A DNA stretch of 64,000 nucleotides, from positions 62,001-126,000 of the forward strand of contig JAOAJK010000003.1 in the NCBI GenBank assembly GCA_026414225.1, read 5' to 3'. The position numbers were made by a program, and so were the translations under genes. Source of the DNA: Thermoplasmata archaeon. GTDB lineage: Archaea > Thermoplasmatota > Thermoplasmata > Lutacidiplasmatales > SKW197. The notes beneath the pieces were generated by a model. It worked only from the letters and a program-made list of their open reading frames with translations, was not told the DNA's origin and searched no databases. Shown in pieces: positions 1-64,000 of this stretch; within the stretch, counting starts at the first letter, position 1, and each line of letters starts with the position of its first letter.

Positions 1-321
1 GCCAAGGACCCTCAGAATCTCCCCGTAATCGCCAGGGCGTAACAAAATTGCGTCAGGAGCAAAACTTCTCACGAGACCTGGCTGAGCCGAAGCCATGCAG
101 CCCGTGATAACCAGGATTTTTTCGTATTCCCGCAGTTTCCTGATTCTTGAAATCATGTGCCGCTCCGTGGTGTCTATTACGGTGCAGGTGCCGAGGATCA
201 GGAGGTCCGCAGTTTCTGGTTTTTTCACAATTTTCCAGCCAGCTGCCACGAGCCCTCTAGCTAATGCCTCATTTTCTGCGGTGTTGAGCGTGCAGCCGTA
301 GGCTTCCATGTAAACCTTCAT
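1..321 (-). CDS. MiaB/CDKAL1-like tRNA methylthiotransferase, N-terminal part (truncated at window edge)
   Basis: Reverse strand translates as MKVYMEAYGCTLNTAENEALARGLVAAGWKIVKKPETADLLILGTCTVIDTTERHMISRIRKL...VITGCMA, typical of the UPF0004 N-terminal domain with its Cys residues. Confidence 0.88.
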   Translation of the reverse strand, partial: MKVYMEAYGCTLNTAENEALARGLVAAGWKIVKKPETADLLILGTCTVIDTTERHMISRIRKLREYEKILVITGCMASAQPGLVRSFAPDAILLRPGDYGEILRVLG

Positions 322-433
322 CCGGAAAAATAAGAGGACTGGTGTTATTTAAGGATTGGGTAGGGGAAAAGTGTGGAGGCCGTTAGAGAAATCATTTTAT
401 CTGTCTACCTATTGGGGTGCTTGAGGTGAAATT

Positions 434-1759
434 ATGGAAGTCCCAAAAATAGTTCAGGTTCCCCCAGGGAAAAAGGCAAAGAAGGTTGTTGAGGAGGATA
501 CAAAATACATTGCCACCAGCACAAAAACATCGCCGGTTGTTGCTGCAAGGGCGAAGAATGCAATCGTTGAGGATGTGGATGGTAATATCTACATTGACTT
601 CAGTGCAGGCATAGGTGTTCTCAACCTCGGGCACTGTCATCCTGCGGTGGTGGAGGCTGTCAAAACCCAGGCAGAAAAGTTGATGCACTTTGCAGGCACA
701 GATTTTTACTATGAATTCCAGGTTGAACTCGCGAAGAAATTGTGTGCAATAACACCTGGCAAATTTGCAAAGAAGGTGTTTTACACCAACAGCGGTGCTG
801 AGAGCAATGAAGCGGCAATAAAGCTGGCAAGATGGAGCACCCAGAGGAAGCAGTTCATCGCATTTATCGGCGCCTTCCATGGAAGAACAATGGGCGCTCT
901 GGCACTCACCGCAAGTAAGCCCGTGCAGCGGAACAGGTATTTCCCAGTGATGCCAGGGGTCAACCACATTCCCTATGCCTACTGCTACAGGTGCAGGTAC
1001 AAGCTGGAATATCCCTCCTGTGACCTCTGGTGCGCAAAAATCCTGGATGAGGTTTACCTTGACACCTTCATTCCCCCAGATGAGGTAGCAGGAATTTTTG
1101 TGGAACCGGTTCAGGGAGAGGGTGGCTACATCGTGCCCCCCAAAGAGTTCTTACCTGAGCTGAAAAAGATTGCCGAAAAACATGACATTCTGTTCATTGA
1201 TGATGAGGTCCAGGCGGGTTTCGGGAGGACAGGAAAAATGTTTGGCATAGAGCATTTTGGCGTTGTCCCCGATATAGTTTCAATAGCGAAGGCGATGGGC
1301 TCAGGGATTCCCATAGGTGCAATTGTGTTCAATGCCAAGTATGACTGGGGGGTCGAAGGGTCACACTCCAACACCTACGGAGGTAACTTGGTGGCCTGTG
1401 CAGCCGCAAGTGCGACAATTGATGTCATCCAGAAAGAGAAACTTACCTCCAGGGCAGAGAAACTTGGAAAGGTGATGAAGAAACGGCTGGATGAGATGAA
1501 GGACAGGTATGAGCTGATTGGCGATGTCAGGGGACTCGGTCTCATGCAGGCAACGGAGTTTGTGAAGAGCAGGAAGACAAAGGAGTATGCAAAGAAGGAA
1601 AGAGACCAGATTGTGGAACTCGCTTACAAGCGCGGGCTCATATTGCTCCCGTGCGGCAGGTCAGGGATTAGGTACATCCCGCCACTGACAATCGAAGAGG
1701 AATACCTTGATAAGGGACTGGATGTGCTGGAATCCTGCATAAAGGATGCTTCAAAATGA
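434..1759 (+). CDS. class III (acetylornithine/4-aminobutyrate-type) aminotransferase
   Basis: 441 aa; NSGAESNEAAIKLAR, FIDDEVQAGFGRTGKMF, SIAKAMGSGIPIGA (PLP-lysine motif). Confidence 0.92.
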   Translation: MEVPKIVQVPPGKKAKKVVEEDTKYIATSTKTSPVVAARAKNAIVEDVDGNIYIDFSAGIGVLNLGHCHPAVVEAVKTQAEKLMHFAGTDFYYEFQVELAKKLCAITPGKFAKKVFYTNSGAESNEAAIKLARWSTQRKQFIAFIGAFHGRTMGALALTASKPVQRNRYFPVMPGVNHIPYAYCYRCRYKLEYPSCDLWCAKILDEVYLDTFIPPDEVAGIFVEPVQGEGGYIVPPKEFLPELKKIAEKHDILFIDDEVQAGFGRTGKMFGIEHFGVVPDIVSIAKAMGSGIPIGAIVFNAKYDWGVEGSHSNTYGGNLVACAAASATIDVIQKEKLTSRAEKLGKVMKKRLDEMKDRYELIGDVRGLGLMQATEFVKSRKTKEYAKKERDQIVELAYKRGLILLPCGRSGIRYIPPLTIEEEYLDKGLDVLESCIKDASK

Positions 1760-1769
1760 GGTGCTGCAG

Positions 1770-2720
1770 TTGAGGTGTCTGGTAACTGGTGGTGCTGGCT
1801 TCATAGGGAGCCATCTGGTGGATGCCCTGGTCTCCCGGGGTGATGAGGTCACGGTCATAGACAATCTGTCGAGTGGAAGGATAGAATACATCAGGGAACA
1901 CATTGCCAGTGGAAAGGTGAAATTCATCCAAGGTGACCTGCTGAACCGGGAGGATGCTGCGAAGGCGGTGGACGGGATGGAGGCTGTGTTTCATCTCGCC
2001 GCAAACCCGGATATAAGGCATGGCACTGCAAACCCAGATGTGGATTTGAGGCAGGGTGTGGTTGCCACCCACAACCTGCTTGAAGCGATGCGGCAGGGAA
2101 ATGTGAAAAAAATCGTGTTTGCATCCAGTTCTGTGGTCTACGGTGAGGCGAAGAAGATTCCAACCCCCGAGGACTACGGGCCCCTCATGCCCATCTCTCT
2201 CTACGGTGCGGCCAAGCTCGGTGCTGAGGGTTTCATCACCGCCTACTGCGGTTCGTATGGACTCCAGGCATGGATTTACAGGTTTGCAAATGTGGTGGGA
2301 CCGCGGGGAACCCATGGTGTCATAGTGGACTTCATCAACAAGCTGAAGAAAAATTCTGGAGAACTTGAGATCCTTGGGAATGGAAAGCAGACAAAGTCGT
2401 ATCTGAGCGTCGAGGACACGGTAGGCGGGATGCTCCACGGGTTTAACCATGCCAACGAGCAGGTGAACATCTTCAACCTCGGAACCAATGACTGGATAAA
2501 TGTTACAAGAATTGCAGAGATTGTGGTGGAGGAACTTGGGCTCAGGGATGTGAAATTCAGATACACCGGGGGAGACAGGGGCTGGAGCGGGGATGTGCCT
2601 AGAATGCTCCTTTCCACGGAAAAAATCGGGTCGCTCGGATGGAAACCACTGCACAGGTCAGAGGATGCTGTTAGAAGGGCGGTGAAAGCCGTTGCCGGGG
2701 AACTCTGGGGTGGGGGTTGA
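1770..2720 (+). CDS. NAD-dependent epimerase/dehydratase (UDP-glucose 4-epimerase-like)
   Basis: RCLVTGGAGFIGSHLVDAL Rossmann motif, SLYGAAKLGAE YxxxK motif. TTG start at 1770 chosen because of upstream GAGGTG; the ORF track starts at 1746. Confidence 0.9.
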   Translation: MRCLVTGGAGFIGSHLVDALVSRGDEVTVIDNLSSGRIEYIREHIASGKVKFIQGDLLNREDAAKAVDGMEAVFHLAANPDIRHGTANPDVDLRQGVVATHNLLEAMRQGNVKKIVFASSSVVYGEAKKIPTPEDYGPLMPISLYGAAKLGAEGFITAYCGSYGLQAWIYRFANVVGPRGTHGVIVDFINKLKKNSGELEILGNGKQTKSYLSVEDTVGGMLHGFNHANEQVNIFNLGTNDWINVTRIAEIVVEELGLRDVKFRYTGGDRGWSGDVPRMLLSTEKIGSLGWKPLHRSEDAVRRAVKAVAGELWGGG

Positions 2721-2721
2721 A

Positions 2722-3231
2722 ATGGTGAAAACTGTTTTGGTGCCCACGGACGGGTCCGGGGACATGGAGAGGATACTCGCTATTGCGGTCGACATTGCTA
2801 ATACCATGGGTGCAAAGATTTACGGGGTGTATGTGGTCGATCTCACCCCGTTCATCGGTTTTCCAGAGGACGAGGTTACGCAGGCCATAAAGGCAAAGCT
2901 TTATGAAGAGGGCTGGAATGCCCTCAGGGCCGTTGAAAAATTTTGCAGGGAGCGGGGCAGCGATGTGGAGGTGCTGATTGAAGAAGGAAATCCTGCAGAA
3001 CGGATCATAAAAACCGCAAAGAAGCTGAAGGTAGACCTGATTGTCATGGGCACGAGACAGGTGCCTGAAGAAGAGTTTCTGCCCTCACTCACAACCACCG
3101 ATAGAATTACAGAGGAGGTAGCAACGATCGGCAGGACTCTGACCAGAAAACTGTTTGGAAGCACAGCGGAGAAGGTAATTGCTGGAGCCCACTGTGATGT
3201 GCTGGCTGTCCCGATTTTCAGGGAGGAATGA
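2722..3231 (+). CDS. universal stress protein (UspA family)
   Basis: MVKTVLVPTDGSGDMERILAIAVDIAN...DLIVMGTRQ...CDVLAVPI. Confidence 0.88.
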   Translation: MVKTVLVPTDGSGDMERILAIAVDIANTMGAKIYGVYVVDLTPFIGFPEDEVTQAIKAKLYEEGWNALRAVEKFCRERGSDVEVLIEEGNPAERIIKTAKKLKVDLIVMGTRQVPEEEFLPSLTTTDRITEEVATIGRTLTRKLFGSTAEKVIAGAHCDVLAVPIFREE

Positions 3232-3233
3232 AG

Positions 3234-3692
3234 ATGGTTGAGAACGCACCAGAAGGTGTCAGGAGCATGCTGATAGCCACCGATGGTTCCGATGGCATGG
3301 AAGAGGTGTACAGGCTAGCATTTGACATGGCTAAAAATCTGAATGCAAAGGTGTTTGCGCTTTATGTGGTTGACCTTTCCCCGTTTGCAGGATTGCCGGA
3401 GGATGATGTGCTTGTGCGGGCAAAGGCGAGGCTATACGAAAATGGCTGGAATGTGCTCAGAAGTTTGAAAGAGGTTGCCACGCAGGCGGGAATTGAAGCG
3501 GAGGCGATGGTGGAGGAGGGAACTCCGTCTGAAAAAATAGTGAAGATTGCGAAAAAGTTGAAGGTTGACATGATTGTGATGGGCACGACAGGTAAATCAG
3601 GGATTGATAAAATCCTGCTCGGGAGCGTCGCCGAGACCGTGATAAAGAATGCTCCCTGTCCTGTGCTTGCGGTCAGAAAAACTACCAGTTAA
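3234..3692 (+). CDS. universal stress protein (UspA family), tandem paralogue
   Basis: SMLIATDGSDGMEEVYRLAFDMAKN...DMIVMGTTGKSGIDKILLGSVAETVIKNAPCPVLAV; similar to the preceding ORF. Confidence 0.92.
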   Translation: MVENAPEGVRSMLIATDGSDGMEEVYRLAFDMAKNLNAKVFALYVVDLSPFAGLPEDDVLVRAKARLYENGWNVLRSLKEVATQAGIEAEAMVEEGTPSEKIVKIAKKLKVDMIVMGTTGKSGIDKILLGSVAETVIKNAPCPVLAVRKTTS

Positions 3693-4197
3693 GGGCGAAG
3701 CAGCAAAATTTTCCGTTTTTTGTCTGGCACTCTATCTCAGAAACCGTACCATCGTGTCCCGTTTGCTCCGCGATTCCCTTCAGAACACCAATCCAGGATG
3801 CACAGCATTCGCTCCTGAAGTTTATGTTGCCCACATAGAGCTTTACTCCATTTTCTTCGATGTGAACCGAGATATGCGCATGCCTGAAACATTCAGAGAT
3901 TGCGTAGGCCGTTCGCTGGAGGGCTTTTTTTATGTCCTTCTCTTGATTTTTCTGGCCGTAGAAAAGGGCAACCTGCTTTCCTGCATTCAGGACATGGTCC
4001 TCGCCTTTCTCTCGGCTGAGCCATGCAATTATCTCGCAGAAGGCTGAGACAGGATACTCAACTCCATCCTCAATTTTTCCATACTTCTGGAGACCAGCCT
4101 CCTTGAGACACGAATTGTAACCTAGAGGACCCCATCTGGTGCTAATGTAATTCAGATAGAGATTGAGAAACCTCCCTCTGACATACACTCCTTGCAT
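3682..4197 (-). CDS. hypothetical protein, possibly V4R/heme-NO-binding-like sensor domain
   Basis: 171 aa ORF, convergent with uspA; ends GVLKGIAEQTGHDGTVSEIECQTKNGKFCCFALNW, resembling the C-terminus of V4R-type domains. Weak similarity. Confidence 0.55.
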   Translation of the reverse strand: MQGVYVRGRFLNLYLNYISTRWGPLGYNSCLKEAGLQKYGKIEDGVEYPVSAFCEIIAWLSREKGEDHVLNAGKQVALFYGQKNQEKDIKKALQRTAYAISECFRHAHISVHIEENGVKLYVGNINFRSECCASWIGVLKGIAEQTGHDGTVSEIECQTKNGKFCCFALNW

Positions 4198-4315
4198 CCG
4201 ATTTCAATATGGCATTGCAGTATATAAAACTTACAACACTATAATACGGGAAGATAGTGATGGCAATCAGAACATGCGTTTTACATAGTGGAATTTCAAA
4301 TCCTCGTGGGTCCCG

Positions 4316-5176
4316 CTACCCTTCTCCCTTCTCACTCTTGATTTTCTCCCGCAGGGCAAGGAGGGCTTCCCGTTCCTTCTTGATTTTTTCAGCAAGTGCA
4401 TTCAATTTTCCTTCCCTTTCTGCAAGGAATCTTTCCTTTTCTGCGAGAGTTTCCTCCCGCTTTCTTAGCTCTTCCTCTTTTGCAGCCAGTTCTGACGAAG
4501 TTGCCGTACCTCCTGCCTTCTCCTCCATAGTTTCAATCTTGGATTCCCGTTCGAACAATTCCTTTTCCTTTTCTTCAAGGGTTCTGGCGTATTCCTCCTG
4601 CTTCTTCTCAAATTCTTCCAGAATCTTCTCCCTCTCCTCGAGATGGGCAAGTTTTGCCTCGTAATCCCTTTTTGCCTTCTCGCCTTCCAGATACTTTTCT
4701 TCCGCCTTCTTGAGGTTTTCCTCCAGCACTTTTGAACTTTCTATGATACTTTTCTCCCGTGCCTCGATTTCCTCTGCTTTCCGCCTTAACTCTTCCATCT
4801 TCTCCCTGTATGTAGCTTCCATTTCCTCATACTCTTTCTTCATACTTTCAAACTGGGTCCGCATCTTCTTGTATTCATCAATCCTTGCCTGGAGTTTTTC
4901 AATCCGTTCAGTGGTGCTCTTCTCCCGTTCCTCGATAAGGTCCTCCCGTTTCCTGAGGTCCTCCTCCCTCTTCGCAAGGTTTTCCTTCTGGAGTGTGATT
5001 TCCTTCAAAAGCGCATCAGCTTTCGCTTCCTTCTCAGACGCCTCTCTTAGCAGGGCCTCCACCCTTTTTGTTTCCTCTTTCAATCTCACGAGCATCTTTG
5101 CGATTCTCTCCTTCTCGTCCGGTTTTTTCTTCGTCTGCTGCTCAGCACCTGCTTTCTCTTCGGTTGGCTCGGCCAT
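4316..5176 (-). CDS. long charged coiled-coil protein
   Basis: MAEPTEEKAGAEQQTKKKPDEKERIAKMLVRLKEETKRVEALL...; continuous E/K/R-rich heptad-like sequence. ATG at 5176 is more likely than the 5263 start. Confidence 0.75.
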   Translation of the reverse strand: MAEPTEEKAGAEQQTKKKPDEKERIAKMLVRLKEETKRVEALLREASEKEAKADALLKEITLQKENLAKREEDLRKREDLIEEREKSTTERIEKLQARIDEYKKMRTQFESMKKEYEEMEATYREKMEELRRKAEEIEAREKSIIESSKVLEENLKKAEEKYLEGEKAKRDYEAKLAHLEEREKILEEFEKKQEEYARTLEEKEKELFERESKIETMEEKAGGTATSSELAAKEEELRKREETLAEKERFLAEREGKLNALAEKIKKEREALLALREKIKSEKGEG

Positions 5177-5263
5177 CAAAATGCCTCCGGAGGGGAATAG
5201 CACAGGTGAGAGATAACCTTTTCGCAGTAATGAGAGGGTAGAGGAGAGGGGCAGGGAGCCCAC

Positions 5264-5671
5264 TCAGACATCGAGAATCACGGTTCCGTACCCCTGCGAT
5301 TCATTGATTTCCAGCATGTGGTAGGTTATGCCTTTTACGAGTAATTTCAGTTCGTGTGCCTTTATTTTTTCTCCCCTGACCCGTGCCCTGAGCACAAAGA
5401 TTCCATCTTCCTTTTCGATGTTTACATCAAACCCGGAGAACACGAGCCTGGCAGTGTCATGAAGGAAAAGAAGTTCCGAGAGATAGGCAAATGCCAGTTC
5501 CTCATAATTCTCTCCCCGCACCTCGATTTTTTCTTCTATTTCCTGCCTCACGGTATTCAGATCTACAATTAATGAAAACATGCCCCTACTCATCTCCTGT
5601 AGAATTTCTGCAGGCGTTTTTCCGTAGCCCTTTATTCCCACATCAGCGGTATGCTCGATTATCTCATACAT
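5264..5671 (-). CDS. archease
   Basis: 135 aa MYEIIEHTADVGIKGYGKTPAEILQEMSRGMFSLIVD...VKGITYHMLEI. Confidence 0.92.
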   Translation of the reverse strand: MYEIIEHTADVGIKGYGKTPAEILQEMSRGMFSLIVDLNTVRQEIEEKIEVRGENYEELAFAYLSELLFLHDTARLVFSGFDVNIEKEDGIFVLRARVRGEKIKAHELKLLVKGITYHMLEINESQGYGTVILDV

Positions 5672-5701
5672 TGCCCTACCTTAATCCAAAATGAAATAAA
5701 T

Positions 5702-7045
5702 TTATTTCCATGGAAACTCAGGTTTCAGGAAACTGAGAAGCATGTTTAGCGAGGTGGTTGTGTTCAGTTCAGTGGCTTCCATGACCTGAATTTTCCTGCC
5801 CGCAAGGTCCTTGCCCGTGTTCCATGTTACGACATGGGTCCTCAAAAATTCCAGAGCGTCGTTTTCATCGTTCAGCAGACCCACAACCCATCTCCCGCCA
5901 GATACAAAGGGTTTGAGGAATATACCCTTACTTCCGGAGTATTTTTCGAGGAAATTTTCGGAGTTTCTGAGCCATACATGTGGCCCCGAGTGAAGATAGA
6001 GTTTCGGGATTTGCTGGGCCTCCAGTTCTAAGAAAATCCAGATTTCTTTTTCTGTGAAGAACGAAAATGAACGAAGCACCTTGAACCCGGCCAGCCCAAG
6101 GTTCTGGGCGAGCACCCTCTCCATCTTCTTTACCTGCGGGGCAATAATGTCATCCACCTTTTCAGGTCTTTCTGTGAAAACTGCAAGAATTGCGGTGCCC
6201 GCCTTCTCTATGTAACGCCTGACTTCCATTCTAGCTTTGTTCACAGGCAGGATTCTCTTTTTCGGGAAGAAAAATTTGATATCCGGTTTCTCAAGATACT
6301 CCCTGGCCGCCACTATGAAGAGAGAGAGGGACTCGAGGGAGACCGCGGACGCGACATTTCTACCCGGGTCGACAGGGTCGATGAACACCAGTGGCTCAAG
6401 GAATTTCTTTACCGGCTCCTTCTCAATCCACATGTGCACATTTGCCCGCCAGTTCCTGGCACTCTCGAGCACGCCCCTGAAACTTCCGTATTTTATAATA
6501 AGGAGTTCACACAGATAGCCAGAAAAACCCTGGACTGCGGCCTCTGCCCCGTAGATGCCTATACCTTTCAGGAACCGTTTGAGCAGCCGGACCTCATCCT
6601 TCTGGTCCTCCTTCAGATGTTCGTTCACATACTTGTTATGGAATGGGGTTCTATCCACGGCGCTCAGTTTCTTCGCCGGGTCTTTCACCCTGTAACAGGG
6701 GACGATGTCCACCTCGAAACCCTTGTAAATTCCGTGCACATATGGGTGCTCGGCGTATTTCAACTCCCCTTTGAGCACACCCATTCCAATCTCTATGCCC
6801 CTCTTCTCCAGCTCATCTTTCGGAAGGTTTTCAGGGAACAAGAGAAAGAGGTCAATGTCCTTGCTCTCCTGCAGATAGGTATCCCTGGCACAGGAACCAA
6901 CAACAAGGACCTCTGCATCCGCCTGATGATTTGCGATGCTTGTTTCCAGCATCTCTTTTAATTCCCGTATGGTCTCCTCGACCCGCTTTCGGGTTTTTGA
7001 ATCTGGACGAATTTTTTCAAGGACTTTCTTCTCAATTTCGAGCAT
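5702..7045 (-). CDS. cca: archaeal (class I) CCA tRNA nucleotidyltransferase
   Basis: 447 aa; VVGSCARDTYLQESKDIDLFLLFP nucleotidyltransferase signature, VQGFSGYLCELLIIKYG. Confidence 0.95.
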   Translation of the reverse strand: MLEIEKKVLEKIRPDSKTRKRVEETIRELKEMLETSIANHQADAEVLVVGSCARDTYLQESKDIDLFLLFPENLPKDELEKRGIEIGMGVLKGELKYAEHPYVHGIYKGFEVDIVPCYRVKDPAKKLSAVDRTPFHNKYVNEHLKEDQKDEVRLLKRFLKGIGIYGAEAAVQGFSGYLCELLIIKYGSFRGVLESARNWRANVHMWIEKEPVKKFLEPLVFIDPVDPGRNVASAVSLESLSLFIVAAREYLEKPDIKFFFPKKRILPVNKARMEVRRYIEKAGTAILAVFTERPEKVDDIIAPQVKKMERVLAQNLGLAGFKVLRSFSFFTEKEIWIFLELEAQQIPKLYLHSGPHVWLRNSENFLEKYSGSKGIFLKPFVSGGRWVVGLLNDENDALEFLRTHVVTWNTGKDLAGRKIQVMEATELNTTTSLNMLLSFLKPEFPWK

Positions 7046-7945
7046 TTACTTCCGCACCCTTTCCAGAACAATCGCTATTCCAGCCCCGAACATCGCGAAA
7101 AGAGCAAGCGGAAATTCTGGTACTATGTTAGACGGGTTGTTGGGTCCAACGCCGCTGTTGAGGGCTGTGTAATTCCAGTAGGCGGTGAGTGCCTGAGGAC
7201 TTGGACCCGTGGGATTCTGTGTGGGTGTGGGTCCGAATAGCCAGTTATTGGCACCGTTTGTGAGGAAGAGCACAACTTTCACCGCACTCGGGTTTCCGAT
7301 GTCCGCAAACGGAATCTCAATTTCCGCTGTGCCATTGTCCCAGTGCCATGCAGGATAACCACCATTGCCCGTGTAGGGCATGTCAATCTGCCACCCAGAC
7401 CCATTCCAGTGCCTCAAATTCCAGTAGTAGTTCGTGTCCCCGTAGGGCCTCGGCTTGAAAACGAAGCACCAGTCAGCGGCGAATGGGAGGGTGTGCTGCC
7501 CGTTCCAGTCCACGGAGGTTGTCGCACCTCCAGGGGCAGTATCCAGATAAACCCAGAGCACATCGTAATCATCGGTTGCTCCGTGGAAGGTCTCACCTCT
7601 GAAAAGCCCGACAAAGAGCGAACTTCCATTCCATGTGAAATACCAGTTAGCGTTATCCTTGCCTGTCAGATTCTCGTCGGTGTGCCAGTCACTCAGGTTC
7701 GCATCCACCGTAATGTTGTGGTAGGTTGTGAGTGGCAGAAAATTCTGGGTACTGGAGAATGATATGGCTGGCTTCAGGGCAGGGGCAGAGAACCCGAGGA
7801 GGAGCAGACCTCCGAGAAGGAGCAGGGTAAGCGGCGTCCATTTTTTCCCTGCAGAAATTCCCCTTTCTGTCCGTTTTCCACTCCCACTGCCCGTAGAGCC
7901 GCAAACAAGTCCATTTCTTCGGGTTAAGCTTTTCATCTCCATCAC
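7046..7945 (-). CDS. secreted/anchored protein with CBM9-like domain and C-terminal sorting-type tail
   Basis: N-terminal hydrophobic segment; NITVDANLSDWHTDENLTG...WNGSSLFVGLFRG (CBM9-like); C-term NIVPEFPLALFAMFGAGIAIVLERVRK. Confidence 0.75.
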   Translation of the reverse strand: MMEMKSLTRRNGLVCGSTGSGSGKRTERGISAGKKWTPLTLLLLGGLLLLGFSAPALKPAISFSSTQNFLPLTTYHNITVDANLSDWHTDENLTGKDNANWYFTWNGSSLFVGLFRGETFHGATDDYDVLWVYLDTAPGGATTSVDWNGQHTLPFAADWCFVFKPRPYGDTNYYWNLRHWNGSGWQIDMPYTGNGGYPAWHWDNGTAEIEIPFADIGNPSAVKVVLFLTNGANNWLFGPTPTQNPTGPSPQALTAYWNYTALNSGVGPNNPSNIVPEFPLALFAMFGAGIAIVLERVRK

Positions 7946-7981
7946 TGGTATGAGAATAGGTTCGGGATATATAACGGTTGC

Positions 7982-8575
7982 TTATCTGCGAACACGACCG
8001 TTTTTCACCCTGAGCAAACCCACATGCAATTCCTCGAAGAAAAATTTTGCGGATTTGAGCGGAGTTATGGAATAAATCCCTTTGAAACGGTTGATTGCAT
8101 CTACATTGTGCGAAGAATAGAGCAGGTAGATGACCCCGTCCGTTTCAACAAATTTCCACGCATCGGCGAGAAATCTCCGTATGACCCCGGAACCATCGGG
8201 ACCGCCGTCAAGTGCCAGATTGAATTCTCCATCAACCCTGTCCTCCTCGTTTGTCGGCAGATACGGTGGATTGAAAATTATCACATCATATTTTTCATTG
8301 ATTTTCTCAAATAAGTCAGACACGACAAACTTTACTCTCACATTGTTTGCCAGTGCATTCTGCCTCGCATTCTCTATCGCTTTTTCCGAAACATCCGAAG
8401 CCGTTACCTCAGCACCCTTCAACGCACAGTGAATTGCAATGTAGCCAGAGCCAGTTCCAATCTCCAGAACCCTCATTCCAGTTCTCACATCCACCGCCTC
8501 AAGGAGCAAAAATGTGTCTTCTGACGGAGGATAAACTTCAGTTTCATAGAAGATTTTGAGTTTTTCCTGTTGCAT
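7982..8575 (-). CDS. HemK/PrmC-like (archaeal HemK2-type) protein methyltransferase
   Basis: YPPSEDTFLLLEAVD...VLEIGTGSGYIAIHCA...DVIIFNPPYLP (NPPY motif). Confidence 0.9.
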   Translation of the reverse strand: MQQEKLKIFYETEVYPPSEDTFLLLEAVDVRTGMRVLEIGTGSGYIAIHCALKGAEVTASDVSEKAIENARQNALANNVRVKFVVSDLFEKINEKYDVIIFNPPYLPTNEEDRVDGEFNLALDGGPDGSGVIRRFLADAWKFVETDGVIYLLYSSHNVDAINRFKGIYSITPLKSAKFFFEELHVGLLRVKNGRVRR

Positions 8576-9079
8576 CTATGTCCTCTTTCGCTCCAGTACT
8601 GCAATTTCGTTCTCGATTTCCGCGCAGTGCTTGAGGATGATTGCCTCCTCTATCTTGTGCCCCTCCTCCTCCTCATGCATCGAAACAATGTGGATTACTT
8701 CCTTCGGTAACCCGTGCTTCGAGCAGAGCAGCACACTACTTACATCATGTTCCAGCAAACTCTCGTTTTTCCTGAGTTCTCCGCCTTCCAGCCGATGGTC
8801 AGCGGCAATTCCCACATCATGCAGAATTGCCCCCGCAATCAACCAGTCCATGTTCACATCCCTGCGGACTATCGCAACTGCCATCGCCATCTGGGTAATT
8901 CTTCTGGTGTGGTCAACAAGCGAAATTTTTCTTTTTGCCTCGGGCATTATTATTTTCTTCACAATCTCTATGTTTCCACCCGTGGCCTCCCTCCATACGG
9001 CAGCAACTTTCTCTTTCAAGCTCTCATCCTTTATTTTCTGAATCTCAGGAAAAACCCGGATTACATCATCCTTGTCCAT
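8576..9079 (-). CDS. HD domain phosphohydrolase
   Basis: LVDHTRRITQMAMAVA...AGAILHDVGIAADHRL...EVIHIVSMHEEE: conserved His/Asp pattern of HD superfamily. Confidence 0.85.
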   Translation of the reverse strand: MDKDDVIRVFPEIQKIKDESLKEKVAAVWREATGGNIEIVKKIIMPEAKRKISLVDHTRRITQMAMAVAIVRRDVNMDWLIAGAILHDVGIAADHRLEGGELRKNESLLEHDVSSVLLCSKHGLPKEVIHIVSMHEEEEGHKIEEAIILKHCAEIENEIAVLERKRT

Positions 9080-9261
9080 GCCTTTTTCCCAACGCTCAAT
9101 AAAGCAAAATAGTATTTAAAATTTCATACATGGTCCCCAGGTGTTTTGCTTACCGGGAAATCAAATAATCGTCCGGCTCGAATAATGGATGTAGATTTGG
9201 AAATCCTTATAGATGCGAACGGATATGGGGTTCCGAGGATAACAAGCCAGGTGAAAATAAA

Positions 9262-11178
9262 ATGGATGCCTCCTCAGAAACCCCCGACATGCGGATTTCC
9301 GCAATAAGGGCAAAGTATCCGGACAAATTCATGCCTGAAGAGCAGATTTTCAGCAAAATAAATCGAGGGGATAGAATCTTCATCGGCACCGGCTGCGGGG
9401 AACCGGAGTATCTTGTTTCCCAGCTTGCCCGATACATAGAGAACCACCCGAAAGCATTTTTTGATGCGGAGGTCTTTCATCTCTGGACTCTCGGGGTTGC
9501 ACCCTACGCAGAGGAAAAATTCAAATCCAACTTCCGCCATAACTCTTTCTTCATCGGAAACCACACAAGAGAGGCAGTCAACGCGGGCAACGCAGATTAC
9601 ACGCCAATATTTATCTCTCAAATTCCAGAGCTGCTCAGAAAAAGATTCATCCCGATAGATGTAGCAATCGTCCAGGTCTCGCCGCCTGACAAACATGGTT
9701 ATGTGAGCCTGGGAATCAGCGTGGATATCACAAAGGCGGCGGTTGAAAGTGCGGACCTTGTTATTGCCCAGATGAACAGCCACATGCCGAGAACCCATGG
9801 TGACACATTCATTCATGTTGAAGATATCGATTGCATTGTTTCCCACGATGAACCATTGCTGGAGTATGAGGTAAAAGTGCCTGACGAAATAAGCATGCAG
9901 ATTGGAAAATATGTTTCTAAAATAGTCCAGGATGGGGATACAATCCAGGTTGGCTATGGAAGCATTCCCAACGCTATCATCGCCCATTTAAAAAATAAGA
10001 AGCATCTCGGCGTCCACACAGAGCTACTTACAGATGGAATTGTGGAACTGATGAAGGAAGGGGTTGTTGATAACACCAGAAAGACAGTTGATAGAAACAA
10101 AACGGTTGCCAGCTTCTGCATGGGAACAAAGGAAACCTACCATTATATCCATGATAATCCGGCAGTTGAATTAAAGCCAGTGGATTATACAAATAACCTG
10201 CTTGTAATTTCCCAGCAGAGAAACATGGTCGCAATCAACAGTGCACTCCAGATTGACCTCACGGGACAGGTAACTGCAGAGAGCATCGGAAAAATGTTTT
10301 ACAGTGGCATCGGCGGCAGTGCAGATTTCATGAGGGGTTCGATTCTTGCCCCGGGCGGGAGGTCCATACTGGTAATGCAGTCCACGGCAAAACAGGGGGA
10401 AGTATCGAGAATTGTGCCGGTGCTGGAAGAAGGGACTGGGATTACACTTACCCGCGGCGACATCCACTATGTTGTGACTGAATATGGAATCGCTTACCTG
10501 CATGGAAGAAATATCCGGGAGAGGGCGATGGCACTCATTTCCATTGCCCATCCAAAGTTCCGTCCATGGCTCCTCGAGGAAGCAAAAAAGCTCAGTTTCA
10601 TTTATAAAGATCAGGCATTTATTCCGGGCGAGAAGGGGCAATATCCCGAACATTTGGAGGCCTACAGAACTACCAGGTCAGGCCTGAAAATAATGCTCCG
10701 CCCAGTTAAACTCACCGATGAACCGCTTCTCAAGGACTTCTTCTACTCACTTTCGGATGCGTCGCTTTACAAGAGGTTTATGAGCGTGAGAAAGGATATG
10801 CCCCATGAACGGCTCCAGGAGTTTGTGGTGATCGACTACAAGAAGGAGATGGTCATTCTGGCAACTGTCAATTATGGCGAGAGAGAGGAAATAGTGGGTG
10901 TGGGACAGTATGGGATTGAAGAAGACACAAACACCGCGGAGGTTGCACTGGTTGTGAGGGATGATTACCAGAACAAGGGTGTGGGATGGGAATTACTTTC
11001 CTACCTGACATACCTTGCAAAAACCCATGGTCTCACGGGATTTACCGCTGAAGTATTTGCAGACAATCGACCGATGCTCCACCTGTTTGAGAAGGCAGGT
11101 TTCAACATTGAAAAGAGAATGTCTGAAGGTGTCTATCACCTGAAGATGCTCTTCAAGGAGGATCGTCATGCCAGATAA
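9262..11178 (+). CDS. acetyl-CoA hydrolase/CoA-transferase fused to C-terminal GNAT acetyltransferase domain
   Basis: 638 aa; GDRIFIGTGCGEPEYLVSQLARY... and GIAYLHGRNIRERAMALISIAHPKFR (CoA-transferase), then LRPVKLTDEPLLKDFFYSLSD...VVRDDYQNKGVGWELLSYLTYLAK (GNAT). Confidence 0.92.
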   Translation: MDASSETPDMRISAIRAKYPDKFMPEEQIFSKINRGDRIFIGTGCGEPEYLVSQLARYIENHPKAFFDAEVFHLWTLGVAPYAEEKFKSNFRHNSFFIGNHTREAVNAGNADYTPIFISQIPELLRKRFIPIDVAIVQVSPPDKHGYVSLGISVDITKAAVESADLVIAQMNSHMPRTHGDTFIHVEDIDCIVSHDEPLLEYEVKVPDEISMQIGKYVSKIVQDGDTIQVGYGSIPNAIIAHLKNKKHLGVHTELLTDGIVELMKEGVVDNTRKTVDRNKTVASFCMGTKETYHYIHDNPAVELKPVDYTNNLLVISQQRNMVAINSALQIDLTGQVTAESIGKMFYSGIGGSADFMRGSILAPGGRSILVMQSTAKQGEVSRIVPVLEEGTGITLTRGDIHYVVTEYGIAYLHGRNIRERAMALISIAHPKFRPWLLEEAKKLSFIYKDQAFIPGEKGQYPEHLEAYRTTRSGLKIMLRPVKLTDEPLLKDFFYSLSDASLYKRFMSVRKDMPHERLQEFVVIDYKKEMVILATVNYGEREEIVGVGQYGIEEDTNTAEVALVVRDDYQNKGVGWELLSYLTYLAKTHGLTGFTAEVFADNRPMLHLFEKAGFNIEKRMSEGVYHLKMLFKEDRHAR

Positions 11179-13294
11179 CAAACCAGATATAACCTCCCTG
11201 TTCGAGCCAAAGAGTGTTGCCATCGTGGGGGCCTCTCACGAACCGAGTAAAATTGGATATAAAATCCTGGAGAATGTGATAAGGGGTGGATACTCCGGCA
11301 AAGTTTATCCGGTTAACCCAAAGGGTGGCGAGATTCTCGGATACAGGGTTTATAAAAGCATACTGGAAATAGAAGATGCTATAGACCTCGCATGTATCTC
11401 GATCCCGGCCCCTTTTGTTTTTGAGGCGGTGCAGCAGTGTGCATCCCGAGGGGTTAAATATCTGGCGATAATCACATCCGGGTTTTCCGAAGTGGGGAAT
11501 ATTTCCGAAGAAAGAAGGATTGTGGAGTTTGCGAGGGCACATGGAATGCGAGTTCTCGGACCCAACATTTTCGGAATATATTCTGCCAACGCATCCCTCA
11601 ACGCTACCTTTGGTCCTGCCCAGATAAGAAAGGGAAATGTGGGAATAATCACCCAGAGTGGCGCCCTTGGAATCGCGATGATGGGTAAAACCCAGTCCGA
11701 AAACATCGGACTTTCTGCAATAATCTCCATCGGGAATAAGTCAGACATCGACGAAACCGACCTTCTGGAATATCTCGGTTCAGAACAGAATACAAGGGTA
11801 ATTCTGATGTATATTGAAGGGGTCAAAAATGGTGAGAAACTTGTAGATGCACTTAAAAAAATTACAAAAACTAAGACGGTAATTGTAATAAAGTCAGGCA
11901 GGTCAAGGAGGGGTGCGATTGCGGCCGCATCCCACACGGGCTCGCTCGCAGGGGAGGACAATGTCTTCTCTGATATAATGCGGCAGTGCGGGGTAATCAG
12001 ATGTGAGACAATTTCCGAGGCATTGAACCTCAGCAAGACGGTACCCGAGCTAGCTCTTCCTTCCGGAGAGAACACGGTTATCATCACGAACGGTGGAGGC
12101 GTAGGAGTCCTGGCAGCGGATGCTTCTGAAAAATACGGAGTAAACCTCTATAGCGATTACCCGAAGCTGAAATCTCTTTTCCAGGATTGCGTCCCCCAAT
12201 TCGGTTCTACGAAAAACCCTGTTGATCTGACAGGGCAGGCGACGATTCAGAACTACAGAGATGCTTTGAAAAAAGCACTAGAGGCAGACGAGATTTCCTC
12301 GGTAATCTGCGTGGCATGCGAAACTGCATTGTTTGATGTGGAGGGTTATGCGGATTTGATAAAGAACTCCTTTGACCAGTACAGGCATAAAAAACCGATA
12401 GTATTTTCCCTGTTTGGCGGAAAAAAAGCTGATGAGTGCATAGCGATTCTGAGAAAGGATGGAATTCCAGTGTTCCATGATGTCTATGATGCGGTGTTCT
12501 GCCTTGGCGGGCTTTACAGGCAACTCGGGAACCTGAAAAAACCCCAGTCCGCTGAGAGAGAAGTGATGGTTGATAAAGCCAGAATTCAGGAAATAATTGA
12601 AATTGCCAGGAGGGACGGTCGCAGGTTCCTGTTATCCGCGGAAGCCCATGCAATCCTCGAGGCCGCCGGGATTCCTGCACCGGAAAGCAGAATTGCACGG
12701 AATCTCGAGGAGGCGGTTGCCTTTGCGGAGGAGATAGGGTATCCAGTTGTGCTGAAAGTGGTTTCAAAACAAATAATACATAAAAGCGATGTGGGTGGTG
12801 TGGCTCTAGACATCCTCAACAAAGAGGAGGTGATTGATGCCTACCAGTCAATCATAAACAGCTGCAGGCAGCACATGCCTGATGCGCACATAGAGGGTGT
12901 GGAAATCTGTGAAATGGTGGAACCTGGCATTGAGGTAATTGTAGGTGCGAGAATCGACCCGAGTTTTGGTCCTGTGGTGATGTTCGGGCTTGGCGGAATT
13001 TATGTTGAGGTAATGAAAGATGTGGCCTTCCGTGCAGCACCCGTTACACCAGGCGAGGCAGTTGAAATGATAAGCGAGGTGAAAGGGTACCCACTGCTTC
13101 TCGGTGTCAGGGGTGAAAAGAAAAAGGATATAAACAGCATTGTTGATTGCATCCTCAAAATGGGTATGATTATAAACGAATGCAGGGAAATTTCCGATAT
13201 CGAGATAAATCCTCTCGTGGTTTATGATGATGGAGAAGGGGCGAGGGCGGTGGATGCTAGAATAATTCTCAGCAATAAGGAGGTAAAAAAATGA
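11168..13294 (+). CDS. ADP-forming acetate/acyl-CoA ligase (ACD), alpha and beta domains fused
   Basis: 708 aa; LFEPKSVAIVGASHEPSKIGYKI, GIITQSGALG, AASHTGSLAGED (phospho-His segment), ATP-grasp C-terminus GYPVVLKVVSKQIIHKSDVGGVALD. Confidence 0.93.
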   Translation: MPDNKPDITSLFEPKSVAIVGASHEPSKIGYKILENVIRGGYSGKVYPVNPKGGEILGYRVYKSILEIEDAIDLACISIPAPFVFEAVQQCASRGVKYLAIITSGFSEVGNISEERRIVEFARAHGMRVLGPNIFGIYSANASLNATFGPAQIRKGNVGIITQSGALGIAMMGKTQSENIGLSAIISIGNKSDIDETDLLEYLGSEQNTRVILMYIEGVKNGEKLVDALKKITKTKTVIVIKSGRSRRGAIAAASHTGSLAGEDNVFSDIMRQCGVIRCETISEALNLSKTVPELALPSGENTVIITNGGGVGVLAADASEKYGVNLYSDYPKLKSLFQDCVPQFGSTKNPVDLTGQATIQNYRDALKKALEADEISSVICVACETALFDVEGYADLIKNSFDQYRHKKPIVFSLFGGKKADECIAILRKDGIPVFHDVYDAVFCLGGLYRQLGNLKKPQSAEREVMVDKARIQEIIEIARRDGRRFLLSAEAHAILEAAGIPAPESRIARNLEEAVAFAEEIGYPVVLKVVSKQIIHKSDVGGVALDILNKEEVIDAYQSIINSCRQHMPDAHIEGVEICEMVEPGIEVIVGARIDPSFGPVVMFGLGGIYVEVMKDVAFRAAPVTPGEAVEMISEVKGYPLLLGVRGEKKKDINSIVDCILKMGMIINECREISDIEINPLVVYDDGEGARAVDARIILSNKEVKK

Positions 13295-14328
13295 GCAGAA
13301 TCGTTTTCTCTTCGACCGAAAAAAGTGCAGGAAAGACGACTGTAATAATCGGGATATGGGCCAGCGCAGAAAAAAAATTCGGATACATGAAACCCCTTGG
13401 AGACCGGCTGGTTTACCAGCGGAAAAGATTGTGGGACTATGATGCCCACCTGCTCTGCAAGATTTTCAACATTCCCGATGAACCGGATACGATGAGTATC
13501 GGGTTTGAGCATGTGAAGTTAAGGTACATGTACAATGCAGAAACAACAGCCAGGCGGGTTCAAGAGATTGCCTTGAAAATTGAGAGGGAAAGAGGCGATG
13601 TATTTGTGGAAACAGGCAAGGACCTGGCTTTTGGGAGTTCTGTTCACATGGATGCAGTTTCCGTGGCTAAATACATAAATGGAAAGATGGTAGTTGTAGT
13701 CAGGGGAGACACTGACACAGTACTGGATTCCCTGGTTTTTATAAAAAAATATCTGCGCCTTGAGGGTGTGAAACTTGCAGGTGTTGTTGTGAATGGTGTG
13801 AAGAATACGGGAGAGTTCGTCGACACTAGCCAGAAGGTGCTAGAAGAAACGGGAATTCCGGTGCTCGGCGTGCTTCCCCATGTGGAGAGTTTGAGCGAGA
13901 CCTCCGTGAGGTATCTTGCGGACAGGCTGTTTGCAAAGGTGCTTTGTGGTGAAAATGCTCTGGATAAGCCAGTAAAGCGATACCTGATCGGAGCAATGTC
14001 CGCGAGCTCAGTTTACCAGCATCCGCTCATCAAGGAAAAATACAACATGCTGATTACGAGCGGTGATAGAACAGATATGATTATTGCTGGAATAGAAAAC
14101 AATGCCTCCTGCATTCTCCTCACGAATAACATTCTCCCGCCCTCCAACATAATCTCGCAAGCGAGTGTGGCGGATATACCCCTTCTGCTTGTTCCGTGGG
14201 ACACTTACACGGTGGCGGTGAAGATAGATAACATGGAACCCCTGCTCACAATAAATGAAAAATCCAAAATTGACCTTATAAAAGAAATCTGTTCAAAGCA
14301 CCTGAAAATCAGTGAAATTCTCTCTTAA
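13291..14328 (+). CDS. BioD-like/DRTGG-domain protein (phosphotransacetylase N-terminal-like, COG0857-type)
   Basis: MSRIVFSSTEKSAGKTTVIIGIW (P-loop), FVETGKDLAFGSSVHMDAVSVAKYI; DRTGG-like C-terminal half. ATGA overlap with upstream gene. Confidence 0.82.
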   Translation: MSRIVFSSTEKSAGKTTVIIGIWASAEKKFGYMKPLGDRLVYQRKRLWDYDAHLLCKIFNIPDEPDTMSIGFEHVKLRYMYNAETTARRVQEIALKIERERGDVFVETGKDLAFGSSVHMDAVSVAKYINGKMVVVVRGDTDTVLDSLVFIKKYLRLEGVKLAGVVVNGVKNTGEFVDTSQKVLEETGIPVLGVLPHVESLSETSVRYLADRLFAKVLCGENALDKPVKRYLIGAMSASSVYQHPLIKEKYNMLITSGDRTDMIIAGIENNASCILLTNNILPPSNIISQASVADIPLLLVPWDTYTVAVKIDNMEPLLTINEKSKIDLIKEICSKHLKISEILS

Positions 14329-16409
14329 TCGGTTTTAAGGACTTCCAACTCCCTCTCCAGGATTTTGGTTTCCTGCTCCTTCAGGGTGCTTTCTCCGAGC
14401 GAGATTAAGAACATTCCCTCGGTTTCAGCCACCATGTCAACTATCTTCCTTATGAACTTTACCACCGCATCAAACCCGTTCGCACTTACCAGAAATTCTA
14501 TGCCATCGAGGGCAATTACGGTGTTCGGGTGAGCGTTCAGTTTCTCTTCAACCGCATAAACAATCTTTTCCAGCGAGTGGCCTATCGTCTCCGCGGTGCT
14601 CTCCTTCTCTGTGAGCCAGTATATTGATGCCTTCTGCAATTTCTCATGCTTTTCGGTAATTCTCTTCGGACTTATCCTGCTGAAAATCATGGACTCATAA
14701 CCCATCTCATGCATTGTCATGACAATCTGGAATACGATGTTTGGTCTTGTTTCCTCAACCAGGTAACTGTGGCCTTTCTGGACATTGTATTTCAATTTTC
14801 CTTTTGTTCCGTATTTATCTGTGTGCTCCTTCAGTGCTTCCTTTACGAGTGCCAGGTCAATTCCCATGTTGCTTATTGACGCGAGGGCAAAGATCCGGTT
14901 GAGGATTATTGAGAGTTCATTCACCGAAAGATTTATCCCAGCTATGTAGTTAATCACCGCCGGCTCAAGCGTGATTCCGTGCTCCTGGGCGTACCTCTTA
15001 AGAATTTCCTTCTTTGTTTCAAAGTCCGGCTCCGAGATGTTAACCAGGAGCCCGCTCGTGAAGCATACAAGAAGTTCGGTTTCAAGTTTTGGAATTTCCG
15101 TCGGTGAGATCTTGGAACCTATCACAACCTGCTTCTCCTCCTTCACGAATCTGATAAGCACCCCTGCTAGCAATTTCTGGAGTTCATCCTTTCCCGCAAT
15201 TTCCTCAAAATTGTCTATGAAAATGGATTCTGCGGTCACTAATCTGGCAACCAAGTTGCTTTGTTTGTCCCTGTATTTCTCAAATACAGTCAAAAGGATG
15301 GGGATATTTGTAAACACGATTCTTTTCCCAGAAAGGGCTCCCTTCTGCAGATTTCCAGCAATTGCATTCAGAAGATGGGTTTTACCGCTCCCCTCGGGCC
15401 CAAATATGAACACAGGATTGTAAAGTTTACCTGGGTACTTGGAAATTCCATGGGCAACAGCATAAGCGAATCTATTGGAGGCACCCACTATAAAATTCCT
15501 CATGCTGAGATTCTCCACAACCTTTCCAAAGGTTTCGTCCTCTGCACTGCATTTCACGCACTGCCGGTCCTTGTCAAGCGGGCTCCCACATCTGGGACAG
15601 AATGGTTCTGGATTTTCTTCCGCCTTTGCCTTGTGCTGGATAATGAGATTATAAACCGCAGCTTCCTTCTTTTTCCTCTCCTCTTCCTCCCTTTGCCTGG
15701 TTATTATTTCCTCAAGTTCCCTGAGATGCTTTACTTCCAGTTCAATTGCCTCTGGCGTTTTTTCCTGTTCCACTCTCTGCCTTAAAGAAGAATACAGCTT
15801 CCGGCTCTCCTCTACCCCTTTCTTTTTTTCCAGTGCATCTTTAAGTTTTGATACCAAATCAGGGAATCTTTCATTTGCCTCAGGATGTTCTTTGATAAAC
15901 TTGTTGAACTCCTCGCTAAGACGGATGAATTCCTCGAACTCGGACAGTATCTTCTCCGCAGATTGTTTATCTTTGAGGGCAATTTTTTCTATCTCGGAGG
16001 TGTCAATTCCCTTGCTGGTCAGCACACGGATTCTGACATCTATCTCACTTTCCTTTTTAATCTCGGTTTTCCCTTCTAGTAAGTTCCGGATTGCCTGCTC
16101 TACCTCTTCAATCCTCACCTGCCCGTGAAGTGTCATCAATGCCTTCGGGTTTTTCGAGAGTTGCCAGATTTTCTTGGATGCTTTCTCGCCCGCGTCCCTT
16201 GCACTTGCGGAAAAATAGAAGGTATCGGTAATCTGCCCTGAATCCAGGAGCACAAAACCTGTTTCAGTTTCATTTTTGTCCAGAAGCGTGACTTCAATGT
16301 AACCCGTGAACTTATGCCTTTTCAACCCGAGGAGAAGATTTTTGAGGGCCTCTTCACTGCCAGCCATCTTTCGAAGCACAAGTCCTTGTGGAACTGTTGT
16401 CTCGTACAT
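14325..16409 (-). CDS. multidomain protein: N-terminal DUF4388/DUF2226-like region, coiled coil, zinc ribbon, DnaA-like AAA+ domain, C-terminal DUF835-like domain
   Basis: 694 aa; CPRCGSPLDKDRQCVKC; NFIVGASNRFAYAVAHGISKYPGKLYNPVFIFGPEGSGKTHLLNAIAGNL...ESIFIDNFEEIAGKDELQ (DnaA-like Walker A/B); C-term KGHSYLVEE...VIALDGIEFLVSANGFDAVVKFI (DUF835). Confidence 0.8.
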   Translation of the reverse strand: MYETTVPQGLVLRKMAGSEEALKNLLLGLKRHKFTGYIEVTLLDKNETETGFVLLDSGQITDTFYFSASARDAGEKASKKIWQLSKNPKALMTLHGQVRIEEVEQAIRNLLEGKTEIKKESEIDVRIRVLTSKGIDTSEIEKIALKDKQSAEKILSEFEEFIRLSEEFNKFIKEHPEANERFPDLVSKLKDALEKKKGVEESRKLYSSLRQRVEQEKTPEAIELEVKHLRELEEIITRQREEEERKKKEAAVYNLIIQHKAKAEENPEPFCPRCGSPLDKDRQCVKCSAEDETFGKVVENLSMRNFIVGASNRFAYAVAHGISKYPGKLYNPVFIFGPEGSGKTHLLNAIAGNLQKGALSGKRIVFTNIPILLTVFEKYRDKQSNLVARLVTAESIFIDNFEEIAGKDELQKLLAGVLIRFVKEEKQVVIGSKISPTEIPKLETELLVCFTSGLLVNISEPDFETKKEILKRYAQEHGITLEPAVINYIAGINLSVNELSIILNRIFALASISNMGIDLALVKEALKEHTDKYGTKGKLKYNVQKGHSYLVEETRPNIVFQIVMTMHEMGYESMIFSRISPKRITEKHEKLQKASIYWLTEKESTAETIGHSLEKIVYAVEEKLNAHPNTVIALDGIEFLVSANGFDAVVKFIRKIVDMVAETEGMFLISLGESTLKEQETKILERELEVLKTD

Positions 16410-16530
16410 TCTATGCGATGGCTGTATATGGATGAGGTTATTTATACCCTTTTATTCCGTCAGGAGGGGAGCGGAATTGTCAGGGACAAAAAACCCTTAA
16501 ATATGCTGAGAAGTTCCACTTTCTGAAACC

Positions 16531-19182
16531 ATGGATGCACGGCAATTCCCACCAGTCATGGTGGATAGGGAAAAAGAACTTGGGATTTTAAAGCAGGTGA
16601 TGAAGGACGCAGAAGAGGGTAGGGGAAACACTGTTCTGATAAGTGGCGATGTGGGAGTTGGAAAAACCCGGCTTGCCAGCGAATTCGCAGAGATGTGTCA
16701 AAAGGAGGGTTTTACCGTGCTTTCTTCAATATGCATTGGCAACAATGAACCCGCCTATCTGCCGGTGCTCTCAGCCCTTCAAACCTATGCAAAGAAAGTT
16801 CGTGAGCGGTCTGAGATGTATGTTCCCCTCGGGCTCGCCAGTTTTCAGAGCTTGGAAATTGAGGAACTGAATCCGGATACGATGGCAAGGGAAAGGACAA
16901 GGATGCTTGAACATCTCCTGCGTCAGTTCACTGGAATTTCAAGAAAACAGCCGGTGCTTTTTATGGTCGACGACCTGCATCTTGCGGACTCAGCTACCCT
17001 CTCATTTTTCCATTATCTTGGTAGAAACATCAAAACTGAGAAAATTATTGCTATCGCAACCTATGTGGAGGAGTATGCCCGCACTGAAACCATCTTTGCA
17101 AGCACAATGAGGAACATGAGCATCGAACGGTTGTGCACCGTGCTGAAACTTGAGGCCTTCAGCAGAAAAGAGATACAGCAGATCGTTGAACAACTCGGAC
17201 TTGCGCAGGTGGATGAGATTGCAAGATATGTTCATGACAGAACCTCGGGCAATCCCTTTTTCGTGATTGAGTTTTTAACAGCCATCCAGAGTTCAGGATT
17301 GAGTGACATCGAATCCATCAAAAGGATGGAGATGCCAGACACCGTAAAAGACCTTGTGAAGTACCGTTTTTCGGGATTGAGCGAAAAAGCGAGGAAGGTG
17401 CTCACCGCATGTGCCGTGCTGGGAAGGGTGTTTGAGTATGAAGTGCTGGATGAGCTTGCAGGGCTAAAGGAGGAGGAGTTGCTGGATGCCATTGAGGAAC
17501 TTATCTCCCAGAATTTTCTGGTAGAAACAGAGGAATTTGAGGAAGGTTACAAGTTTGTGAGCAACACTGCCCACGAAGTCATATATGAGGATATAACAGG
17601 CGCACGCAGAAGAATCATGCATCAGAAGGCTGCGGAGGTCCTTGAGAAGCTTCACGGAAGGGATGAGCAATTCTGGAGCGAAATAGCACGCCACTACAGG
17701 GCCTGCCACAACAAAACCAAATTTTTAGAGTATGCTGTGAAGGCGGGAAGGTGTGCAGCCCGAAGATTTGCGAACGCAGAGGCCGCAGAACTCTTTGAAA
17801 GTGCAATAGAAGTTCTGGGGGAAACGGAGGAAGAGGTGCAGCAGAAGGTTGAAATTCTGTGGGATCTGGCAGAAGTTCTGGAGCTGGATGGAAAATACGA
17901 TTTCGCACTGGAAGTGCTGAGAAAAAGGTTTGATTACACACTCCAGAGGAACCCTGTGGAGGCAGGGAAAACCTGCAGGAAACTATCTGAAATTTTCATA
18001 AGCAAGGGAGAATATGAGAGTGCTCTGAGAGAGGTGGAAAGGGCGGAGGAGCTGCTTACCGGAATCCCGGAAGCAAGGTTTGAGCTTGCAGGCGTGTGGA
18101 GTGCAAAGGGTTATGTGTACGAACGGAAGGGAGAATACAAGAGCGGAATAGAGTGGCAGATGAGAGCTCTGGCGGTCTTCGAAGAACTAAACGCACAGAA
18201 GGAGGTTGCAAATGCAAATCACAGAATCGGGGCAGGGCACTGGTACATTGGCGAATACGATAGTGCCCTGGAATTTTATCAGAGGGCACTCGAAATTCGT
18301 GAAAAGATCGGGGATGTAAGGGGGGTTGCCAATACCTACAACAACATTGGGGTGGTGTATTATAGCAAGGGGAATTACGAGAGAGCGATAGACTTCTACC
18401 ATAAGGGTGCCGAAATCCAGAATAAACTTGGAGATGTATTCGGTGTGGCAATGACTTATACCAACCTCGGACTGGTATATTCCAACAAAGGGGACTATGA
18501 TAAAGCGGTTGAGTATTACCTCAAAAGTTTAGAGATAGAGGAAAAAATCGGGGATTTGTGGGGTGTGGAATGGTCCTATCAAAATCTAGGTGTCATTTAC
18601 CGTGATAGAGGGGACCATCGGAAAGCCCTTGAATTTTATTCTAGAAGTTTAGCAATCGGCGAAGAAATAGGAGACATGAGGGGAATGGCATGGTCGTATG
18701 GAAACATCGGGAGCGAGTATCTTACCCTCGGACAATTTGACGATGCTCTCAAACTGTTGAAAAAAAGCTTGGAAATCGGAGAAAAAATAGACCAGAAGGA
18801 TATTGTCTGCATTGGCATGCTCACGATTGCTCTGGCTTACTGCAGAAAGGGTGAATTTGAGATATGCGAAGAGTATCTCGAGGAAGGAAAGGAGATTGCG
18901 GATGAACTGGATGCGAAAGATAAGATAGGGTATTATTACATCGTGAGGGGTGAGTGTCTTCTTAAGAAAGGTGCGGTAGCCGAGGGGATTGCCTCGCTCA
19001 GGACGGCAATTGCAATTTTAGAGGAGATGGGTGCCTACGACATCAGCTATTATGAGACCCTGTTTGAAATTGGAAAATGGACAAAGGATAAGCAGATAAT
19101 GGAGAAAGCCCTGGCTTTCTTTGAAAGGATAGGAAATGTTACCCTGATTGAGAAGGCAAGGAAAGAACTGGGAGGAGCATAA
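16531..19182 (+). CDS. large AAA/STAND-type ATPase with TPR repeats
   Basis: 883 aa; MVDREKELGILKQVMKDAEEGRGNTVLISGDVGVGKTRL, VLFMVDDLHLADSATLSFF; C-terminal tandem TPRs (GVANTYNNIGVVYYSKGNYERAIDFYHKG...). Confidence 0.9.
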   Translation: MDARQFPPVMVDREKELGILKQVMKDAEEGRGNTVLISGDVGVGKTRLASEFAEMCQKEGFTVLSSICIGNNEPAYLPVLSALQTYAKKVRERSEMYVPLGLASFQSLEIEELNPDTMARERTRMLEHLLRQFTGISRKQPVLFMVDDLHLADSATLSFFHYLGRNIKTEKIIAIATYVEEYARTETIFASTMRNMSIERLCTVLKLEAFSRKEIQQIVEQLGLAQVDEIARYVHDRTSGNPFFVIEFLTAIQSSGLSDIESIKRMEMPDTVKDLVKYRFSGLSEKARKVLTACAVLGRVFEYEVLDELAGLKEEELLDAIEELISQNFLVETEEFEEGYKFVSNTAHEVIYEDITGARRRIMHQKAAEVLEKLHGRDEQFWSEIARHYRACHNKTKFLEYAVKAGRCAARRFANAEAAELFESAIEVLGETEEEVQQKVEILWDLAEVLELDGKYDFALEVLRKRFDYTLQRNPVEAGKTCRKLSEIFISKGEYESALREVERAEELLTGIPEARFELAGVWSAKGYVYERKGEYKSGIEWQMRALAVFEELNAQKEVANANHRIGAGHWYIGEYDSALEFYQRALEIREKIGDVRGVANTYNNIGVVYYSKGNYERAIDFYHKGAEIQNKLGDVFGVAMTYTNLGLVYSNKGDYDKAVEYYLKSLEIEEKIGDLWGVEWSYQNLGVIYRDRGDHRKALEFYSRSLAIGEEIGDMRGMAWSYGNIGSEYLTLGQFDDALKLLKKSLEIGEKIDQKDIVCIGMLTIALAYCRKGEFEICEEYLEEGKEIADELDAKDKIGYYYIVRGECLLKKGAVAEGIASLRTAIAILEEMGAYDISYYETLFEIGKWTKDKQIMEKALAFFERIGNVTLIEKARKELGGA

Positions 19183-19240
19183 CCTTTTGCGGGCCCTCCC
19201 AACAACCCAATTTTTTACGCTTTGCATCTCGTTGGAAAAG

Positions 19241-19248
19241 TATATATC
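19241..19248 (+). promoter_or_regulatory. candidate archaeal TATA box upstream of sepF
   Basis: tatatatc about 34 bp upstream of the sepF start in an AT-rich intergenic gap. Confidence 0.45.
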
Positions 19249-19281
19249 ACACTATTTTAATAACCTCCTGAGGTGCATGAT

Positions 19282-19671
19282 ATGACGGGACTGTTGAAGA
19301 AGAACCCTCTCAAAGCATTGAAAGGTGAAAGTGCAGTGGCAGAGCCAGGAACCTACATAGACCTTGGCCAGATGGTCTTTGAGGACGAGGCGAGTGCCCT
19401 CCAGCCAGCAAAGGCAGTGGTGCGGCTCGCAGACATAATCAGATATGAGGATGTGAATGCAATCCTGGGGGAGATATACAAGGGCAACATAGTCATCCTG
19501 GATGTCACTTCAGTTGCAAATGACCAGCTTACGATGAAGCGGATTACGGTGGAGATAAAGAACGCAGTGAAGGAAACTGGCGGAGACATCGCAGGGGTTT
19601 CAAAGAATCTGATTATGATAACTCCTGGTGGAATAAAGATAGACCGCCAGAAGATGAAACTAGGGTTCTAA
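19282..19671 (+). CDS. sepF: archaeal SepF-like cell division protein
   Basis: MTGLLKKNPLKALKGE...TYIDLGQMVF...VVRLADIIRYEDVNAILGEIYKGNIVILDVTSVANDQLTMKRITVEIKNAVKETGGDIAGVSKNLIMITPGGIKI. ATG at 19282 has SD GAGGTG. Confidence 0.85.
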   Translation: MTGLLKKNPLKALKGESAVAEPGTYIDLGQMVFEDEASALQPAKAVVRLADIIRYEDVNAILGEIYKGNIVILDVTSVANDQLTMKRITVEIKNAVKETGGDIAGVSKNLIMITPGGIKIDRQKMKLGF

Positions 19672-19676
19672 AAAGG

Positions 19677-20789
19677 TTATTCGCTCCGGAGGATCAGGGT
19701 AAGTATATCCTCATCCTCCAGTTTGTGGTTCAGACCTACCCGCTGTCCTGGGTGCCTGGCACTCTTTCCCCACACGCATGCATACCTGAATCTATTTTTG
19801 AAGTCGCGGTGGATGGCATTGCAGACATCCTCCACATCCGCACCCTTTCTCAGGATGAGCGGTTCCCTGTAATCCACATCCCCGCCCTGGGGTTTCATGT
19901 AGATGCGGATGAACTCTAGGGCCGAGTAAATTTTTTCCTTCAGGATTTCAAGGTTAATTTCCCTTTCTGAAGAAATGGGTATTACATCGAAACCCCCTGC
20001 CTGGATCGCCTTCACAGTATTTTCGAGGGTATGCTCGTCAATCAAATCAATTTTGTTGAGAATGCAGATGGCTGGGATGTAAACCCTGTTTTGAGAGAGG
20101 GCATCAATCAACCTCTCCTCTGTGAGGTCCTCTCTGAGAACCACATCCGCATTTATGTAGCCCATCTCCCTGACAATGTCCTTCACGAGCAGCTCGTTCA
20201 AAACTGTGAGTTCAACGGTTGAATGGACCTCTATGCCGCCCCGCTCCTTCTTGGTCACGCTCACATTCGGCGGACGCTGGTTAAGACGGATTCCTCCCTT
20301 ATAAAGTTCACTCACAAGCGCATCCACATTGTGCTCAAACACATCACAGACGAGTGCGATCAGGTCCGCGGACCTTGCCACCGAGAGCACCTCCCTGCCC
20401 CTTCCCCTTCCCGCTGCCGCCCCTGAAACAATGCCGGGCATATCCAGAATCTGGATTTTGGCCCCTTTGTGCACGAGCATCCCCGGGATAATGTTTAATG
20501 TTGTAAAATCATAGGCACCGACCCTGCTCTCTGCATCCGTGATCTTGTTAAGCAGCGTGCTCTTACCCACGCTGGGAAAACCCACGAGGGCAACGGTTGC
20601 ATTTCCTGACTTTCGCACTGCATAACTCTGCCTGCTCCTCCCTACACCCGCACTTCTCCGCATCTCCAGCTCGTTCTGAAGCCGCGCAAGCTTCGCCTTC
20701 AATCTACCGATGTGATGCTGGGTTTTCTTGTTATACTTGGTGTTCTTGATTTCTTCCTCTATCTGTCTGATTTCGTCTTCGATTGTCAT
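19677..20789 (-). CDS. DRG-family (Obg-like) GTPase with TGS domain
   Basis: ATVALVGFPSVGKSTLLNKITDAESRVGAYDFTTLNIIPGML, DMPGIVSGAAAGRGRGREVLSVARSADL, NKID; C-terminal TGS. Confidence 0.95.
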   Translation of the reverse strand: MTIEDEIRQIEEEIKNTKYNKKTQHHIGRLKAKLARLQNELEMRRSAGVGRSRQSYAVRKSGNATVALVGFPSVGKSTLLNKITDAESRVGAYDFTTLNIIPGMLVHKGAKIQILDMPGIVSGAAAGRGRGREVLSVARSADLIALVCDVFEHNVDALVSELYKGGIRLNQRPPNVSVTKKERGGIEVHSTVELTVLNELLVKDIVREMGYINADVVLREDLTEERLIDALSQNRVYIPAICILNKIDLIDEHTLENTVKAIQAGGFDVIPISSEREINLEILKEKIYSALEFIRIYMKPQGGDVDYREPLILRKGADVEDVCNAIHRDFKNRFRYACVWGKSARHPGQRVGLNHKLEDEDILTLILRSE

Positions 20790-21086
20790 CTTACCAGAGA
20801 GAAAATAGGGAATTTATTAAGGTTATTGGTGGGGTTTCAAATCCATTTCTTATATTATGTCTTCTTAAGTTTTGTCCTTTTCCCTCTGTAGTACCGACGG
20901 ACATCGTGAATCCATGGTTTGCTTCTCACATTCACGAGGTGGGCTGATAATACAAACACAGCACACAGAGCGAAATTATAATATATGGTGATTTGATATC
21001 CTTTTACCCCCATCTTTAGAAAGCGGACTTCAGGGATGTTATCATCTCTGGATGTTACTGAACAATACCCAAAAACAGGTGCGCCC

Positions 21087-23189
21087 ATGCGGAAAAATAC
21101 AGCAGGAGTAAAAGCATGGTTCCAGCTTCCAGGTCTAATTTTCCTCATCGGGGTGCTGATTTTTTCGGCGTCTCATACCTCTGCATCATCAGAAGAATAT
21201 AGAAACGAAGCCATACTTTCTACCTCTCAACCCACCCTTATAGTTAAGGTTTCTGTGAACAAAATAAGGGAAGGGGAGCCAACAGATATTACTGTGATTG
21301 TAACGGATACATATTATCGACAACCTGTGCCAAACGCAACGGTCGGCCTTTACATAAATGAAGATTCAAAGTTAAAACCTACAGGCATTCCGAATGCTAC
21401 AACAAACCAGGAGGGTATCGCAGAATTTAAAGGAGTAGTGATTAAGGATCTGCCAGAAGGCACTTATCTGTATGTATTTGCAACGCTATACTTTGAGTAT
21501 GGTTACATTCAAGTGCCCATTGAGAAAGTAACATTAGAGACACGACTATGGGAAAATGGTTTATGTGTCCTTGGTCTGGCAATCGTAATCTTTATTGGAT
21601 TAATTGTTGTCGGTCTCAGGATTAGAGAAATAAAAAATAAAGAGAGAGAGGATGTTCTTAAAGCAGGTTGGGGAACGCTCTTTTTTTGGAGCTCTCTTCT
21701 TGGTATTGGAGTTTACCTATTAGCCTTGTTCTTCTGCGGGAGTGATTTAAATTCCTTTCTAGAGCCCATGAGATATATTCCTGCGATTGTTTTGGTGATT
21801 GCTGGCGCTGTTGTGATTTCTGCGACTTTTATGGGCTGGTATAACGCCACCTTTGGGTTAATATATAAAGTGGGTGATGCGCTGAACGAAGTGGGTAAAA
21901 GTGTAGTTGCAACCTTCGGCGACCAAAATGTCCCTTCACAACCTCTCCAACATATAGATGGGAAACTTGCATTTGAAAAGTGGATGGAAGAATTTGAAAA
22001 AAAGAAAAAAATTCTTAGATCCATAAGAGGTTCATCTCTCTTGACGCCCAAAATTCTTGCCCAACCGATGAAATACATAGAGGAAAAGAAGTATGTTGGC
22101 GGTGCATATATAGGGCGGAAGGAGGTAGAACGCTTTTACGATGACACGCTGTTGTATAATCTGTACGATTCATATATTCTTCATACGGATCCCAAGAAGC
22201 CCGAATCTCCAACTGGTTATGTATCTAAGAAAGTGGTTTTTCCTTACGCAGATGCGGGAGAAGTTAGCTGCGAAGAATGTAATGGGGTGGGTGAATATAA
22301 GTGCCCTGCCTGTAATGGGATAGGATTCCGGAAGTGTGTGGCGTGCAACGGAACTGGAGAGATTGAAACGACAAGAATAACCTATAAATCTACAGGACCT
22401 GATTTACTACGATCTTCTGCATCGGACTACTATAGCCTTTCGCGTAGTACGGGTGCATTTACGGTCGACTCGGGATCTGCTAGAGGTAAGCCCGCAGATG
22501 TGATCTCAGTGAAGCATCCTTCTGGTGTAGAGACACGAGTAACGGTATCCCAACCTTCGGTCGCATCTGGCTATAGTTCTAGCGACCCATATCGAACAGA
22601 GTTTGTCCGAGAGCGACAGAGGTGTCATTTGTGCAATGGAACTGGGTATTCCTCACGCGCCTGTTCGCTGTGTCGCGGGACAGGTGGGAGGGTGTGCACA
22701 AAATGTAGGGGTATAGGTAAACTAAGAAAACTGCGAGCGAAGATATGGGAGTGCAGTGATATTAAACGCTTTGATACGGAATATCCCGGTTTGGGAATTA
22801 TGAGTGAAGAGCAGTTCAGGCAGATATCCGCAATGAAAGTTTCGAACGAAAATGAGAGCGGAAACAATCCACGAATTCAAGAAGTCCTCACGAGGATGCG
22901 CGCCAAATATGATAGATGGTTGGGTGAAAGCAACGGCAAGGTTCTGCTCACGGATTATACTCCATATGTGTTCCCAGTAACAGAATCAATTTTTGAGTGG
23001 TATGACAAAAAAAGATTTTCTATATTTGCGATCGGCACCCCAAAGGGCTGGCTTCTCGAGGGGCCAAATATTCCTCTTTCTGTAGAACCTCGTAAAGAAT
23101 TTTTCAGGCGGCACAGAATCTTCTCATCCATTCTTGTCATAGAAGTCGTCGTGTTCGTGGTCCTTTATAAGCTATTTATATTGCCATAG
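21087..23189 (+). CDS. membrane protein with Ig-like ectodomain and six DnaJ-type CxxCxGxG zinc motifs
   Basis: Signal-like N-terminus, hydrophobic segments, CEECNGVG/CPACNGIG/CVACNGTG then CHLCNGTG/CSLCRGTG/CTKCRGIG, C-terminal TM. Confidence 0.75.
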   Translation: MRKNTAGVKAWFQLPGLIFLIGVLIFSASHTSASSEEYRNEAILSTSQPTLIVKVSVNKIREGEPTDITVIVTDTYYRQPVPNATVGLYINEDSKLKPTGIPNATTNQEGIAEFKGVVIKDLPEGTYLYVFATLYFEYGYIQVPIEKVTLETRLWENGLCVLGLAIVIFIGLIVVGLRIREIKNKEREDVLKAGWGTLFFWSSLLGIGVYLLALFFCGSDLNSFLEPMRYIPAIVLVIAGAVVISATFMGWYNATFGLIYKVGDALNEVGKSVVATFGDQNVPSQPLQHIDGKLAFEKWMEEFEKKKKILRSIRGSSLLTPKILAQPMKYIEEKKYVGGAYIGRKEVERFYDDTLLYNLYDSYILHTDPKKPESPTGYVSKKVVFPYADAGEVSCEECNGVGEYKCPACNGIGFRKCVACNGTGEIETTRITYKSTGPDLLRSSASDYYSLSRSTGAFTVDSGSARGKPADVISVKHPSGVETRVTVSQPSVASGYSSSDPYRTEFVRERQRCHLCNGTGYSSRACSLCRGTGGRVCTKCRGIGKLRKLRAKIWECSDIKRFDTEYPGLGIMSEEQFRQISAMKVSNENESGNNPRIQEVLTRMRAKYDRWLGESNGKVLLTDYTPYVFPVTESIFEWYDKKRFSIFAIGTPKGWLLEGPNIPLSVEPRKEFFRRHRIFSSILVIEVVVFVVLYKLFILP

Positions 23190-23330
23190 AGCCGCAAAAA
23201 ACGAATGGGTTTTGCCCAGTTGAGAGATGTGCATATTTGGATAATATTGGTACCTTGCACTATTTCTTTCTTATAGGCAACACATCGACTCTCTCCAAAA
23301 ACCTTTATATCGCAAGGTGCGTTTTAGGCC

Positions 23331-26300
23331 ATGCACGGGATAGGTCGAATTTTACTGGTCTGGGTGATGGTGAGTTGGCTGATAGTCCAGGTTCCTTGCG
23401 GAACAGAGGGGACCACTCTGAACAAGCAGCAGGTGATGGAAACTCCGGAATTCGGGCAAATTATAGCGGGCAGCGTGCTGGATATTCAGACACTGAATCC
23501 CTGCACTGCTGAGGATGATTACACGCTCAGGGTTCTCTCCCTTGTTTACGATTCCCTTGCCTACACAAACCGGACTACGGGAAGTGCAGAGCCAGGACTC
23601 GCAGCTTCATGGGAAACCGCAGATGGCCTCACATGGACTGTAAAGTTACGGGACAACCTTAAATGGCACGATGGCACGCTCCTCACAGCGGATGATGTGG
23701 TGTTTACCTACAACTTTATCCTGAACCCCGAGGCACCGTTAAAAACCTCCGAATACTTTAAGTTCTTGAAGTGGACCAGAATTCCCGGCGCAACGGACAA
23801 GAACGAAAACTACTGGGAGGCAGTGCAGAAGGTTGATGCCACCACGGTGAAATTTGTGCTGAACAAAACTGTCTGGGACTTCGGAATCACAATCCTTTCC
23901 CTGCCCATCCTGAAGAAAGACATCTGGAAAAATCACTGGGATGATGCGACTTCGTGGAATCTGGACCATAATTCCACTACCGGGGCATCAAAGAGCACGG
24001 GCAGTGGGCCCTTCAGAATGGTTTTATGGAAGCCAGGCATAGAAATTGTTCTGGCACCGAACACAGAATACTACAAGAGCATCAGCAACGGGATAAAAAT
24101 CGTGAAGTATCCCTCATATCTTTCCCTCCTTGAAGCGGTGAAGAACAGGGAGGTCTCTCTTGTTTTCCATCCTGTCTCATCTGAGTTCCTGCCTGACTTT
24201 AGCCAGGTCTCGTCTTTTTCGGCATTCCCGCACAAAGAAAGAGAGGTTACCTTCCTTGGTTTTAATCTTGAAAAATACTTCGAGGGTTATGATGAGGGTT
24301 CTGGCTATGAACAGCGAAGTTCCGTAGATGACCCCGTAACCTACCCTATAAAGGTTGCTGGCACAGATGCAGGGCTCCAGTTTAGAAATGCGGCGGGATA
24401 CCTGCTTCCTAACAGCCAGGTAGAAGCGAGATACTCTAATTTCCTTATCTGGGAGAATTCCCTCGTTCAGAAGGGCGATCAGTACTACAATACCAGCGTG
24501 AAAACCTATACGCAAAACATTTCCCAGGCAATAACTTTGCTGAACACCGCGAGTTACAAGGACATGGATGGCGATGGCTGGCGTGAGGACTACAACGGGA
24601 GAAAGATGGGACATGATGGCGTGGTAAAAATTTACATTGAAGAAAAAACCACTATAAACCAGCAGGTTGCAATGTGGTTCTGTGCAAATCTGAGAACTGC
24701 GGGTGTGTATGCAGACACTGAGCCGCTTCAGGTGCTGAACATAAGGGACTACGACCTGTTCCTCTGCAGCGTGAAAGTGGATGAAACTTTTGAGTACATA
24801 TACAAATTAATCAGCAGCAAATATGATTACACTGATGGAATCACGAACGGTGAGAATCTGTGGAGATACAGAAACCCGGATACAGATAATCTTACTGGCA
24901 GCATGCTTTCCACCACCCAGGGCTTTGCAAATGCGATAAAATATGTGCAGGGCATCGTGTCCTCCCACCTACCCCTCATTCCAGTTTACTCTGAAATTCT
25001 TTACGATGTGGTCGATATAAGCAGGGTAATGATAAAACCAGTGCCAGATGAAAGTGTGCTTGAGAAGCACAATCTCGTCTCAATGTCTCTTGCCAGCAGT
25101 GTCTCGATAGAAGCATATGCGGTCCCCTATCGTCTGAATGCAGTGAGCGGAAGCCAGTCAGAAATTGTTGTCCGTGCCTCCGACCCGGCTGGGAACCCGG
25201 TAGTAAACGCAGAAGTTCAGGTCAAAATTTCACCCTCTAGTGCGATTACCCCTGATGCTACCTCCAAAACCACGGATAGCAATGGATGTGCATTCTTCAC
25301 CCTCGGGCTGACAAAGACACTGGATGTCGTTCAGCTTGTGAGTGTCGAATGCCTTCTCCCAAGCAATGGTGTAATGAAGAGATTTTATGTCCTTCTTGAG
25401 CCCTTTGAACTTGAAATCAACATAGTTTCAGAACTTTTTGTGAAAGGGCTGGCAAACAACACCTACACCTTCTCTTTTGAAATCCTGAACTCGGGCGTCG
25501 CTGTGAAGGAAGCGTTCAGCAGGGTGGTCTATGTCTCAGATGCAAGGATAAAGCCATTGATTGCAGAGAATGTCAGCGATGCTTCTGGCACTGCAGCACT
25601 TGAGTTCCTGATTACCGAGGATTTCATTGAGAATTCCTACCTCCAGATTTCCTTCGCAGTTTCAGTAGCTGGCGGTGAAGAAAGGGCATACTCTGCAGCG
25701 CTTGTGGTCACGACCGCGGGCTCCCTGGAGGTGACAATAACCGCCACATGTCAGGGCGTCAGCTGGAAAACAGGTAATGGTGAGATAAACGGCAGTGTAA
25801 CCTACGAGGGCAATCCCGTGGGTGCGATGACTGTAAAGTGCGGAATAATGGAACTGGATGGGATTTTTGAAATTGAGAACCCTGAACTGGTTACAGACAG
25901 CCAGGGAGCAGTAAAGTTCTCTGTCACAATGAACGAGATGCCAGTTACCTCGAGGGTATTTGATTATTACCTTGTCGTGTGCACCTCGGGTTACCACGGG
26001 GCAGTTTATGCCAGAAGCTTACTGCAGATTCCCGATGCTGTGACCGTGACTGCCCAGCCGTCCGTAATCGAAATCAAAGGAGAAAGTGGCAACACCGCAA
26101 ATCTGGTGGTGAAGGTGGAAGCTGAAGGGACTGGAATAACAAATGCCCTGGTCTTCGGCTGGAAGGACCGTGCGGACGGGAAAGTTTCAGTGCTTGGCAT
26201 TCCCGCCTTCACAAATGGAAGTGGAAATACGGAAATCCGTATCAGGATTACTGGAGATTATACGGATAATGCGGTACTCCAGCTGACGCTCAGGGGATTA

Positions 26301-27113
26301 TTCTGGGGAAGGGAAAATGGGTGCACGGTGAGCGTGAACATTGCAAAGGCAACTATCCCTGTGGTCGCCCTTTCCCTGTCGGAGACCGAGATGGAAGGTG
26401 TCCAGGGAAACTCAGTAATTGCAAGCGTGCATGTTTCCAAGGGAGGTCTTCCCCTGTCTGGCGTGAATGTTTCCCTCACCTTAAGCAGCAAGGCAAACCT
26501 GGAGATTGCCCCTGCCTCTGTACCCACAGATGCCAGTGGGAATGCGGAATTTGAAATTTCGGTGATTGCCAACTTCACAAAGGAGGCAAACATAACCGTA
26601 AGCGCAAAGGCAATCGTCGGGGGAAACCAGTATTCCAGCAATCCAGCATATCTTCAGATATATCCTGCAGGAACGGCCTTGGAGTACACTGTAACCCTGG
26701 GTATTTCAGATAATGAAGTTACAGGTAAGCAGGGAACATCCGTGATGCTTACAGGCAATCTGAAGAGGAGCGGTTTGCCTGTTTCCGGGGTGAATTTTAC
26801 AGTGGATATAGCAGGTTCAGGTGACATTCTCATCGAACCCCAGACCTACACCACAGACGCCAACGGAAATGCATACTTTACCCTCACGGTGACAAGGAAT
26901 CTGGATAAGGATGCAGATGTGGTACTAAGAGGCAAGGTGAGCATTAGTGGAAAAGATTACTATTCACAGCCAGTTACATTGAAAATTAAAGCATATGTTC
27001 AGCAGAAAACTCCAGGTTTTGATCTTCCGATTGTCCTCCTGGTTCTGGCAGTGCTTGTGGGAAGTTCCATCATGAGAAAAAAAGATTATATAGGTAAACG
27101 ATTTAAGGCATAA
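23331..27113 (+). CDS. family 5 (oligopeptide-type) ABC substrate-binding protein fused to Ig-like repeats with PGF-CTERM-like anchor
   Basis: 1260 aa; LAASWETADGLTWTVKLRDNLKWHDGTLLTADDVVFTYNFI (SBP_bac_5); repeats of SGVNVSLTLSS...TDASGNAEFEIS type; C-term TPGFDLPIVLLVLAVLVGSSIMRKK. Confidence 0.85.
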   Translation: MHGIGRILLVWVMVSWLIVQVPCGTEGTTLNKQQVMETPEFGQIIAGSVLDIQTLNPCTAEDDYTLRVLSLVYDSLAYTNRTTGSAEPGLAASWETADGLTWTVKLRDNLKWHDGTLLTADDVVFTYNFILNPEAPLKTSEYFKFLKWTRIPGATDKNENYWEAVQKVDATTVKFVLNKTVWDFGITILSLPILKKDIWKNHWDDATSWNLDHNSTTGASKSTGSGPFRMVLWKPGIEIVLAPNTEYYKSISNGIKIVKYPSYLSLLEAVKNREVSLVFHPVSSEFLPDFSQVSSFSAFPHKEREVTFLGFNLEKYFEGYDEGSGYEQRSSVDDPVTYPIKVAGTDAGLQFRNAAGYLLPNSQVEARYSNFLIWENSLVQKGDQYYNTSVKTYTQNISQAITLLNTASYKDMDGDGWREDYNGRKMGHDGVVKIYIEEKTTINQQVAMWFCANLRTAGVYADTEPLQVLNIRDYDLFLCSVKVDETFEYIYKLISSKYDYTDGITNGENLWRYRNPDTDNLTGSMLSTTQGFANAIKYVQGIVSSHLPLIPVYSEILYDVVDISRVMIKPVPDESVLEKHNLVSMSLASSVSIEAYAVPYRLNAVSGSQSEIVVRASDPAGNPVVNAEVQVKISPSSAITPDATSKTTDSNGCAFFTLGLTKTLDVVQLVSVECLLPSNGVMKRFYVLLEPFELEINIVSELFVKGLANNTYTFSFEILNSGVAVKEAFSRVVYVSDARIKPLIAENVSDASGTAALEFLITEDFIENSYLQISFAVSVAGGEERAYSAALVVTTAGSLEVTITATCQGVSWKTGNGEINGSVTYEGNPVGAMTVKCGIMELDGIFEIENPELVTDSQGAVKFSVTMNEMPVTSRVFDYYLVVCTSGYHGAVYARSLLQIPDAVTVTAQPSVIEIKGESGNTANLVVKVEAEGTGITNALVFGWKDRADGKVSVLGIPAFTNGSGNTEIRIRITGDYTDNAVLQLTLRGLFWGRENGCTVSVNIAKATIPVVALSLSETEMEGVQGNSVIASVHVSKGGLPLSGVNVSLTLSSKANLEIAPASVPTDASGNAEFEISVIANFTKEANITVSAKAIVGGNQYSSNPAYLQIYPAGTALEYTVTLGISDNEVTGKQGTSVMLTGNLKRSGLPVSGVNFTVDIAGSGDILIEPQTYTTDANGNAYFTLTVTRNLDKDADVVLRGKVSISGKDYYSQPVTLKIKAYVQQKTPGFDLPIVLLVLAVLVGSSIMRKKDYIGKRFKA

Positions 27114-27131
27114 CAATCGGAGGCAATGAAT

Positions 27132-28427
27132 ATGGCTGAAAAACCACATCTGAACCTCGTATTCATTGGTCATGTAGACCATGGGAAGTCGACAACAGTG
27201 GGCAGGCTGCTGCTGAACACGGGATACATCAGGCAAGAGGAAATCGAGAAGTACAGAGAAGAGGCAGAGAAGAAAGGCAAAGCAACATTTGAATTCGCCT
27301 GGGTAATGGACAGATTAAAGGAAGAGAGAGAAAGAGGAGTTACCATCGACATTGCTCACAGGAGATTTGATACTGATAAGTACTACTTCACGATCATCGA
27401 TGCACCTGGGCACAGGGACTTCGTGAAGAACATGATTACGGGCACAAGCCAGGCGGATGCAGCCGTGCTTGTGGTGAGCGCTGCTGAAGGCGTGCAGGAG
27501 CAGACAAAGGAGCACATCTATCTTGCAAGAACCCTCGGCGTGCCCCAGATGATCGTTGCAGTGAACAAGATGGACAGGCAGGAAGTCAACTACAGCGAAG
27601 CGAGGTACAACGAAATCAAAGATGAGGTGACAAAGTATCTGAAGAGCGTGGGTTTCAAGATGGAAAAAGTCCAGTTCGTGCCCATAAGTGCGTTCAAAGA
27701 TGATAACATCACAAAGGCATCTCCAAACATGCCATGGTACAAGGGTCCAACCTTTATCCAGACCCTGAATAATCTGGAGGTCCCGCCCAAACTCAAGGAC
27801 AAGCCCCTGAGGTTACCAGTCCAGGATGTTTACACAATCACTGGCATCGGGACCGTGCCCGTAGGAAGGGTGGAGACCGGCGTCATGAAACCGGGAGACA
27901 AGGTCATTTTCATGCCTGCAAAGGTCTCTGGAGAAGTCAAATCAATTGAAATGCACCATGAGTCCATTCCACAGGCAGAACCAGGTGATAATGTTGGCTT
28001 CAATGTGAGGGGCATAAACAAGAACGATGTGAAGCGCGGTGATGTAGTAGGGCATGAAAAGGACCCGCCAACGGTGGTAAAGAGCTTTACAGCCCAGATA
28101 ATGGTCCTGAACCACCCGACCGTTATTACAGCGGGTTACACACCGGTATTCCACTGTCACACCGCCCAGGTCGCATGCACAATCACGGAAATCCAGAAAT
28201 TGCTTGACCCGAGAACGGGCCAGCCAATCATGGACAAGGAAGGCCAGGTGGAGGGTGGAAAGGTGAACTTCATAAAGACGGGCGATGGGGCCATCGTCAA
28301 GGTGAAACCCACGAAACCGATGGTGATTGAGAGAGCAAAGGACTTCCCACCACTCGGCAGATTTGCGGTCAGAGATATGGGACAGACGGTGGCCGCGGGC
28401 GTAGTGATTGACCTTGAAAAGGCCTAA
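27132..28427 (+). CDS. tuf: translation elongation factor 1-alpha
   Basis: [53 protein letters not shown]. Start at 27132 preferred over 27126 by SD spacing. Confidence 0.98.
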
Positions 28428-28460
28428 AACACTTTTTTTCCTTTATTTTGGAGTGATCAG

Positions 28461-28778
28461 ATGACACAGAAGGCCAGGATTGCGTTGAGTGGCGCCGATG
28501 CTACAAAAGTAGACAGTGTGTGTCAGAAAATCAAAGAAATTGCCCAGAGGACCGGTGTAGCAATGAAGGGTCCAATACCGCTGCCCACGAAGCGGCTGGT
28601 GGTGCCCGTGAGAAAAGGTCCAGATGGGCGGGGTTCGAGCACAATTGACAGATGGGAGATGCGGGTGCACAAGCGACTCATAGACCTAGATGCAGATGAA
28701 CGAGCCCTTCGCCTCCTGATGCGCCTCCCAGTGCCTGATGGCGTTCATATAGAGATTGTGCTGAAGTCAGAGGCATGA
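28461..28778 (+). CDS. rpsJ: 30S ribosomal protein S10
   Basis: 105 aa; [73 protein letters not shown]. Confidence 0.96.
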
Positions 28779-28951
28779 AAATGCCTGCAAAGGTGGACCT
28801 GGACCTCTGTGTTGGCTGCGGGAGCTGTGAGGAAAGCTGTCCGGAGAGTGCAATTACCCTGAATTCCCATGCAAATATAGATGCCGGGAGATGTGTAGAA
28901 TGTGGCACATGCGTTGAGGTCTGCCCCCAAGGTGCAATCTCAATAGTTTGA
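28775..28951 (+). CDS. small 2x[4Fe-4S] ferredoxin (58 aa, below the ORF-track cutoff)
   Basis: [58 protein letters not shown]; two CxxCxxCxxxCP motifs; overlaps the S10 stop by 4 nt. Confidence 0.9.
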
Positions 28952-28960
28952 GGTGGAGAA

Positions 28961-29194
28961 ATGGAAAGTGTTTATGTATTGATTGAAACGGATTCTGGCG
29001 AGCTTGAAAAGGTAGTTGCTGAATTACGGAAAAAGCAAGGGGTGAGGGAGGTAAGTGCAATCACAGGGCCTTTTGATGTGATCGTAAAGATCGAGACAGA
29101 GCACATAACTGAAGCCCTTCAAACGATAGTTCACGACATCCGAAAAATAAAAGGGGTAAAGAGCACTGAGACCCTTGTCTGCATAAAATTATAA
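28961..29194 (+). CDS. stand-alone Lrp/AsnC ligand-binding (RAM) domain protein
   Basis: 77 aa MESVYVLIETDSGELEKVVAELRKKQGVREVSAITGPFDVIVKIETEHITEALQTIVHDIRKIKGVKSTETLVCIKL. Confidence 0.9.
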   Translation: MESVYVLIETDSGELEKVVAELRKKQGVREVSAITGPFDVIVKIETEHITEALQTIVHDIRKIKGVKSTETLVCIKL

Positions 29195-30087
29195 TGTATC
29201 TGTTCATCCTCTATCTCCTGCTGTTTGTTTCTCTTGGCTGCTTCGGTGTGGGCTGCTTTTCAAAAAAGGAATTGCGGTATAAGGCGAGAATCGTTGGCTA
29301 TATCCTCTTTGGTTTCTACTGGCTCCTTTACACTCCCCATTATTTTTACATTCACGATTATTTCCCTATGTTCCTGTCAGGAACCGCAATTATCGGGTTT
29401 GCATTTCTTGCCTACAACGAATACATTTCGCTCTCCCTGAATGAAAAAAACGAGAGCATGGAATTTCTCGCGAAGCTGATATTCGGTGCAGGTGTGGTTT
29501 ATTATGTGGTTGATTGCATCCCGGTGCTCAGCGCCTTCCTCATTCAGTTGGTAACTGAGCAAAGTGTCTGGTTTGCCAACCTTTTCTTCATGGATGGTGT
29601 CACCACCGGAAGTTTAAATTATCTAGGCAATGCCCAGTTTGTTCGCACCAACTTCGAAGAGATTTACATGGAAGTGATGTGGGGAGGAAAGAATGTGGTA
29701 AATATTGTGCTCGCATGCACGGGTATTCAGGCAACTGTTGTGGATGTATTTGCGGTGGTTGCCACCTCTTCCAGTATCAAAAGAAAATTTGCCTGCATCG
29801 GTCTTACGATTCCCGTAATCTACATCGTGAACGCAATGAGAAATGCGATTGTAATCTACTGCACTGCAACCAATTATTCCTGGTTTTCTGGTGTAACTGG
29901 CTTCGAGTTCGCTCATAATTTTGTCGGCAAAGTTATAAGTTTTTCTACACTTTTCATTCTTACCCTTCTCATGTTTAAAATTCTGCCCGATTTCTACAGT
30001 AAAATCATCGGAATTGCGGAGCTTTTCAAGCGGGTGAAAAACTACAGAAACGGAAAATCTGGCTCAAGAAAAACCATTACCTTTTAA
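29194..30087 (+). CDS. artA: archaeosortase A-like transpeptidase
   Basis: 297 aa polytopic; NIVLACTGIQATVVDVFAVVA (catalytic Cys region ACTG) and VIYIVNAMRNAIVIY (Arg region). Confidence 0.85.
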   Translation: MYLFILYLLLFVSLGCFGVGCFSKKELRYKARIVGYILFGFYWLLYTPHYFYIHDYFPMFLSGTAIIGFAFLAYNEYISLSLNEKNESMEFLAKLIFGAGVVYYVVDCIPVLSAFLIQLVTEQSVWFANLFFMDGVTTGSLNYLGNAQFVRTNFEEIYMEVMWGGKNVVNIVLACTGIQATVVDVFAVVATSSSIKRKFACIGLTIPVIYIVNAMRNAIVIYCTATNYSWFSGVTGFEFAHNFVGKVISFSTLFILTLLMFKILPDFYSKIIGIAELFKRVKNYRNGKSGSRKTITF

Positions 30088-30113
30088 TACTTCTTCCTTA
30101 TCCCTTCTCTCGC

Positions 30114-30332
30114 ATGGTTGAGCAAGTATTGAAGGCAGATACCAGATGCTTTTCAGACGAGCGGGAAGGGGAGATAGAATGCAGGAGTTGCAGAGCCAGA
30201 ATAAAGATCCTTCCCTATGATGTGCGAGAAGGTTTCTGTTATGACTGCCTCGATCACTGGAAGCCAGATACAGAAATCTTTTTTTTAGATCCAAAGCCGA
30301 AGCACAATTCCAAACTTGATGATTTTTGTTAG
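30114..30332 (+). CDS. small zinc-binding hypothetical protein
   Basis: 72 aa with CRSCRARIKILPYDVREGFCYDCLDHW (two CxxC pairs). Confidence 0.6.
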   Translation: MVEQVLKADTRCFSDEREGEIECRSCRARIKILPYDVREGFCYDCLDHWKPDTEIFFLDPKPKHNSKLDDFC

Positions 30333-31021
30333 TCCCTTTCATGCCAGAACCACGAGTGAGTGCATCTCCTTTCAAATCCAAGCTTTCTGGCTAAATTTTT
30401 TGAGGGCTCATTGTCAATCCAGATATGAATCCCTGCGATTCTGCCACTCCCGAATATCTGTTCTGCAAGGCAGGTACTCACGCTTTCAGCCAACCCCTTT
30501 CCCCTGTAGTCGTCGAGCACATGGAGAAAACCCATTATTCCAATTCTGGGTGTGAGATTGTGGAGTCCAACCCAGGCCACGAGCTTATTTCCATCGTAAA
30601 TTCCGCTGGAAGGATAACGCTCGATCCTGCTCCGGATGTACCTCTCCTCGCCACCCCAGAATCTTGCAACAGTTTTTGCGTCTTCTCTCCGGAGATTCTC
30701 GCACTCATGTTTCTTTTTTCCCCTAAACTGCTCCTTTGTAACAGTATAGAAAAAGGAATCCTTGCGTTTCAGAAATGGAAAATTTTTCTCGATGATTTGC
30801 ACAAACTCCTCGCCCACTGCAGCAAAGAACAAATTTTTTCTGCGCTTAATCACTTCGAGCGTCCTCTCGAAAGCGGCAGGGGATCCAAACGGATAAACTT
30901 CGTTCCCATCGATGAGGAAACCCCCGTCCATTGCATTATCCGTCACAACTGTACAGTCCTCCAGGAGCATGTACTCCCCGTAGAAATTTTCAATTTTCTG
31001 AAAGTGCGATTTCAGGTCCAT
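30329..31021 (-). CDS. GNAT family N-acetyltransferase
   Basis: GIMGFLHVLDDYRGKGLAESVSTCLAEQIF...IDNEPSKNLARKLGFERRCTHSWFW. Confidence 0.85.
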   Translation of the reverse strand: MDLKSHFQKIENFYGEYMLLEDCTVVTDNAMDGGFLIDGNEVYPFGSPAAFERTLEVIKRRKNLFFAAVGEEFVQIIEKNFPFLKRKDSFFYTVTKEQFRGKKKHECENLRREDAKTVARFWGGEERYIRSRIERYPSSGIYDGNKLVAWVGLHNLTPRIGIMGFLHVLDDYRGKGLAESVSTCLAEQIFGSGRIAGIHIWIDNEPSKNLARKLGFERRCTHSWFWHERD

Positions 31022-31151
31022 GAAAGGGAGAATGGAAGAGGATATTTAACTGTAGTTCCGTCCATCACCCAATTTTGCCCCTGCCCCACATCCTGCGGTG
31101 GTTTAAGAAAGAGTTAAATAGTGTGCAAAATATACCGCATTCGGTGTGACG

Positions 31152-31301
31152 ATGGCATTCCCAGAGGCGGTTAACCGTTTGCTGAATAAAAAAATCTGCA
31201 TGCGATGCAGTGCAAGGAATCCCTTGAGAGCCACGAGATGCAGGAAGTGTGGCTATCCTGGATTGAGACCCAAGTCAAAGGAAAGGGGTGCAAAACAGTA
31301 A
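31152..31301 (+). CDS. rpl40e: ribosomal protein L40e (49 aa, below the ORF-track cutoff)
   Basis: [49 protein letters not shown]. Confidence 0.92.
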
Positions 31302-31348
31302 ATAAAATCTGGCGAGATAGCATCCCAGCCGGATAAAGGTAGAGAGAA

Positions 31349-34300
31349 ATGCTTAGGGATATTCAGAAGGAGTTTAATCTTCAGGCACTGGAGGCGAAAA
31401 TATTCAAATACTGGGAGGAGCAAAAAATTTACACTAAAATAAAGAAGGCGAGGGAAAAATCTGAAAAGTTATATATTCTTGATGGGCCACCCTTTGCGAC
31501 CGGGATAGTCCACATTGGCCATGCGAGAAACAAGGTACTGAAGGATGTGTTGATAAGATACCACATGATGAACGGGAAGAATGTGGTTGCAATACCTGGC
31601 TTCGACATGCACGGGGTCCCGATCGAGCTAATGCTCGAACAGAGTTTGATGCTGAAGGGAAAGAAGGAAATTGAGAGATTCGGGCTCGAGAAATTTATTG
31701 AAAAATGCAGGGATTTCACGCTTGAGAACAAGAACAAGATGATTGAGGAGTACAAGATGCTCGGCATCTGGTTCGACTGGGACAGGACATACCTTACACT
31801 CTCGGATGCCTACATCGCCTCCGTGTGGTGGAGCATTGCGAGGGCGTACGAGCGGGGTTTCCTGGTAGAAATGGAAAGGGTTGTGCCCGTATGCCCCAGA
31901 TGTGAAACTGCAATTTCAGATAATGAGGTGGATTACAGGGAGATAAAGGTGCGCGGAGTTTATGTGATGGTCCCATTGAAAGGAAGGACTGACGAATTTA
32001 TCCTTGCATGGACTCCCTATCCCTGGATAGTCACAGGTGCCCTTGCAATTGCAGTAAACCCTGAGACAGAATATATAAAGGTAAAGGTGAAAACAGGTGG
32101 GGAGGAACATATTCTCATCACCTGCAAGCAGAATTTTGAAAAGGTCATTGGCTACAGACATTATGATAGCACTGAAATTCTGGACACAATCAAGGGAGAG
32201 AGTTTGAAAGGTATTGAGTACATTCCCCCGCTGCTCATAGAGGTACCCTATCACCAGGAGGTGAAAGGGGAGTGGGTCCATAAAATTGTTACCAGCAAGA
32301 GGGTGCAGCCAGTGCATACAGGTGCCTTTTTCGTCTCGCCGGGAATGGGAACAGTGGAATTTGAGATAGGGCAGGAGTACAATCTACCTGTATTCAATCC
32401 GTTTGAAATTGATGGAACCTTTACTTCCAAAATAATCAACAAATATGCCAGGTTCAGGTATGACGATGCCAATTCCCTGATTACGAGGGACCTGAAGGAT
32501 GGCGAGGTCCTGTACGCAGAGGTAGAGGAGATAGTAAGGGCAGGGCATTGCTGGCGTTGCGGTTCCCAGCTCTTGCACATCCCAACCAGGCAGTGGTTTA
32601 TCAGGACCAAGGGAATGAGGGATAGATTGCTGGAGACATCGGAGGGAATTAAATGGATGCCACCATGGGTGGGCACGGGCAGAATGTATGATTTTCTCTC
32701 GCATCTCAAGGACTGGTGTATCTCAAGGCAGAGGTACTGGGGCATTCCTATGCCCATCTGGAAATGTTCATGTGGCAACACGAAGGTTGTCTCCTCAATC
32801 GAAGAACTGAAGACAGGCAGGGGATTTGTTGAAGGGCAATCCCTCCATATTCCTTCGATCAACAATGTAGTGTTTACCTGTGATAAATGCGGAAAGGAGA
32901 TGCGCCGTGTTGAGGATACGGTGGATGTCTATATTGACTCGGGTGTGGCTTCATGGGCGTCCCTCGGTTATCCAGGTAAAAAAGAAGAGTTCAATGCCCT
33001 TTGGCCTGCAGACATCATAGTTGAATCCATCGGACAAACTAAAAACTGGTTTTTCTCCCAGATGGTTCTAAGCATGATTGCATTTGATAAACCTCCGTAT
33101 CAGACCGTGTTCGCCCATGGGCATGTTGTTGATGAGAAACGCAAAACGGTCACAAATGTGTCACCGAATGTGGATACCCCCCGGAACCTTGCAGGACGGT
33201 ATGGTTACGACGCTCTCAGATTATATCTTCTGTCAAAAGAGCCATGGCAGGACCTGGTTTACAGCGAGGAACGAATAAAGGGGTTCTACCGTTCCCTTTC
33301 GATACTCTGGAACTGTGCGGTTTTTGCAAATCTATACATGCGAAATGATAAGGTGGAGCTGAGAGATCTCACCTATGAAAATGTGAGAGACCATCTTTCT
33401 ACAGAGGACAGGTGGATGCTCTCAAGATTGGAGAATCTGAAGCTGCAGGCAACAAGTGAGATGGAAAACTTTGCTTATCACAAACTTTGGAAAATCGCCG
33501 AACGGTTTATCAAAGGAGAGTTTTCAAGAATCTACATAAAGGCAGTGCGGGAACGGATAAGAGCGAAGGGGCTTTCCCATGAAAAGATGGCTGCCTATTA
33601 TACTCTGGCCGAGGTTCTCAGCGGACTTGCAAAAATCCTCGCCCCACTTGCACCCCATGTTGCAGAGGAAATTTACCTCACATACGATGCAAGGCATGAA
33701 AGCGTGTTTTTCGAGCACTACCCAGCAGCGAACAAGGTCCTGATAGATGAACGGATTGAGAAGAAAATGAAAATTGCGATGGAAATTGTAAAGGAGATTA
33801 ACAGGGCGAGGGCGAATGCTGGAATTCCTTCTAGAATCCCTCTCAGAAGGGTGATTGTGAAGTCAGATAAGGAGGAAACATTTGAAAGTGCAAAGGATTT
33901 TGAGAAACTGATCACCCAGTTTGTGAATGCAAGAAAGGTTGAAATTTTACCACTTGGCAAGGACTGGGATGAGCTCATTCTGGAGGTCGTGCCCAATCCT
34001 TCGGCAATAGGGCTCGTTTACAGGCAGTGGGCAAGCAAGATAGGGCACCTCCTGAAGCTTCAGTCCGCAAAGAAAATCAAGGAAGGTATAGAGCGGGGAG
34101 AGTACATGCTGGGAATTGAAGGGCAGCTGGTCAGAATTCTCCCGAACATGGTCTCATTCAAGTCAAAGCTTCCAGAAAAGGTTGTCTCTGCACCAATCAC
34201 CAACGGCACAATCTACGTGGATTTGAATTTCACAGAGGAAGACATAGTCGACTCAAACATAAGAAGCTTGGTCCGTATTATCATGGAGATGAGGAAGGAG

Positions 34301-35641
34301 ATGCGGCTGAATGTGGATGATATAGTTGACCTTTACATTGCGACCGATGAACAGCTCCAGAACATTCTCCTCTCATATGTGGACAACATCAAAAATAAGG
34401 TCAATGCCAGGAACATTGAATTTGTATCAGGAGAAGTTCCAGGTGAATATGTGGTCGAGTGGAATCTAAGGGAGACCTCGCTAGTTCTCGGCATCACACC
34501 CCTGTACTTCAAATCGACCCTTGAGAAATTCATGGGGATACCCGGAATGACCCCCGAGCGCGGAAAAGCCCTGTTTAACGCCGGTTATGTCTCCCTTGAG
34601 AAATTAAAGACCGCTACAGTAGACGACCTCCAGAAGATACCCGGAATCGGGAAGACCTTTGCGAAAAAGATTGTTAGTTATTTTGCGGCTCCGCCTGCGG
34701 CTCAAAAACCAGAAACCCTGCCTGAAAAGAAGGTGGAAGCTGTAGAGGAGGAGCGGTTGCCAGCTGTTGAAAAGACAATTCCTGGAGGTATAGCTCCGTC
34801 TCCTGCACAGGAGAAACAAGCCCAGGCACAGACAGCAATTCCTGAGCCGAGCGAAAAGGAGAGGGAGAATTTTGTTCGCCTTATGATGACGAAATACACA
34901 ATCCCGGGGCTCGGACCTTCAAAGGCAAGAGCCCTCTATGATGCGGGCTACAGAACTGTCGAGATGCTGGCAAGTGCAAAAATTGAGGATCTAGCAAGGA
35001 TGCCTGCAATTGGAGAGAATCTCGCAAGGCGGATTCTGAGCTATCTATCTGAGTTCGGTGTCACGCCAGTGCAAGCCCCAGCAGAACCTGCTGCCAGCGT
35101 GCCTAAGACTGAACAGGTTGTGGAAAGCGGGGTGGAGAAAGTCGCGGAAAAGAGCGGTGGTGGAGAAATGGAGGAAAAGCCAGTCGAGTTCAGGCAGGGC
35201 TATTCTTACATAATCAAATGTGAACGGGCAGATAGAGCATACAAATATCTGAAAGATTATATGTCAAAGGCAAAACCGAAGGTAATCTGCGTCACCAGGG
35301 ACTACCCGGAAAAAATAAAGCAGAAATACGAACTTGAGGATGTTCCAATAATCTGGCTTTCGAATGTGGGCAAGGAAAATGCTGTGCGACCCAAGGACCT
35401 CGAAAAGCTCAGTTTAATTCTAGAACAATTCCTCTCGAAGAACAGGGATTCTGTTATATTCCTTGACGGAATTGAATATCTGATTACCAACAATAACTTC
35501 ATTACAGTGCTCCGCCTCATTCAATCGCTCAAGGACCAGATTGCAATTAACAATGCGATGCTTCTTATTCCGATAAATCCTGCAACGATGGAGGCATCCC
35601 AGTTCAACTTGATTGAGCGTGAAGTGGACGATGTAATCTAA
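31349..35641 (+). CDS. ileS: isoleucyl-tRNA synthetase fused to two helix-hairpin-helix units and a C-terminal DUF835-like domain
   Basis: 1430 aa; DGPPFATGIVHIGHARNKVLKD (HIGH), KRKTVTNVSP in the KMSKS-loop position, then IPGMTPERGKALFNAGYVSLEKLKTATVDDLQKIPGIGKTFAKKIVSYF, a second HhH, and GYSYIIKCERADRAYKYLKDYM...VIFLDGIEYLITNNNF. Confidence 0.92.
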   Translation: MLRDIQKEFNLQALEAKIFKYWEEQKIYTKIKKAREKSEKLYILDGPPFATGIVHIGHARNKVLKDVLIRYHMMNGKNVVAIPGFDMHGVPIELMLEQSLMLKGKKEIERFGLEKFIEKCRDFTLENKNKMIEEYKMLGIWFDWDRTYLTLSDAYIASVWWSIARAYERGFLVEMERVVPVCPRCETAISDNEVDYREIKVRGVYVMVPLKGRTDEFILAWTPYPWIVTGALAIAVNPETEYIKVKVKTGGEEHILITCKQNFEKVIGYRHYDSTEILDTIKGESLKGIEYIPPLLIEVPYHQEVKGEWVHKIVTSKRVQPVHTGAFFVSPGMGTVEFEIGQEYNLPVFNPFEIDGTFTSKIINKYARFRYDDANSLITRDLKDGEVLYAEVEEIVRAGHCWRCGSQLLHIPTRQWFIRTKGMRDRLLETSEGIKWMPPWVGTGRMYDFLSHLKDWCISRQRYWGIPMPIWKCSCGNTKVVSSIEELKTGRGFVEGQSLHIPSINNVVFTCDKCGKEMRRVEDTVDVYIDSGVASWASLGYPGKKEEFNALWPADIIVESIGQTKNWFFSQMVLSMIAFDKPPYQTVFAHGHVVDEKRKTVTNVSPNVDTPRNLAGRYGYDALRLYLLSKEPWQDLVYSEERIKGFYRSLSILWNCAVFANLYMRNDKVELRDLTYENVRDHLSTEDRWMLSRLENLKLQATSEMENFAYHKLWKIAERFIKGEFSRIYIKAVRERIRAKGLSHEKMAAYYTLAEVLSGLAKILAPLAPHVAEEIYLTYDARHESVFFEHYPAANKVLIDERIEKKMKIAMEIVKEINRARANAGIPSRIPLRRVIVKSDKEETFESAKDFEKLITQFVNARKVEILPLGKDWDELILEVVPNPSAIGLVYRQWASKIGHLLKLQSAKKIKEGIERGEYMLGIEGQLVRILPNMVSFKSKLPEKVVSAPITNGTIYVDLNFTEEDIVDSNIRSLVRIIMEMRKEMRLNVDDIVDLYIATDEQLQNILLSYVDNIKNKVNARNIEFVSGEVPGEYVVEWNLRETSLVLGITPLYFKSTLEKFMGIPGMTPERGKALFNAGYVSLEKLKTATVDDLQKIPGIGKTFAKKIVSYFAAPPAAQKPETLPEKKVEAVEEERLPAVEKTIPGGIAPSPAQEKQAQAQTAIPEPSEKERENFVRLMMTKYTIPGLGPSKARALYDAGYRTVEMLASAKIEDLARMPAIGENLARRILSYLSEFGVTPVQAPAEPAASVPKTEQVVESGVEKVAEKSGGGEMEEKPVEFRQGYSYIIKCERADRAYKYLKDYMSKAKPKVICVTRDYPEKIKQKYELEDVPIIWLSNVGKENAVRPKDLEKLSLILEQFLSKNRDSVIFLDGIEYLITNNNFITVLRLIQSLKDQIAINNAMLLIPINPATMEASQFNLIEREVDDVI

Positions 35642-35653
35642 TGGTGAATGAAT

Positions 35654-36532
35654 ATGGCAGAAGGAAAGAAAAGCACAATAAGAACCGAAGTGGTGCGGGC
35701 AATTACTGACCTCGTCAACGATAAGGAGGCGAGGGAACGAATCGACAAGGGAATCCTTGCCCATACGAAGGGGAGAGAGCACTGGATTTTGCATCTTCTT
35801 CTGAAGGCGCTTGAGGCCCAGCAGGAATACACAGAAACTGGAATGACCTATCTTCTTACCACTACAAACACGGTTTACAAGGACTTGGGTGCAAAAATTG
35901 AAGGTGTGAACAAGGAGATTGAGAATTCTATACCGAAAATTAAGGCAGAAGTAGGGGAAATCGAGGCAAAGAACTATGAGAGGCTCGTGGCGATGATTGA
36001 GGAGAGTTTCAAGAAGGTAAATGAGGGGCTCGGGAAAACCATCAACGAGAGCATTGGCAAAACTGCGGAGGCAATAAACACCCAGGCCCTTGAGACAAAA
36101 AATTTAACCCAGGCACTTTCAAGAGATGTGGCGGATACATTTAAGGTCGCTACCCAGGTGAGGTTGCTGATAAGCGAAAATATGCGAAAACTGAATGAGA
36201 TTGCCGAAGCACTGGAAAGAGGGGGTACCGGGGGCACTCCAGGTTCATCGGGGGAAATCTATCACGGGGCAGGAGACATAAAACCGTTGATTGAAAAAAT
36301 TGAGGGCAGAATTAATGAACTGAAGGGATTCGAGGAAAAGATGGACACAATGCTGAAGAGCGTGAACAAGCACATCGATGTAACTTCAATTGAGACCCAG
36401 CACAGAATTGAGAATTTGAGCAAGGGCCAGGTTGAAATCGTGCGGAGAGTTGAGGCCATTGAGAAAACCATGGCTGAACTGAAGGTAACGATGGAGTCGC
36501 TGAGAACGCTCTTACTCGAAATCAAAAAGTGA
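35654..36532 (+). CDS. helical/coiled-coil protein of unknown function
   Basis: About 292 aa, long predicted helices with a Gly-rich hinge (ERGGTGGTPGSSGE); starts 10 bp after the ileS fusion stop. Confidence 0.7.
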   Translation: MAEGKKSTIRTEVVRAITDLVNDKEARERIDKGILAHTKGREHWILHLLLKALEAQQEYTETGMTYLLTTTNTVYKDLGAKIEGVNKEIENSIPKIKAEVGEIEAKNYERLVAMIEESFKKVNEGLGKTINESIGKTAEAINTQALETKNLTQALSRDVADTFKVATQVRLLISENMRKLNEIAEALERGGTGGTPGSSGEIYHGAGDIKPLIEKIEGRINELKGFEEKMDTMLKSVNKHIDVTSIETQHRIENLSKGQVEIVRRVEAIEKTMAELKVTMESLRTLLLEIKK

Positions 36533-36536
36533 AAGT

Positions 36537-38414
36537 ATGATCTATGAGGAAATTCTCCAGCATCTCTATGCTTTAACCAGGTTTGGGACCAAACTCAACC
36601 TTGATAACATTGCATGTTTGCTTGAGAAGCTTGGAAACCCTGAAAAAAAATTCAGGACGGTGCATGTCACTGGGAGCAAGGGGAAGGGTTCGGTTTGTGC
36701 CTTCCTTCATTCAGTTTTAAAAGCTGCAGGGTTTAAAACGGGACTTTACACCTCCCCACATCTCATAGAGTTTAATGAGAGAATTGTAGTAAACGGGGAA
36801 AAAATTCCAAAGGAGAAGGTTGTGGAATACTATAACATGATAAGGGACATTGTCGGGGGGATGGTGGCCCAAGATAGAACAAAGCAAGTTACATTTTTTG
36901 AATTCACCACAGCCATGGCATTCAAATATTTTGCGGATTTGAAGGTGGATTATGCGGTTGTGGAGGTTGGGCTTGGGGGACGGCTCGACGCCACGAATGT
37001 GATTTTCCCTGATTGTTGTATCATCACGAATGTTGAACTCGAGCATACCAATGTGCTCGGCAAAACAATTGAAAAGATTGCGAGGGAGAAGGCAGGAATA
37101 ATAAAGCCAGGTGTGCCAGTGGTAACTGCTGCAACTGGTAGAGCTCTGAAGGTGATTGAGGAAGTTGCGAGGTTGAATAATTCGGAAGTGCTTTTGCTGA
37201 AGAAGGAGATGATTGAGATAAAGGAGAACAGGAAATTTTCGGTGCGATATGGGGACTGGTCTCTCGAAGATCTCGAGATCTCACTGTCAGGGAATTTTCA
37301 GTTTGAAAATGCAGCCCTCGCTGTGCTTTGCGCAAAGGTGCTAGGGATAGACGAGAGAAGCATAAGGGAGGGGCTAGAAACTGCTGTATGGCGTGGACGA
37401 TTTGAGAAGGTGCATCAGAACCCTGATGTGATTGTTGACTGTGCCCACACACCCAGAAGTGCAGAGGCGCTTGTGGAATCACTTGCGGCAAACTATGACA
37501 GGGTTAATTTTGTTTTCGGGGTATTTAAGGATAAGCGGAAAGGGAAGATTTTGAGAACGCTCTCGAGAATAGGGAGTGAGATAATAATCACTGAGCCGGA
37601 TTCTCCCAGGGCCGAGAAAGCTGAGAGAGTGAAAAGGATCGCTGAGAAATACTTTAGAAAGGTTGAGGTCATGCAGAGGGAGCAGGCGTTTGCCGCAATC
37701 CTCTCGAGGCAAGGTGTCTGGTGCATTTGCGGTTCCGTGTATCTTGCTGGTGACGCTCTTGCGTTCTTTGAAAAACAGAAATCCGAACGGGTCCCGGAAA
37801 ATACTGGAATCGACTGGTATAAGCTTGTGGAGACCCTTGAGAAAACCTACGGAGATGCTGGGCATTACGATGACCCCTTCAGGGTACTGGTTGCAACGAT
37901 TCTGTCCCAGCGCACAAAGGACGAGGTCACCTATCCGAGGGCTGAGGCATTATTTGCAAGGTATCCAGATGCCCTATCAATTGCAAGGGCAAAGCCGGAA
38001 GAAATTGCGGAAATAATCAGGCCAGTTGGGTTTTATAATATCAAGGCACGGAAGATTATAGAGGTGGCCAGGATTGTTGTGAACACCTACAATGGGAAGG
38101 TGCCAGATAGTATGGATGCGCTTTTGAAATTGCCAGGAGTGGGAAGAAAAACCGCAAACTGCGTGCTCGTGTTCGGGTTCGGAAAGGATGCCCTGCCCGT
38201 GGACACCCATGTCCATCGTATTTCGAACAGGATGGGTGTGATAAATACTGAGAACCCCGAAGAAACCGAAAATGCGTTGAAGCGGGTGGTCCCGAAACCA
38301 TTGTGGAAAAAAATTAACTACTTGTTTGTGGAGCACGGGAAGAATGTTTGCAAGCCAGTAAAACCAGGATGCGAAAGATGCCAGATTGCGGGATTCTGTG
38401 GGAGGAGAGTGTAG
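36537..38414 (+). CDS. fusion protein: folylpolyglutamate synthase (FolC) + endonuclease III (Nth)
   Basis: 625 aa; FolC: HVTGSKGKGSVCAFLHSVLKAAGFKTGLYTSPHL, VEVGLGGRLDATN; Nth: LPGVGRKTANCVLVFGF...LPVDTHVHRISNRMG and CKPVKPGCERCQIAGFC (C-x6-C-x2-C-x5-C). Confidence 0.93.
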   Translation: MIYEEILQHLYALTRFGTKLNLDNIACLLEKLGNPEKKFRTVHVTGSKGKGSVCAFLHSVLKAAGFKTGLYTSPHLIEFNERIVVNGEKIPKEKVVEYYNMIRDIVGGMVAQDRTKQVTFFEFTTAMAFKYFADLKVDYAVVEVGLGGRLDATNVIFPDCCIITNVELEHTNVLGKTIEKIAREKAGIIKPGVPVVTAATGRALKVIEEVARLNNSEVLLLKKEMIEIKENRKFSVRYGDWSLEDLEISLSGNFQFENAALAVLCAKVLGIDERSIREGLETAVWRGRFEKVHQNPDVIVDCAHTPRSAEALVESLAANYDRVNFVFGVFKDKRKGKILRTLSRIGSEIIITEPDSPRAEKAERVKRIAEKYFRKVEVMQREQAFAAILSRQGVWCICGSVYLAGDALAFFEKQKSERVPENTGIDWYKLVETLEKTYGDAGHYDDPFRVLVATILSQRTKDEVTYPRAEALFARYPDALSIARAKPEEIAEIIRPVGFYNIKARKIIEVARIVVNTYNGKVPDSMDALLKLPGVGRKTANCVLVFGFGKDALPVDTHVHRISNRMGVINTENPEETENALKRVVPKPLWKKINYLFVEHGKNVCKPVKPGCERCQIAGFCGRRV

Positions 38415-38418
38415 GGAA

Positions 38419-38436
38419 AACACAGGATGCTGTGTT
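38419..38436 (+). other. 7-bp stem/4-nt loop inverted repeat after folC-nth (possible terminator or operator)
   Basis: AACACAG-GATG-CTGTGTT. Confidence 0.5.
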
Positions 38437-38577
38437 GTGTAATTATATGTCCATCTCTTATTCTAAAAAAGCATCCTCAAACTATAAAAAGATAGAAAGA
38501 AGAGCATGAGATAGATAGTGAAAGATCACATACTCCACTTACTTCTTTATGCAACACAGCAACGCAGGCGGAAATCC

Positions 38578-38586
38578 TTTATATCT
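38578..38586 (+). promoter_or_regulatory. candidate TATA box upstream of pgk
   Basis: tttatatct about 35 bp before the pgk ATG. Confidence 0.4.
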
Positions 38587-38619
38587 CTCTCTTTTTCTTG
38601 AAGATAAGGAGGCAAAACC

Positions 38620-39810
38620 ATGATGCACAAAAAGACAATACGGGATGTTGATGTGAAAGGAAAGCGGGTGCTGGTGCGCGTAGATTTCAACGTGCCGCTC
38701 GATAAGACCACCTTCGCAGTGAAGGACGACACGAGAATCAAGGAGGCGCTACCCACAATAAAGTACCTGATGGAGCACGGGGCCAAGACAATCCTCGTTT
38801 CCCACTTGGGCAGACCTAAGGGAAAGGACCAGAACCTGAAAATGGACAATGTGGCGAAGAAGCTGGAAGAATTGCTCGGAAAACCTGTGATGAAGCTCGA
38901 TGACACCGTGGGAGATGCAGTGAAAGGCGCGGTTGCAAAGATGAAGGAGGGCGATGTGTGCCTTCTCGAGAATGTGAGGTTTTACCCGGAGGAAGAAAAG
39001 AATGACCCGGAGTTCTCCAAAAAACTGGCTGAGCTGGCAGACCTCTATGTGAACGATGCGTTTGGCACTGCCCACAGGGCCCACTCCTCGACTGCCGGCG
39101 TTGCCCAGTTTCTCCCTGCAGTTGCTGGCTTCCTGATTGAGAAGGAGGTGACAGTGATGGGTAAGGCCCTCTCAAACCCGGAAAAACCGTTTATAGCGGT
39201 GCTCGGCGGGGCTAAGGTTTCCGATAAAATCGGAGTAATAGAGAATCTGCTTCCAAAAGTGAATGCAATTCTGATAGGCGGTGCAATGGCCTTCACATTC
39301 TTGAAGGCAAAGGGATACACAGTTGGCAAATCCCTGGTTGAGGATGACAAGCTCGGCGTCGCCACGGAAATAATGAAGAAGGCGGAGGAGAAAGGCGTGA
39401 AGCTCCATCTACCCGTTGATGTAGTGGTTGCAGACAAACCTGATGACACTGCAACTGTCGTGAAGACTGTAAAGGTCGGGGAGATACCTGCAGACCTCGT
39501 GGGTGTCGACATTGGCCCGGAAACTGCAAAGATTTTCAGCGGGGTAATAGTGAATGCGAAAACAGTAATCTGGAATGGACCGATGGGCGTTTTCGAGGCA
39601 AAGAAATTCAGGGAGGGCACAAGAGCCATCGCCGAAGCCCTTTCAAAGGTGAAGGGCACAACCATTGTCGGTGGTGGCGACAGTGCTTCGGCAATCCAGA
39701 AGCTTGGATTTGGAGATAAGGTCTCCCACATTTCCACTGGTGGTGGGGCCAGCCTTGAATTCCTGGAGGGCCGAGAACTTCCCGGAATTGCGGTCCTCCA
39801 GAACAAATAA
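38620..39810 (+). CDS. pgk: phosphoglycerate kinase, bacterial-type sequence
   Basis: 396 aa; [102 protein letters not shown]. Confidence 0.97.
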
Positions 39811-39828
39811 TCTCTTTTTTTCCTTTTT

Positions 39829-40638
39829 ATGAGAATTGCGGTTAAATTTGGATACGATGGGACTTTGTTTCATGGTTATCAGCGGCAGAAGAATGCTGAA
39901 ACAGTCGAGGGCAAAATCCTCAATTTTCTTCTGGAGAAACAGATTCTAATCGAAAAACCCGGATTTGCAAGTGCTTCTAGAACAGATGCAGGCGTGTCCG
40001 CCCTCGGCAATGTAATTGCGTTCAATACAATGGAAAAGCCAGAAAAAATTCTCGGAATGCTCAACACGGTCTCTGACGCAATCTGGTTCCTTGGCTATGC
40101 AATCGTGCCTGAAAAATTCAATCCAAGACATGCAAAGGAACGCTGGTATCGGTATTTTCTTTCAAAGAGGAACTGGAGGGACAGGGGGAAACTTGAGCAG
40201 GCACTTTCCGTTTTTACCGGTGTTCATGATTTCCGGAATTTTGCAAGACCATCCGAGCGAAAAACATTGAGGGAGATATTCAAGATAGATGTTTCTGATG
40301 CCGATTCCTTCTGGGTCATAGACCTCCACGGCACAAGTTTTCTCTGGGGGATGGCGCGGAAAATCATCGGAGCAGTTGAAGAGCTAGCTACTGGCAGGAT
40401 TACCGAACACCAGATTTTGGAGGCCCTGAATGCTAGAACGAGCATTGATTTTCCACTTGCTCCACCAGAGTTCCTTATTCTTATGGATGTGCGGTATGAC
40501 TTTGAGTTTGTTGCATCCGAGACTGTGAAAAGGAGATTGCAGAAAAAGATTGAAAAAAAATTCAGAACTCTGGTAGTAGAAAATGAGATATATAGAAATT
40601 TGAGGAAAATGGTTTCAGGATCTTTTTCTCCAGAGTAG
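39829..40638 (+). CDS. truA: tRNA pseudouridine synthase TruA
   Basis: RIAVKFGYDGTLFHGYQRQ...ASRTDAGVSALGNVIAF. Confidence 0.93.
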   Translation: MRIAVKFGYDGTLFHGYQRQKNAETVEGKILNFLLEKQILIEKPGFASASRTDAGVSALGNVIAFNTMEKPEKILGMLNTVSDAIWFLGYAIVPEKFNPRHAKERWYRYFLSKRNWRDRGKLEQALSVFTGVHDFRNFARPSERKTLREIFKIDVSDADSFWVIDLHGTSFLWGMARKIIGAVEELATGRITEHQILEALNARTSIDFPLAPPEFLILMDVRYDFEFVASETVKRRLQKKIEKKFRTLVVENEIYRNLRKMVSGSFSPE

Positions 40639-43600
40639 CACTAGACCGAGCATGAGCAGAATGATGTAGGGCAATGGAGAATACTGGATTTCGGTCACAG
40701 GTGCATCGGACAGGGAGAGCATCACGATGTCGTTGTCGTTGTTGGCAGTGTATTCACCAATCCCAGTCCATGTGCCCCCTTTATAGTAAATCTGGGAATA
40801 GAAGATGTCTGGCATGTATCCATTTTCCCTTGCACTCAGGGCTCTGGGGACGCTTCTGGGTATCGAGTCGGCAGTCAGGTATGTATCTGTAGAAACCGTT
40901 GTGAAGTTTGTGAGGGTTGAAATCACCCGCAGGTTCAGTGCCGAGTAGGGATTGTCCAGGTCACCGAAAACCAGCCAGAGTTTGCCATTTCCTTCTGCCA
41001 GCGAGGGTTCTGGAGAGTAAGAGGTGGAGTTTCCGAAAGGTCCGAGTGTGTTTGACCAGGTTCCACCAGCATAATCGTAATACTTCAGGTAGATTCTGAA
41101 GATACCTGATTGCTGTCTATCGCTTGCCCAGGCAAACCATACCTTGCCGTAGGAATCCTCAAAAAGGCCAGGATAGTAATTGTTTCCAGAAGAGTTTGTT
41201 TCGAGCGACCCGTGTGTCCAGGTGCTTCCATCATACTTTGCATACTTTATCGTTCTGTTGAGAGCAGAGCCCGTGCCCTGCGGGTTTCTTGAATAATAAG
41301 CCACCCAGGAATTACCATGGGAGTCGGTAAGTGAGTCAACCAGATAGTTTGCATAGTTTGTGTCAAGGTTGGGAAGCACCGCGGCACTGGTGAAACTCGC
41401 AGGGTTGTTTGGATTGCTAGAACGAACATACTTTATGTCCCAGTATCCATACTGGCTGTTGACAACCCTCAGGTCCTTGTAGAGCACCCAGATATAGCCA
41501 TTTTTGTCAACAAAAACACTCGGTTCATCCACCGTTGGCTGGGTGGAGTCCGAGGCACTGGCAACCAATCTATCCGTGGTCCAGGCCCCTCCTATAGTCT
41601 TGTAATTTACCCGTATATCCTTCCCGTTAAGCCAGGCAACAATAAGGTGATTCCCGCCGTCCGCCGCAATTGCTGGCTTGCTCACAATTCCCGCGGTAGT
41701 GCTCACCTTCTCCTTCTGCCAGATGATGCAGTCAGAGGAATACTTCAGCCAGATTTCAGGAGTCCCGTTTTCCTCGGACACATACACGATGTAAGTTACT
41801 CCGTTGTGTCTCAGCACATCTAAATCTGACTGGGATTTGTTCTCGGTTGCAACACACATCGGTGCCAGAGGAACTCTGTCACTCACTACCAGCTTGTAAA
41901 TTATGCAGCTCTTGATGCTCGTATTTGTCTGGGAGGTCACAGTAAACTTGATTTCATAGGTGCCTAGGGCTACGGTACTGCCAACGTTTACATTTGCAGA
42001 AAGCAGGTGCGAGTTCATCGATGCAACGGTGACAGAGTTCTGGGAGGGTGTTACTGTAACACCAGGCGGCGCCCATGTGGATATCTGAAGGGTATCTTGA
42101 GCTGTACCCATGTTCCAGACATTGAAATTTACGGTGGTGGAATCCCCGTTTCTCAAAATCAGGTACCATTTCTCGCTTGAAGTTATGCCCACCGATACGG
42201 CCTCACTGGGTCCAAGGGCGGCCGTGGCGACCATTGCAAATTTCTGGGGGCCCTGGGAAATTGTTTGAGCCCTGACTTCAAAGGTCCATGTGCCGGTTGC
42301 GGGTTCCTTCACATACACATTCTCAACGGTGTTCACATTATCCGTAGTTGAGGGATTGGGAGTAGACCAGGAGTTCGTGAACTTGTTACCGTAGTACTTG
42401 GTGCCGTTGGGGGCGGTAACGACCAGGTTGAGGTCATTGTCCAGCTTGCTTCCGAGAGGGAAGAAGCCACCAGCGGGGGGATCTGTCCATACAAGGGTTA
42501 CCCTCAGCGGGACAGAGGAATTATAAATCTGAACGGTTGTTGTGGAGCTTGCTCCCTGGCTTAAACCAGTTGTGTTGTCCCAGTATCTCATTGTGGCTGG
42601 TGGTTGCGGGAACAGCACATTCCTCAAATTTATTCTCCCCCAGCCCTGGTCGTTGCTTGGATACCCGTAGCCAAGGTCAACTGCACTGTTTATTGCAGAC
42701 GCTTTAAGCAGAGCCCCAGAAGGCGTGACACCTTTGTTAACATAATATTCCCTGATGAGTGCCAGGGCACCCGCAGTCAGGGGGGTCGCCATCGAAGTTC
42801 CACCCATGAAGCAGTAGTCCTCAACCCCGTCGTGGTCCGCGTCCCAGGGCAAGTGGCCCCATGAAATATCGCTGGACATCTGGGTTGACCTTGCGGAGAG
42901 AATCCAGGTGCCTGGTGCAACCACATCTGGCTTTATTCTGTTATCCGAAGTTGGGCCCCGTGAGGAAAACGAGGCAATCTGTGAGGGATTATCTGAATCC
43001 CCGCCATACTCGGGTCTCAGATTTTCCGAGGCACCGACAGTGAGAGGATTGGTGGCGAGCCCTGGGCTGGCTACTGTGCTGCTTCCGGGACCAGAGTTTC
43101 CTGCAGCAAACACAAAAATGGTGTCATTATGGGTCCACATAAATTCATCAATCGGCGGAGAAGTGGTGTCAAGCCCAAACAGAGGCGTTCCACCCCAGCT
43201 GTTCGAGGAAATTCTTGCGCCTGCGTTATAAAAATCGTTAAGTCCTGAGCTTAACCAGCTACTTATTCCACCGAGCGACCCATCTGTGTTGGCAACATTC
43301 TGCACATAAATTTTGGCCCTCGGTGCACTTCCAGCAAAGGAGTTGTCAAAGTTATCATCCAATGTAGAAAAACCCTGGTAAACCTCTGAAAGATAACCGT
43401 TGCCTAGAATTGAGCCAGCGCAATGAGTTCCGTGTCCCACGGTATCCGTGGAGGCACTCCCATAGTTTTTGAAGGCCACAACCCTACCCTGAAAGTCCTC
43501 ATGGAGTGTGGCATTGTTCTGGGTATCTAGGCCCGTGTCCGCAATTGCCACAATCTGGTTGGTTCCGAGGAGATTTCTCCCAAGTGCGTTTCTCTCGCCT

Positions 43601-44430
43601 GACCACGCATTGAATGTCTCGATGAACCTTGATGCAATGTCATTTTGGATTCTGTACACTGGGGACCGTCCGACAGCAGAGACCTCCGGGAGTTTTGCAA
43701 TTCTTATCAAATCTGCACCATCTCCGTAAAATGTAGCGGTGGTCCCGAGCACAGGAGACGAATATTCTATTTCAGGGTAAATTCCATAGCCATTCAATGT
43801 TTGAATCACATGGACCACATTTTCTCCGGGGAGGACTGCAAATGCAAATTTTCCATACGGAGCGTCAATGTCATCGAGGTTGTTGAATTTATAGGAGGGA
43901 TGGTAGTTTCCGCAGAATATTAATTTCTCGGTCTGAACAAGGAGGGATATCTCTGTAACAGGGTATTTTATCAGCAGTCCATTGTTGTGGAGCGTCGTGT
44001 AAACGGTGCCTTTCTCCAGAATTTTCTTTACGGATGTTTCGGGAATTGGACCATGGAACTGGATCACATAATATCCGTAAAACCCGTCAAATGCAGGAAT
44101 TTTAAGGGCCGCAGGAATTTCCGGCTCGCCTTTGGATGTATCAAATGTGTATCTGCCAACGGAGAGCATCGTTGGCTCCTCAACCACGGTAATCTCAAAC
44201 CCTGCCGCTCTCAGATAATTGAATTCTAGGGTGGAGAGTTTTGCTGTCACAAATCCGCCGTAGTCCCTCAAGATTTCAAATCCTGATGGCAATGTCCCCC
44301 CATTCTTCCAGATTATGTAAAGGTCTCCAGATTTCTCACCGGTTGCCAGTCCGTTTCCGGCAGCGGCCTGCACCGCACACTGGGCAATCAAGGCAAACAG
44401 AATCGCACATACAACTGCAGTTCTCCTCAT
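40615..44430 (-). CDS. secreted subtilisin-like (S8) serine protease, multidomain, C-terminally anchored
   Basis: 1271 aa; VAIADTGLDTQNN (Asp), GHGTHCAGSILG (His), MGGTSMATPLTAGALAL (Ser); signal peptide; C-term YSPLPYIILLMLGLVLLWRKRS. Confidence 0.93.
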   Translation of the reverse strand: MRRTAVVCAILFALIAQCAVQAAAGNGLATGEKSGDLYIIWKNGGTLPSGFEILRDYGGFVTAKLSTLEFNYLRAAGFEITVVEEPTMLSVGRYTFDTSKGEPEIPAALKIPAFDGFYGYYVIQFHGPIPETSVKKILEKGTVYTTLHNNGLLIKYPVTEISLLVQTEKLIFCGNYHPSYKFNNLDDIDAPYGKFAFAVLPGENVVHVIQTLNGYGIYPEIEYSSPVLGTTATFYGDGADLIRIAKLPEVSAVGRSPVYRIQNDIASRFIETFNAWSGERNALGRNLLGTNQIVAIADTGLDTQNNATLHEDFQGRVVAFKNYGSASTDTVGHGTHCAGSILGNGYLSEVYQGFSTLDDNFDNSFAGSAPRAKIYVQNVANTDGSLGGISSWLSSGLNDFYNAGARISSNSWGGTPLFGLDTTSPPIDEFMWTHNDTIFVFAAGNSGPGSSTVASPGLATNPLTVGASENLRPEYGGDSDNPSQIASFSSRGPTSDNRIKPDVVAPGTWILSARSTQMSSDISWGHLPWDADHDGVEDYCFMGGTSMATPLTAGALALIREYYVNKGVTPSGALLKASAINSAVDLGYGYPSNDQGWGRINLRNVLFPQPPATMRYWDNTTGLSQGASSTTTVQIYNSSVPLRVTLVWTDPPAGGFFPLGSKLDNDLNLVVTAPNGTKYYGNKFTNSWSTPNPSTTDNVNTVENVYVKEPATGTWTFEVRAQTISQGPQKFAMVATAALGPSEAVSVGITSSEKWYLILRNGDSTTVNFNVWNMGTAQDTLQISTWAPPGVTVTPSQNSVTVASMNSHLLSANVNVGSTVALGTYEIKFTVTSQTNTSIKSCIIYKLVVSDRVPLAPMCVATENKSQSDLDVLRHNGVTYIVYVSEENGTPEIWLKYSSDCIIWQKEKVSTTAGIVSKPAIAADGGNHLIVAWLNGKDIRVNYKTIGGAWTTDRLVASASDSTQPTVDEPSVFVDKNGYIWVLYKDLRVVNSQYGYWDIKYVRSSNPNNPASFTSAAVLPNLDTNYANYLVDSLTDSHGNSWVAYYSRNPQGTGSALNRTIKYAKYDGSTWTHGSLETNSSGNNYYPGLFEDSYGKVWFAWASDRQQSGIFRIYLKYYDYAGGTWSNTLGPFGNSTSYSPEPSLAEGNGKLWLVFGDLDNPYSALNLRVISTLTNFTTVSTDTYLTADSIPRSVPRALSARENGYMPDIFYSQIYYKGGTWTGIGEYTANNDNDIVMLSLSDAPVTEIQYSPLPYIILLMLGLVLLWRKRS

Positions 44431-44615
44431 TTTGCAACACCCCGTTTTGTGTGGACCTACCTTCCCTATTGGTGAAGAAGTATATAATTATTTTTGGAAA
44501 GATGGAAGGTTTGTTAACTGGCTGATTGCATCAGTAACTTCCATTCGCTCCCAGGTTTACTAAATGGTTGATACCCTGGAAGGAAAGTATCAGCAATAAA
44601 AAGAAAAAGTTTTTT

Positions 44616-45680
44616 TCACAGTTCTGGCAGACCGAGGAATTCAGTTGCCATTTCAAGGAAGGTGTAGTCCCTCACCCTGGCAAGGTGCTTGACCGAATAC
44701 AGCACCGAGGTCGTAGTGTCCACCATTTTCGGGTTTGCCTTCGCAATTACTCCAAGTCTCTTTCTGTGCGACTCAACATACTCTGCGTAAGACCGGTGGG
44801 CAGACAGGTAAACGCCATCGGTGTTACTTGCCACCGCGAAGAATGCCGGAACCTCGGAGAGTGCATCAGCTAGCACATCTACTTTCTTCTCAATCTCAAT
44901 GCCGATGTTGAAACGGTCATGGGTAAACGCAATCAACTCCAGTCCGAGTTTTTCGATGGATAAATCCCTTGCTGGCTGGATAACCTTACCCGCGAATCGC
45001 CTCCTCATGGATGCCACTGCCTGCCGGGATAACTTTGTTTTGTCTGAAACAACAACATCCGTTCCTTCTGGGGCCGCAAGGAAGCCGGCGACACCCAATC
45101 TCTCCTTTTTCGTGAGGGAAATTACTTCCTTCACGCCGAAGAGGGGATGCGGTTCCACTTTTCTTTCGCTGGCAGACACTTCCAGATTAAACATTGTCCG
45201 GACCACCGGGGCGTATTCGAAGAAGTTGAACACATAGGTGCCTTCCGCAGGGAAAAATACCGTATTCCAGTTTTCCAGCGGGAGCCCTTTTGCCTGCATG
45301 GCTGCTTTGAAGCTCTCGCTTGTTTTCAGGGCGCCAGTGTAGTTCTTCTCGTAACCGATCGCTATGTCTGCCATTCCATCGGTAAGCATATAGAAGGTGT
45401 TCTTGCCAATTTCCTTGTAGAAGTTCTCACCAACCCCCTTCACGAGCCGGTTTAGGGACCCGTAGCTTACCGTGAGAAGTTCTGCACCCATGTTGGGCAT
45501 GAGGGCGATGTTGACTCCCCTATAAATCCCCATGTTCCGCAATCTCCGTCTTATTGCAGTCACTGTGGAAAGCTTCAGCCTGGTCATTTTCGCCAGTTCC
45601 TTGTCCGTCGAAGTCGGGTATTTCATTATGTAATACAGAGCATATTTTTCTTTTGGTGTTAGAATGTCCTTTCTCCTCAT
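44616..45680 (-). CDS. HTH-containing transcriptional regulator-like protein
   Basis: 354 aa; N-term LTPKEKYALYYIMKYPTSTDKELAKMTRLKLSTVTAIRRRLRNMGIYR winged-HTH-like; second HTH-like DKTKLSRQAVASMRRRF. Confidence 0.7.
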   Translation of the reverse strand: MRRKDILTPKEKYALYYIMKYPTSTDKELAKMTRLKLSTVTAIRRRLRNMGIYRGVNIALMPNMGAELLTVSYGSLNRLVKGVGENFYKEIGKNTFYMLTDGMADIAIGYEKNYTGALKTSESFKAAMQAKGLPLENWNTVFFPAEGTYVFNFFEYAPVVRTMFNLEVSASERKVEPHPLFGVKEVISLTKKERLGVAGFLAAPEGTDVVVSDKTKLSRQAVASMRRRFAGKVIQPARDLSIEKLGLELIAFTHDRFNIGIEIEKKVDVLADALSEVPAFFAVASNTDGVYLSAHRSYAEYVESHRKRLGVIAKANPKMVDTTTSVLYSVKHLARVRDYTFLEMATEFLGLPEL

Positions 45681-45844
45681 GATTGGAAGTATATCACGGT
45701 AAGATATTAATTTTTTGGTTTAGACATTGTCCCTTCCGTTCTAAATTTAGATTTAATTGGCTATACATTTATTTTTGGGTGCATTAAGTTTTCTTGTTTT
45801 CCGACCAATAACCTTTATTTATATTCTCATTTATCAGGGTAACT

Positions 45845-46789
45845 ATGTATCTGAGAATCTCAAAATCCGACCTGGCCGGGATTCCCCCAAAGCTCACAAA
45901 GGAAAAAGTTGCCGGGCTGATTGACCACACGGAACTGAAGCCGCATGTTCTGACAAAAAAAATTCACTCGCTGTGCGATGAAGCAGAACGATACGGGTTT
46001 GCCTCTATCTGCGTGAATTCTGGAAGGGTAAAGGAAGCAACGGAATACATCCGTGCAAAGGACTTGGACGTGCTCGTGTGCTCTGTCGTGGGGTTTCCCC
46101 TCGGACAGATGAAGATTGAGGCAAAGGCATATGAGACCAAGCTGGCAGTGGAGGATGGAGCCGAAGAGATAGACACGGTTATAAATGTGGGCAAGCTGCG
46201 GGAGTTAAGCACCGCTAAGGGTCAAGAGAAGGAAACAATTCGCAGGTTCCTTTTAAACGATGTGGGAGAAGTTGTGAAGGCAGCGGATGGCAAAATTGTG
46301 AAGGTGATTCTGGAAACCGGTTTTCTTACTGACGAGGAGATTGCTGAGGGCTGCAGAATCAGTGTTGAGGCCGGTGCCCATTTTGTCAAGACATCCACCG
46401 GGTTTGGACCGATGGGTGCGCTTCCCGCTCATCTGAAGCTGATGCGAGAAACAGCTGGGAGAAAAAAGGGAGTTAAGGCCTCCGGAGGGGTTACAAATTT
46501 CCTTGACATGGTGCGGTGTATCTATGCATGTGCAAATGATGAAGAACTCCTGAACCCCGTTTACTTCAGAATAGGGACTAGTTCCGGGATCAACATCGTA
46601 AACACAGTTTCGTGGCTCAAATACACCGATAACTGGTTCATTGACGAAATTCCCTGCAGATACTGTCCGAGTAACTTTGTTTCCAAACTGCCTGAAGAAA
46701 TAAAAGATTACTATGTAGCGAAGTGCAGGAACTGTCAGATACTGACACCTGCGGAAATTGAGGAAAGGAGGAAACACCACAAGTTGTAG
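45845..46789 (+). CDS. deoC: deoxyribose-phosphate aldolase with C-terminal CxxC zinc-ribbon-like extension
   Basis: LIDHTELKPHVLTKKI, SVVGFPLG, VKVILETGFLTDEEI, FVKTSTGFGPMGA, KASGGV; C-terminal CRYCPSNF...CRNCQI. Confidence 0.9.
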   Translation: MYLRISKSDLAGIPPKLTKEKVAGLIDHTELKPHVLTKKIHSLCDEAERYGFASICVNSGRVKEATEYIRAKDLDVLVCSVVGFPLGQMKIEAKAYETKLAVEDGAEEIDTVINVGKLRELSTAKGQEKETIRRFLLNDVGEVVKAADGKIVKVILETGFLTDEEIAEGCRISVEAGAHFVKTSTGFGPMGALPAHLKLMRETAGRKKGVKASGGVTNFLDMVRCIYACANDEELLNPVYFRIGTSSGINIVNTVSWLKYTDNWFIDEIPCRYCPSNFVSKLPEEIKDYYVAKCRNCQILTPAEIEERRKHHKL

Positions 46790-46800
46790 GAGGCGAAAGA

Positions 46801-48567
46801 ATGAATGGATGGTGTGGAAAATTGTTAAGAATCAATCTCACGGAAAAAACTGGTAAAGTTGAGAACCTGGATGAGAACATTCTGCGGAATTTTATCGGGG
46901 GCAGGGGCCTGGGTGCAAAGCTCCTGTATGATGAGGTAAAGCCGGAGACGGAACCACTCTCGGCTGAGAATAAACTGATCTTCACGGTCGGGCCACTTAC
47001 TGCAACCGGCGCACCGACCGCCGGAAGATACTCGATAACAAGCAAGTCACCCCTCACAGGCACGATTTTTGACTCGAACTCTGGTGGACATTTTGGGCTG
47101 GAGATTAAGAAGGCGGGCTACGATGCGGTTGTGATTGAAGGAACCGCGGAAAAACTTACATACCTGTTTGTGAATGATGAAAATGTAAGATTTGAAGATG
47201 CGTCCGAGCTTGCAGGGCTCGATACCCATACAACCACCGACAAAGTTTTGGCAGGGACGGATGAAAGGGCGAGGGTTGCCTGCATCGGTCCAGCAGGTGA
47301 GAAACTTGGATTGATCGGCTGCATAATCAACGACCGTCACAGGGCTGCAGGTAGGGGAGGTCTGGGTGCGGTTATGGGCTCAAAGAATCTGAAGGCGATT
47401 GCAGTCCTGGGCACAGGGAGTCCAGCGATTGCACAGCCAGAGAGGTTTGAGGCAGCAAAAAAGCTTGCCCAGGAGGCAATTGCGAAGAACCCTGTGACAA
47501 AGGATGCCCTGCCGAATTATGGGACTGCGGTGCTTGTGAATGTAATCAACGAAATCGGGGCTTTGCCAACGAAGAACTACCAGGAGGGCATATTCAAGGA
47601 TGCGGATGCAATTTCTGGCGAGACAATTCGGGAGCGAATATTTGTCCGGAGGAGTGCCTGCGGGCACTGCCCGATTGCTTGCGGGAGGGTTACAAGGGCC
47701 GGGGGCGAGGAGGGCGAGGGCCCGGAGTATGAAACGGTCTGGGCTTTCGGCGCTGACTGCGGGGTGAATGATATCGAGAAGATTGCGATTGCCAACTACA
47801 AGTGCAACCGTTACGGGCTGGACACAATCTCGACGGGTGCAACAATTGCGTGTGCAATGGAACTGAGTGAGAGGGGCGTGATTACCGAGTACATCAGGTT
47901 TGGAAATGCGGATGCAGTGCTCCAGCTAATTGACAAAATTGGAAGCATGGAGGGGATTGGAGAAAAGCTGGCCATGGGGTCTTACAGGTTTGCAAAGGAA
48001 TACGGTGCGGAGGAATATTCAATGAGCGTGAAGGGGCTTGAGCTGCCCGCTTACGACCCCCGGGGCGTCCAGGGGATGGGCCTTGCTTATGCGACATCAA
48101 ACAGGGGTGGCTGTCATCTGAGGGGCTACATGACCGCACCGGAGGTCCTTGGAAATCCTTACATGGTGGACAGGTTGAAAACCGAGGGAAAGGCAGGACT
48201 GACCGTTCTTCTGCAGAACATTTCTGCGGCTGTGGACTCGCTCGTGCTCTGCAGGTTTTCACAGTTCGGGCTGAACCCAGAACATTATGCGGAGATGCTC
48301 TCCGCTGCTACGGGTATTGACTACAGCGACACGGATTTGCTGCTTGCGGGAGAACGGATTTACAACCTGGAACGGGTATACAATGTAAGGGCTCGTGTTC
48401 CCGGCGATACTCTCCCGAAGCGGTTGCTTACGGAGAAGTTGAAGGAAGGGCATTCAAAGGGGTATGTTGTGGAGCTGGACACAATGCTGCGGCAGTACTA
48501 CGAGATACGGGGCTGGGATGAAAACGGAGTGCCACTGAAAGAGACATTAAAGCGGCTCGGGTTGTGA
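46801..48567 (+). CDS. tungsten-containing aldehyde:ferredoxin oxidoreductase
   Basis: 588 aa; GKLLRINLTEKTGKVENLDE, GGRGLGAKLLYDEV, HRAAGRGGLGAVMGSKNLKAIAV, RRSACGHCPIACGR. Confidence 0.95.
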   Translation: MNGWCGKLLRINLTEKTGKVENLDENILRNFIGGRGLGAKLLYDEVKPETEPLSAENKLIFTVGPLTATGAPTAGRYSITSKSPLTGTIFDSNSGGHFGLEIKKAGYDAVVIEGTAEKLTYLFVNDENVRFEDASELAGLDTHTTTDKVLAGTDERARVACIGPAGEKLGLIGCIINDRHRAAGRGGLGAVMGSKNLKAIAVLGTGSPAIAQPERFEAAKKLAQEAIAKNPVTKDALPNYGTAVLVNVINEIGALPTKNYQEGIFKDADAISGETIRERIFVRRSACGHCPIACGRVTRAGGEEGEGPEYETVWAFGADCGVNDIEKIAIANYKCNRYGLDTISTGATIACAMELSERGVITEYIRFGNADAVLQLIDKIGSMEGIGEKLAMGSYRFAKEYGAEEYSMSVKGLELPAYDPRGVQGMGLAYATSNRGGCHLRGYMTAPEVLGNPYMVDRLKTEGKAGLTVLLQNISAAVDSLVLCRFSQFGLNPEHYAEMLSAATGIDYSDTDLLLAGERIYNLERVYNVRARVPGDTLPKRLLTEKLKEGHSKGYVVELDTMLRQYYEIRGWDENGVPLKETLKRLGL

Positions 48568-48799
48568 GATGCGGAAATGCGAACTGGATGCACTGAATTA
48601 TCCGCCATCCCCGTGAACCTTGGGACTATGCATGAATGTTCATTATGTCCGTTGGCAGAAACCTCAAAATCTATGGACGGATTACCTGCCACCACATGCG
48701 TTCACGATGTTGCTTGACAAATACACATACAAAGAAATGGCAAATGTTAAATATGCGAATAATATTATGAAAAATACATCTAACATATGGAGGAGAACT

Positions 48800-50179
48800 A
48801 TGCAATCTAATCTGCCAGCAAATCTTCAAAACCTCGTCAAGCTCTTCAGAGTTTGTGAGTGGTTTGATAATGCTAGATGGAATCAGCAGGTGCCGTGTTC
48901 CAGCCCTTCATCCTCTCTCGTCCACTACTCATACAACACGATGCCTGACGATGTGTTTAGCCAACAGCAGCTTAACAAGCTTAAACTAAAGCCATCTGAG
49001 AAAATCCTAATCCACTGGCTAACCTATATCACAGATTACCAGATGCGTTATACGCTTGTTTGGGCAGGAGGCTTTAAGGTGTTTACATGTTTGGTAAAAT
49101 GCTATACCTCCCAGAGATCCACACCCGCTGCAGAAATTTTAGCCGCGCATTTCGACCAATCCAAGAAGCATTTTACTACCTGCCAGAATTTCGGAGGGAT
49201 AATCGGGCACACAACTTTCACATCTAGACAACCACAAATAAATAGGAGAAAAATCGAACAAACACTTAATGTGCTCGACCACTATGATAGAGATATCGTT
49301 AAATTCATAGTTGATACTTTCCTCGCGTTTCATCAACCCCACGCTACCAATCCTCAGAATTGCGATTGTCTCAGAAAAGTTGCGTGTGCCCTCTGGTTGT
49401 TAACCTACACCGCAAACAATACCACCCAAAATTGGCCTCGAATACTGGCAAGTTTCACCAATAATCCTGCGGGATTTATAAACTCACCACAATTTGATTA
49501 TGTATATTCTAAGATGTTTGACCCCCTCCATGACAAGAAAAGATTGTGGTGCTGTGTGAGGGACTACAAAAAAGGTGATGATTGTGAATATCATCAAATC
49601 TTTAAGGACGCTATTTTGAATTTATATCCAGGTCAATTGCAACAGATAATAAATTGGTGGGACCAGTTGCCTTTAGACCAGCTAGAGCTTCCAGGGGATG
49701 TATGGAATGAGAAGTTTAGAGGGATGTTCACCGGATTCCTACAGCAGAAACATCGATGCTCGCGTGCCCCGTGCGTTGTTAGATTTTCTTATTCTGTGAT
49801 ATCTTCTCAAATGGGTTCGCAGTCATTCTATCCCGAGCAGGTTGATGTGAGTTTTGATTTTGCGCAAAGGATGTGTGGGGAGAAAAAGAATAAAGATAAA
49901 AAATGCGATGTTTGCCCGTTCCGTGTGGGTGGGTTAAAGCTCTGCAAAAGGGTTGCTTTACCCCTGCCTTCAGACCCTTCCAAATGCACACCCTCCATGT
50001 ACTGTAACATCGCATGGGAGTGTTGTGGGTATTATTATGTCTGTACCAATGGAGGAGGAAACTGTTTTATGCGGAGTTTTGATGGTGGGCTCTGTGATGG
50101 GACACAAAATGTTTCTGAAGGGCTCGACAGGGAAAACATGAAGGTACTGAGTGATAAATCCCACTGTGGAGGTGAATGA
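48800..50179 (+). CDS. Cys-containing protein of unknown function (two-gene island, gene 1)
   Basis: About 459 aa from ATG 48800, with GGAGGAG SD 6 nt upstream (ORF track starts at 48620). Q/N/W-rich; C-terminal cluster CGEKKNKDKKCDVCPFRVGGLKLC. Confidence 0.7.
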   Translation: MQSNLPANLQNLVKLFRVCEWFDNARWNQQVPCSSPSSSLVHYSYNTMPDDVFSQQQLNKLKLKPSEKILIHWLTYITDYQMRYTLVWAGGFKVFTCLVKCYTSQRSTPAAEILAAHFDQSKKHFTTCQNFGGIIGHTTFTSRQPQINRRKIEQTLNVLDHYDRDIVKFIVDTFLAFHQPHATNPQNCDCLRKVACALWLLTYTANNTTQNWPRILASFTNNPAGFINSPQFDYVYSKMFDPLHDKKRLWCCVRDYKKGDDCEYHQIFKDAILNLYPGQLQQIINWWDQLPLDQLELPGDVWNEKFRGMFTGFLQQKHRCSRAPCVVRFSYSVISSQMGSQSFYPEQVDVSFDFAQRMCGEKKNKDKKCDVCPFRVGGLKLCKRVALPLPSDPSKCTPSMYCNIAWECCGYYYVCTNGGGNCFMRSFDGGLCDGTQNVSEGLDRENMKVLSDKSHCGGE

Positions 50180-50181
50180 TA

Positions 50182-50607
50182 ATGTGCAATTGGGAAGATA
50201 TATGTATTGGAAAGAACGCAGTGATACCAGCAGACGTGCTCAGAACTACATGCGAAATACTTCAAGAGGTTGCGAAGCAAAGGAGAACAATCGCATATGG
50301 AGAGCTTATTGATCTATTAAAGGAAAAATATGTGGCGAATATTTATATTAGCAGGTATATTAACAGGTTCACAATTGGACGGATTTTGGATGAAGTTAAC
50401 AAGCAGGTTGCAAATACGACAAACCCTTCAATCTATCCTTCTTCAATTGTGGTGACAAAAGATACAGGAAAACCTGGAGACGGTTTTTGGGAAGTACAAT
50501 ATGGAACGCAACCCCCTGCGCGTGTGCAACAACAAAATCGCGTCGATGCATTGACCAAGTATCAGCAAGCTGTGTTTGATGTAAGTAAGTGGAGCTGCAA
50601 TTGTTAA
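50182..50607 (+). CDS. hypothetical protein (two-gene island, gene 2)
   Basis: Start with SD GGAGGTGA overlapping the end of gene 1; RRTIAYGELIDLLKEKYVANIYISRYINRFTIGRILDEVNKQ...SSIVVTKDTGKPGDGFWEV. Confidence 0.72.
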   Translation: MCNWEDICIGKNAVIPADVLRTTCEILQEVAKQRRTIAYGELIDLLKEKYVANIYISRYINRFTIGRILDEVNKQVANTTNPSIYPSSIVVTKDTGKPGDGFWEVQYGTQPPARVQQQNRVDALTKYQQAVFDVSKWSCNC

Positions 50608-50709
50608 TCTAAAAATTGGGAGTATTTCTGGGGTTTATCGGCACATCTCCCTCCCCTTGAGAAATCTTTATCAGGTTGAACTACTTCTGGCAAACTGAAG
50701 GCTGATACC

Positions 50710-52479
50710 ATGCTCATCGAAATAGAAAAACTTACCATAGAAAGTTTTCTCGAGATTTTTGAGAGAATCCAGGAGATAAAGCGAAGAGCGGGGATTGAAG
50801 GCATTCTGAACAACCCGCCAGACCTTCTGGAGCGTGCGAAGAGTTATGGCATCCAGTATAAGAATGGCTCGTGGGGCTGGGCCTCGAACATCTGGAGCAG
50901 AAGTGCGGAGGGAAGCGTGGTGGTTGAGAAAAACGACGAACTGAAACCGGAACACAAGGAGCTGATGAGGTCCGTGCTCGAACAAATTCTATGCAGAAAG
51001 CTTATCCAGGTAGATGCGACGATCGGAATGCCCGGCACACCAGTAGCAATGCATGCACGGCTTTATGAGGATGCCCAGTTCCCTGACATTGCCTACCGCT
51101 GGAAGGAACTGAATTTCCCTGCCTCACTTGGAGAGAAACCGGATGCACTTATCTTCCACATTCCCCACTACCTCGAAAATCCAAATGTGCCTGGGAAAAA
51201 AGACATGCTCAAGGTTCTCCGTTTTCCCAACCACAATTACACAATTGTAACTGCCACATCTTATCAGGGAGAGGTAAAAAAAGGGTTTCTGACCCACTGG
51301 ATAAACTATGTTTACCAGAAGGGCGGCACCGGAGAGCATGCCTCGCTCAAGGAATTTACCGTGAAACGGGTGGATGGAACCGAGAAGCGGATTGCAATGT
51401 GTGTCTGGGGCTTGAGTGGAAGCGGCAAATCCACCCACGGGCTCTACATTTTGAACGAACGCACCAACAAAATTTTCATTGAAAAATTCGGCATTGACAT
51501 GGCAAGGTATGTGTATGACCAGGTGATAAAGAACGACGACATCGTCGCAATCTTCCCTGACAGGGTTTATGGCTCCGAAAAGGGCTCCTGGACGAAGACC
51601 GAGGATGTGGATGAGAGCCAGGTTGCAATGTACACTGCGGGGATGTCTCCCAGGGCGCTCCACGAAAACACGGAATTTGATGAAAATGGAAATGTGAGCT
51701 TCGCTGGTAAACTGTTCCAGTACCACGGCAAGCTCAATCAGAATGCGAGGAGCGTATTCTATCTTGAAGACACCGGCTACTATGATGGAAATGTGAACTC
51801 GAGCGTGCCCCTCAACATGGCTGTCTTCATCAGTCCCGGCTACACATCCGACTATGCCTGGGTGAAAATAAACAGTCCAGAATTTGCGGCAAAGGTTCTG
51901 GCAGATGGGAGAACAATCGGGCATCCGGCCCAGAGCCGCATAGGTGTGGGGCAGGAGAAGTATGAGAGCCGCTATTGCTTGCCATTCACGATGGGTGCAA
52001 CCAATGCCCAGCATGTGACAAGGTTCTATGAGTTTATGGTTGCGAGAAAGGATGACCCTGTAGAAGTTTATCTTATCAACACCACGGGGCGTGTGGGCGC
52101 AGAGTACGAATGGGTAGAAAAAGACCTCGGTGGCAGAAAACTTCTCGTGCCCACTGCTAAGTTTGTGGAAAAGGATGGAAAAAAGAAGCCCGTGGGTGGC
52201 ACAGGACCCACCATAGAGGAAACGGAACTCTTTTTGTTCCAGACAGCAAGGGGTGCCGTGGAGTATGCTGCCCATCCAGTGTTTGGAGACCGTGTCCAGG
52301 TGCCAGTTCATGTTGAGGGTCTCCGGGAGGACCGGTTGAAGCAGCTTGACCCATTCACCTACCGCACCAGGGAGGAAATGGAGAAACTGTTGAAAGCCCA
52401 GATAGAACTGAGCAAATACTATCTCGCAGTCCAGTGCCCAGGACTTCCAGTTAAAATTCTGAATGCAATGGACTTCTGA
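50710..52479 (+). CDS. pckA: ATP-dependent phosphoenolpyruvate carboxykinase
   Basis: 589 aa; AMCVWGLSGSGKSTHGLYIL (kinase-1a), FRFPNHNYTIV-type region, SVPLNMAVFISPGY. Confidence 0.88.
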   Translation: MLIEIEKLTIESFLEIFERIQEIKRRAGIEGILNNPPDLLERAKSYGIQYKNGSWGWASNIWSRSAEGSVVVEKNDELKPEHKELMRSVLEQILCRKLIQVDATIGMPGTPVAMHARLYEDAQFPDIAYRWKELNFPASLGEKPDALIFHIPHYLENPNVPGKKDMLKVLRFPNHNYTIVTATSYQGEVKKGFLTHWINYVYQKGGTGEHASLKEFTVKRVDGTEKRIAMCVWGLSGSGKSTHGLYILNERTNKIFIEKFGIDMARYVYDQVIKNDDIVAIFPDRVYGSEKGSWTKTEDVDESQVAMYTAGMSPRALHENTEFDENGNVSFAGKLFQYHGKLNQNARSVFYLEDTGYYDGNVNSSVPLNMAVFISPGYTSDYAWVKINSPEFAAKVLADGRTIGHPAQSRIGVGQEKYESRYCLPFTMGATNAQHVTRFYEFMVARKDDPVEVYLINTTGRVGAEYEWVEKDLGGRKLLVPTAKFVEKDGKKKPVGGTGPTIEETELFLFQTARGAVEYAAHPVFGDRVQVPVHVEGLREDRLKQLDPFTYRTREEMEKLLKAQIELSKYYLAVQCPGLPVKILNAMDF

Positions 52480-52529
52480 TACTACCACTACCTTTAATAT
52501 TTCCTCCTCTTTCTCTTGGGCGTGAAATC

Positions 52530-53015
52530 ATGAACTGTGAGATGTGCGGGATGGAAACCAAGGTTCTGAAAAAGGTGCTGGTTGAAGGCACGGTACTGTC
52601 GCTCTGTCCCAGGTGTGCCAGATATGGTAAGGAAATTTCCGAGACACCTAAATCCGAAATTCCTGCACCCTTCAGAAAGCCACAGCAGAGGCAGGAGGTG
52701 GACATCTATTCCAAGATGCCCGAGGAGGAACTCGTCGAGGACTACAACGAACGCATCAGGAGGGCGAGGGAGGCAAGGGGCTGGAGCCAGGAAGAACTCG
52801 GAAAACGGATAAACGAGAAAAAATCAATAATTGCGAAGATTGAGACAAAGGAGTTCAGACCACCGGATGCTCTCGCAAAAAAACTCGAGGTAACGCTCAA
52901 CATCAAACTCCTGGAAAAGGTCAATGAAAATGTTGCGTTAAAATCATCTAGCCGTGATAAAACCCTCACCCTCGGGGATATGATTGTGATAAAAGAGGAG
53001 AAAAAGAAAAGATAG
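52530..53015 (+). CDS. archaeal multiprotein bridging factor 1-like
   Basis: 161 aa; N-terminal MNCEMCGME...LCPRCARYGK zinc ribbon, HTH_3 RIRRAREARGWSQEELGKRINEKKSIIAKIE. Confidence 0.93.
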   Translation: MNCEMCGMETKVLKKVLVEGTVLSLCPRCARYGKEISETPKSEIPAPFRKPQQRQEVDIYSKMPEEELVEDYNERIRRAREARGWSQEELGKRINEKKSIIAKIETKEFRPPDALAKKLEVTLNIKLLEKVNENVALKSSSRDKTLTLGDMIVIKEEKKKR

Positions 53016-53017
53016 TT

Positions 53018-54052
53018 TTATTTTATTATTTTCAATGTTCTGTTTGTCTTCTCGATGCTCTTCAATTTGTCGGATTCCAGGTTCATCATTGCCCTGATGG
53101 CATCGATGTTTTCAGGCACCACATCGCTTTCCTGGTGGACTGCCTGTGTGTAGTAGAGTTCCCTGCCCACAACACTTACTCCATCTTTCCAGACCGGAAT
53201 CTCGTAGAGATCTCCCCTGGGTCTTCCGAGGTCCTTTGCATATTCCATCAGCTGGGCAGTTGATTCAAATCCGTGCTTTGAGTTCACGAGAATAACTCTT
53301 GTGGTATTCTTCCAGATGTTGATTACATCCTCTGTTTTGACTTCCTTCTTCAGGGTTACCATCACATTGTGGAGGTGCATGATAGTTGTGGGCACCACTA
53401 CAGCCATGCTGCTGATGTTGATGTCTGGAACCACGCTCTGCACATCCGGTCCATGGTGGGAGGGCACCTTGATCTCCGGCTGAATTGCGTTGAGCGGTCC
53501 CTTCTTTGAGTCGTTCGGGTCAGTTGCCCTGCGAACAAGCACCACCTTCACATTCTCAATCCCGATTTCCCTGTGGACAGGCACGAGGGTTCTCAGCAAG
53601 CCCGTCGTGTTGCAGGAAACCACCCTCACATACTTTGCTCCAATACATTTCTCGTAGTTGGCAAACGCATTGAACGAGAGCCCTGTGAGTTTGTGCTTTT
53701 CTCCGCCTTGAAAGATTGCTGGTTTTCCCAGTTCCTCGTAAACCTTTTTGTAGTCCTCACCAGTAGTTCCGCCTTCCTTCTTCTTGCCCGGTGTGCAGTC
53801 CACGATGATGTCCGCCTCCTCGAAGAGTTCCTTTGCAGTTCCAGCGACATCGAACCCTGCATCCTTGAACGCCTGGACTTTGTCATCGCTCGCCGCATAA
53901 ATCTTGAAGCCCTTCTGCATCGCTGTTATGCACTCGTAGGTGGGCCTTGTTTTCACGACCCCGATGATTTTCATGTCGTCCTGCCAGCTCACAGCATCTG
54001 CCACTCTCTTTCCGATGGTTCCATACCCGTTTATTGCTACCTTCACGACCAT
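53018..54052 (-). CDS. gap: archaeal (type II) glyceraldehyde-3-phosphate dehydrogenase
   Basis: 344 aa; VKVAINGYGTIGKRVADAV, VVSCNTTGLLRTL catalytic Cys motif. Confidence 0.96.
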   Translation of the reverse strand: MVVKVAINGYGTIGKRVADAVSWQDDMKIIGVVKTRPTYECITAMQKGFKIYAASDDKVQAFKDAGFDVAGTAKELFEEADIIVDCTPGKKKEGGTTGEDYKKVYEELGKPAIFQGGEKHKLTGLSFNAFANYEKCIGAKYVRVVSCNTTGLLRTLVPVHREIGIENVKVVLVRRATDPNDSKKGPLNAIQPEIKVPSHHGPDVQSVVPDINISSMAVVVPTTIMHLHNVMVTLKKEVKTEDVINIWKNTTRVILVNSKHGFESTAQLMEYAKDLGRPRGDLYEIPVWKDGVSVVGRELYYTQAVHQESDVVPENIDAIRAMMNLESDKLKSIEKTNRTLKIIK

Positions 54053-54117
54053 GGTTATCCCCTTGAAACTGCAATAGAAACAGGATAATTAAACTTTCTC
54101 CCGTGCGCCAAGATTAG

Positions 54118-54127
54118 TTTTATATAT
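54118..54127 (+). promoter_or_regulatory. candidate TATA box upstream of the GTPase operon
   Basis: tttatatatc about 30 bp upstream of ATG 54156. Confidence 0.4.
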
Positions 54128-54155
54128 CACAACTCAATGGTGGTTCAGTGAGAAT

Positions 54156-54713
54156 ATGCAGACCAAGAATGTGATAAAATCCGTGATAATGCTGGGCGAT
54201 GCGGCAGTGGGAAAGACAAGCCTGGTGAGAAGGTTTGTCGTTGACCAGTTTGACGACACCTACATAACAACCCTGGGTGCGAAGCCAATGGAGAAGGACA
54301 TCCGGATTGTTGGTAAGGATGCAATAATTGAGTTGCGAATGATTATCTGGGATATCATGGGACAGAAGGACTACGAGAGGGTTCACAGGGACATGTTTGA
54401 AGGTGTCAACGGGGGCATCATTGTGTGCGATGTAACGAAGCCAGAGACACTTAAAAATCTGGGAGAATACTGGATTCCCACATTTTTTGAATATGCGGGC
54501 AAGGTGCCGCTCGTGTTGATGGCAAATAAGATTGACCTTAAAGAACAGTTGAAGATTGAGATAAAGGATATTCAGGCGCTGCTTGCCAGCTTCCAGATGA
54601 AGGATGGTTGCTCTCCGCCATTCTACCTCACATCGGCCAAGACAGGCGAGAATGTCCAGGTTGGATTTGAGAAACTTGGGGAACTCCTGGCAAGGGATAT
54701 GGGACTTCTTTAG
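54156..54713 (+). CDS. Ras/Rab-like small GTPase
   Basis: 185 aa; MLGDAAVGKTSLVRRF (G1), IWDIMGQKDYERVH (G3), MANKIDL (G4), TSAKTG (G5). Confidence 0.92.
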   Translation: MQTKNVIKSVIMLGDAAVGKTSLVRRFVVDQFDDTYITTLGAKPMEKDIRIVGKDAIIELRMIIWDIMGQKDYERVHRDMFEGVNGGIIVCDVTKPETLKNLGEYWIPTFFEYAGKVPLVLMANKIDLKEQLKIEIKDIQALLASFQMKDGCSPPFYLTSAKTGENVQVGFEKLGELLARDMGLL

Positions 54714-54719
54714 AGAGCA

Positions 54720-55004
54720 ATGGCAAAAAAGATGAAAAGACAACCAGAAACCCTCGTCGAATTGATGGACATTATTTTAAGCAGGGTCTGCAGGGGACTG
54801 AAATCTTCAAGGCACCTGCTTGCTGACGCCTGCACGGAAATGGAGGGTTTTGGGATAGACCCTGATGCACCTGAGCCAGAAAAACTCGAAATTCTGATAA
54901 ATTATGTGGAGAACCTCAGAGATGAGGACGGGAATATGGTCTTCAGTGCCGTGGAAATTCAGGAGTACAGAACCCAGCTGAGAAAACTGACCAGAAGGAA
55001 GTGA
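54720..55004 (+). CDS. small helical protein of unknown function in the GTPase operon
   Basis: 94 aa; 6-bp gap after the GTPase stop and 7-bp gap before the AAA/TPR gene. Confidence 0.7.
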   Translation: MAKKMKRQPETLVELMDIILSRVCRGLKSSRHLLADACTEMEGFGIDPDAPEPEKLEILINYVENLRDEDGNMVFSAVEIQEYRTQLRKLTRRK

Positions 55005-55011
55005 GAGACCG

Positions 55012-58000
55012 ATGAATGCAGAGCCAGTTATTCCATTTGTGGACAGGGACCAGGAACTCAAGATAATCCGGGAACTTATCGAGGAGGCAATTTCTGGAAG
55101 AACCTCTGCCCTTCTGGTAAAGGGAGATGTGGGCATAGGAAAGACAAGGTTGATGGAGAAGACACTGGAGATCGCTAAAGGGAAAAATTTCCAGATTGGT
55201 GTGGGCCACGGGGTTAAGGGTGTGCGAATTCCGTTCGTGACCCTAACAGAATGCTTCTCCGAACTGGGTATAGAGCATCTGCTTTCGCCCCAGAAACCCC
55301 CGAGGGTAGATTGCATCTATCTTTCCACGAACAAAGGAATCCTGATTGCAAAGGTCGAACGCGAAAATTTTCAGATTAAGCCAGAAATATTTACAGCAAT
55401 GCTTGCACTCGTGAACCGTTTTGTTCAGGATTCAATGAAACTTATTGACCCTGGCTCCGCCGGCGGTCTGGGGAGGCTGGAGTATGAGGGCTGGTGGATT
55501 GTGGTGGAGCGGCTTGGAGAGTTGAATCTGGTAGCCATTCTCTCCGGCAGAGAAACCGAATTCCTGATCGAGGACATGCGAAATGCCCTGTTTAATATCC
55601 AGAAAAAGTATGGAAAGGTCCTGAAAAACTGGAATGGCGATGCAGACCAGGTGGCTGGAATAGAGGAGGAATTCCGTCACATAATTACCTCTGGTAAATA
55701 CGATGGCATTGACTACGGAAAAGGGGATTTTGCTGCCCAGAGAACCAGCTTGTTCGAAAATGTGACCAGGGGTGTGTGCAGGTTGGCTGCAGAGAAACCG
55801 ATGCTGCTGGTCATAGAGAATATTCACTGGGCTGATGAATCCACCATATCTATGGTATCCTATCTTATCCAGAACCTCAGAAACTCGAATCTTTTCGTGC
55901 TGCTCACTGCAAGAACCGATGAACTTGCAGAGAGTTTTGCAAATGATGTGCTCGGTGAACTTGTGAACTCCGGAAAAATGCAGGAAATTGAACTCCTCGA
56001 GATTCCGAGGGAAGGGGCGGTGGAAATTCTGGAGGCGATTGCAAAGGGTATCGGAAAACACGAAGAGGTGGTAAATGAGATTTTATCGGAAACTGGTGGG
56101 AATCCGTTGTTTCTGATTGAAATCACGAGATACATGATTGCGGTCCATGAGATGGTGCAGGAAGGAGATGTCTGGAAAATAGTGAAAAAGAGGGAACATC
56201 GGATTCCAAAAAAGGTGGAGGAGATTTTTAGAAGGAAGCTTGCCGGGCTCGGGGAGATGCGGGAAATTGTGGAATGCGGTTCCGTGATTGGAGAATCCTT
56301 TAATCCTGACATAGTGGCTGCGGTCTTCGGAATTGACAGGTTCCAGATGCTTAGAAAGTTGAGGAACATTGAGAATTATGGATTGATTACCTTTGCAGGT
56401 AACGACTGTGCGTTTGTGCATACCCTTGCAAGGGAAGTGACATACCAGTCAATACCACAGCCCGTCAGGTTGATGTATCATGAGAAGGTGGCGGAAAGCA
56501 TGGAAAGAATTTACAAGGGCAAAATAGAAGAAAATTTAAGCAGGATTGGTTACCACTATTACAGAGCAGGTAACCCTGGCAAGGCACTGCCCTACCTTCT
56601 GAAAGGTATCAGGAATGCGGAAATTAAGTTTGCGAACGAAGAGGCACTCCAGTTGATTGGCTATGCTAAGGAACTCTGCGAAAACGACGAGAGTTTGAAA
56701 GAGGTTCACATAGCCCTTCTGGAAAAGGAAGGGGACCTTTACCAGATTACCGGAAAATACAGAAATGCGCTGGCGGTTTACTCGTCTCTGCTCCAGCTCA
56801 CTTCAGCTCCCGAAAGAATCTATAGAAAGATGGGGGAATGTGCCCATGCCACTGGGGATTACGATGAAGGGCTGGAGTATGTGAAAAGGGGACTGGAAAA
56901 TGCGGACAAGGCAAACAGGGAGTATGGGAGATTGCGGCTCCTGGAGGGCACAATTCACTACAGAAAAGGTGAGATTGAAGAGGCACAGCAAATCTACCTG
57001 GAAATCCTTTCCGTGTTTGAGGAGTTCGGGGCAGAGGAGAAGGACAGGGCGTTGCTCCTCAACAACCTCGGAAATGTTTATTTTGAGAAGAGGGAGTTAA
57101 AAAAAGCCCTGGATTACTACAGGATGAGCCTGGCAATAAGGGAGAAAATCAACGAGCATCTCGCGATTGCAGGATCCTACAATAACATAGGGATTGTTTA
57201 CAGATACATGCATGAATACAGCACGGCCCTTGCCTATTTCCAGAAAAGCTTGCGGCAGGCAGAAAAATGCGGGCATCTCTGGGGCATGATTTTTCCGCTG
57301 GATAACATGGCAGACCTCTACTTTGCGGTGGGGGATGTGGTAAAATGCGTCCAGACATACAGAACTGAAATCCTGTACCTGAAGAAAATTGAGAACTTGC
57401 ATGCCCTTATAAACACTTACGGAAAGCTGGCAAAAGTTTATGCCAAGCATGAGAAATTTGATGAGGCAATGGAATGTCTTGTAGAATCTGGGGGTTATGT
57501 GCTGAAAACCGATAACCCGTTGCTTCTTGCGGGCCATTTCCTGGCACATGTCGCGGTTTACAGGGAACAGGGGAAGCTTGAGCGGGCACTTGAGTTTGTA
57601 GATAGAGCTCTGGTAGAGCTAAAAAAGGTGAGGAATGACGAGCGGGGTAAAATTTTGCTTTTGAATGCACTTTCAGACAAAGGTGACCTGCTCTATTTGC
57701 TGGGAAGAAAATCAGAGGCAGAAAAAATCTGCACTGCAATTTTCAACACCTTCTCTACAATGGATGTGGCAAAGGCCGCTGGTTATGCCTACATCACGAG
57801 TGGGAAAATTCTGGCTGAACAGGGAAAAATTGGGGAGGCAAGAAGCAAGTTCATCCAGGGTGTGGAGGCCCTGAAACTGTATGGTGGTGAGTACAGAACT
57901 GCCTGTGCCTACCTTGCGTGGGGGATGGTAGAAAAGGAGGCAGGAAATAAAGAGGAGGCAGCGAAGCTGGTTGATAGGGCAATTAAAATGTTTACCATGA

Positions 58001-58050
58001 TGAAAATGAAGCGAAAAATAGAGGAAGCGAAGAAAATTTTTGAGAGTTAG
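55012..58050 (+). CDS. large AAA/STAND ATPase with an inserted roadblock/longin-like domain and TPR repeats
   Basis: 1012 aa; ALLVKGDVGIGKTRLMEK; insertion YLSTNKGILIAKVERENFQIKPEIFTAMLALVNRFVQDSM...RLEYEGWWIVVERLGELNLVAILSGRE...YGKVLKNWNGD; LLVIENIHWADEST; TPRs. Confidence 0.88.
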   Translation: MNAEPVIPFVDRDQELKIIRELIEEAISGRTSALLVKGDVGIGKTRLMEKTLEIAKGKNFQIGVGHGVKGVRIPFVTLTECFSELGIEHLLSPQKPPRVDCIYLSTNKGILIAKVERENFQIKPEIFTAMLALVNRFVQDSMKLIDPGSAGGLGRLEYEGWWIVVERLGELNLVAILSGRETEFLIEDMRNALFNIQKKYGKVLKNWNGDADQVAGIEEEFRHIITSGKYDGIDYGKGDFAAQRTSLFENVTRGVCRLAAEKPMLLVIENIHWADESTISMVSYLIQNLRNSNLFVLLTARTDELAESFANDVLGELVNSGKMQEIELLEIPREGAVEILEAIAKGIGKHEEVVNEILSETGGNPLFLIEITRYMIAVHEMVQEGDVWKIVKKREHRIPKKVEEIFRRKLAGLGEMREIVECGSVIGESFNPDIVAAVFGIDRFQMLRKLRNIENYGLITFAGNDCAFVHTLAREVTYQSIPQPVRLMYHEKVAESMERIYKGKIEENLSRIGYHYYRAGNPGKALPYLLKGIRNAEIKFANEEALQLIGYAKELCENDESLKEVHIALLEKEGDLYQITGKYRNALAVYSSLLQLTSAPERIYRKMGECAHATGDYDEGLEYVKRGLENADKANREYGRLRLLEGTIHYRKGEIEEAQQIYLEILSVFEEFGAEEKDRALLLNNLGNVYFEKRELKKALDYYRMSLAIREKINEHLAIAGSYNNIGIVYRYMHEYSTALAYFQKSLRQAEKCGHLWGMIFPLDNMADLYFAVGDVVKCVQTYRTEILYLKKIENLHALINTYGKLAKVYAKHEKFDEAMECLVESGGYVLKTDNPLLLAGHFLAHVAVYREQGKLERALEFVDRALVELKKVRNDERGKILLLNALSDKGDLLYLLGRKSEAEKICTAIFNTFSTMDVAKAAGYAYITSGKILAEQGKIGEARSKFIQGVEALKLYGGEYRTACAYLAWGMVEKEAGNKEEAAKLVDRAIKMFTMMKMKRKIEEAKKIFES

Positions 58051-60455
58051 TTTTCTTTCAACCTGCGGATACTCGCAAGTGCGGAGATGCACCCCAGCAT
58101 CACCATGAAAACAGGTATGCCGGATACCTCGGTCACTGGATTTGCCAGCGGATACCAGTCGCTTGCACCCGCACCGCCGTCCAGCGGGTAAGCACTTGCC
58201 GTGCCGTTGTCCAGCCCATCCCAGTTACTCCAGTAGTTGCCTTCCCGGGCACCGTTGTCATACCAGGAATTGCCACCAGTATCGTCGTAGGCCTGGCAGT
58301 TGCCGTTGACGCCCCTGCCTGCCCCGTTGTTGCCGGTGAAGTTGTTGTGGTGGATGGAATTACCAGCCGAAGTGGATGTAATATAGATGCCGTATTTCGT
58401 GTTGTTGCAGAGCCAGTTATACACAACGTTGTTGTTGTTAGAGTCCCCTAGATATATACCATACCATCCGTTGCCCATGAGTATATTGTCATTTATATTG
58501 ACACTATCCGATGAAGCCAGTCGAATCCCTTCGTAGTTGTTACCCGATGCATTGTTACCTGTCAGGTTGTTGATGTCAGAGAAATACAGAACGATGCCGT
58601 AATTGTTGTTTATGACATTGTTGTTTGTTATGTTGTTGTATGTTGAGGAATCTAAGTAGATTCCATTTCCGTTATTGCCAGCCACACTGTTTCCTATAAT
58701 TTCATTGTTGTTTGCGGACTCAAGAGAGATGCCTTCAAGCGAATTGTTCAGGGCACTGTTACCGATTATCTTATTGTTGTCACTTGAATACTCCACAAAG
58801 ATGCCATCCTTGCTGTTGCCAGATGCATTATTTTCCGTTATGATGTTGCCACTTGATGAATACAAATAGAGGCCATGGTGACCGTTTCTGGAGGCACTGT
58901 TATTTGTCATTCTGTTGTTGTGAGAGTATGATAAAGAAATTCCGAAGTAGGGATTTTCTGAAATATTATTGCTGGTTATCTCATTATTGCTTGAGGTGTC
59001 AGATAGAATCCCTGTATGACCGTTCTTCGAGGCGTTGTTTTCCGTTATGTTGTTATTGTTTGAGCGATACAAATATATCCCGTACCAGCTGTTGCCTGCC
59101 GCCTTGTTACGAGTTATGTTGGCGTTCGAATAATACAAAAGAATGCCAGTGTTAAGGTTGTTCGATGCATTATTATCTGCTATTTTGTTATTGCTTGAGA
59201 AATGTAAACTGATGCCATTTTTGTTGTTAGACGGTGTGTTGTTTGCGATTATTCCGTTTTGTACATTCATCAGGGCAATGCCGCCACCATATGGTGGAGT
59301 ATCGGAAGACATTGCATTGGATACATTGCATCCTCTTACAACAAAGTGGACATCTGTGTTCTCAATCCAGATACAGTAGGTGCCACCGCCGCCATCAATG
59401 TCATACCCCTCGATTATGTAGGGATTGCCCGGACTTCCATCGCCAGGCCAGCCCTCACTCGCCGCCTGATTTGCAAAGTCCACATTCCCGTTGATGTGGA
59501 TCGGTGAATGCGGTGTGCCCTTCGGTTGCATGTCCGCAACCCCGCTCTGGACTTCCGTTTTTGCACTCAGGTAAAGCCCGAACAGGGTGTGCCTTGCGTT
59601 CTCGCACCGCAGCGCATTCTCGACCCTGCACTCCTTGTTCTGCCAGTCGATCATGTAGAAGTAAACCGCATACCTCTCGCCAGCGCCTAGCAAACTCTTA
59701 CCTGCCATCGTTTCCAGCTGCTTCCCGTTGGTGGCAGCGGCGACGCTCTCGCCAATCGTCCACGCCCACTCCTGCTGGACAACACCGGCAAACGCAAGCA
59801 CCCTGCTCGCCTCTATCTTTCCGTTCTTACCGATAATCTCAATCGCCCTATCGGCACCGACTGCAAAGTTTTGAGAGGGTTTGAAACCCGTTGCAGGGTT
59901 GTTATCCGTGTCCACAAACACATACGCTACATCCCTGCCGTTTGCATTCGGGATTGCGGTTTCCCGCTGGTTCGCCACATAGACGGGATTTTCTGATGGT
60001 GCCTCTACGATGTATCTGCCCTCGCCATCAAGCAAATTGCCATACACCTTCGCATAAAACGCCACATTCCTGCCGGTTTCTGCAGTCGCATACTCGGCAA
60101 TGTCAATGTTTTCTGGCACGGTTGCATCCCTTGCCCTTGAGGTTTTCTCAACCCCCTGCCAGTCGTCAAACCGCCCATCAATCTTTATTGTATCGGTACT
60201 GCTGCTCTGCCAGGTTAGAACTGCAACCACGCTCAGCACGAGTACCGCAAGCACGAACACGGCCAGAAGTTTGCCATGGTTCGCCTTTTCCTTAATCTTT
60301 CGTCCTAGCTTGGGTTGCTTTCCGTTTGTCAGCCCATTTGTTAATCCATTTGTAAAACCATTCGTTAACCCATTTGTAAAGCCATGGGACTTATCTCGCT
60401 TATTTCTCAGCCCCAAACTTCTTGTAGTTTTGCTTTCCAACTTCATGGAAATCAC
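58047..60455 (-). CDS. NosD-type parallel beta-helix surface protein with CBM9-like domain and N-terminal [F/L]TNG repeats
   Basis: 802 aa; GFTNGLTNGFTNGLTNGLTNGK, one TM, IKIDGRFDDWQGV, multiple NNNNITENNASKNGHTGI repeats, C-term IPVFMVMLGCISALASIRRLKEN. Confidence 0.88.
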   Translation of the reverse strand: MISMKLESKTTRSLGLRNKRDKSHGFTNGLTNGFTNGLTNGLTNGKQPKLGRKIKEKANHGKLLAVFVLAVLVLSVVAVLTWQSSSTDTIKIDGRFDDWQGVEKTSRARDATVPENIDIAEYATAETGRNVAFYAKVYGNLLDGEGRYIVEAPSENPVYVANQRETAIPNANGRDVAYVFVDTDNNPATGFKPSQNFAVGADRAIEIIGKNGKIEASRVLAFAGVVQQEWAWTIGESVAAATNGKQLETMAGKSLLGAGERYAVYFYMIDWQNKECRVENALRCENARHTLFGLYLSAKTEVQSGVADMQPKGTPHSPIHINGNVDFANQAASEGWPGDGSPGNPYIIEGYDIDGGGGTYCIWIENTDVHFVVRGCNVSNAMSSDTPPYGGGIALMNVQNGIIANNTPSNNKNGISLHFSSNNKIADNNASNNLNTGILLYYSNANITRNKAAGNSWYGIYLYRSNNNNITENNASKNGHTGILSDTSSNNEITSNNISENPYFGISLSYSHNNRMTNNSASRNGHHGLYLYSSSGNIITENNASGNSKDGIFVEYSSDNNKIIGNSALNNSLEGISLESANNNEIIGNSVAGNNGNGIYLDSSTYNNITNNNVINNNYGIVLYFSDINNLTGNNASGNNYEGIRLASSDSVNINDNILMGNGWYGIYLGDSNNNNVVYNWLCNNTKYGIYITSTSAGNSIHHNNFTGNNGAGRGVNGNCQAYDDTGGNSWYDNGAREGNYWSNWDGLDNGTASAYPLDGGAGASDWYPLANPVTEVSGIPVFMVMLGCISALASIRRLKEN
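60324..60385. repeat. five-unit 12-bp coding tandem repeat ([F/L]TNG)
   Basis: CCATTTGT(T/A)AA-type units on + strand, encoding FTNG-LTNG-FTNG-LTNG-LTNG on the minus strand. Confidence 0.8.
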
Positions 60456-60739
60456 GGAGAGATAATCATGGTAAGGGTATATATAATTTTGCGAACAAAT
60501 TTACAATATTCCAACAAAAATCCTGAAATATTAATTTATTACAAAATCGTGTAAACCAACTTTAAACTAGAATAATGAAAAAGAAAAAAATTATTTATAC
60601 ATCCTTTCAACCATCGGATGAAACCCAAATGAGGAAAACCGACCAAATTCCGCCTACTCTCATTCATAAGGTCTGTTTTCATCCTGTTAATTATGTTGTC
60701 CTTCAATCGCAAACTATTTTTGGGTTTAGGGTATTACTG

Positions 60740-61588
60740 ATGAGGATGGATGCGCAATCCGCAGGGGAAAAATTCGCAGCTCTGGAGAAAAAAATAACAG
60801 GGCAGGGCAGAATTCTGATTGCATTCTCTGGCGGTGTGGACAGTGCGGTGCTTGCCCATCTGGCCAGGGCAGAAAACCCCCTGTGTGTTTTCGTATTGGA
60901 CGAAACCGTAAGCAAGGAAGAGTATGAGCAGGCAAAAACCACAGCAGCAGGCCTTGGGGTGCAACTCCAGGTTCTGGAACATAGCATAATGGATGAAGAG
61001 TTCTGCAAAAACACTGTGGAGCGATGCTATCACTGCAAGAAAGCAATGATCGGAGCATTGAAAGAATTTGCTCGTAAAAACGGAATAAACTGCATTGCGA
61101 TGGGAATCACAACCTCGGATTTTAAAGAGTACAGACCAGGCATCAAAGCCGGATACGAGGAGGGAATCTGGTATCCATTCGTGGATTTTGGAATTTCGAA
61201 GGAGGAAGTGCGAGAATATGCAAGAAAGCAAGGTCTTGGAGTTGCGGAAAAGCCCGCGAATGCCTGTCTTGCGTCCAGAATTGCCTACAACCAGAAAATC
61301 ACAACCGAGTTGCTTATGCGAGTGGATGCCGCAGAGAAGTTTTTGCATGGTCTCGGCTTTAAGGTTGTGCGTGTCCGCGTGCATGGAAATGATGCCAGGA
61401 TTGAACTGGGCAAAAATGAGTTTGCGAAGGCATTCTCCACCGACCTCCTTCAGAGGATTGCAAAAAAATTGCACGAACTTGGTTTTGTCCATGTCTCCCT
61501 AGATATGGATGGCTACAGGCCGGGAAGCATGAACGAGGGCATCACCCAGCCACAGATCGGACAAGCGCGGGGGGAGAAGCGGCACTAA
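60740..61588 (+). CDS. larE: LarE-like ATP-dependent sacrificial sulfur transferase (PP-loop)
   Basis: RILIAFSGGVDSAVLAHLA, CYHCKKAMIGALKEFA, KPANACLASRIAY. Start at 60740 preferred over the 60575 start. Confidence 0.88.
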   Translation: MRMDAQSAGEKFAALEKKITGQGRILIAFSGGVDSAVLAHLARAENPLCVFVLDETVSKEEYEQAKTTAAGLGVQLQVLEHSIMDEEFCKNTVERCYHCKKAMIGALKEFARKNGINCIAMGITTSDFKEYRPGIKAGYEEGIWYPFVDFGISKEEVREYARKQGLGVAEKPANACLASRIAYNQKITTELLMRVDAAEKFLHGLGFKVVRVRVHGNDARIELGKNEFAKAFSTDLLQRIAKKLHELGFVHVSLDMDGYRPGSMNEGITQPQIGQARGEKRH

Positions 61589-63183
61589 ACTGTCCTTGTT
61601 TTATCAAATTCCTTTCTCAGCGTGTACATGTCCTTCTCATCAAACGCCTTGGGGCTTATTGGCACGAGCACAGTCGCATGGTGCATCGCAGCCACATCAT
61701 TAACCTTCTTCATGAATTTGAGTGCATCCAGAAAATTGTTTCCGAGCACAAGATTCTCAAACCCATCAAGCAGAATTACTGCATTCTTGTTGCTTTTGAT
61801 GAAGGATGTGATTGCCCTCATTATTTCGAATTCCATGCGGCTTGGCTTCACCACGGGCACCGCAGGGGTCTCCGTGTCCGAAAGCCAGTAGATTGTGGCA
61901 CTCCCGATTCCATACTTCTCTCGGACTTTGTCCGGGTAGGTGGTGGTGATGCACAGCCCTGGCGAGTCCTTTATCATATCTCCAAAGATTTCAAACGCCT
62001 TCTCGGTTTTGGATTCAAATATGAGGTAGCTGTATCCCTTTTCGAGCGGCACCTCAATCTGCTGCTGTGCAGGGAGTTGGGGACTCTCCGCTACCTCCTT
62101 CTCTTCCTTCACATCTTTCGGTGGCAACGGTGCTGGCTCTTCCTTTCTCTCCCTCAAGATTTTGCCCGTGATTTCAGAGGTAATCGCAGCGTAGAAGGGG
62201 AGCAGCAATTCTTCTTTTGGACAGTAAAATCTCAGGATCAACCTTGCTTCCCCACCCTCCTCAATCGTTTCCACATAGGCCGCGTAAAGATTATCCCAGT
62301 GGTCATGGGCGAAGAATTTGGTGACTGCACGGAAAAATCGGGCGTCCTTGACTGACTGGAAGGGGACCTGATACATGTTTCTCTCTCTGATTACATCGCA
62401 TATGATCCGATGAAGGGTTTCACCGCTGAACCTTATGTTCTTTATTTCCTTCTCGATTTTCCTCATCGTGTGGGTTGCCACGCGCCAGTGCTCCTCTATC
62501 ACCTCTCTCGGATAAAGGGCTGTGAATTCTATGCTCAGATATTTTGGCTCCGTTTCAATGGCAACTTTTTCGTTTCCATCAGAATACCGGATTTTTGCCC
62601 GAACTGGCTCATTTCTGAATTCTTTTAGCGGTTCAAGCTCAAACATGATTCTTGCATGTTCATCTGGCTCAATGTATTTTATCTGCTTGGCGTCTGTTTC
62701 TGGCTTAAGTTTCTCCTTGTTTGCAACCAGCTCTATGTTCACATTCTCAATTCTCTTCCCAGTCCGGTTACCTATATTCAGGGCATAATGGACCGCGGTG
62801 TCTTTTATGTAAAGGGCAGGAATTACCTCAAGTGTCTGGGCTGGCTTCGCCTCCTGTTTTTCCTCTTCTTTTTTTACCCGCATCCAGTAGACCTCATGCC
62901 CGCAGGTTCTGCATACTCCGAGGCCATTCGATGCAAAGGTCACATCGCGGCTCTGGCATCTCGGGCATATGAGGAAGATCTGCCTTGCACCGCAGATTCT
63001 GCATACAATTTCTCCCGTATCTAGATGTTCGACGCTGTTGCTGCCGCAGTGGGTGCATCTTTTCCAGATAAATTCATAGCCGCAGGCAGCACATTTCCCA
63101 TTTCCCTCATCGTAGAATACGAGGCGTGTTCCACCGCATCTGCTGCACTTCCCATGGGTCGGCTTGTAGATATATTCCTCCAT
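61585..63183 (-). CDS. multi-zinc-ribbon protein with C-terminal DUF835-like domain
   Basis: 532 aa; repeated CxxC pairs (CSRCGGTR..CAACGYE, CTHCGSN..CRICGAR, CPRCQSR..CRTCGHE); C-term GYSYLIFESKTEKAFEIFGDM...VILLDGFENLVLGNNF. Confidence 0.85.
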   Translation of the reverse strand: MEEYIYKPTHGKCSRCGGTRLVFYDEGNGKCAACGYEFIWKRCTHCGSNSVEHLDTGEIVCRICGARQIFLICPRCQSRDVTFASNGLGVCRTCGHEVYWMRVKKEEEKQEAKPAQTLEVIPALYIKDTAVHYALNIGNRTGKRIENVNIELVANKEKLKPETDAKQIKYIEPDEHARIMFELEPLKEFRNEPVRAKIRYSDGNEKVAIETEPKYLSIEFTALYPREVIEEHWRVATHTMRKIEKEIKNIRFSGETLHRIICDVIRERNMYQVPFQSVKDARFFRAVTKFFAHDHWDNLYAAYVETIEEGGEARLILRFYCPKEELLLPFYAAITSEITGKILRERKEEPAPLPPKDVKEEKEVAESPQLPAQQQIEVPLEKGYSYLIFESKTEKAFEIFGDMIKDSPGLCITTTYPDKVREKYGIGSATIYWLSDTETPAVPVVKPSRMEFEIMRAITSFIKSNKNAVILLDGFENLVLGNNFLDALKFMKKVNDVAAMHHATVLVPISPKAFDEKDMYTLRKEFDKTRTV

Positions 63184-63275
63184 GAACCTTAAATGGTGGA
63201 GGTGTAAATAAAGGTATGGTAGACCTATCTCCCGCGGGCATAAATCCCATATACTCCCTCCACCTGCTCCCGACC

Positions 63276-63986
63276 ATGACCGAGATGCTTTACATGACAG
63301 AGGGCTGCTACCTCAAGGAATTCGATGCAAAGGTTGTTGCTATTCACGAAAAATCGGTGGTGTTTGACAGAACTGCCTGCTATCCGGATGGAGGGGGCCA
63401 GCCATCAGATACCGGGGTGCTGCAGAGCAAGGCGGGCACCGCAAAAATTACCCATGTGAAAAAAGCAGAAGGTGAGGTTTACCATGAAATTGATGGCCCG
63501 TTGCCAGAAGTTGGAGAAACTGTGCATGTGAGTATTGACTGGGAGCGGAGGTATGCACACATGCGGATGCACACGGCCCAGCACCTCCTCTCCGGTATTG
63601 TTTACAAATTTTTTCAGGCGAGAACTGTGGGGAACCAGATATATGCAGACCGCTCGCGGGTGGATTTCATGCCCGTAAATTTTACAGATGCGGATGTTCA
63701 AAGGGTTGTTGCTGAATTCGATGGAGCAATCAAAGCACAGCTTCCAGTAAGAATTTACATGATGGAGAAGGACAAATTTTTGAATCATGAGGAGGGTGAA
63801 AGAGCCAACATCCATCTCCTTCCCCCCGAAATCAAGGTCTTGAGAATTGTGGAAATTCCTGGTTACGATATGTGTCCGTGTGCCGGAACCCATGTTGCCT
63901 CCCTCGCAGAGCTCGGAAAAATAAAGATTCTGAAGGTTGAGCGGAAAGGAAAGGACCGGTACAGAATTGCATACACGCTGGGGTGA
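63276..63986 (+). CDS. AlaX-type alanyl-tRNA editing protein
   Basis: ATACYPDGGGQPSDTG-like start (DRTACYPDGGGQPSDTG), MHTAQHLLSGI and CPCAGTHV zinc-binding motifs. Confidence 0.93.
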   Translation: MTEMLYMTEGCYLKEFDAKVVAIHEKSVVFDRTACYPDGGGQPSDTGVLQSKAGTAKITHVKKAEGEVYHEIDGPLPEVGETVHVSIDWERRYAHMRMHTAQHLLSGIVYKFFQARTVGNQIYADRSRVDFMPVNFTDADVQRVVAEFDGAIKAQLPVRIYMMEKDKFLNHEEGERANIHLLPPEIKVLRIVEIPGYDMCPCAGTHVASLAELGKIKILKVERKGKDRYRIAYTLG

Positions 63987-64000
63987 GAGGGTGGGGGCAA

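Follow-up and report, generated by a model that had tools for sequence, protein, structure and literature searches.

The window, by which we mean the whole 64,000-nucleotide stretch of Thermoplasmata archaeon DNA that was analysed, encodes a 1430-aa protein in which an isoleucyl-tRNA synthetase (IleRS)-type core is fused in frame to two HhH units and a DUF835 domain. The catalytic and editing motifs of this core are degenerate, the same genome carries a second IleRS with intact motifs, and the degenerate protein is nevertheless under strong purifying selection. We consider that the protein is probably a displaced archaeal-type IleRS retained as a non-catalytic tRNA-binding adaptor, and we give this reading as a whole a probability of about 0.6.

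Architecture of the fusion gene

As the preliminary description had claimed, the frame runs uninterrupted from the IleRS core through two HhH units into DUF835, and the core, which had been placed as ending near position 34510, does end near residue 1054. A domain-level HMM search, which had been suggested there, recovers all the named domains including DUF835; Pfam gives tRNA-synt_1 (residues 17-636), Anticodon_1, DUF5915, the two HhH units and DUF835 in this order. By sequence, residues 9-1011 match isoleucyl-tRNA synthetases best in the PDB. The features of the locus are as follows.

31349..35641, + strand: pseudo-IleRS-HhH-DUF835 fusion ORF, 1430 aa, frame unbroken (Pfam architecture, G001 counterpart, purifying selection)
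31511..31522, + strand: HIGH motif, retained (residues 55-58); HMGH in G001, wholly lost in G002
31949..32524, + strand: CP1 editing domain, degenerate (residues ~201-392)
32012-32026, + strand: T-rich editing motif WTTTPW changed to WTPYPW, within the CP1 editing domain
32357-32359, + strand: editing Asp of GPEDF/GEDDY changed to E in GTVEF, within the CP1 editing domain
33032..33046, + strand: DQTRG changed to GQTKN (residues 562-566); DQTRG is present in the type-2 IleRS and, with few exceptions, in the motif-intact fused IleRSs
33146..33160, + strand: KMSKS position, reading TVTNV (residues 600-604); LVTNV in G001, xMSKS in active relatives
33389..33898, + strand: anticodon-binding domain (residues 681-850; Pfam Anticodon_1 687-834; AlphaFold and Foldseek match to IleRS structures)
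33926..34498, + strand: IleRS C-terminal tRNA-binding-type domain (residues 860-1050; Pfam DUF5915 856-1033; Foldseek match to 8c8v), which persists in forms lacking the catalytic domain
34511..34693, + strand: first HhH unit (residues 1055-1115; Pfam HHH at about 1063-1115)
34871..35056, + strand: second HhH unit (residues 1175-1236; Pfam HHH_5 at about 1184-1233)
35189..35638, + strand: DUF835/iKaiC domain (residues 1281-1430; Pfam 1299-1425, 123.8 bits, E 5.5e-36)
35648..36532, + strand: coiled-coil-like 294-aa protein, 6 bp downstream of the fusion, adjacent in G001 too

Searching related genomes, as had also been suggested, we found the fusion in G001, a genome of the same genus, as a single 1425-aa ORF with identical architecture and 84% identity, and in many families as full-length homologues of about 1380-1510 aa. 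An assembly or indel error that joined two genes is ruled out by the occurrence of the same fusion in G001 and many other genomes, and the relatives do not carry separate genes in its place. The IleRS-HhH-DUF835 ORF is confirmed as real. The coiled-coil-like gene is possibly co-transcribed with it; outside the genus this gene was not found beside the fusion gene, and no conserved neighbours of the window gene were found there.

Loss of catalytic and editing motifs

The HIGH and KMSKS motifs have been reported to be indispensable for binding ATP and for stabilising the transition state (PMC10485003). In the window protein no lysine is left at the KMSKS site, DQTRG and the editing Asp are gone, and the extended T-rich motif reads WTPYPWI where WTTTPWT is expected. 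The same motifs are lost in G001, and the loss is therefore not a sequencing error. HIGH, the zinc-binding cysteines, the Asp of GxDxHG and, in the DQTxxW region, Gln and Trp are kept. Given the loss of the KMSKS lysine, activation of isoleucine by this protein is unlikely, and we infer that it does not aminoacylate tRNA. Weak or altered activity may still persist, as type-2 IleRSs can function with altered signature motifs (PMC10485003). On TIGR00392, the NCBIfam ileS equivalog, the protein scores 703.4 bits against a cutoff of 621.4, so that automatic annotation would label it an IleRS, which makes the dead copy an annotation trap. Of the marks of a functional IleRS it thus has the equivalog score and HIGH and lacks KMSKS and the editing site. 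Like an aaRS-like pseudoenzyme, it combines the loss of catalytic motifs with conservation of the gene and the presence of a separate, intact synthetase.

The separate synthetase lies on contig 28 of the window's genome (G000:C28). It is a 977-aa type-2 (bacterial/eukaryote-like) IleRS in which HIGH, KMSKS, TTTPW and the editing Asp (DDY) are intact, and it scores 908 bits on TIGR00392. The G001 orthologue shares 89% identity with it, and among plasmid records the closest to it is Sutcliffiella ileS (47%), with mupA at 42%. Apart from these two proteins, the related synthetases that the genome encodes are ValRS and LeuRS. The view that the window protein is the sole essential IleRS is rejected for this genome by the intact type-2 enzyme, and, judged from its sequence, the window protein is not the organism's working IleRS. 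The preliminary interpretation therefore stands in part. The fusion of an IleRS-type core holds, but an essential aminoacyl-tRNA synthetase does not in the window's genome, where KMSKS and the editing residues are gone and a motif-intact IleRS exists separately; the reading as a full-length IleRS had missed both the degenerate motifs and this second enzyme.

Structure of the tail

In the AlphaFold model of residues 681-1430 (mean pLDDT 81.5), the anticodon and C-terminal tRNA-binding domains of IleRS are recognized (Foldseek, 8c8v), and the tail resembles the HhH and RecA-core arrangement of RAD51/RadA, with a pTM of 0.51 that makes the relative positions of domains separated by disordered linkers unreliable. 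When modelled alone, DUF835 reaches a pLDDT of 95 and has a KaiC/RecA fold, its best Foldseek matches being FlaH and KaiC (E ~1e-5, query TM ~0.7). Its score on Pfam PF05763 in the whole protein is far above the gathering score of 33.1 bits. No Walker A P-loop (GxxxxGK[ST]) follows the first strand of DUF835 in the alignment, and the domain thus lacks this mark of an active KaiC-type ATPase. In the passages of PMC5847659 that deal with DUF835, this domain of archaeal two-component proteins is termed iKaiC, an inactivated KaiC domain, which fits a KaiC fold without the P-loop sequence. DUF835 would be at most a putative sensor.

Selection on the degenerate protein

Between G000 and G001, the catalytic and editing parts have a dN of 0.07-0.09 while their synonymous sites are at or near saturation; this is close to the dN of 0.068 in the active type-2 IleRS of these two genomes. 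Purifying selection on the dead protein is strong. DUF835 is 98% identical between the two genomes (dN 0.011), among the folded parts the anticodon domain is conserved least (71%), and the linkers are unconstrained (37-59% identical). When active and dead forms are compared across families, conservation has moved toward the IleRS C-terminal domain and DUF835: identity falls from 0.67 to 0.35 in the N-terminal catalytic part, but only from 0.68 to 0.55 in DUF835, and among the dead forms it is 0.53 in DUF835 versus 0.27 in the catalytic part.

Distribution and pairing with the type-2 IleRS

Within this class of Thermoplasmatota, the IleRS-HhH-DUF835 fusion occurs widely. An order-wide search at 1e-200 had confined it to one genus, which was overturned by looser and domain-level searches; the homologues from the C-terminal-domain search and the retrieved loci are mostly 1380-1510 aa long, are 37-40% identical and have the same DUF835 end. 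In a wider contig scan, the only true relative was JAMCUS010000021.1, a record of G002, which belongs to the same order as the window's genome. In some sampled families (f6 as sampled, and most f4 genomes) no strong match to the fusion was found, so it would be dispensable in some lineages; the set of 42 genomes was picked for having fusion hits and is thus uninformative on the frequency of complete fusion loss.

In about 20 genomes from a dozen families, a motif-intact fusion is the only IleRS detected. MSKS and the editing motifs are kept in the fusions of f4 (genus g24), f7, f9, f10, f11, f12, f15 and f17, and the f16 fusion has MHKS, which is also found in an IleRS without the tail from another part of the phylum. 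The fusion is thus old, and as no other IleRS is detected in most of these genomes, it appears to be the functional IleRS there. Hence an essential synthetase carrying DUF835 probably exists in other families of the class.

A different pairing is seen with the degenerate fusions. Every dead-fusion genome read (16 genomes) has a motif-intact type-2 IleRS, for example G000, G001, G002 (where KMSKS reads KLSKS), G410, G440, G445, G448, G138, G216, G300 and G375, and in the follow-up set G484 and four f3 genomes likewise combine a dead fusion with an intact type-2 copy. Motif-intact fusions are otherwise without a type-2 partner, with the exception of f11, where the pattern is reversed. In all three f11 genomes read, the fusion is intact and the type-2 copy lacks KMSKS (the site reads KISRA, KIKRG or KMRNV) together with both the T-rich and the editing motif; the follow-up genome G482 shows the same pattern. 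The type-2 IleRS was not detected in the follow-up genomes G472, G474, G479, G480 and G481, which have an intact fusion or an intact large IleRS, and these absences are weaker since several follow-up assemblies are incomplete (57-89%). G443 is ambiguous, having a fused copy with LSKS and EQTAG and a second IleRS with GVHH, a type of motif that has been reported in type-2 IleRS (PMC10485003).

Stages of decay

The window copy still has the entire IleRS core. More has been lost in G002, f20, f5, f8 and f3, and the whole catalytic domain in some of them. HIGH and KMSKS are lost from the G002 and f20 copies, and the f5 and f8 proteins (~930-1010 aa) keep the anticodon domain and DUF5915 with little or no catalytic domain, the f5 forms additionally retaining HhH and DUF835. 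In f3, from the window's own order, a degenerate 1392-aa form has a homologue in 12 of 20 genomes. The same AcnX genes adjoin the f5 forms and the active fusions of other families, so that the f5 forms are the same gene, degenerated in place.

In the tree built from the C-terminal part, one well-supported clade plus f14/f18 holds the dead copies. Few events are independent (the best tree has two changes, of which the starred branches force one, and the f11 reversal comes on top), and an independent-pairs test on the tree had too few contrasts to reach significance. The archaeal type-2 copies group together in a single clade, separate from three plasmid-borne bacterial ileS genes, which served as outgroup as the bacterial sequences from the contig scan were poor (long branch). 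On this thin sampling, the single clade is compatible with one acquisition of the type-2 IleRS followed by different outcomes.

Discussion

We propose that the gene would be the original archaeal-type IleRS of the lineage, to whose C-terminus the HhH units and the KaiC-like, Walker-A-less DUF835 tail would have been added long ago. In many sister families the fused protein still looks like a working IleRS. In the window's lineage, charging would have been taken over by the type-2 IleRS, and the old fused protein would have lost its synthetic and editing motifs while the gene was retained. The anticodon-binding and C-terminal IleRS domains and the HhH units may bind tRNA(Ile) or another nucleic acid, and the KaiC-like domain may dock or assemble with partners, perhaps the adjacent coiled-coil protein or other DUF835 proteins, so that the adaptor would link the state of translation to another process. 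The relatively low conservation of the anticodon domain counts against this reading, as it lends weak support to tRNA binding. As f11 keeps a dead type-2 copy that has no tail, the tail is not the sole reason for the survival of a dead IleRS.

A sensor of isoleucine or uncharged tRNA, in which the pocket is kept, activation is lost and the signal passes through DUF835, would agree with the presence of HIGH, the GxDxHG Asp and the pocket-region Gln and Trp, and with purifying selection on the catalytic domain within the genus. However, the dead relatives in G002, f20, f5 and f3 lack these motifs, so a sensor role could apply only to the window's genus, and we regard it as rather unlikely. Somewhat less likely still is a partner role open to either copy, in which the IleRS that has died, fused or type-2, persists because it assists the active enzyme, for instance as a chaperone of tRNA(Ile) or within an IleRS complex. 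The three f11 genomes, with a dead type-2 IleRS beside an active fusion, are what gives a partner role its standing, but many genomes manage with a single IleRS, the f5 forms have no catalytic domain, and conservation is concentrated in the tail.

A normal, working IleRS to which a regulatory domain was added, backed up by the second IleRS, is very improbable. Such an enzyme would account for the equivalog score (703 vs 621 bits), for HIGH and the zinc-binding cysteines, and for the same architecture serving as the functional-looking sole IleRS of other families; however, KMSKS, DQTRG, the T-rich motif and the editing Asp are all gone, in G001 as well, the second IleRS is wholly intact, and related dead copies lack HIGH or the entire catalytic domain. 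A decaying pseudogene whose frame is still open would explain the degenerate motifs but is rejected on the selection evidence (dN of ~0.07-0.09 at saturation of the synonymous sites, and 98% identity in DUF835), with a full-length frame in two species and retention across many families.

Returning to the displaced-IleRS adaptor, we tentatively put forward a broader idea, to which we give well under even odds. The IleRS of this class may be a two-function protein, combining charging with regulation through its KaiC-like tail. After takeover of charging by a horizontally acquired IleRS, the regulatory half would have been indispensable, and the enzyme would have become a non-catalytic regulator, dedicated to reading tRNA(Ile), that ties translation to DUF835/KaiC-type signalling. 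The system offers a testable case of an essential synthetase whose second function is strong enough to preserve the protein after its activity has been replaced, and living relatives show intact fusions, several stages of dead fusion, catalytic-domain-less forms and one reciprocal case. In addition, DUF835, a common and uncharacterised archaeal domain, gains a concrete biological setting.

Comparison with known systems

Compared with the archaeal-type IleRS (TIGR00392), the window protein has the whole core fold, the zinc cysteines, HIGH, and the anticodon and C-terminal domains, but it lacks KMSKS, DQTRG and the editing residues, it carries the HhH-DUF835 tail, and its genome has another IleRS. 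IleRS2 (Priestia megaterium 8c8v; MupA) gives the closest PDB match, both by sequence and for the C-terminal domain. Bacteria with a second, coexisting IleRS gene are known, and in Lokiarchaeon ileS2 stands beside the archaeal-type IleRS (PMC4861432); unlike in these IleRS2 systems, in the window's genome the type-2 copy appears to do the work and the resident one is the dead copy. The domain shares with DUF835 (PF05763)/iKaiC the Pfam match and the KaiC fold without a P-loop sequence, but here it is fused to a synthetase, and we found no description of a DUF835-synthetase fusion in the literature searched, including the DUF835 passages of PMC5847659. Dead relatives of synthetases are already known. 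The LeuRS-I of Sulfolobaceae is a duplicated class I synthetase with a disrupted editing domain, which binds tRNA and forms leucyl-adenylate without aminoacylation (PMC9437257); it is a different synthetase, with no HhH-DUF835 tail described and no tie to displacement of a resident enzyme. The aaRS-like proteins, such as HisZ and SbzA, are synthetase paralogues without an ordinary charging function (PMC9437257), whereas the window protein looks like the former main enzyme, still full length and demoted in place after displacement.

Fusion gene and its surroundings

Compared with L009, the comparison locus for the window gene, the DUF835 domain of the pseudo-IleRS fusion (window 35189-35638) showed a pS of 0.55, versus 0.73-0.84 for the remainder of the gene. 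Because synonymous differences are fewer in this domain than in the rest of the gene, the sequences suggest that gene conversion or another constraint may act on it. Some 20 or more DUF835 matches are scattered over many contigs of the window's own genome (G000), which also encodes several large proteins with an HhH_5 unit at their start. Two further genes were observed around the fusion:

window 29194-30087, upstream: membrane protein, weakly exosortase-like
window 36537-38414: single-frame ORF with a Mur-ligase/FolC-like N-terminal part and an HhH-GPD endonuclease III-like C-terminal part

IleRS-related genes in other genomes

In families f12 and f19, the fused ileS is directly preceded by a gene for a long protein (1883-1983 aa) that has an IleRS-type C-terminal domain at its end:

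L079:2-5650
L080:8944-14700
L073:8926-14874

In f11, apparently dead type-2 IleRS copies are retained alongside the intact fused IleRS (L115, L116 and L152 in G350, G471 and G482). In the second IleRS of another relative (L118, G443), HIGH is replaced by a GVHH motif, which resembles the hyper-resistant type-2 enzymes described in PMC10485003.

Follow-up and report, generated by a model that had tools for sequence, protein, structure and literature searches.

Control of small GTPases by longin and roadblock domains is regarded as a hallmark of eukaryotes with roots in the Asgard archaea, alongside the bacterial MglA-MglB pair. It is established that domains of this fold class act as GTPase platforms in MglB, Ragulator, TRAPP and Mon1-Ccz1 (PMC10933270). 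The prokaryotic MglA and Rup families have been described together with MglB co-occurrence (PMC4316618), and in MglA the G3 aspartate is replaced (Thr78; PMC3000849). In the Asgard archaeon MK-D1, small GTPases are generally encoded outside any operon that contains a roadblock, longin or TRAPPC3 gene (PMC10933270). A Thermoplasmatales archaeon and Aciduliprofundum were each reported to have one Rab-like protein (PMC4915359).

We analysed a 64,000-nucleotide stretch (the window; all positions below are counted from its first letter) on contig C33 of a Thermoplasmata archaeon whose genome is 1.9 Mb and 93.6% complete; the EF-1A and GAPDH of this genome are of archaeal type. The locus of interest consists of three genes, all on the forward strand: a Ras/Rab-like small GTPase (54156-54713, 185 aa), a small helical protein (54720-55004, 94 aa) and a STAND-type AAA-TPR ATPase with an inserted domain (55012-58050, 1012 aa). 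The ORF coordinates give intergenic gaps of 6 bp and then 7 bp, in agreement with the initial annotation of this DNA; this gene structure is a direct observation. A TATA-box-like element on the forward strand, TTTATATA (54119-54126), precedes the GTPase start by about 30 nt and is the only such element within the three-gene group; it has four exact matches in the window compared with 0.64 expected from shuffled sequences, and four were reached in none of 100 shuffles. We infer that it is the promoter; a single transcript covering all three genes is likely, but has not been demonstrated. The sister species keeps exactly the same order of GTPase, 94-aa and ATPase genes.

The GTPase has intact G1-G5 motifs (GDAAVGKTS, WDIMGQ, NKID and SAK) and matches Pfam Ras at 4.7e-31, which bears out its initial description as Ras/Rab-like and qualifies it as a member of the Ras superfamily. 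Its best relatives in the PDB are a Thorarchaeota Rab (7ezb, 7.8e-23) and Ypt7 (4.5e-22). It does not qualify as a eukaryotic-type Rab, however, for lack of a prenylatable C-terminal cysteine (the protein ends in ...GELLARDMGLL). Nor is it MglA-like, since G1-G5 are intact and G3 reads WDIMGQ, without the replacement of the aspartate that defines MglA; this aspartate is present in 78 of 79 relatives. The window GTPase also retains the position of the catalytic glutamine in G3. The source genome encodes seven such GTPases, four of which are about 280-310 aa long and carry an extra C-terminal domain (CTD); no CTD is fused to the GTPase of the window.

The 94-aa protein corresponds to that domain. 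It had initially been described only as helical; helical it is, but it is also homologous to the CTD that most related GTPases carry in fused form. Against a profile built from the CTDs of the ~280-aa GTPases, with the 94-aa protein itself left out, it scores 24.8 bits (2000 shuffles of its sequence reach at most 7.9), and hhalign gives a probability of 91 (shuffles, at most 10); a search of the six-frame ORF set with the same profile recovers it at E=2.4e-6. Since both scores exceed those of the shuffles, we regard the homology as established and the 94-aa protein as the detached CTD of the related ~280-aa GTPases. It has an orthologue in the sister species (77% identity), and other detached CTDs were found in three genomes: G129 (L204:7879-8205, directly upstream of an INS ATPase; INS is the inserted domain described below), G143 (L197) and G108 (L156). 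In the genomes of family f20 (L058, L059, L064 and L099), a fused GTPase-CTD gene is followed by a STAND-INS gene, which is the order of the window with the first two parts joined. The CTD belongs to the GTPase unit; we name no function for it beyond that.

The third protein meets the definition of a STAND/AAA-TPR protein, with an AAA_16-type NTPase domain (2.4e-18), Walker A and B motifs and a C-terminal TPR array (TPR_12, 1e-40); ATP hydrolysis is inferred only. Walker A (GDVGIGKT, aa 38-45, 55123-55146) has G38, G41, G43, K44 and T45 invariant in the alignment of paralogues, and the Walker B region (LLVIENIHWAD, aa 265-275, 55804-55836) has W273 and D275 invariant; the TPR array extends over aa ~574-1005 (56731-58026), as supported by Pfam TPR families and PDB TPR matches. 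Between the two Walker motifs sits a domain of ~130 aa, INS (aa 98-226, 55303-55689), whose assignment as longin/roadblock-like rests on the AF2 model, Foldseek matches in the PDB and a Robl_LC7 profile match. The initial annotation had reported a 1012-aa ATPase-TPR protein with an insertion at this place, and the insert it quoted was recovered between the Walker motifs of this AAA_16-TPR protein. Two AAA-TPR paralogues, at 16531-19182 of the window and at L024, lack INS and are continuous exactly at the insertion site, which identifies it as a discrete module; its boundaries are directly observed. INS is not a chance feature, since other paralogues in the same genome carry it, the sister species shares the gene order and still other paralogues lack the domain.

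We modelled INS with AF2 from an alignment of only four sequences (that of the window and three L051 homologues). The model of INS alone (pLDDT 78.8, pTM 0.78) has the DSSP topology E9-17, E22-27, H35-54, E63-69, E72-79, E82-89, H94-116 and H122-130; in this prediction, a five-stranded sheet, a central helix, a ββαβββ core and C-terminal helices satisfy the definition of the longin/roadblock fold class, and the order ββαβββαα without an N-terminal helix is the arrangement of longin proper. The best 50 matches listed by Foldseek against the PDB were all longin, roadblock or TRAPP structures, with probability 1.00, and 31 of them had E<0.001. The longin matches include AP sigma, COP zeta, VAMP7, Sec22b and SYBL1 (TMt 0.67), and the roadblock matches include LAMTOR2/3/4/5, dynein LC7, the MglB of an MglA-MglB complex (3t12_C of 3t12) and an Asgard Roadblock2; TM-scores were moderate (0.4-0.67). 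The resemblance to a roadblock/longin fold that had been noticed in the sequence is therefore supported by AF2 and Foldseek alike, as a predicted fold.

Evidence for this kinship from sequence is weaker than that from the fold. Pfam Robl_LC7 (PF03259) has no match to INS, the best relative (L089) reaching E=0.073 and 13.2 bits against a cut-off of 23; no Pfam longin family scores above its cut-off, and one relative (L096) matches Fuz_longin_1 at E=0.095 only. Searches of Pfam, NCBIfam, PADLOC and PDB sequences assigned INS to no named family, and weak matches to SlmA and to designed proteins were put down to chance. An hhalign comparison of the INS profile with canonical archaeal Robl_LC7 gave P=9e-5 at a probability of 59, and the two stay in register across ββα alone; its score of 30.8 exceeds both the reversed control and the best of 40 shuffles (18.7).

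The initial annotation would have failed had INS been predicted as an ordinary AAA lid, and an unusual lid or subdomain deserves consideration, given that the interval between Walker A and B hosts insertions in several P-loop ATPases, including the RUVBL-type proteins among our matches. When 345 residues of the ATPase region were modelled (pLDDT 81.0), INS followed the helix of Walker A and preceded the strand of Walker B, and Foldseek returned AAA/P-loop structures (RUVBL-type included) and longin/roadblock structures together for it. INS thus matches the longin/roadblock fold in its ATPase context as well as alone, it also occurs elsewhere without any ATPase, by itself or as a receptor tail, and paralogous ATPases do without it. 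We reject the lid on the grounds of the INS-free paralogues, the AF2 context model and Foldseek, and consider it barely conceivable; INS is predicted to be a discrete domain of the longin/roadblock type.

INS is a mobile domain family, found in three settings. It is inserted in STAND-TPR ATPases, 8-9 of which are encoded in the source genome; it occurs in membrane proteins of ~200 aa whose genes immediately precede that of a GTPase (L089, L093, L096 and L105); and it forms the C-terminal cytoplasmic tails of large receptor-like membrane proteins (L094, L088, L106, L110-L126, L195, L201 and L206), whose ectodomains include DUF11, PKD, Kelch propeller, Ig-like and other repeats. At L195, three consecutive genes encode such INS-tail proteins next to a GTPase-CTD gene. 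A scan of contigs also found the ATPase family of the window at one Thermoplasmata archaeon locus, and a search of viral contigs gave no match. Some STAND-TPR proteins act in defence, and an anti-phage role was considered for the ATPase; PADLOC returned generic TPR models only, and the wide spread of INS with receptors disfavours this role.

Across 300 genomes of the class, INS was detected in 134 and the GTPase in 140: both were present in 133 and neither in 159, with INS alone in one and the GTPase alone in seven. A deeper profile found INS in three of these seven GTPase-only genomes; those with a GTPase and no detected INS include G008, G070, G112, G267 and G288. The Fisher p of this co-occurrence (2e-75) is inflated by phylogeny, but in each of the families f2, f15 and f19 the two also vary in concert between genomes. 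As a control for specificity, canonical roadblock genes are present in 78 of 100 genomes, and many genomes that have them lack these GTPases, f2 supplying examples. Per-genome copy counts of about 12 are to be understood as at least 12.

The two genes are also physically linked. Among the loci analysed, INS and GTPase genes are at most about 4 kb apart in 12 families of the class (f1, f2, f5, f11, f13, f16, f17, f19, f20, f21, f25 and f28), mostly on the same strand and sometimes convergently, and the linked INS proteins are of the STAND or membrane type. Together with the identical order in the sister species, this passes the check on gene order that the initial annotation had proposed. In 25 genomes the GTPase and INS each occur once, and 11 of these pairs are within 4 kb, where 0.12 would be expected; counted by family, this is 3 of 8 (p about 1e-5). 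The single-copy pairs of families f22, f29, f30, f32 and f33 show no linkage. In the source genome only the GTPase described here, one of seven, adjoins an INS gene. INS might be an oligomerisation domain or a profilin/GAF-like sensor of small ligands that never touches the GTPase, with a shared pathway or lineage behind the co-occurrence; roadblock/longin and GAF/PAS folds are related, some of these domains bind no GTPase, and the INS genes of the source genome are mostly unlinked to GTPases. We think this quite improbable, given that adjacency recurs in 12 families across different INS architectures and holds even in genomes with a single copy of each gene.

A single operon inherited vertically was considered for the pairing and found no support, as the GTPase tree does not group the window GTPase with the STAND-linked GTPases of f20. 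Because the STAND-linked GTPases of f1 and f20 are not united in the tree, we read the pairing as recurrent and not as the legacy of one operon, and it seems to have arisen repeatedly. The initial annotation had proposed a plausible self-contained GTPase signalling module. Fold and linkage support that proposal; "self-contained" is too narrow, with seven GTPases, 8-9 mostly unlinked INS ATPases and INS on receptor tails besides, and what we see looks like a lineage-wide signalling system rather than one operon.

INS moves between receptors and STAND proteins, accompanies the GTPase and has the predicted fold class of GTPase platforms, of which it would be a divergent member; the economical reading is that it binds the GTPase and relays a signal. 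We accordingly favour, as reasonably probable, INS as a docking and regulatory platform for the Ras-like GTPase, built into a STAND ATPase and analogous to MglB-MglA or Ragulator-Rag. INS would dock the GTPase and control or read its nucleotide state; a ligand sensed by the TPR array, with ATP-dependent opening of the STAND protein, would expose or re-orient INS; this would alter the loading of the co-transcribed GTPase, which the detached 94-aa CTD may rejoin in trans. Because INS elsewhere is the cytoplasmic tail of receptors with varied ectodomains, the signal would most likely pass from a sensor (TPR/STAND or ectodomain) to INS, then to the GTPase and on to an unknown effector. Direct binding of INS and GTPase, the direction of the signal and any GEF or GAP role are inferences, with neither a model of the complex nor biochemistry behind them.

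The flow may also run from GTPase to ATPase: INS would be an effector site, bound by the GTP-loaded GTPase so as to switch the STAND protein or receptor. GTPases can recruit longin/roadblock domains, and the best matches of INS include subunits of AP and COPI, which are Arf-regulated coats; STAND ATPases, moreover, are normally idle until an input activates them. In f20, the STAND-linked GTPases have arginine in place of the G3 glutamine, which might suit a constitutively GTP-bound adaptor. An INS tail beneath varied ectodomains is more naturally an output, however, and we hold the effector site to be unlikely, though not to be dismissed. For the platform reading, the change in f20 implies that some pairs can do without ordinary Ras-type hydrolysis, and shows that hydrolysis chemistry varies among GTPase-INS pairs.

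Searches at E 1e-5 found no response regulator in the source genome or its sister, and many other GTPase-bearing relatives do have them. Because none is detectable in the source genome, GTPase-INS may be a main signalling route there. More broadly, it is an even call whether the lineage possesses a non-Asgard receptor/STAND-coupled GTPase system, in which a mobile longin/roadblock-like transmitter on interchangeable receptors and STAND proteins feeds Ras-like GTPases with their own CTD: an archaeal counterpart of receptor-to-Ras signalling, which may replace two-component systems where no response regulator was detected. If true, systematic gene-linked pairing in another archaeal phylum would change the view of where, and how often, such signalling arose. 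The matched GTPase-partner pairs, mostly missing from Asgard genomes, open partner specificity, GEF/GAP action and the route towards eukaryotic platforms to direct tests.

Our literature search, which was incomplete, found no paper describing the INS family or its link to GTPases; we rate the architecture and the lineage as new, and a small GTPase with a longin/roadblock-type platform as known. The likeness to MglA-MglB is that a small Ras-like GTPase is tied by genome linkage and co-occurrence to a partner of roadblock fold. The window GTPase retains the G3 aspartate that MglA replaces, however, and INS is an insert or receptor tail, whereas MglB is a free homodimeric protein; the INS model also lacks the N-terminal roadblock helix, and INS passes no Robl_LC7 cut-off. 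In the conservons of Streptomyces (CvnA-D), a small GTPase and a roadblock protein likewise share an operon with a sensor-like membrane protein, but no histidine-kinase-like CvnA (the operon contains the GTPase, CTD and STAND genes only) or CvnC is present here, and INS forms part of the receptor or STAND protein itself. Ragulator-Rag, Mon1-Ccz1 and TRAPP have a GTPase platform of the same fold class, and LAMTOR, VAMP7, AP-sigma and TRAPP structures match INS; these are multi-subunit eukaryotic complexes, without a STAND ATPase or receptor tail. The Asgard archaea, too, possess Rab-like GTPases with roadblock and longin proteins (PMC10933270), and the best PDB match of our GTPase is a Thorarchaeota Rab; operon linkage is generally absent in MK-D1, whereas it recurs here, in a non-Asgard lineage. 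The Rab-like singletons of the Thermoplasmatales archaeon and Aciduliprofundum (PMC4915359), archaeal proteins without a prenylation cysteine, probably belong to the same broad group; a single copy was reported for each species, without any partner, whereas here there are up to many copies, a partner domain and a CTD.

No response-regulator receiver domain (PF00072) was found at E<=1e-5 in the whole genomes of the window's organism and its sister species (G000 and G001), each of which encodes seven small GTPases, whereas some relatives, for example G290, have dozens of receiver domains. At L022:1316-2832, the most divergent GTPase of the window's genome (L007) overlaps the 5′ part of the gene for a 342-aa DUF835 protein; in the window, DUF835 is also found at 61585-63183 and, with a DnaA-type ATPase domain, at 14325-16409.

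In family f20, the GTPases linked to STAND ATPases with the predicted longin/roadblock-like insertion (INS) carry arginine at the catalytic-Gln position of G3 (WDVLGR/WDILGR; L058, L059, and L064). Two small helical stand-alone proteins weakly resemble the GTPase C-terminal domain (L023:10642-10890, E 9e-4; L021:990-1232, E 1.1), and possibly belong with it to a wider domain family.

A second STAND AAA-TPR ATPase in the window (16531-19182, 883 aa) lacks INS, and a SepF homologue (19273-19671; PF04472, 4.3e-14) starts 90 bp downstream of it. Window:50710-52479 encodes a divergent PEPCK_ATP-like protein (589 aa, 5e-15). An HTH gene lies beside it, as does a type-II GAPDH, and the sister species keeps this gene order.

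About eight INS-bearing STAND-TPR ATPases lie in tandem on a single strand in another relative (G143 C19:13000-47000; L197 and L198). GTPase genes adjoin this array, and in one case the C-terminal domain is detached. Elsewhere, an ORF of 2181 aa (L196:2294-8836), of unrecognised architecture, contains three INS copies spaced ~505 aa apart and has no Walker A.
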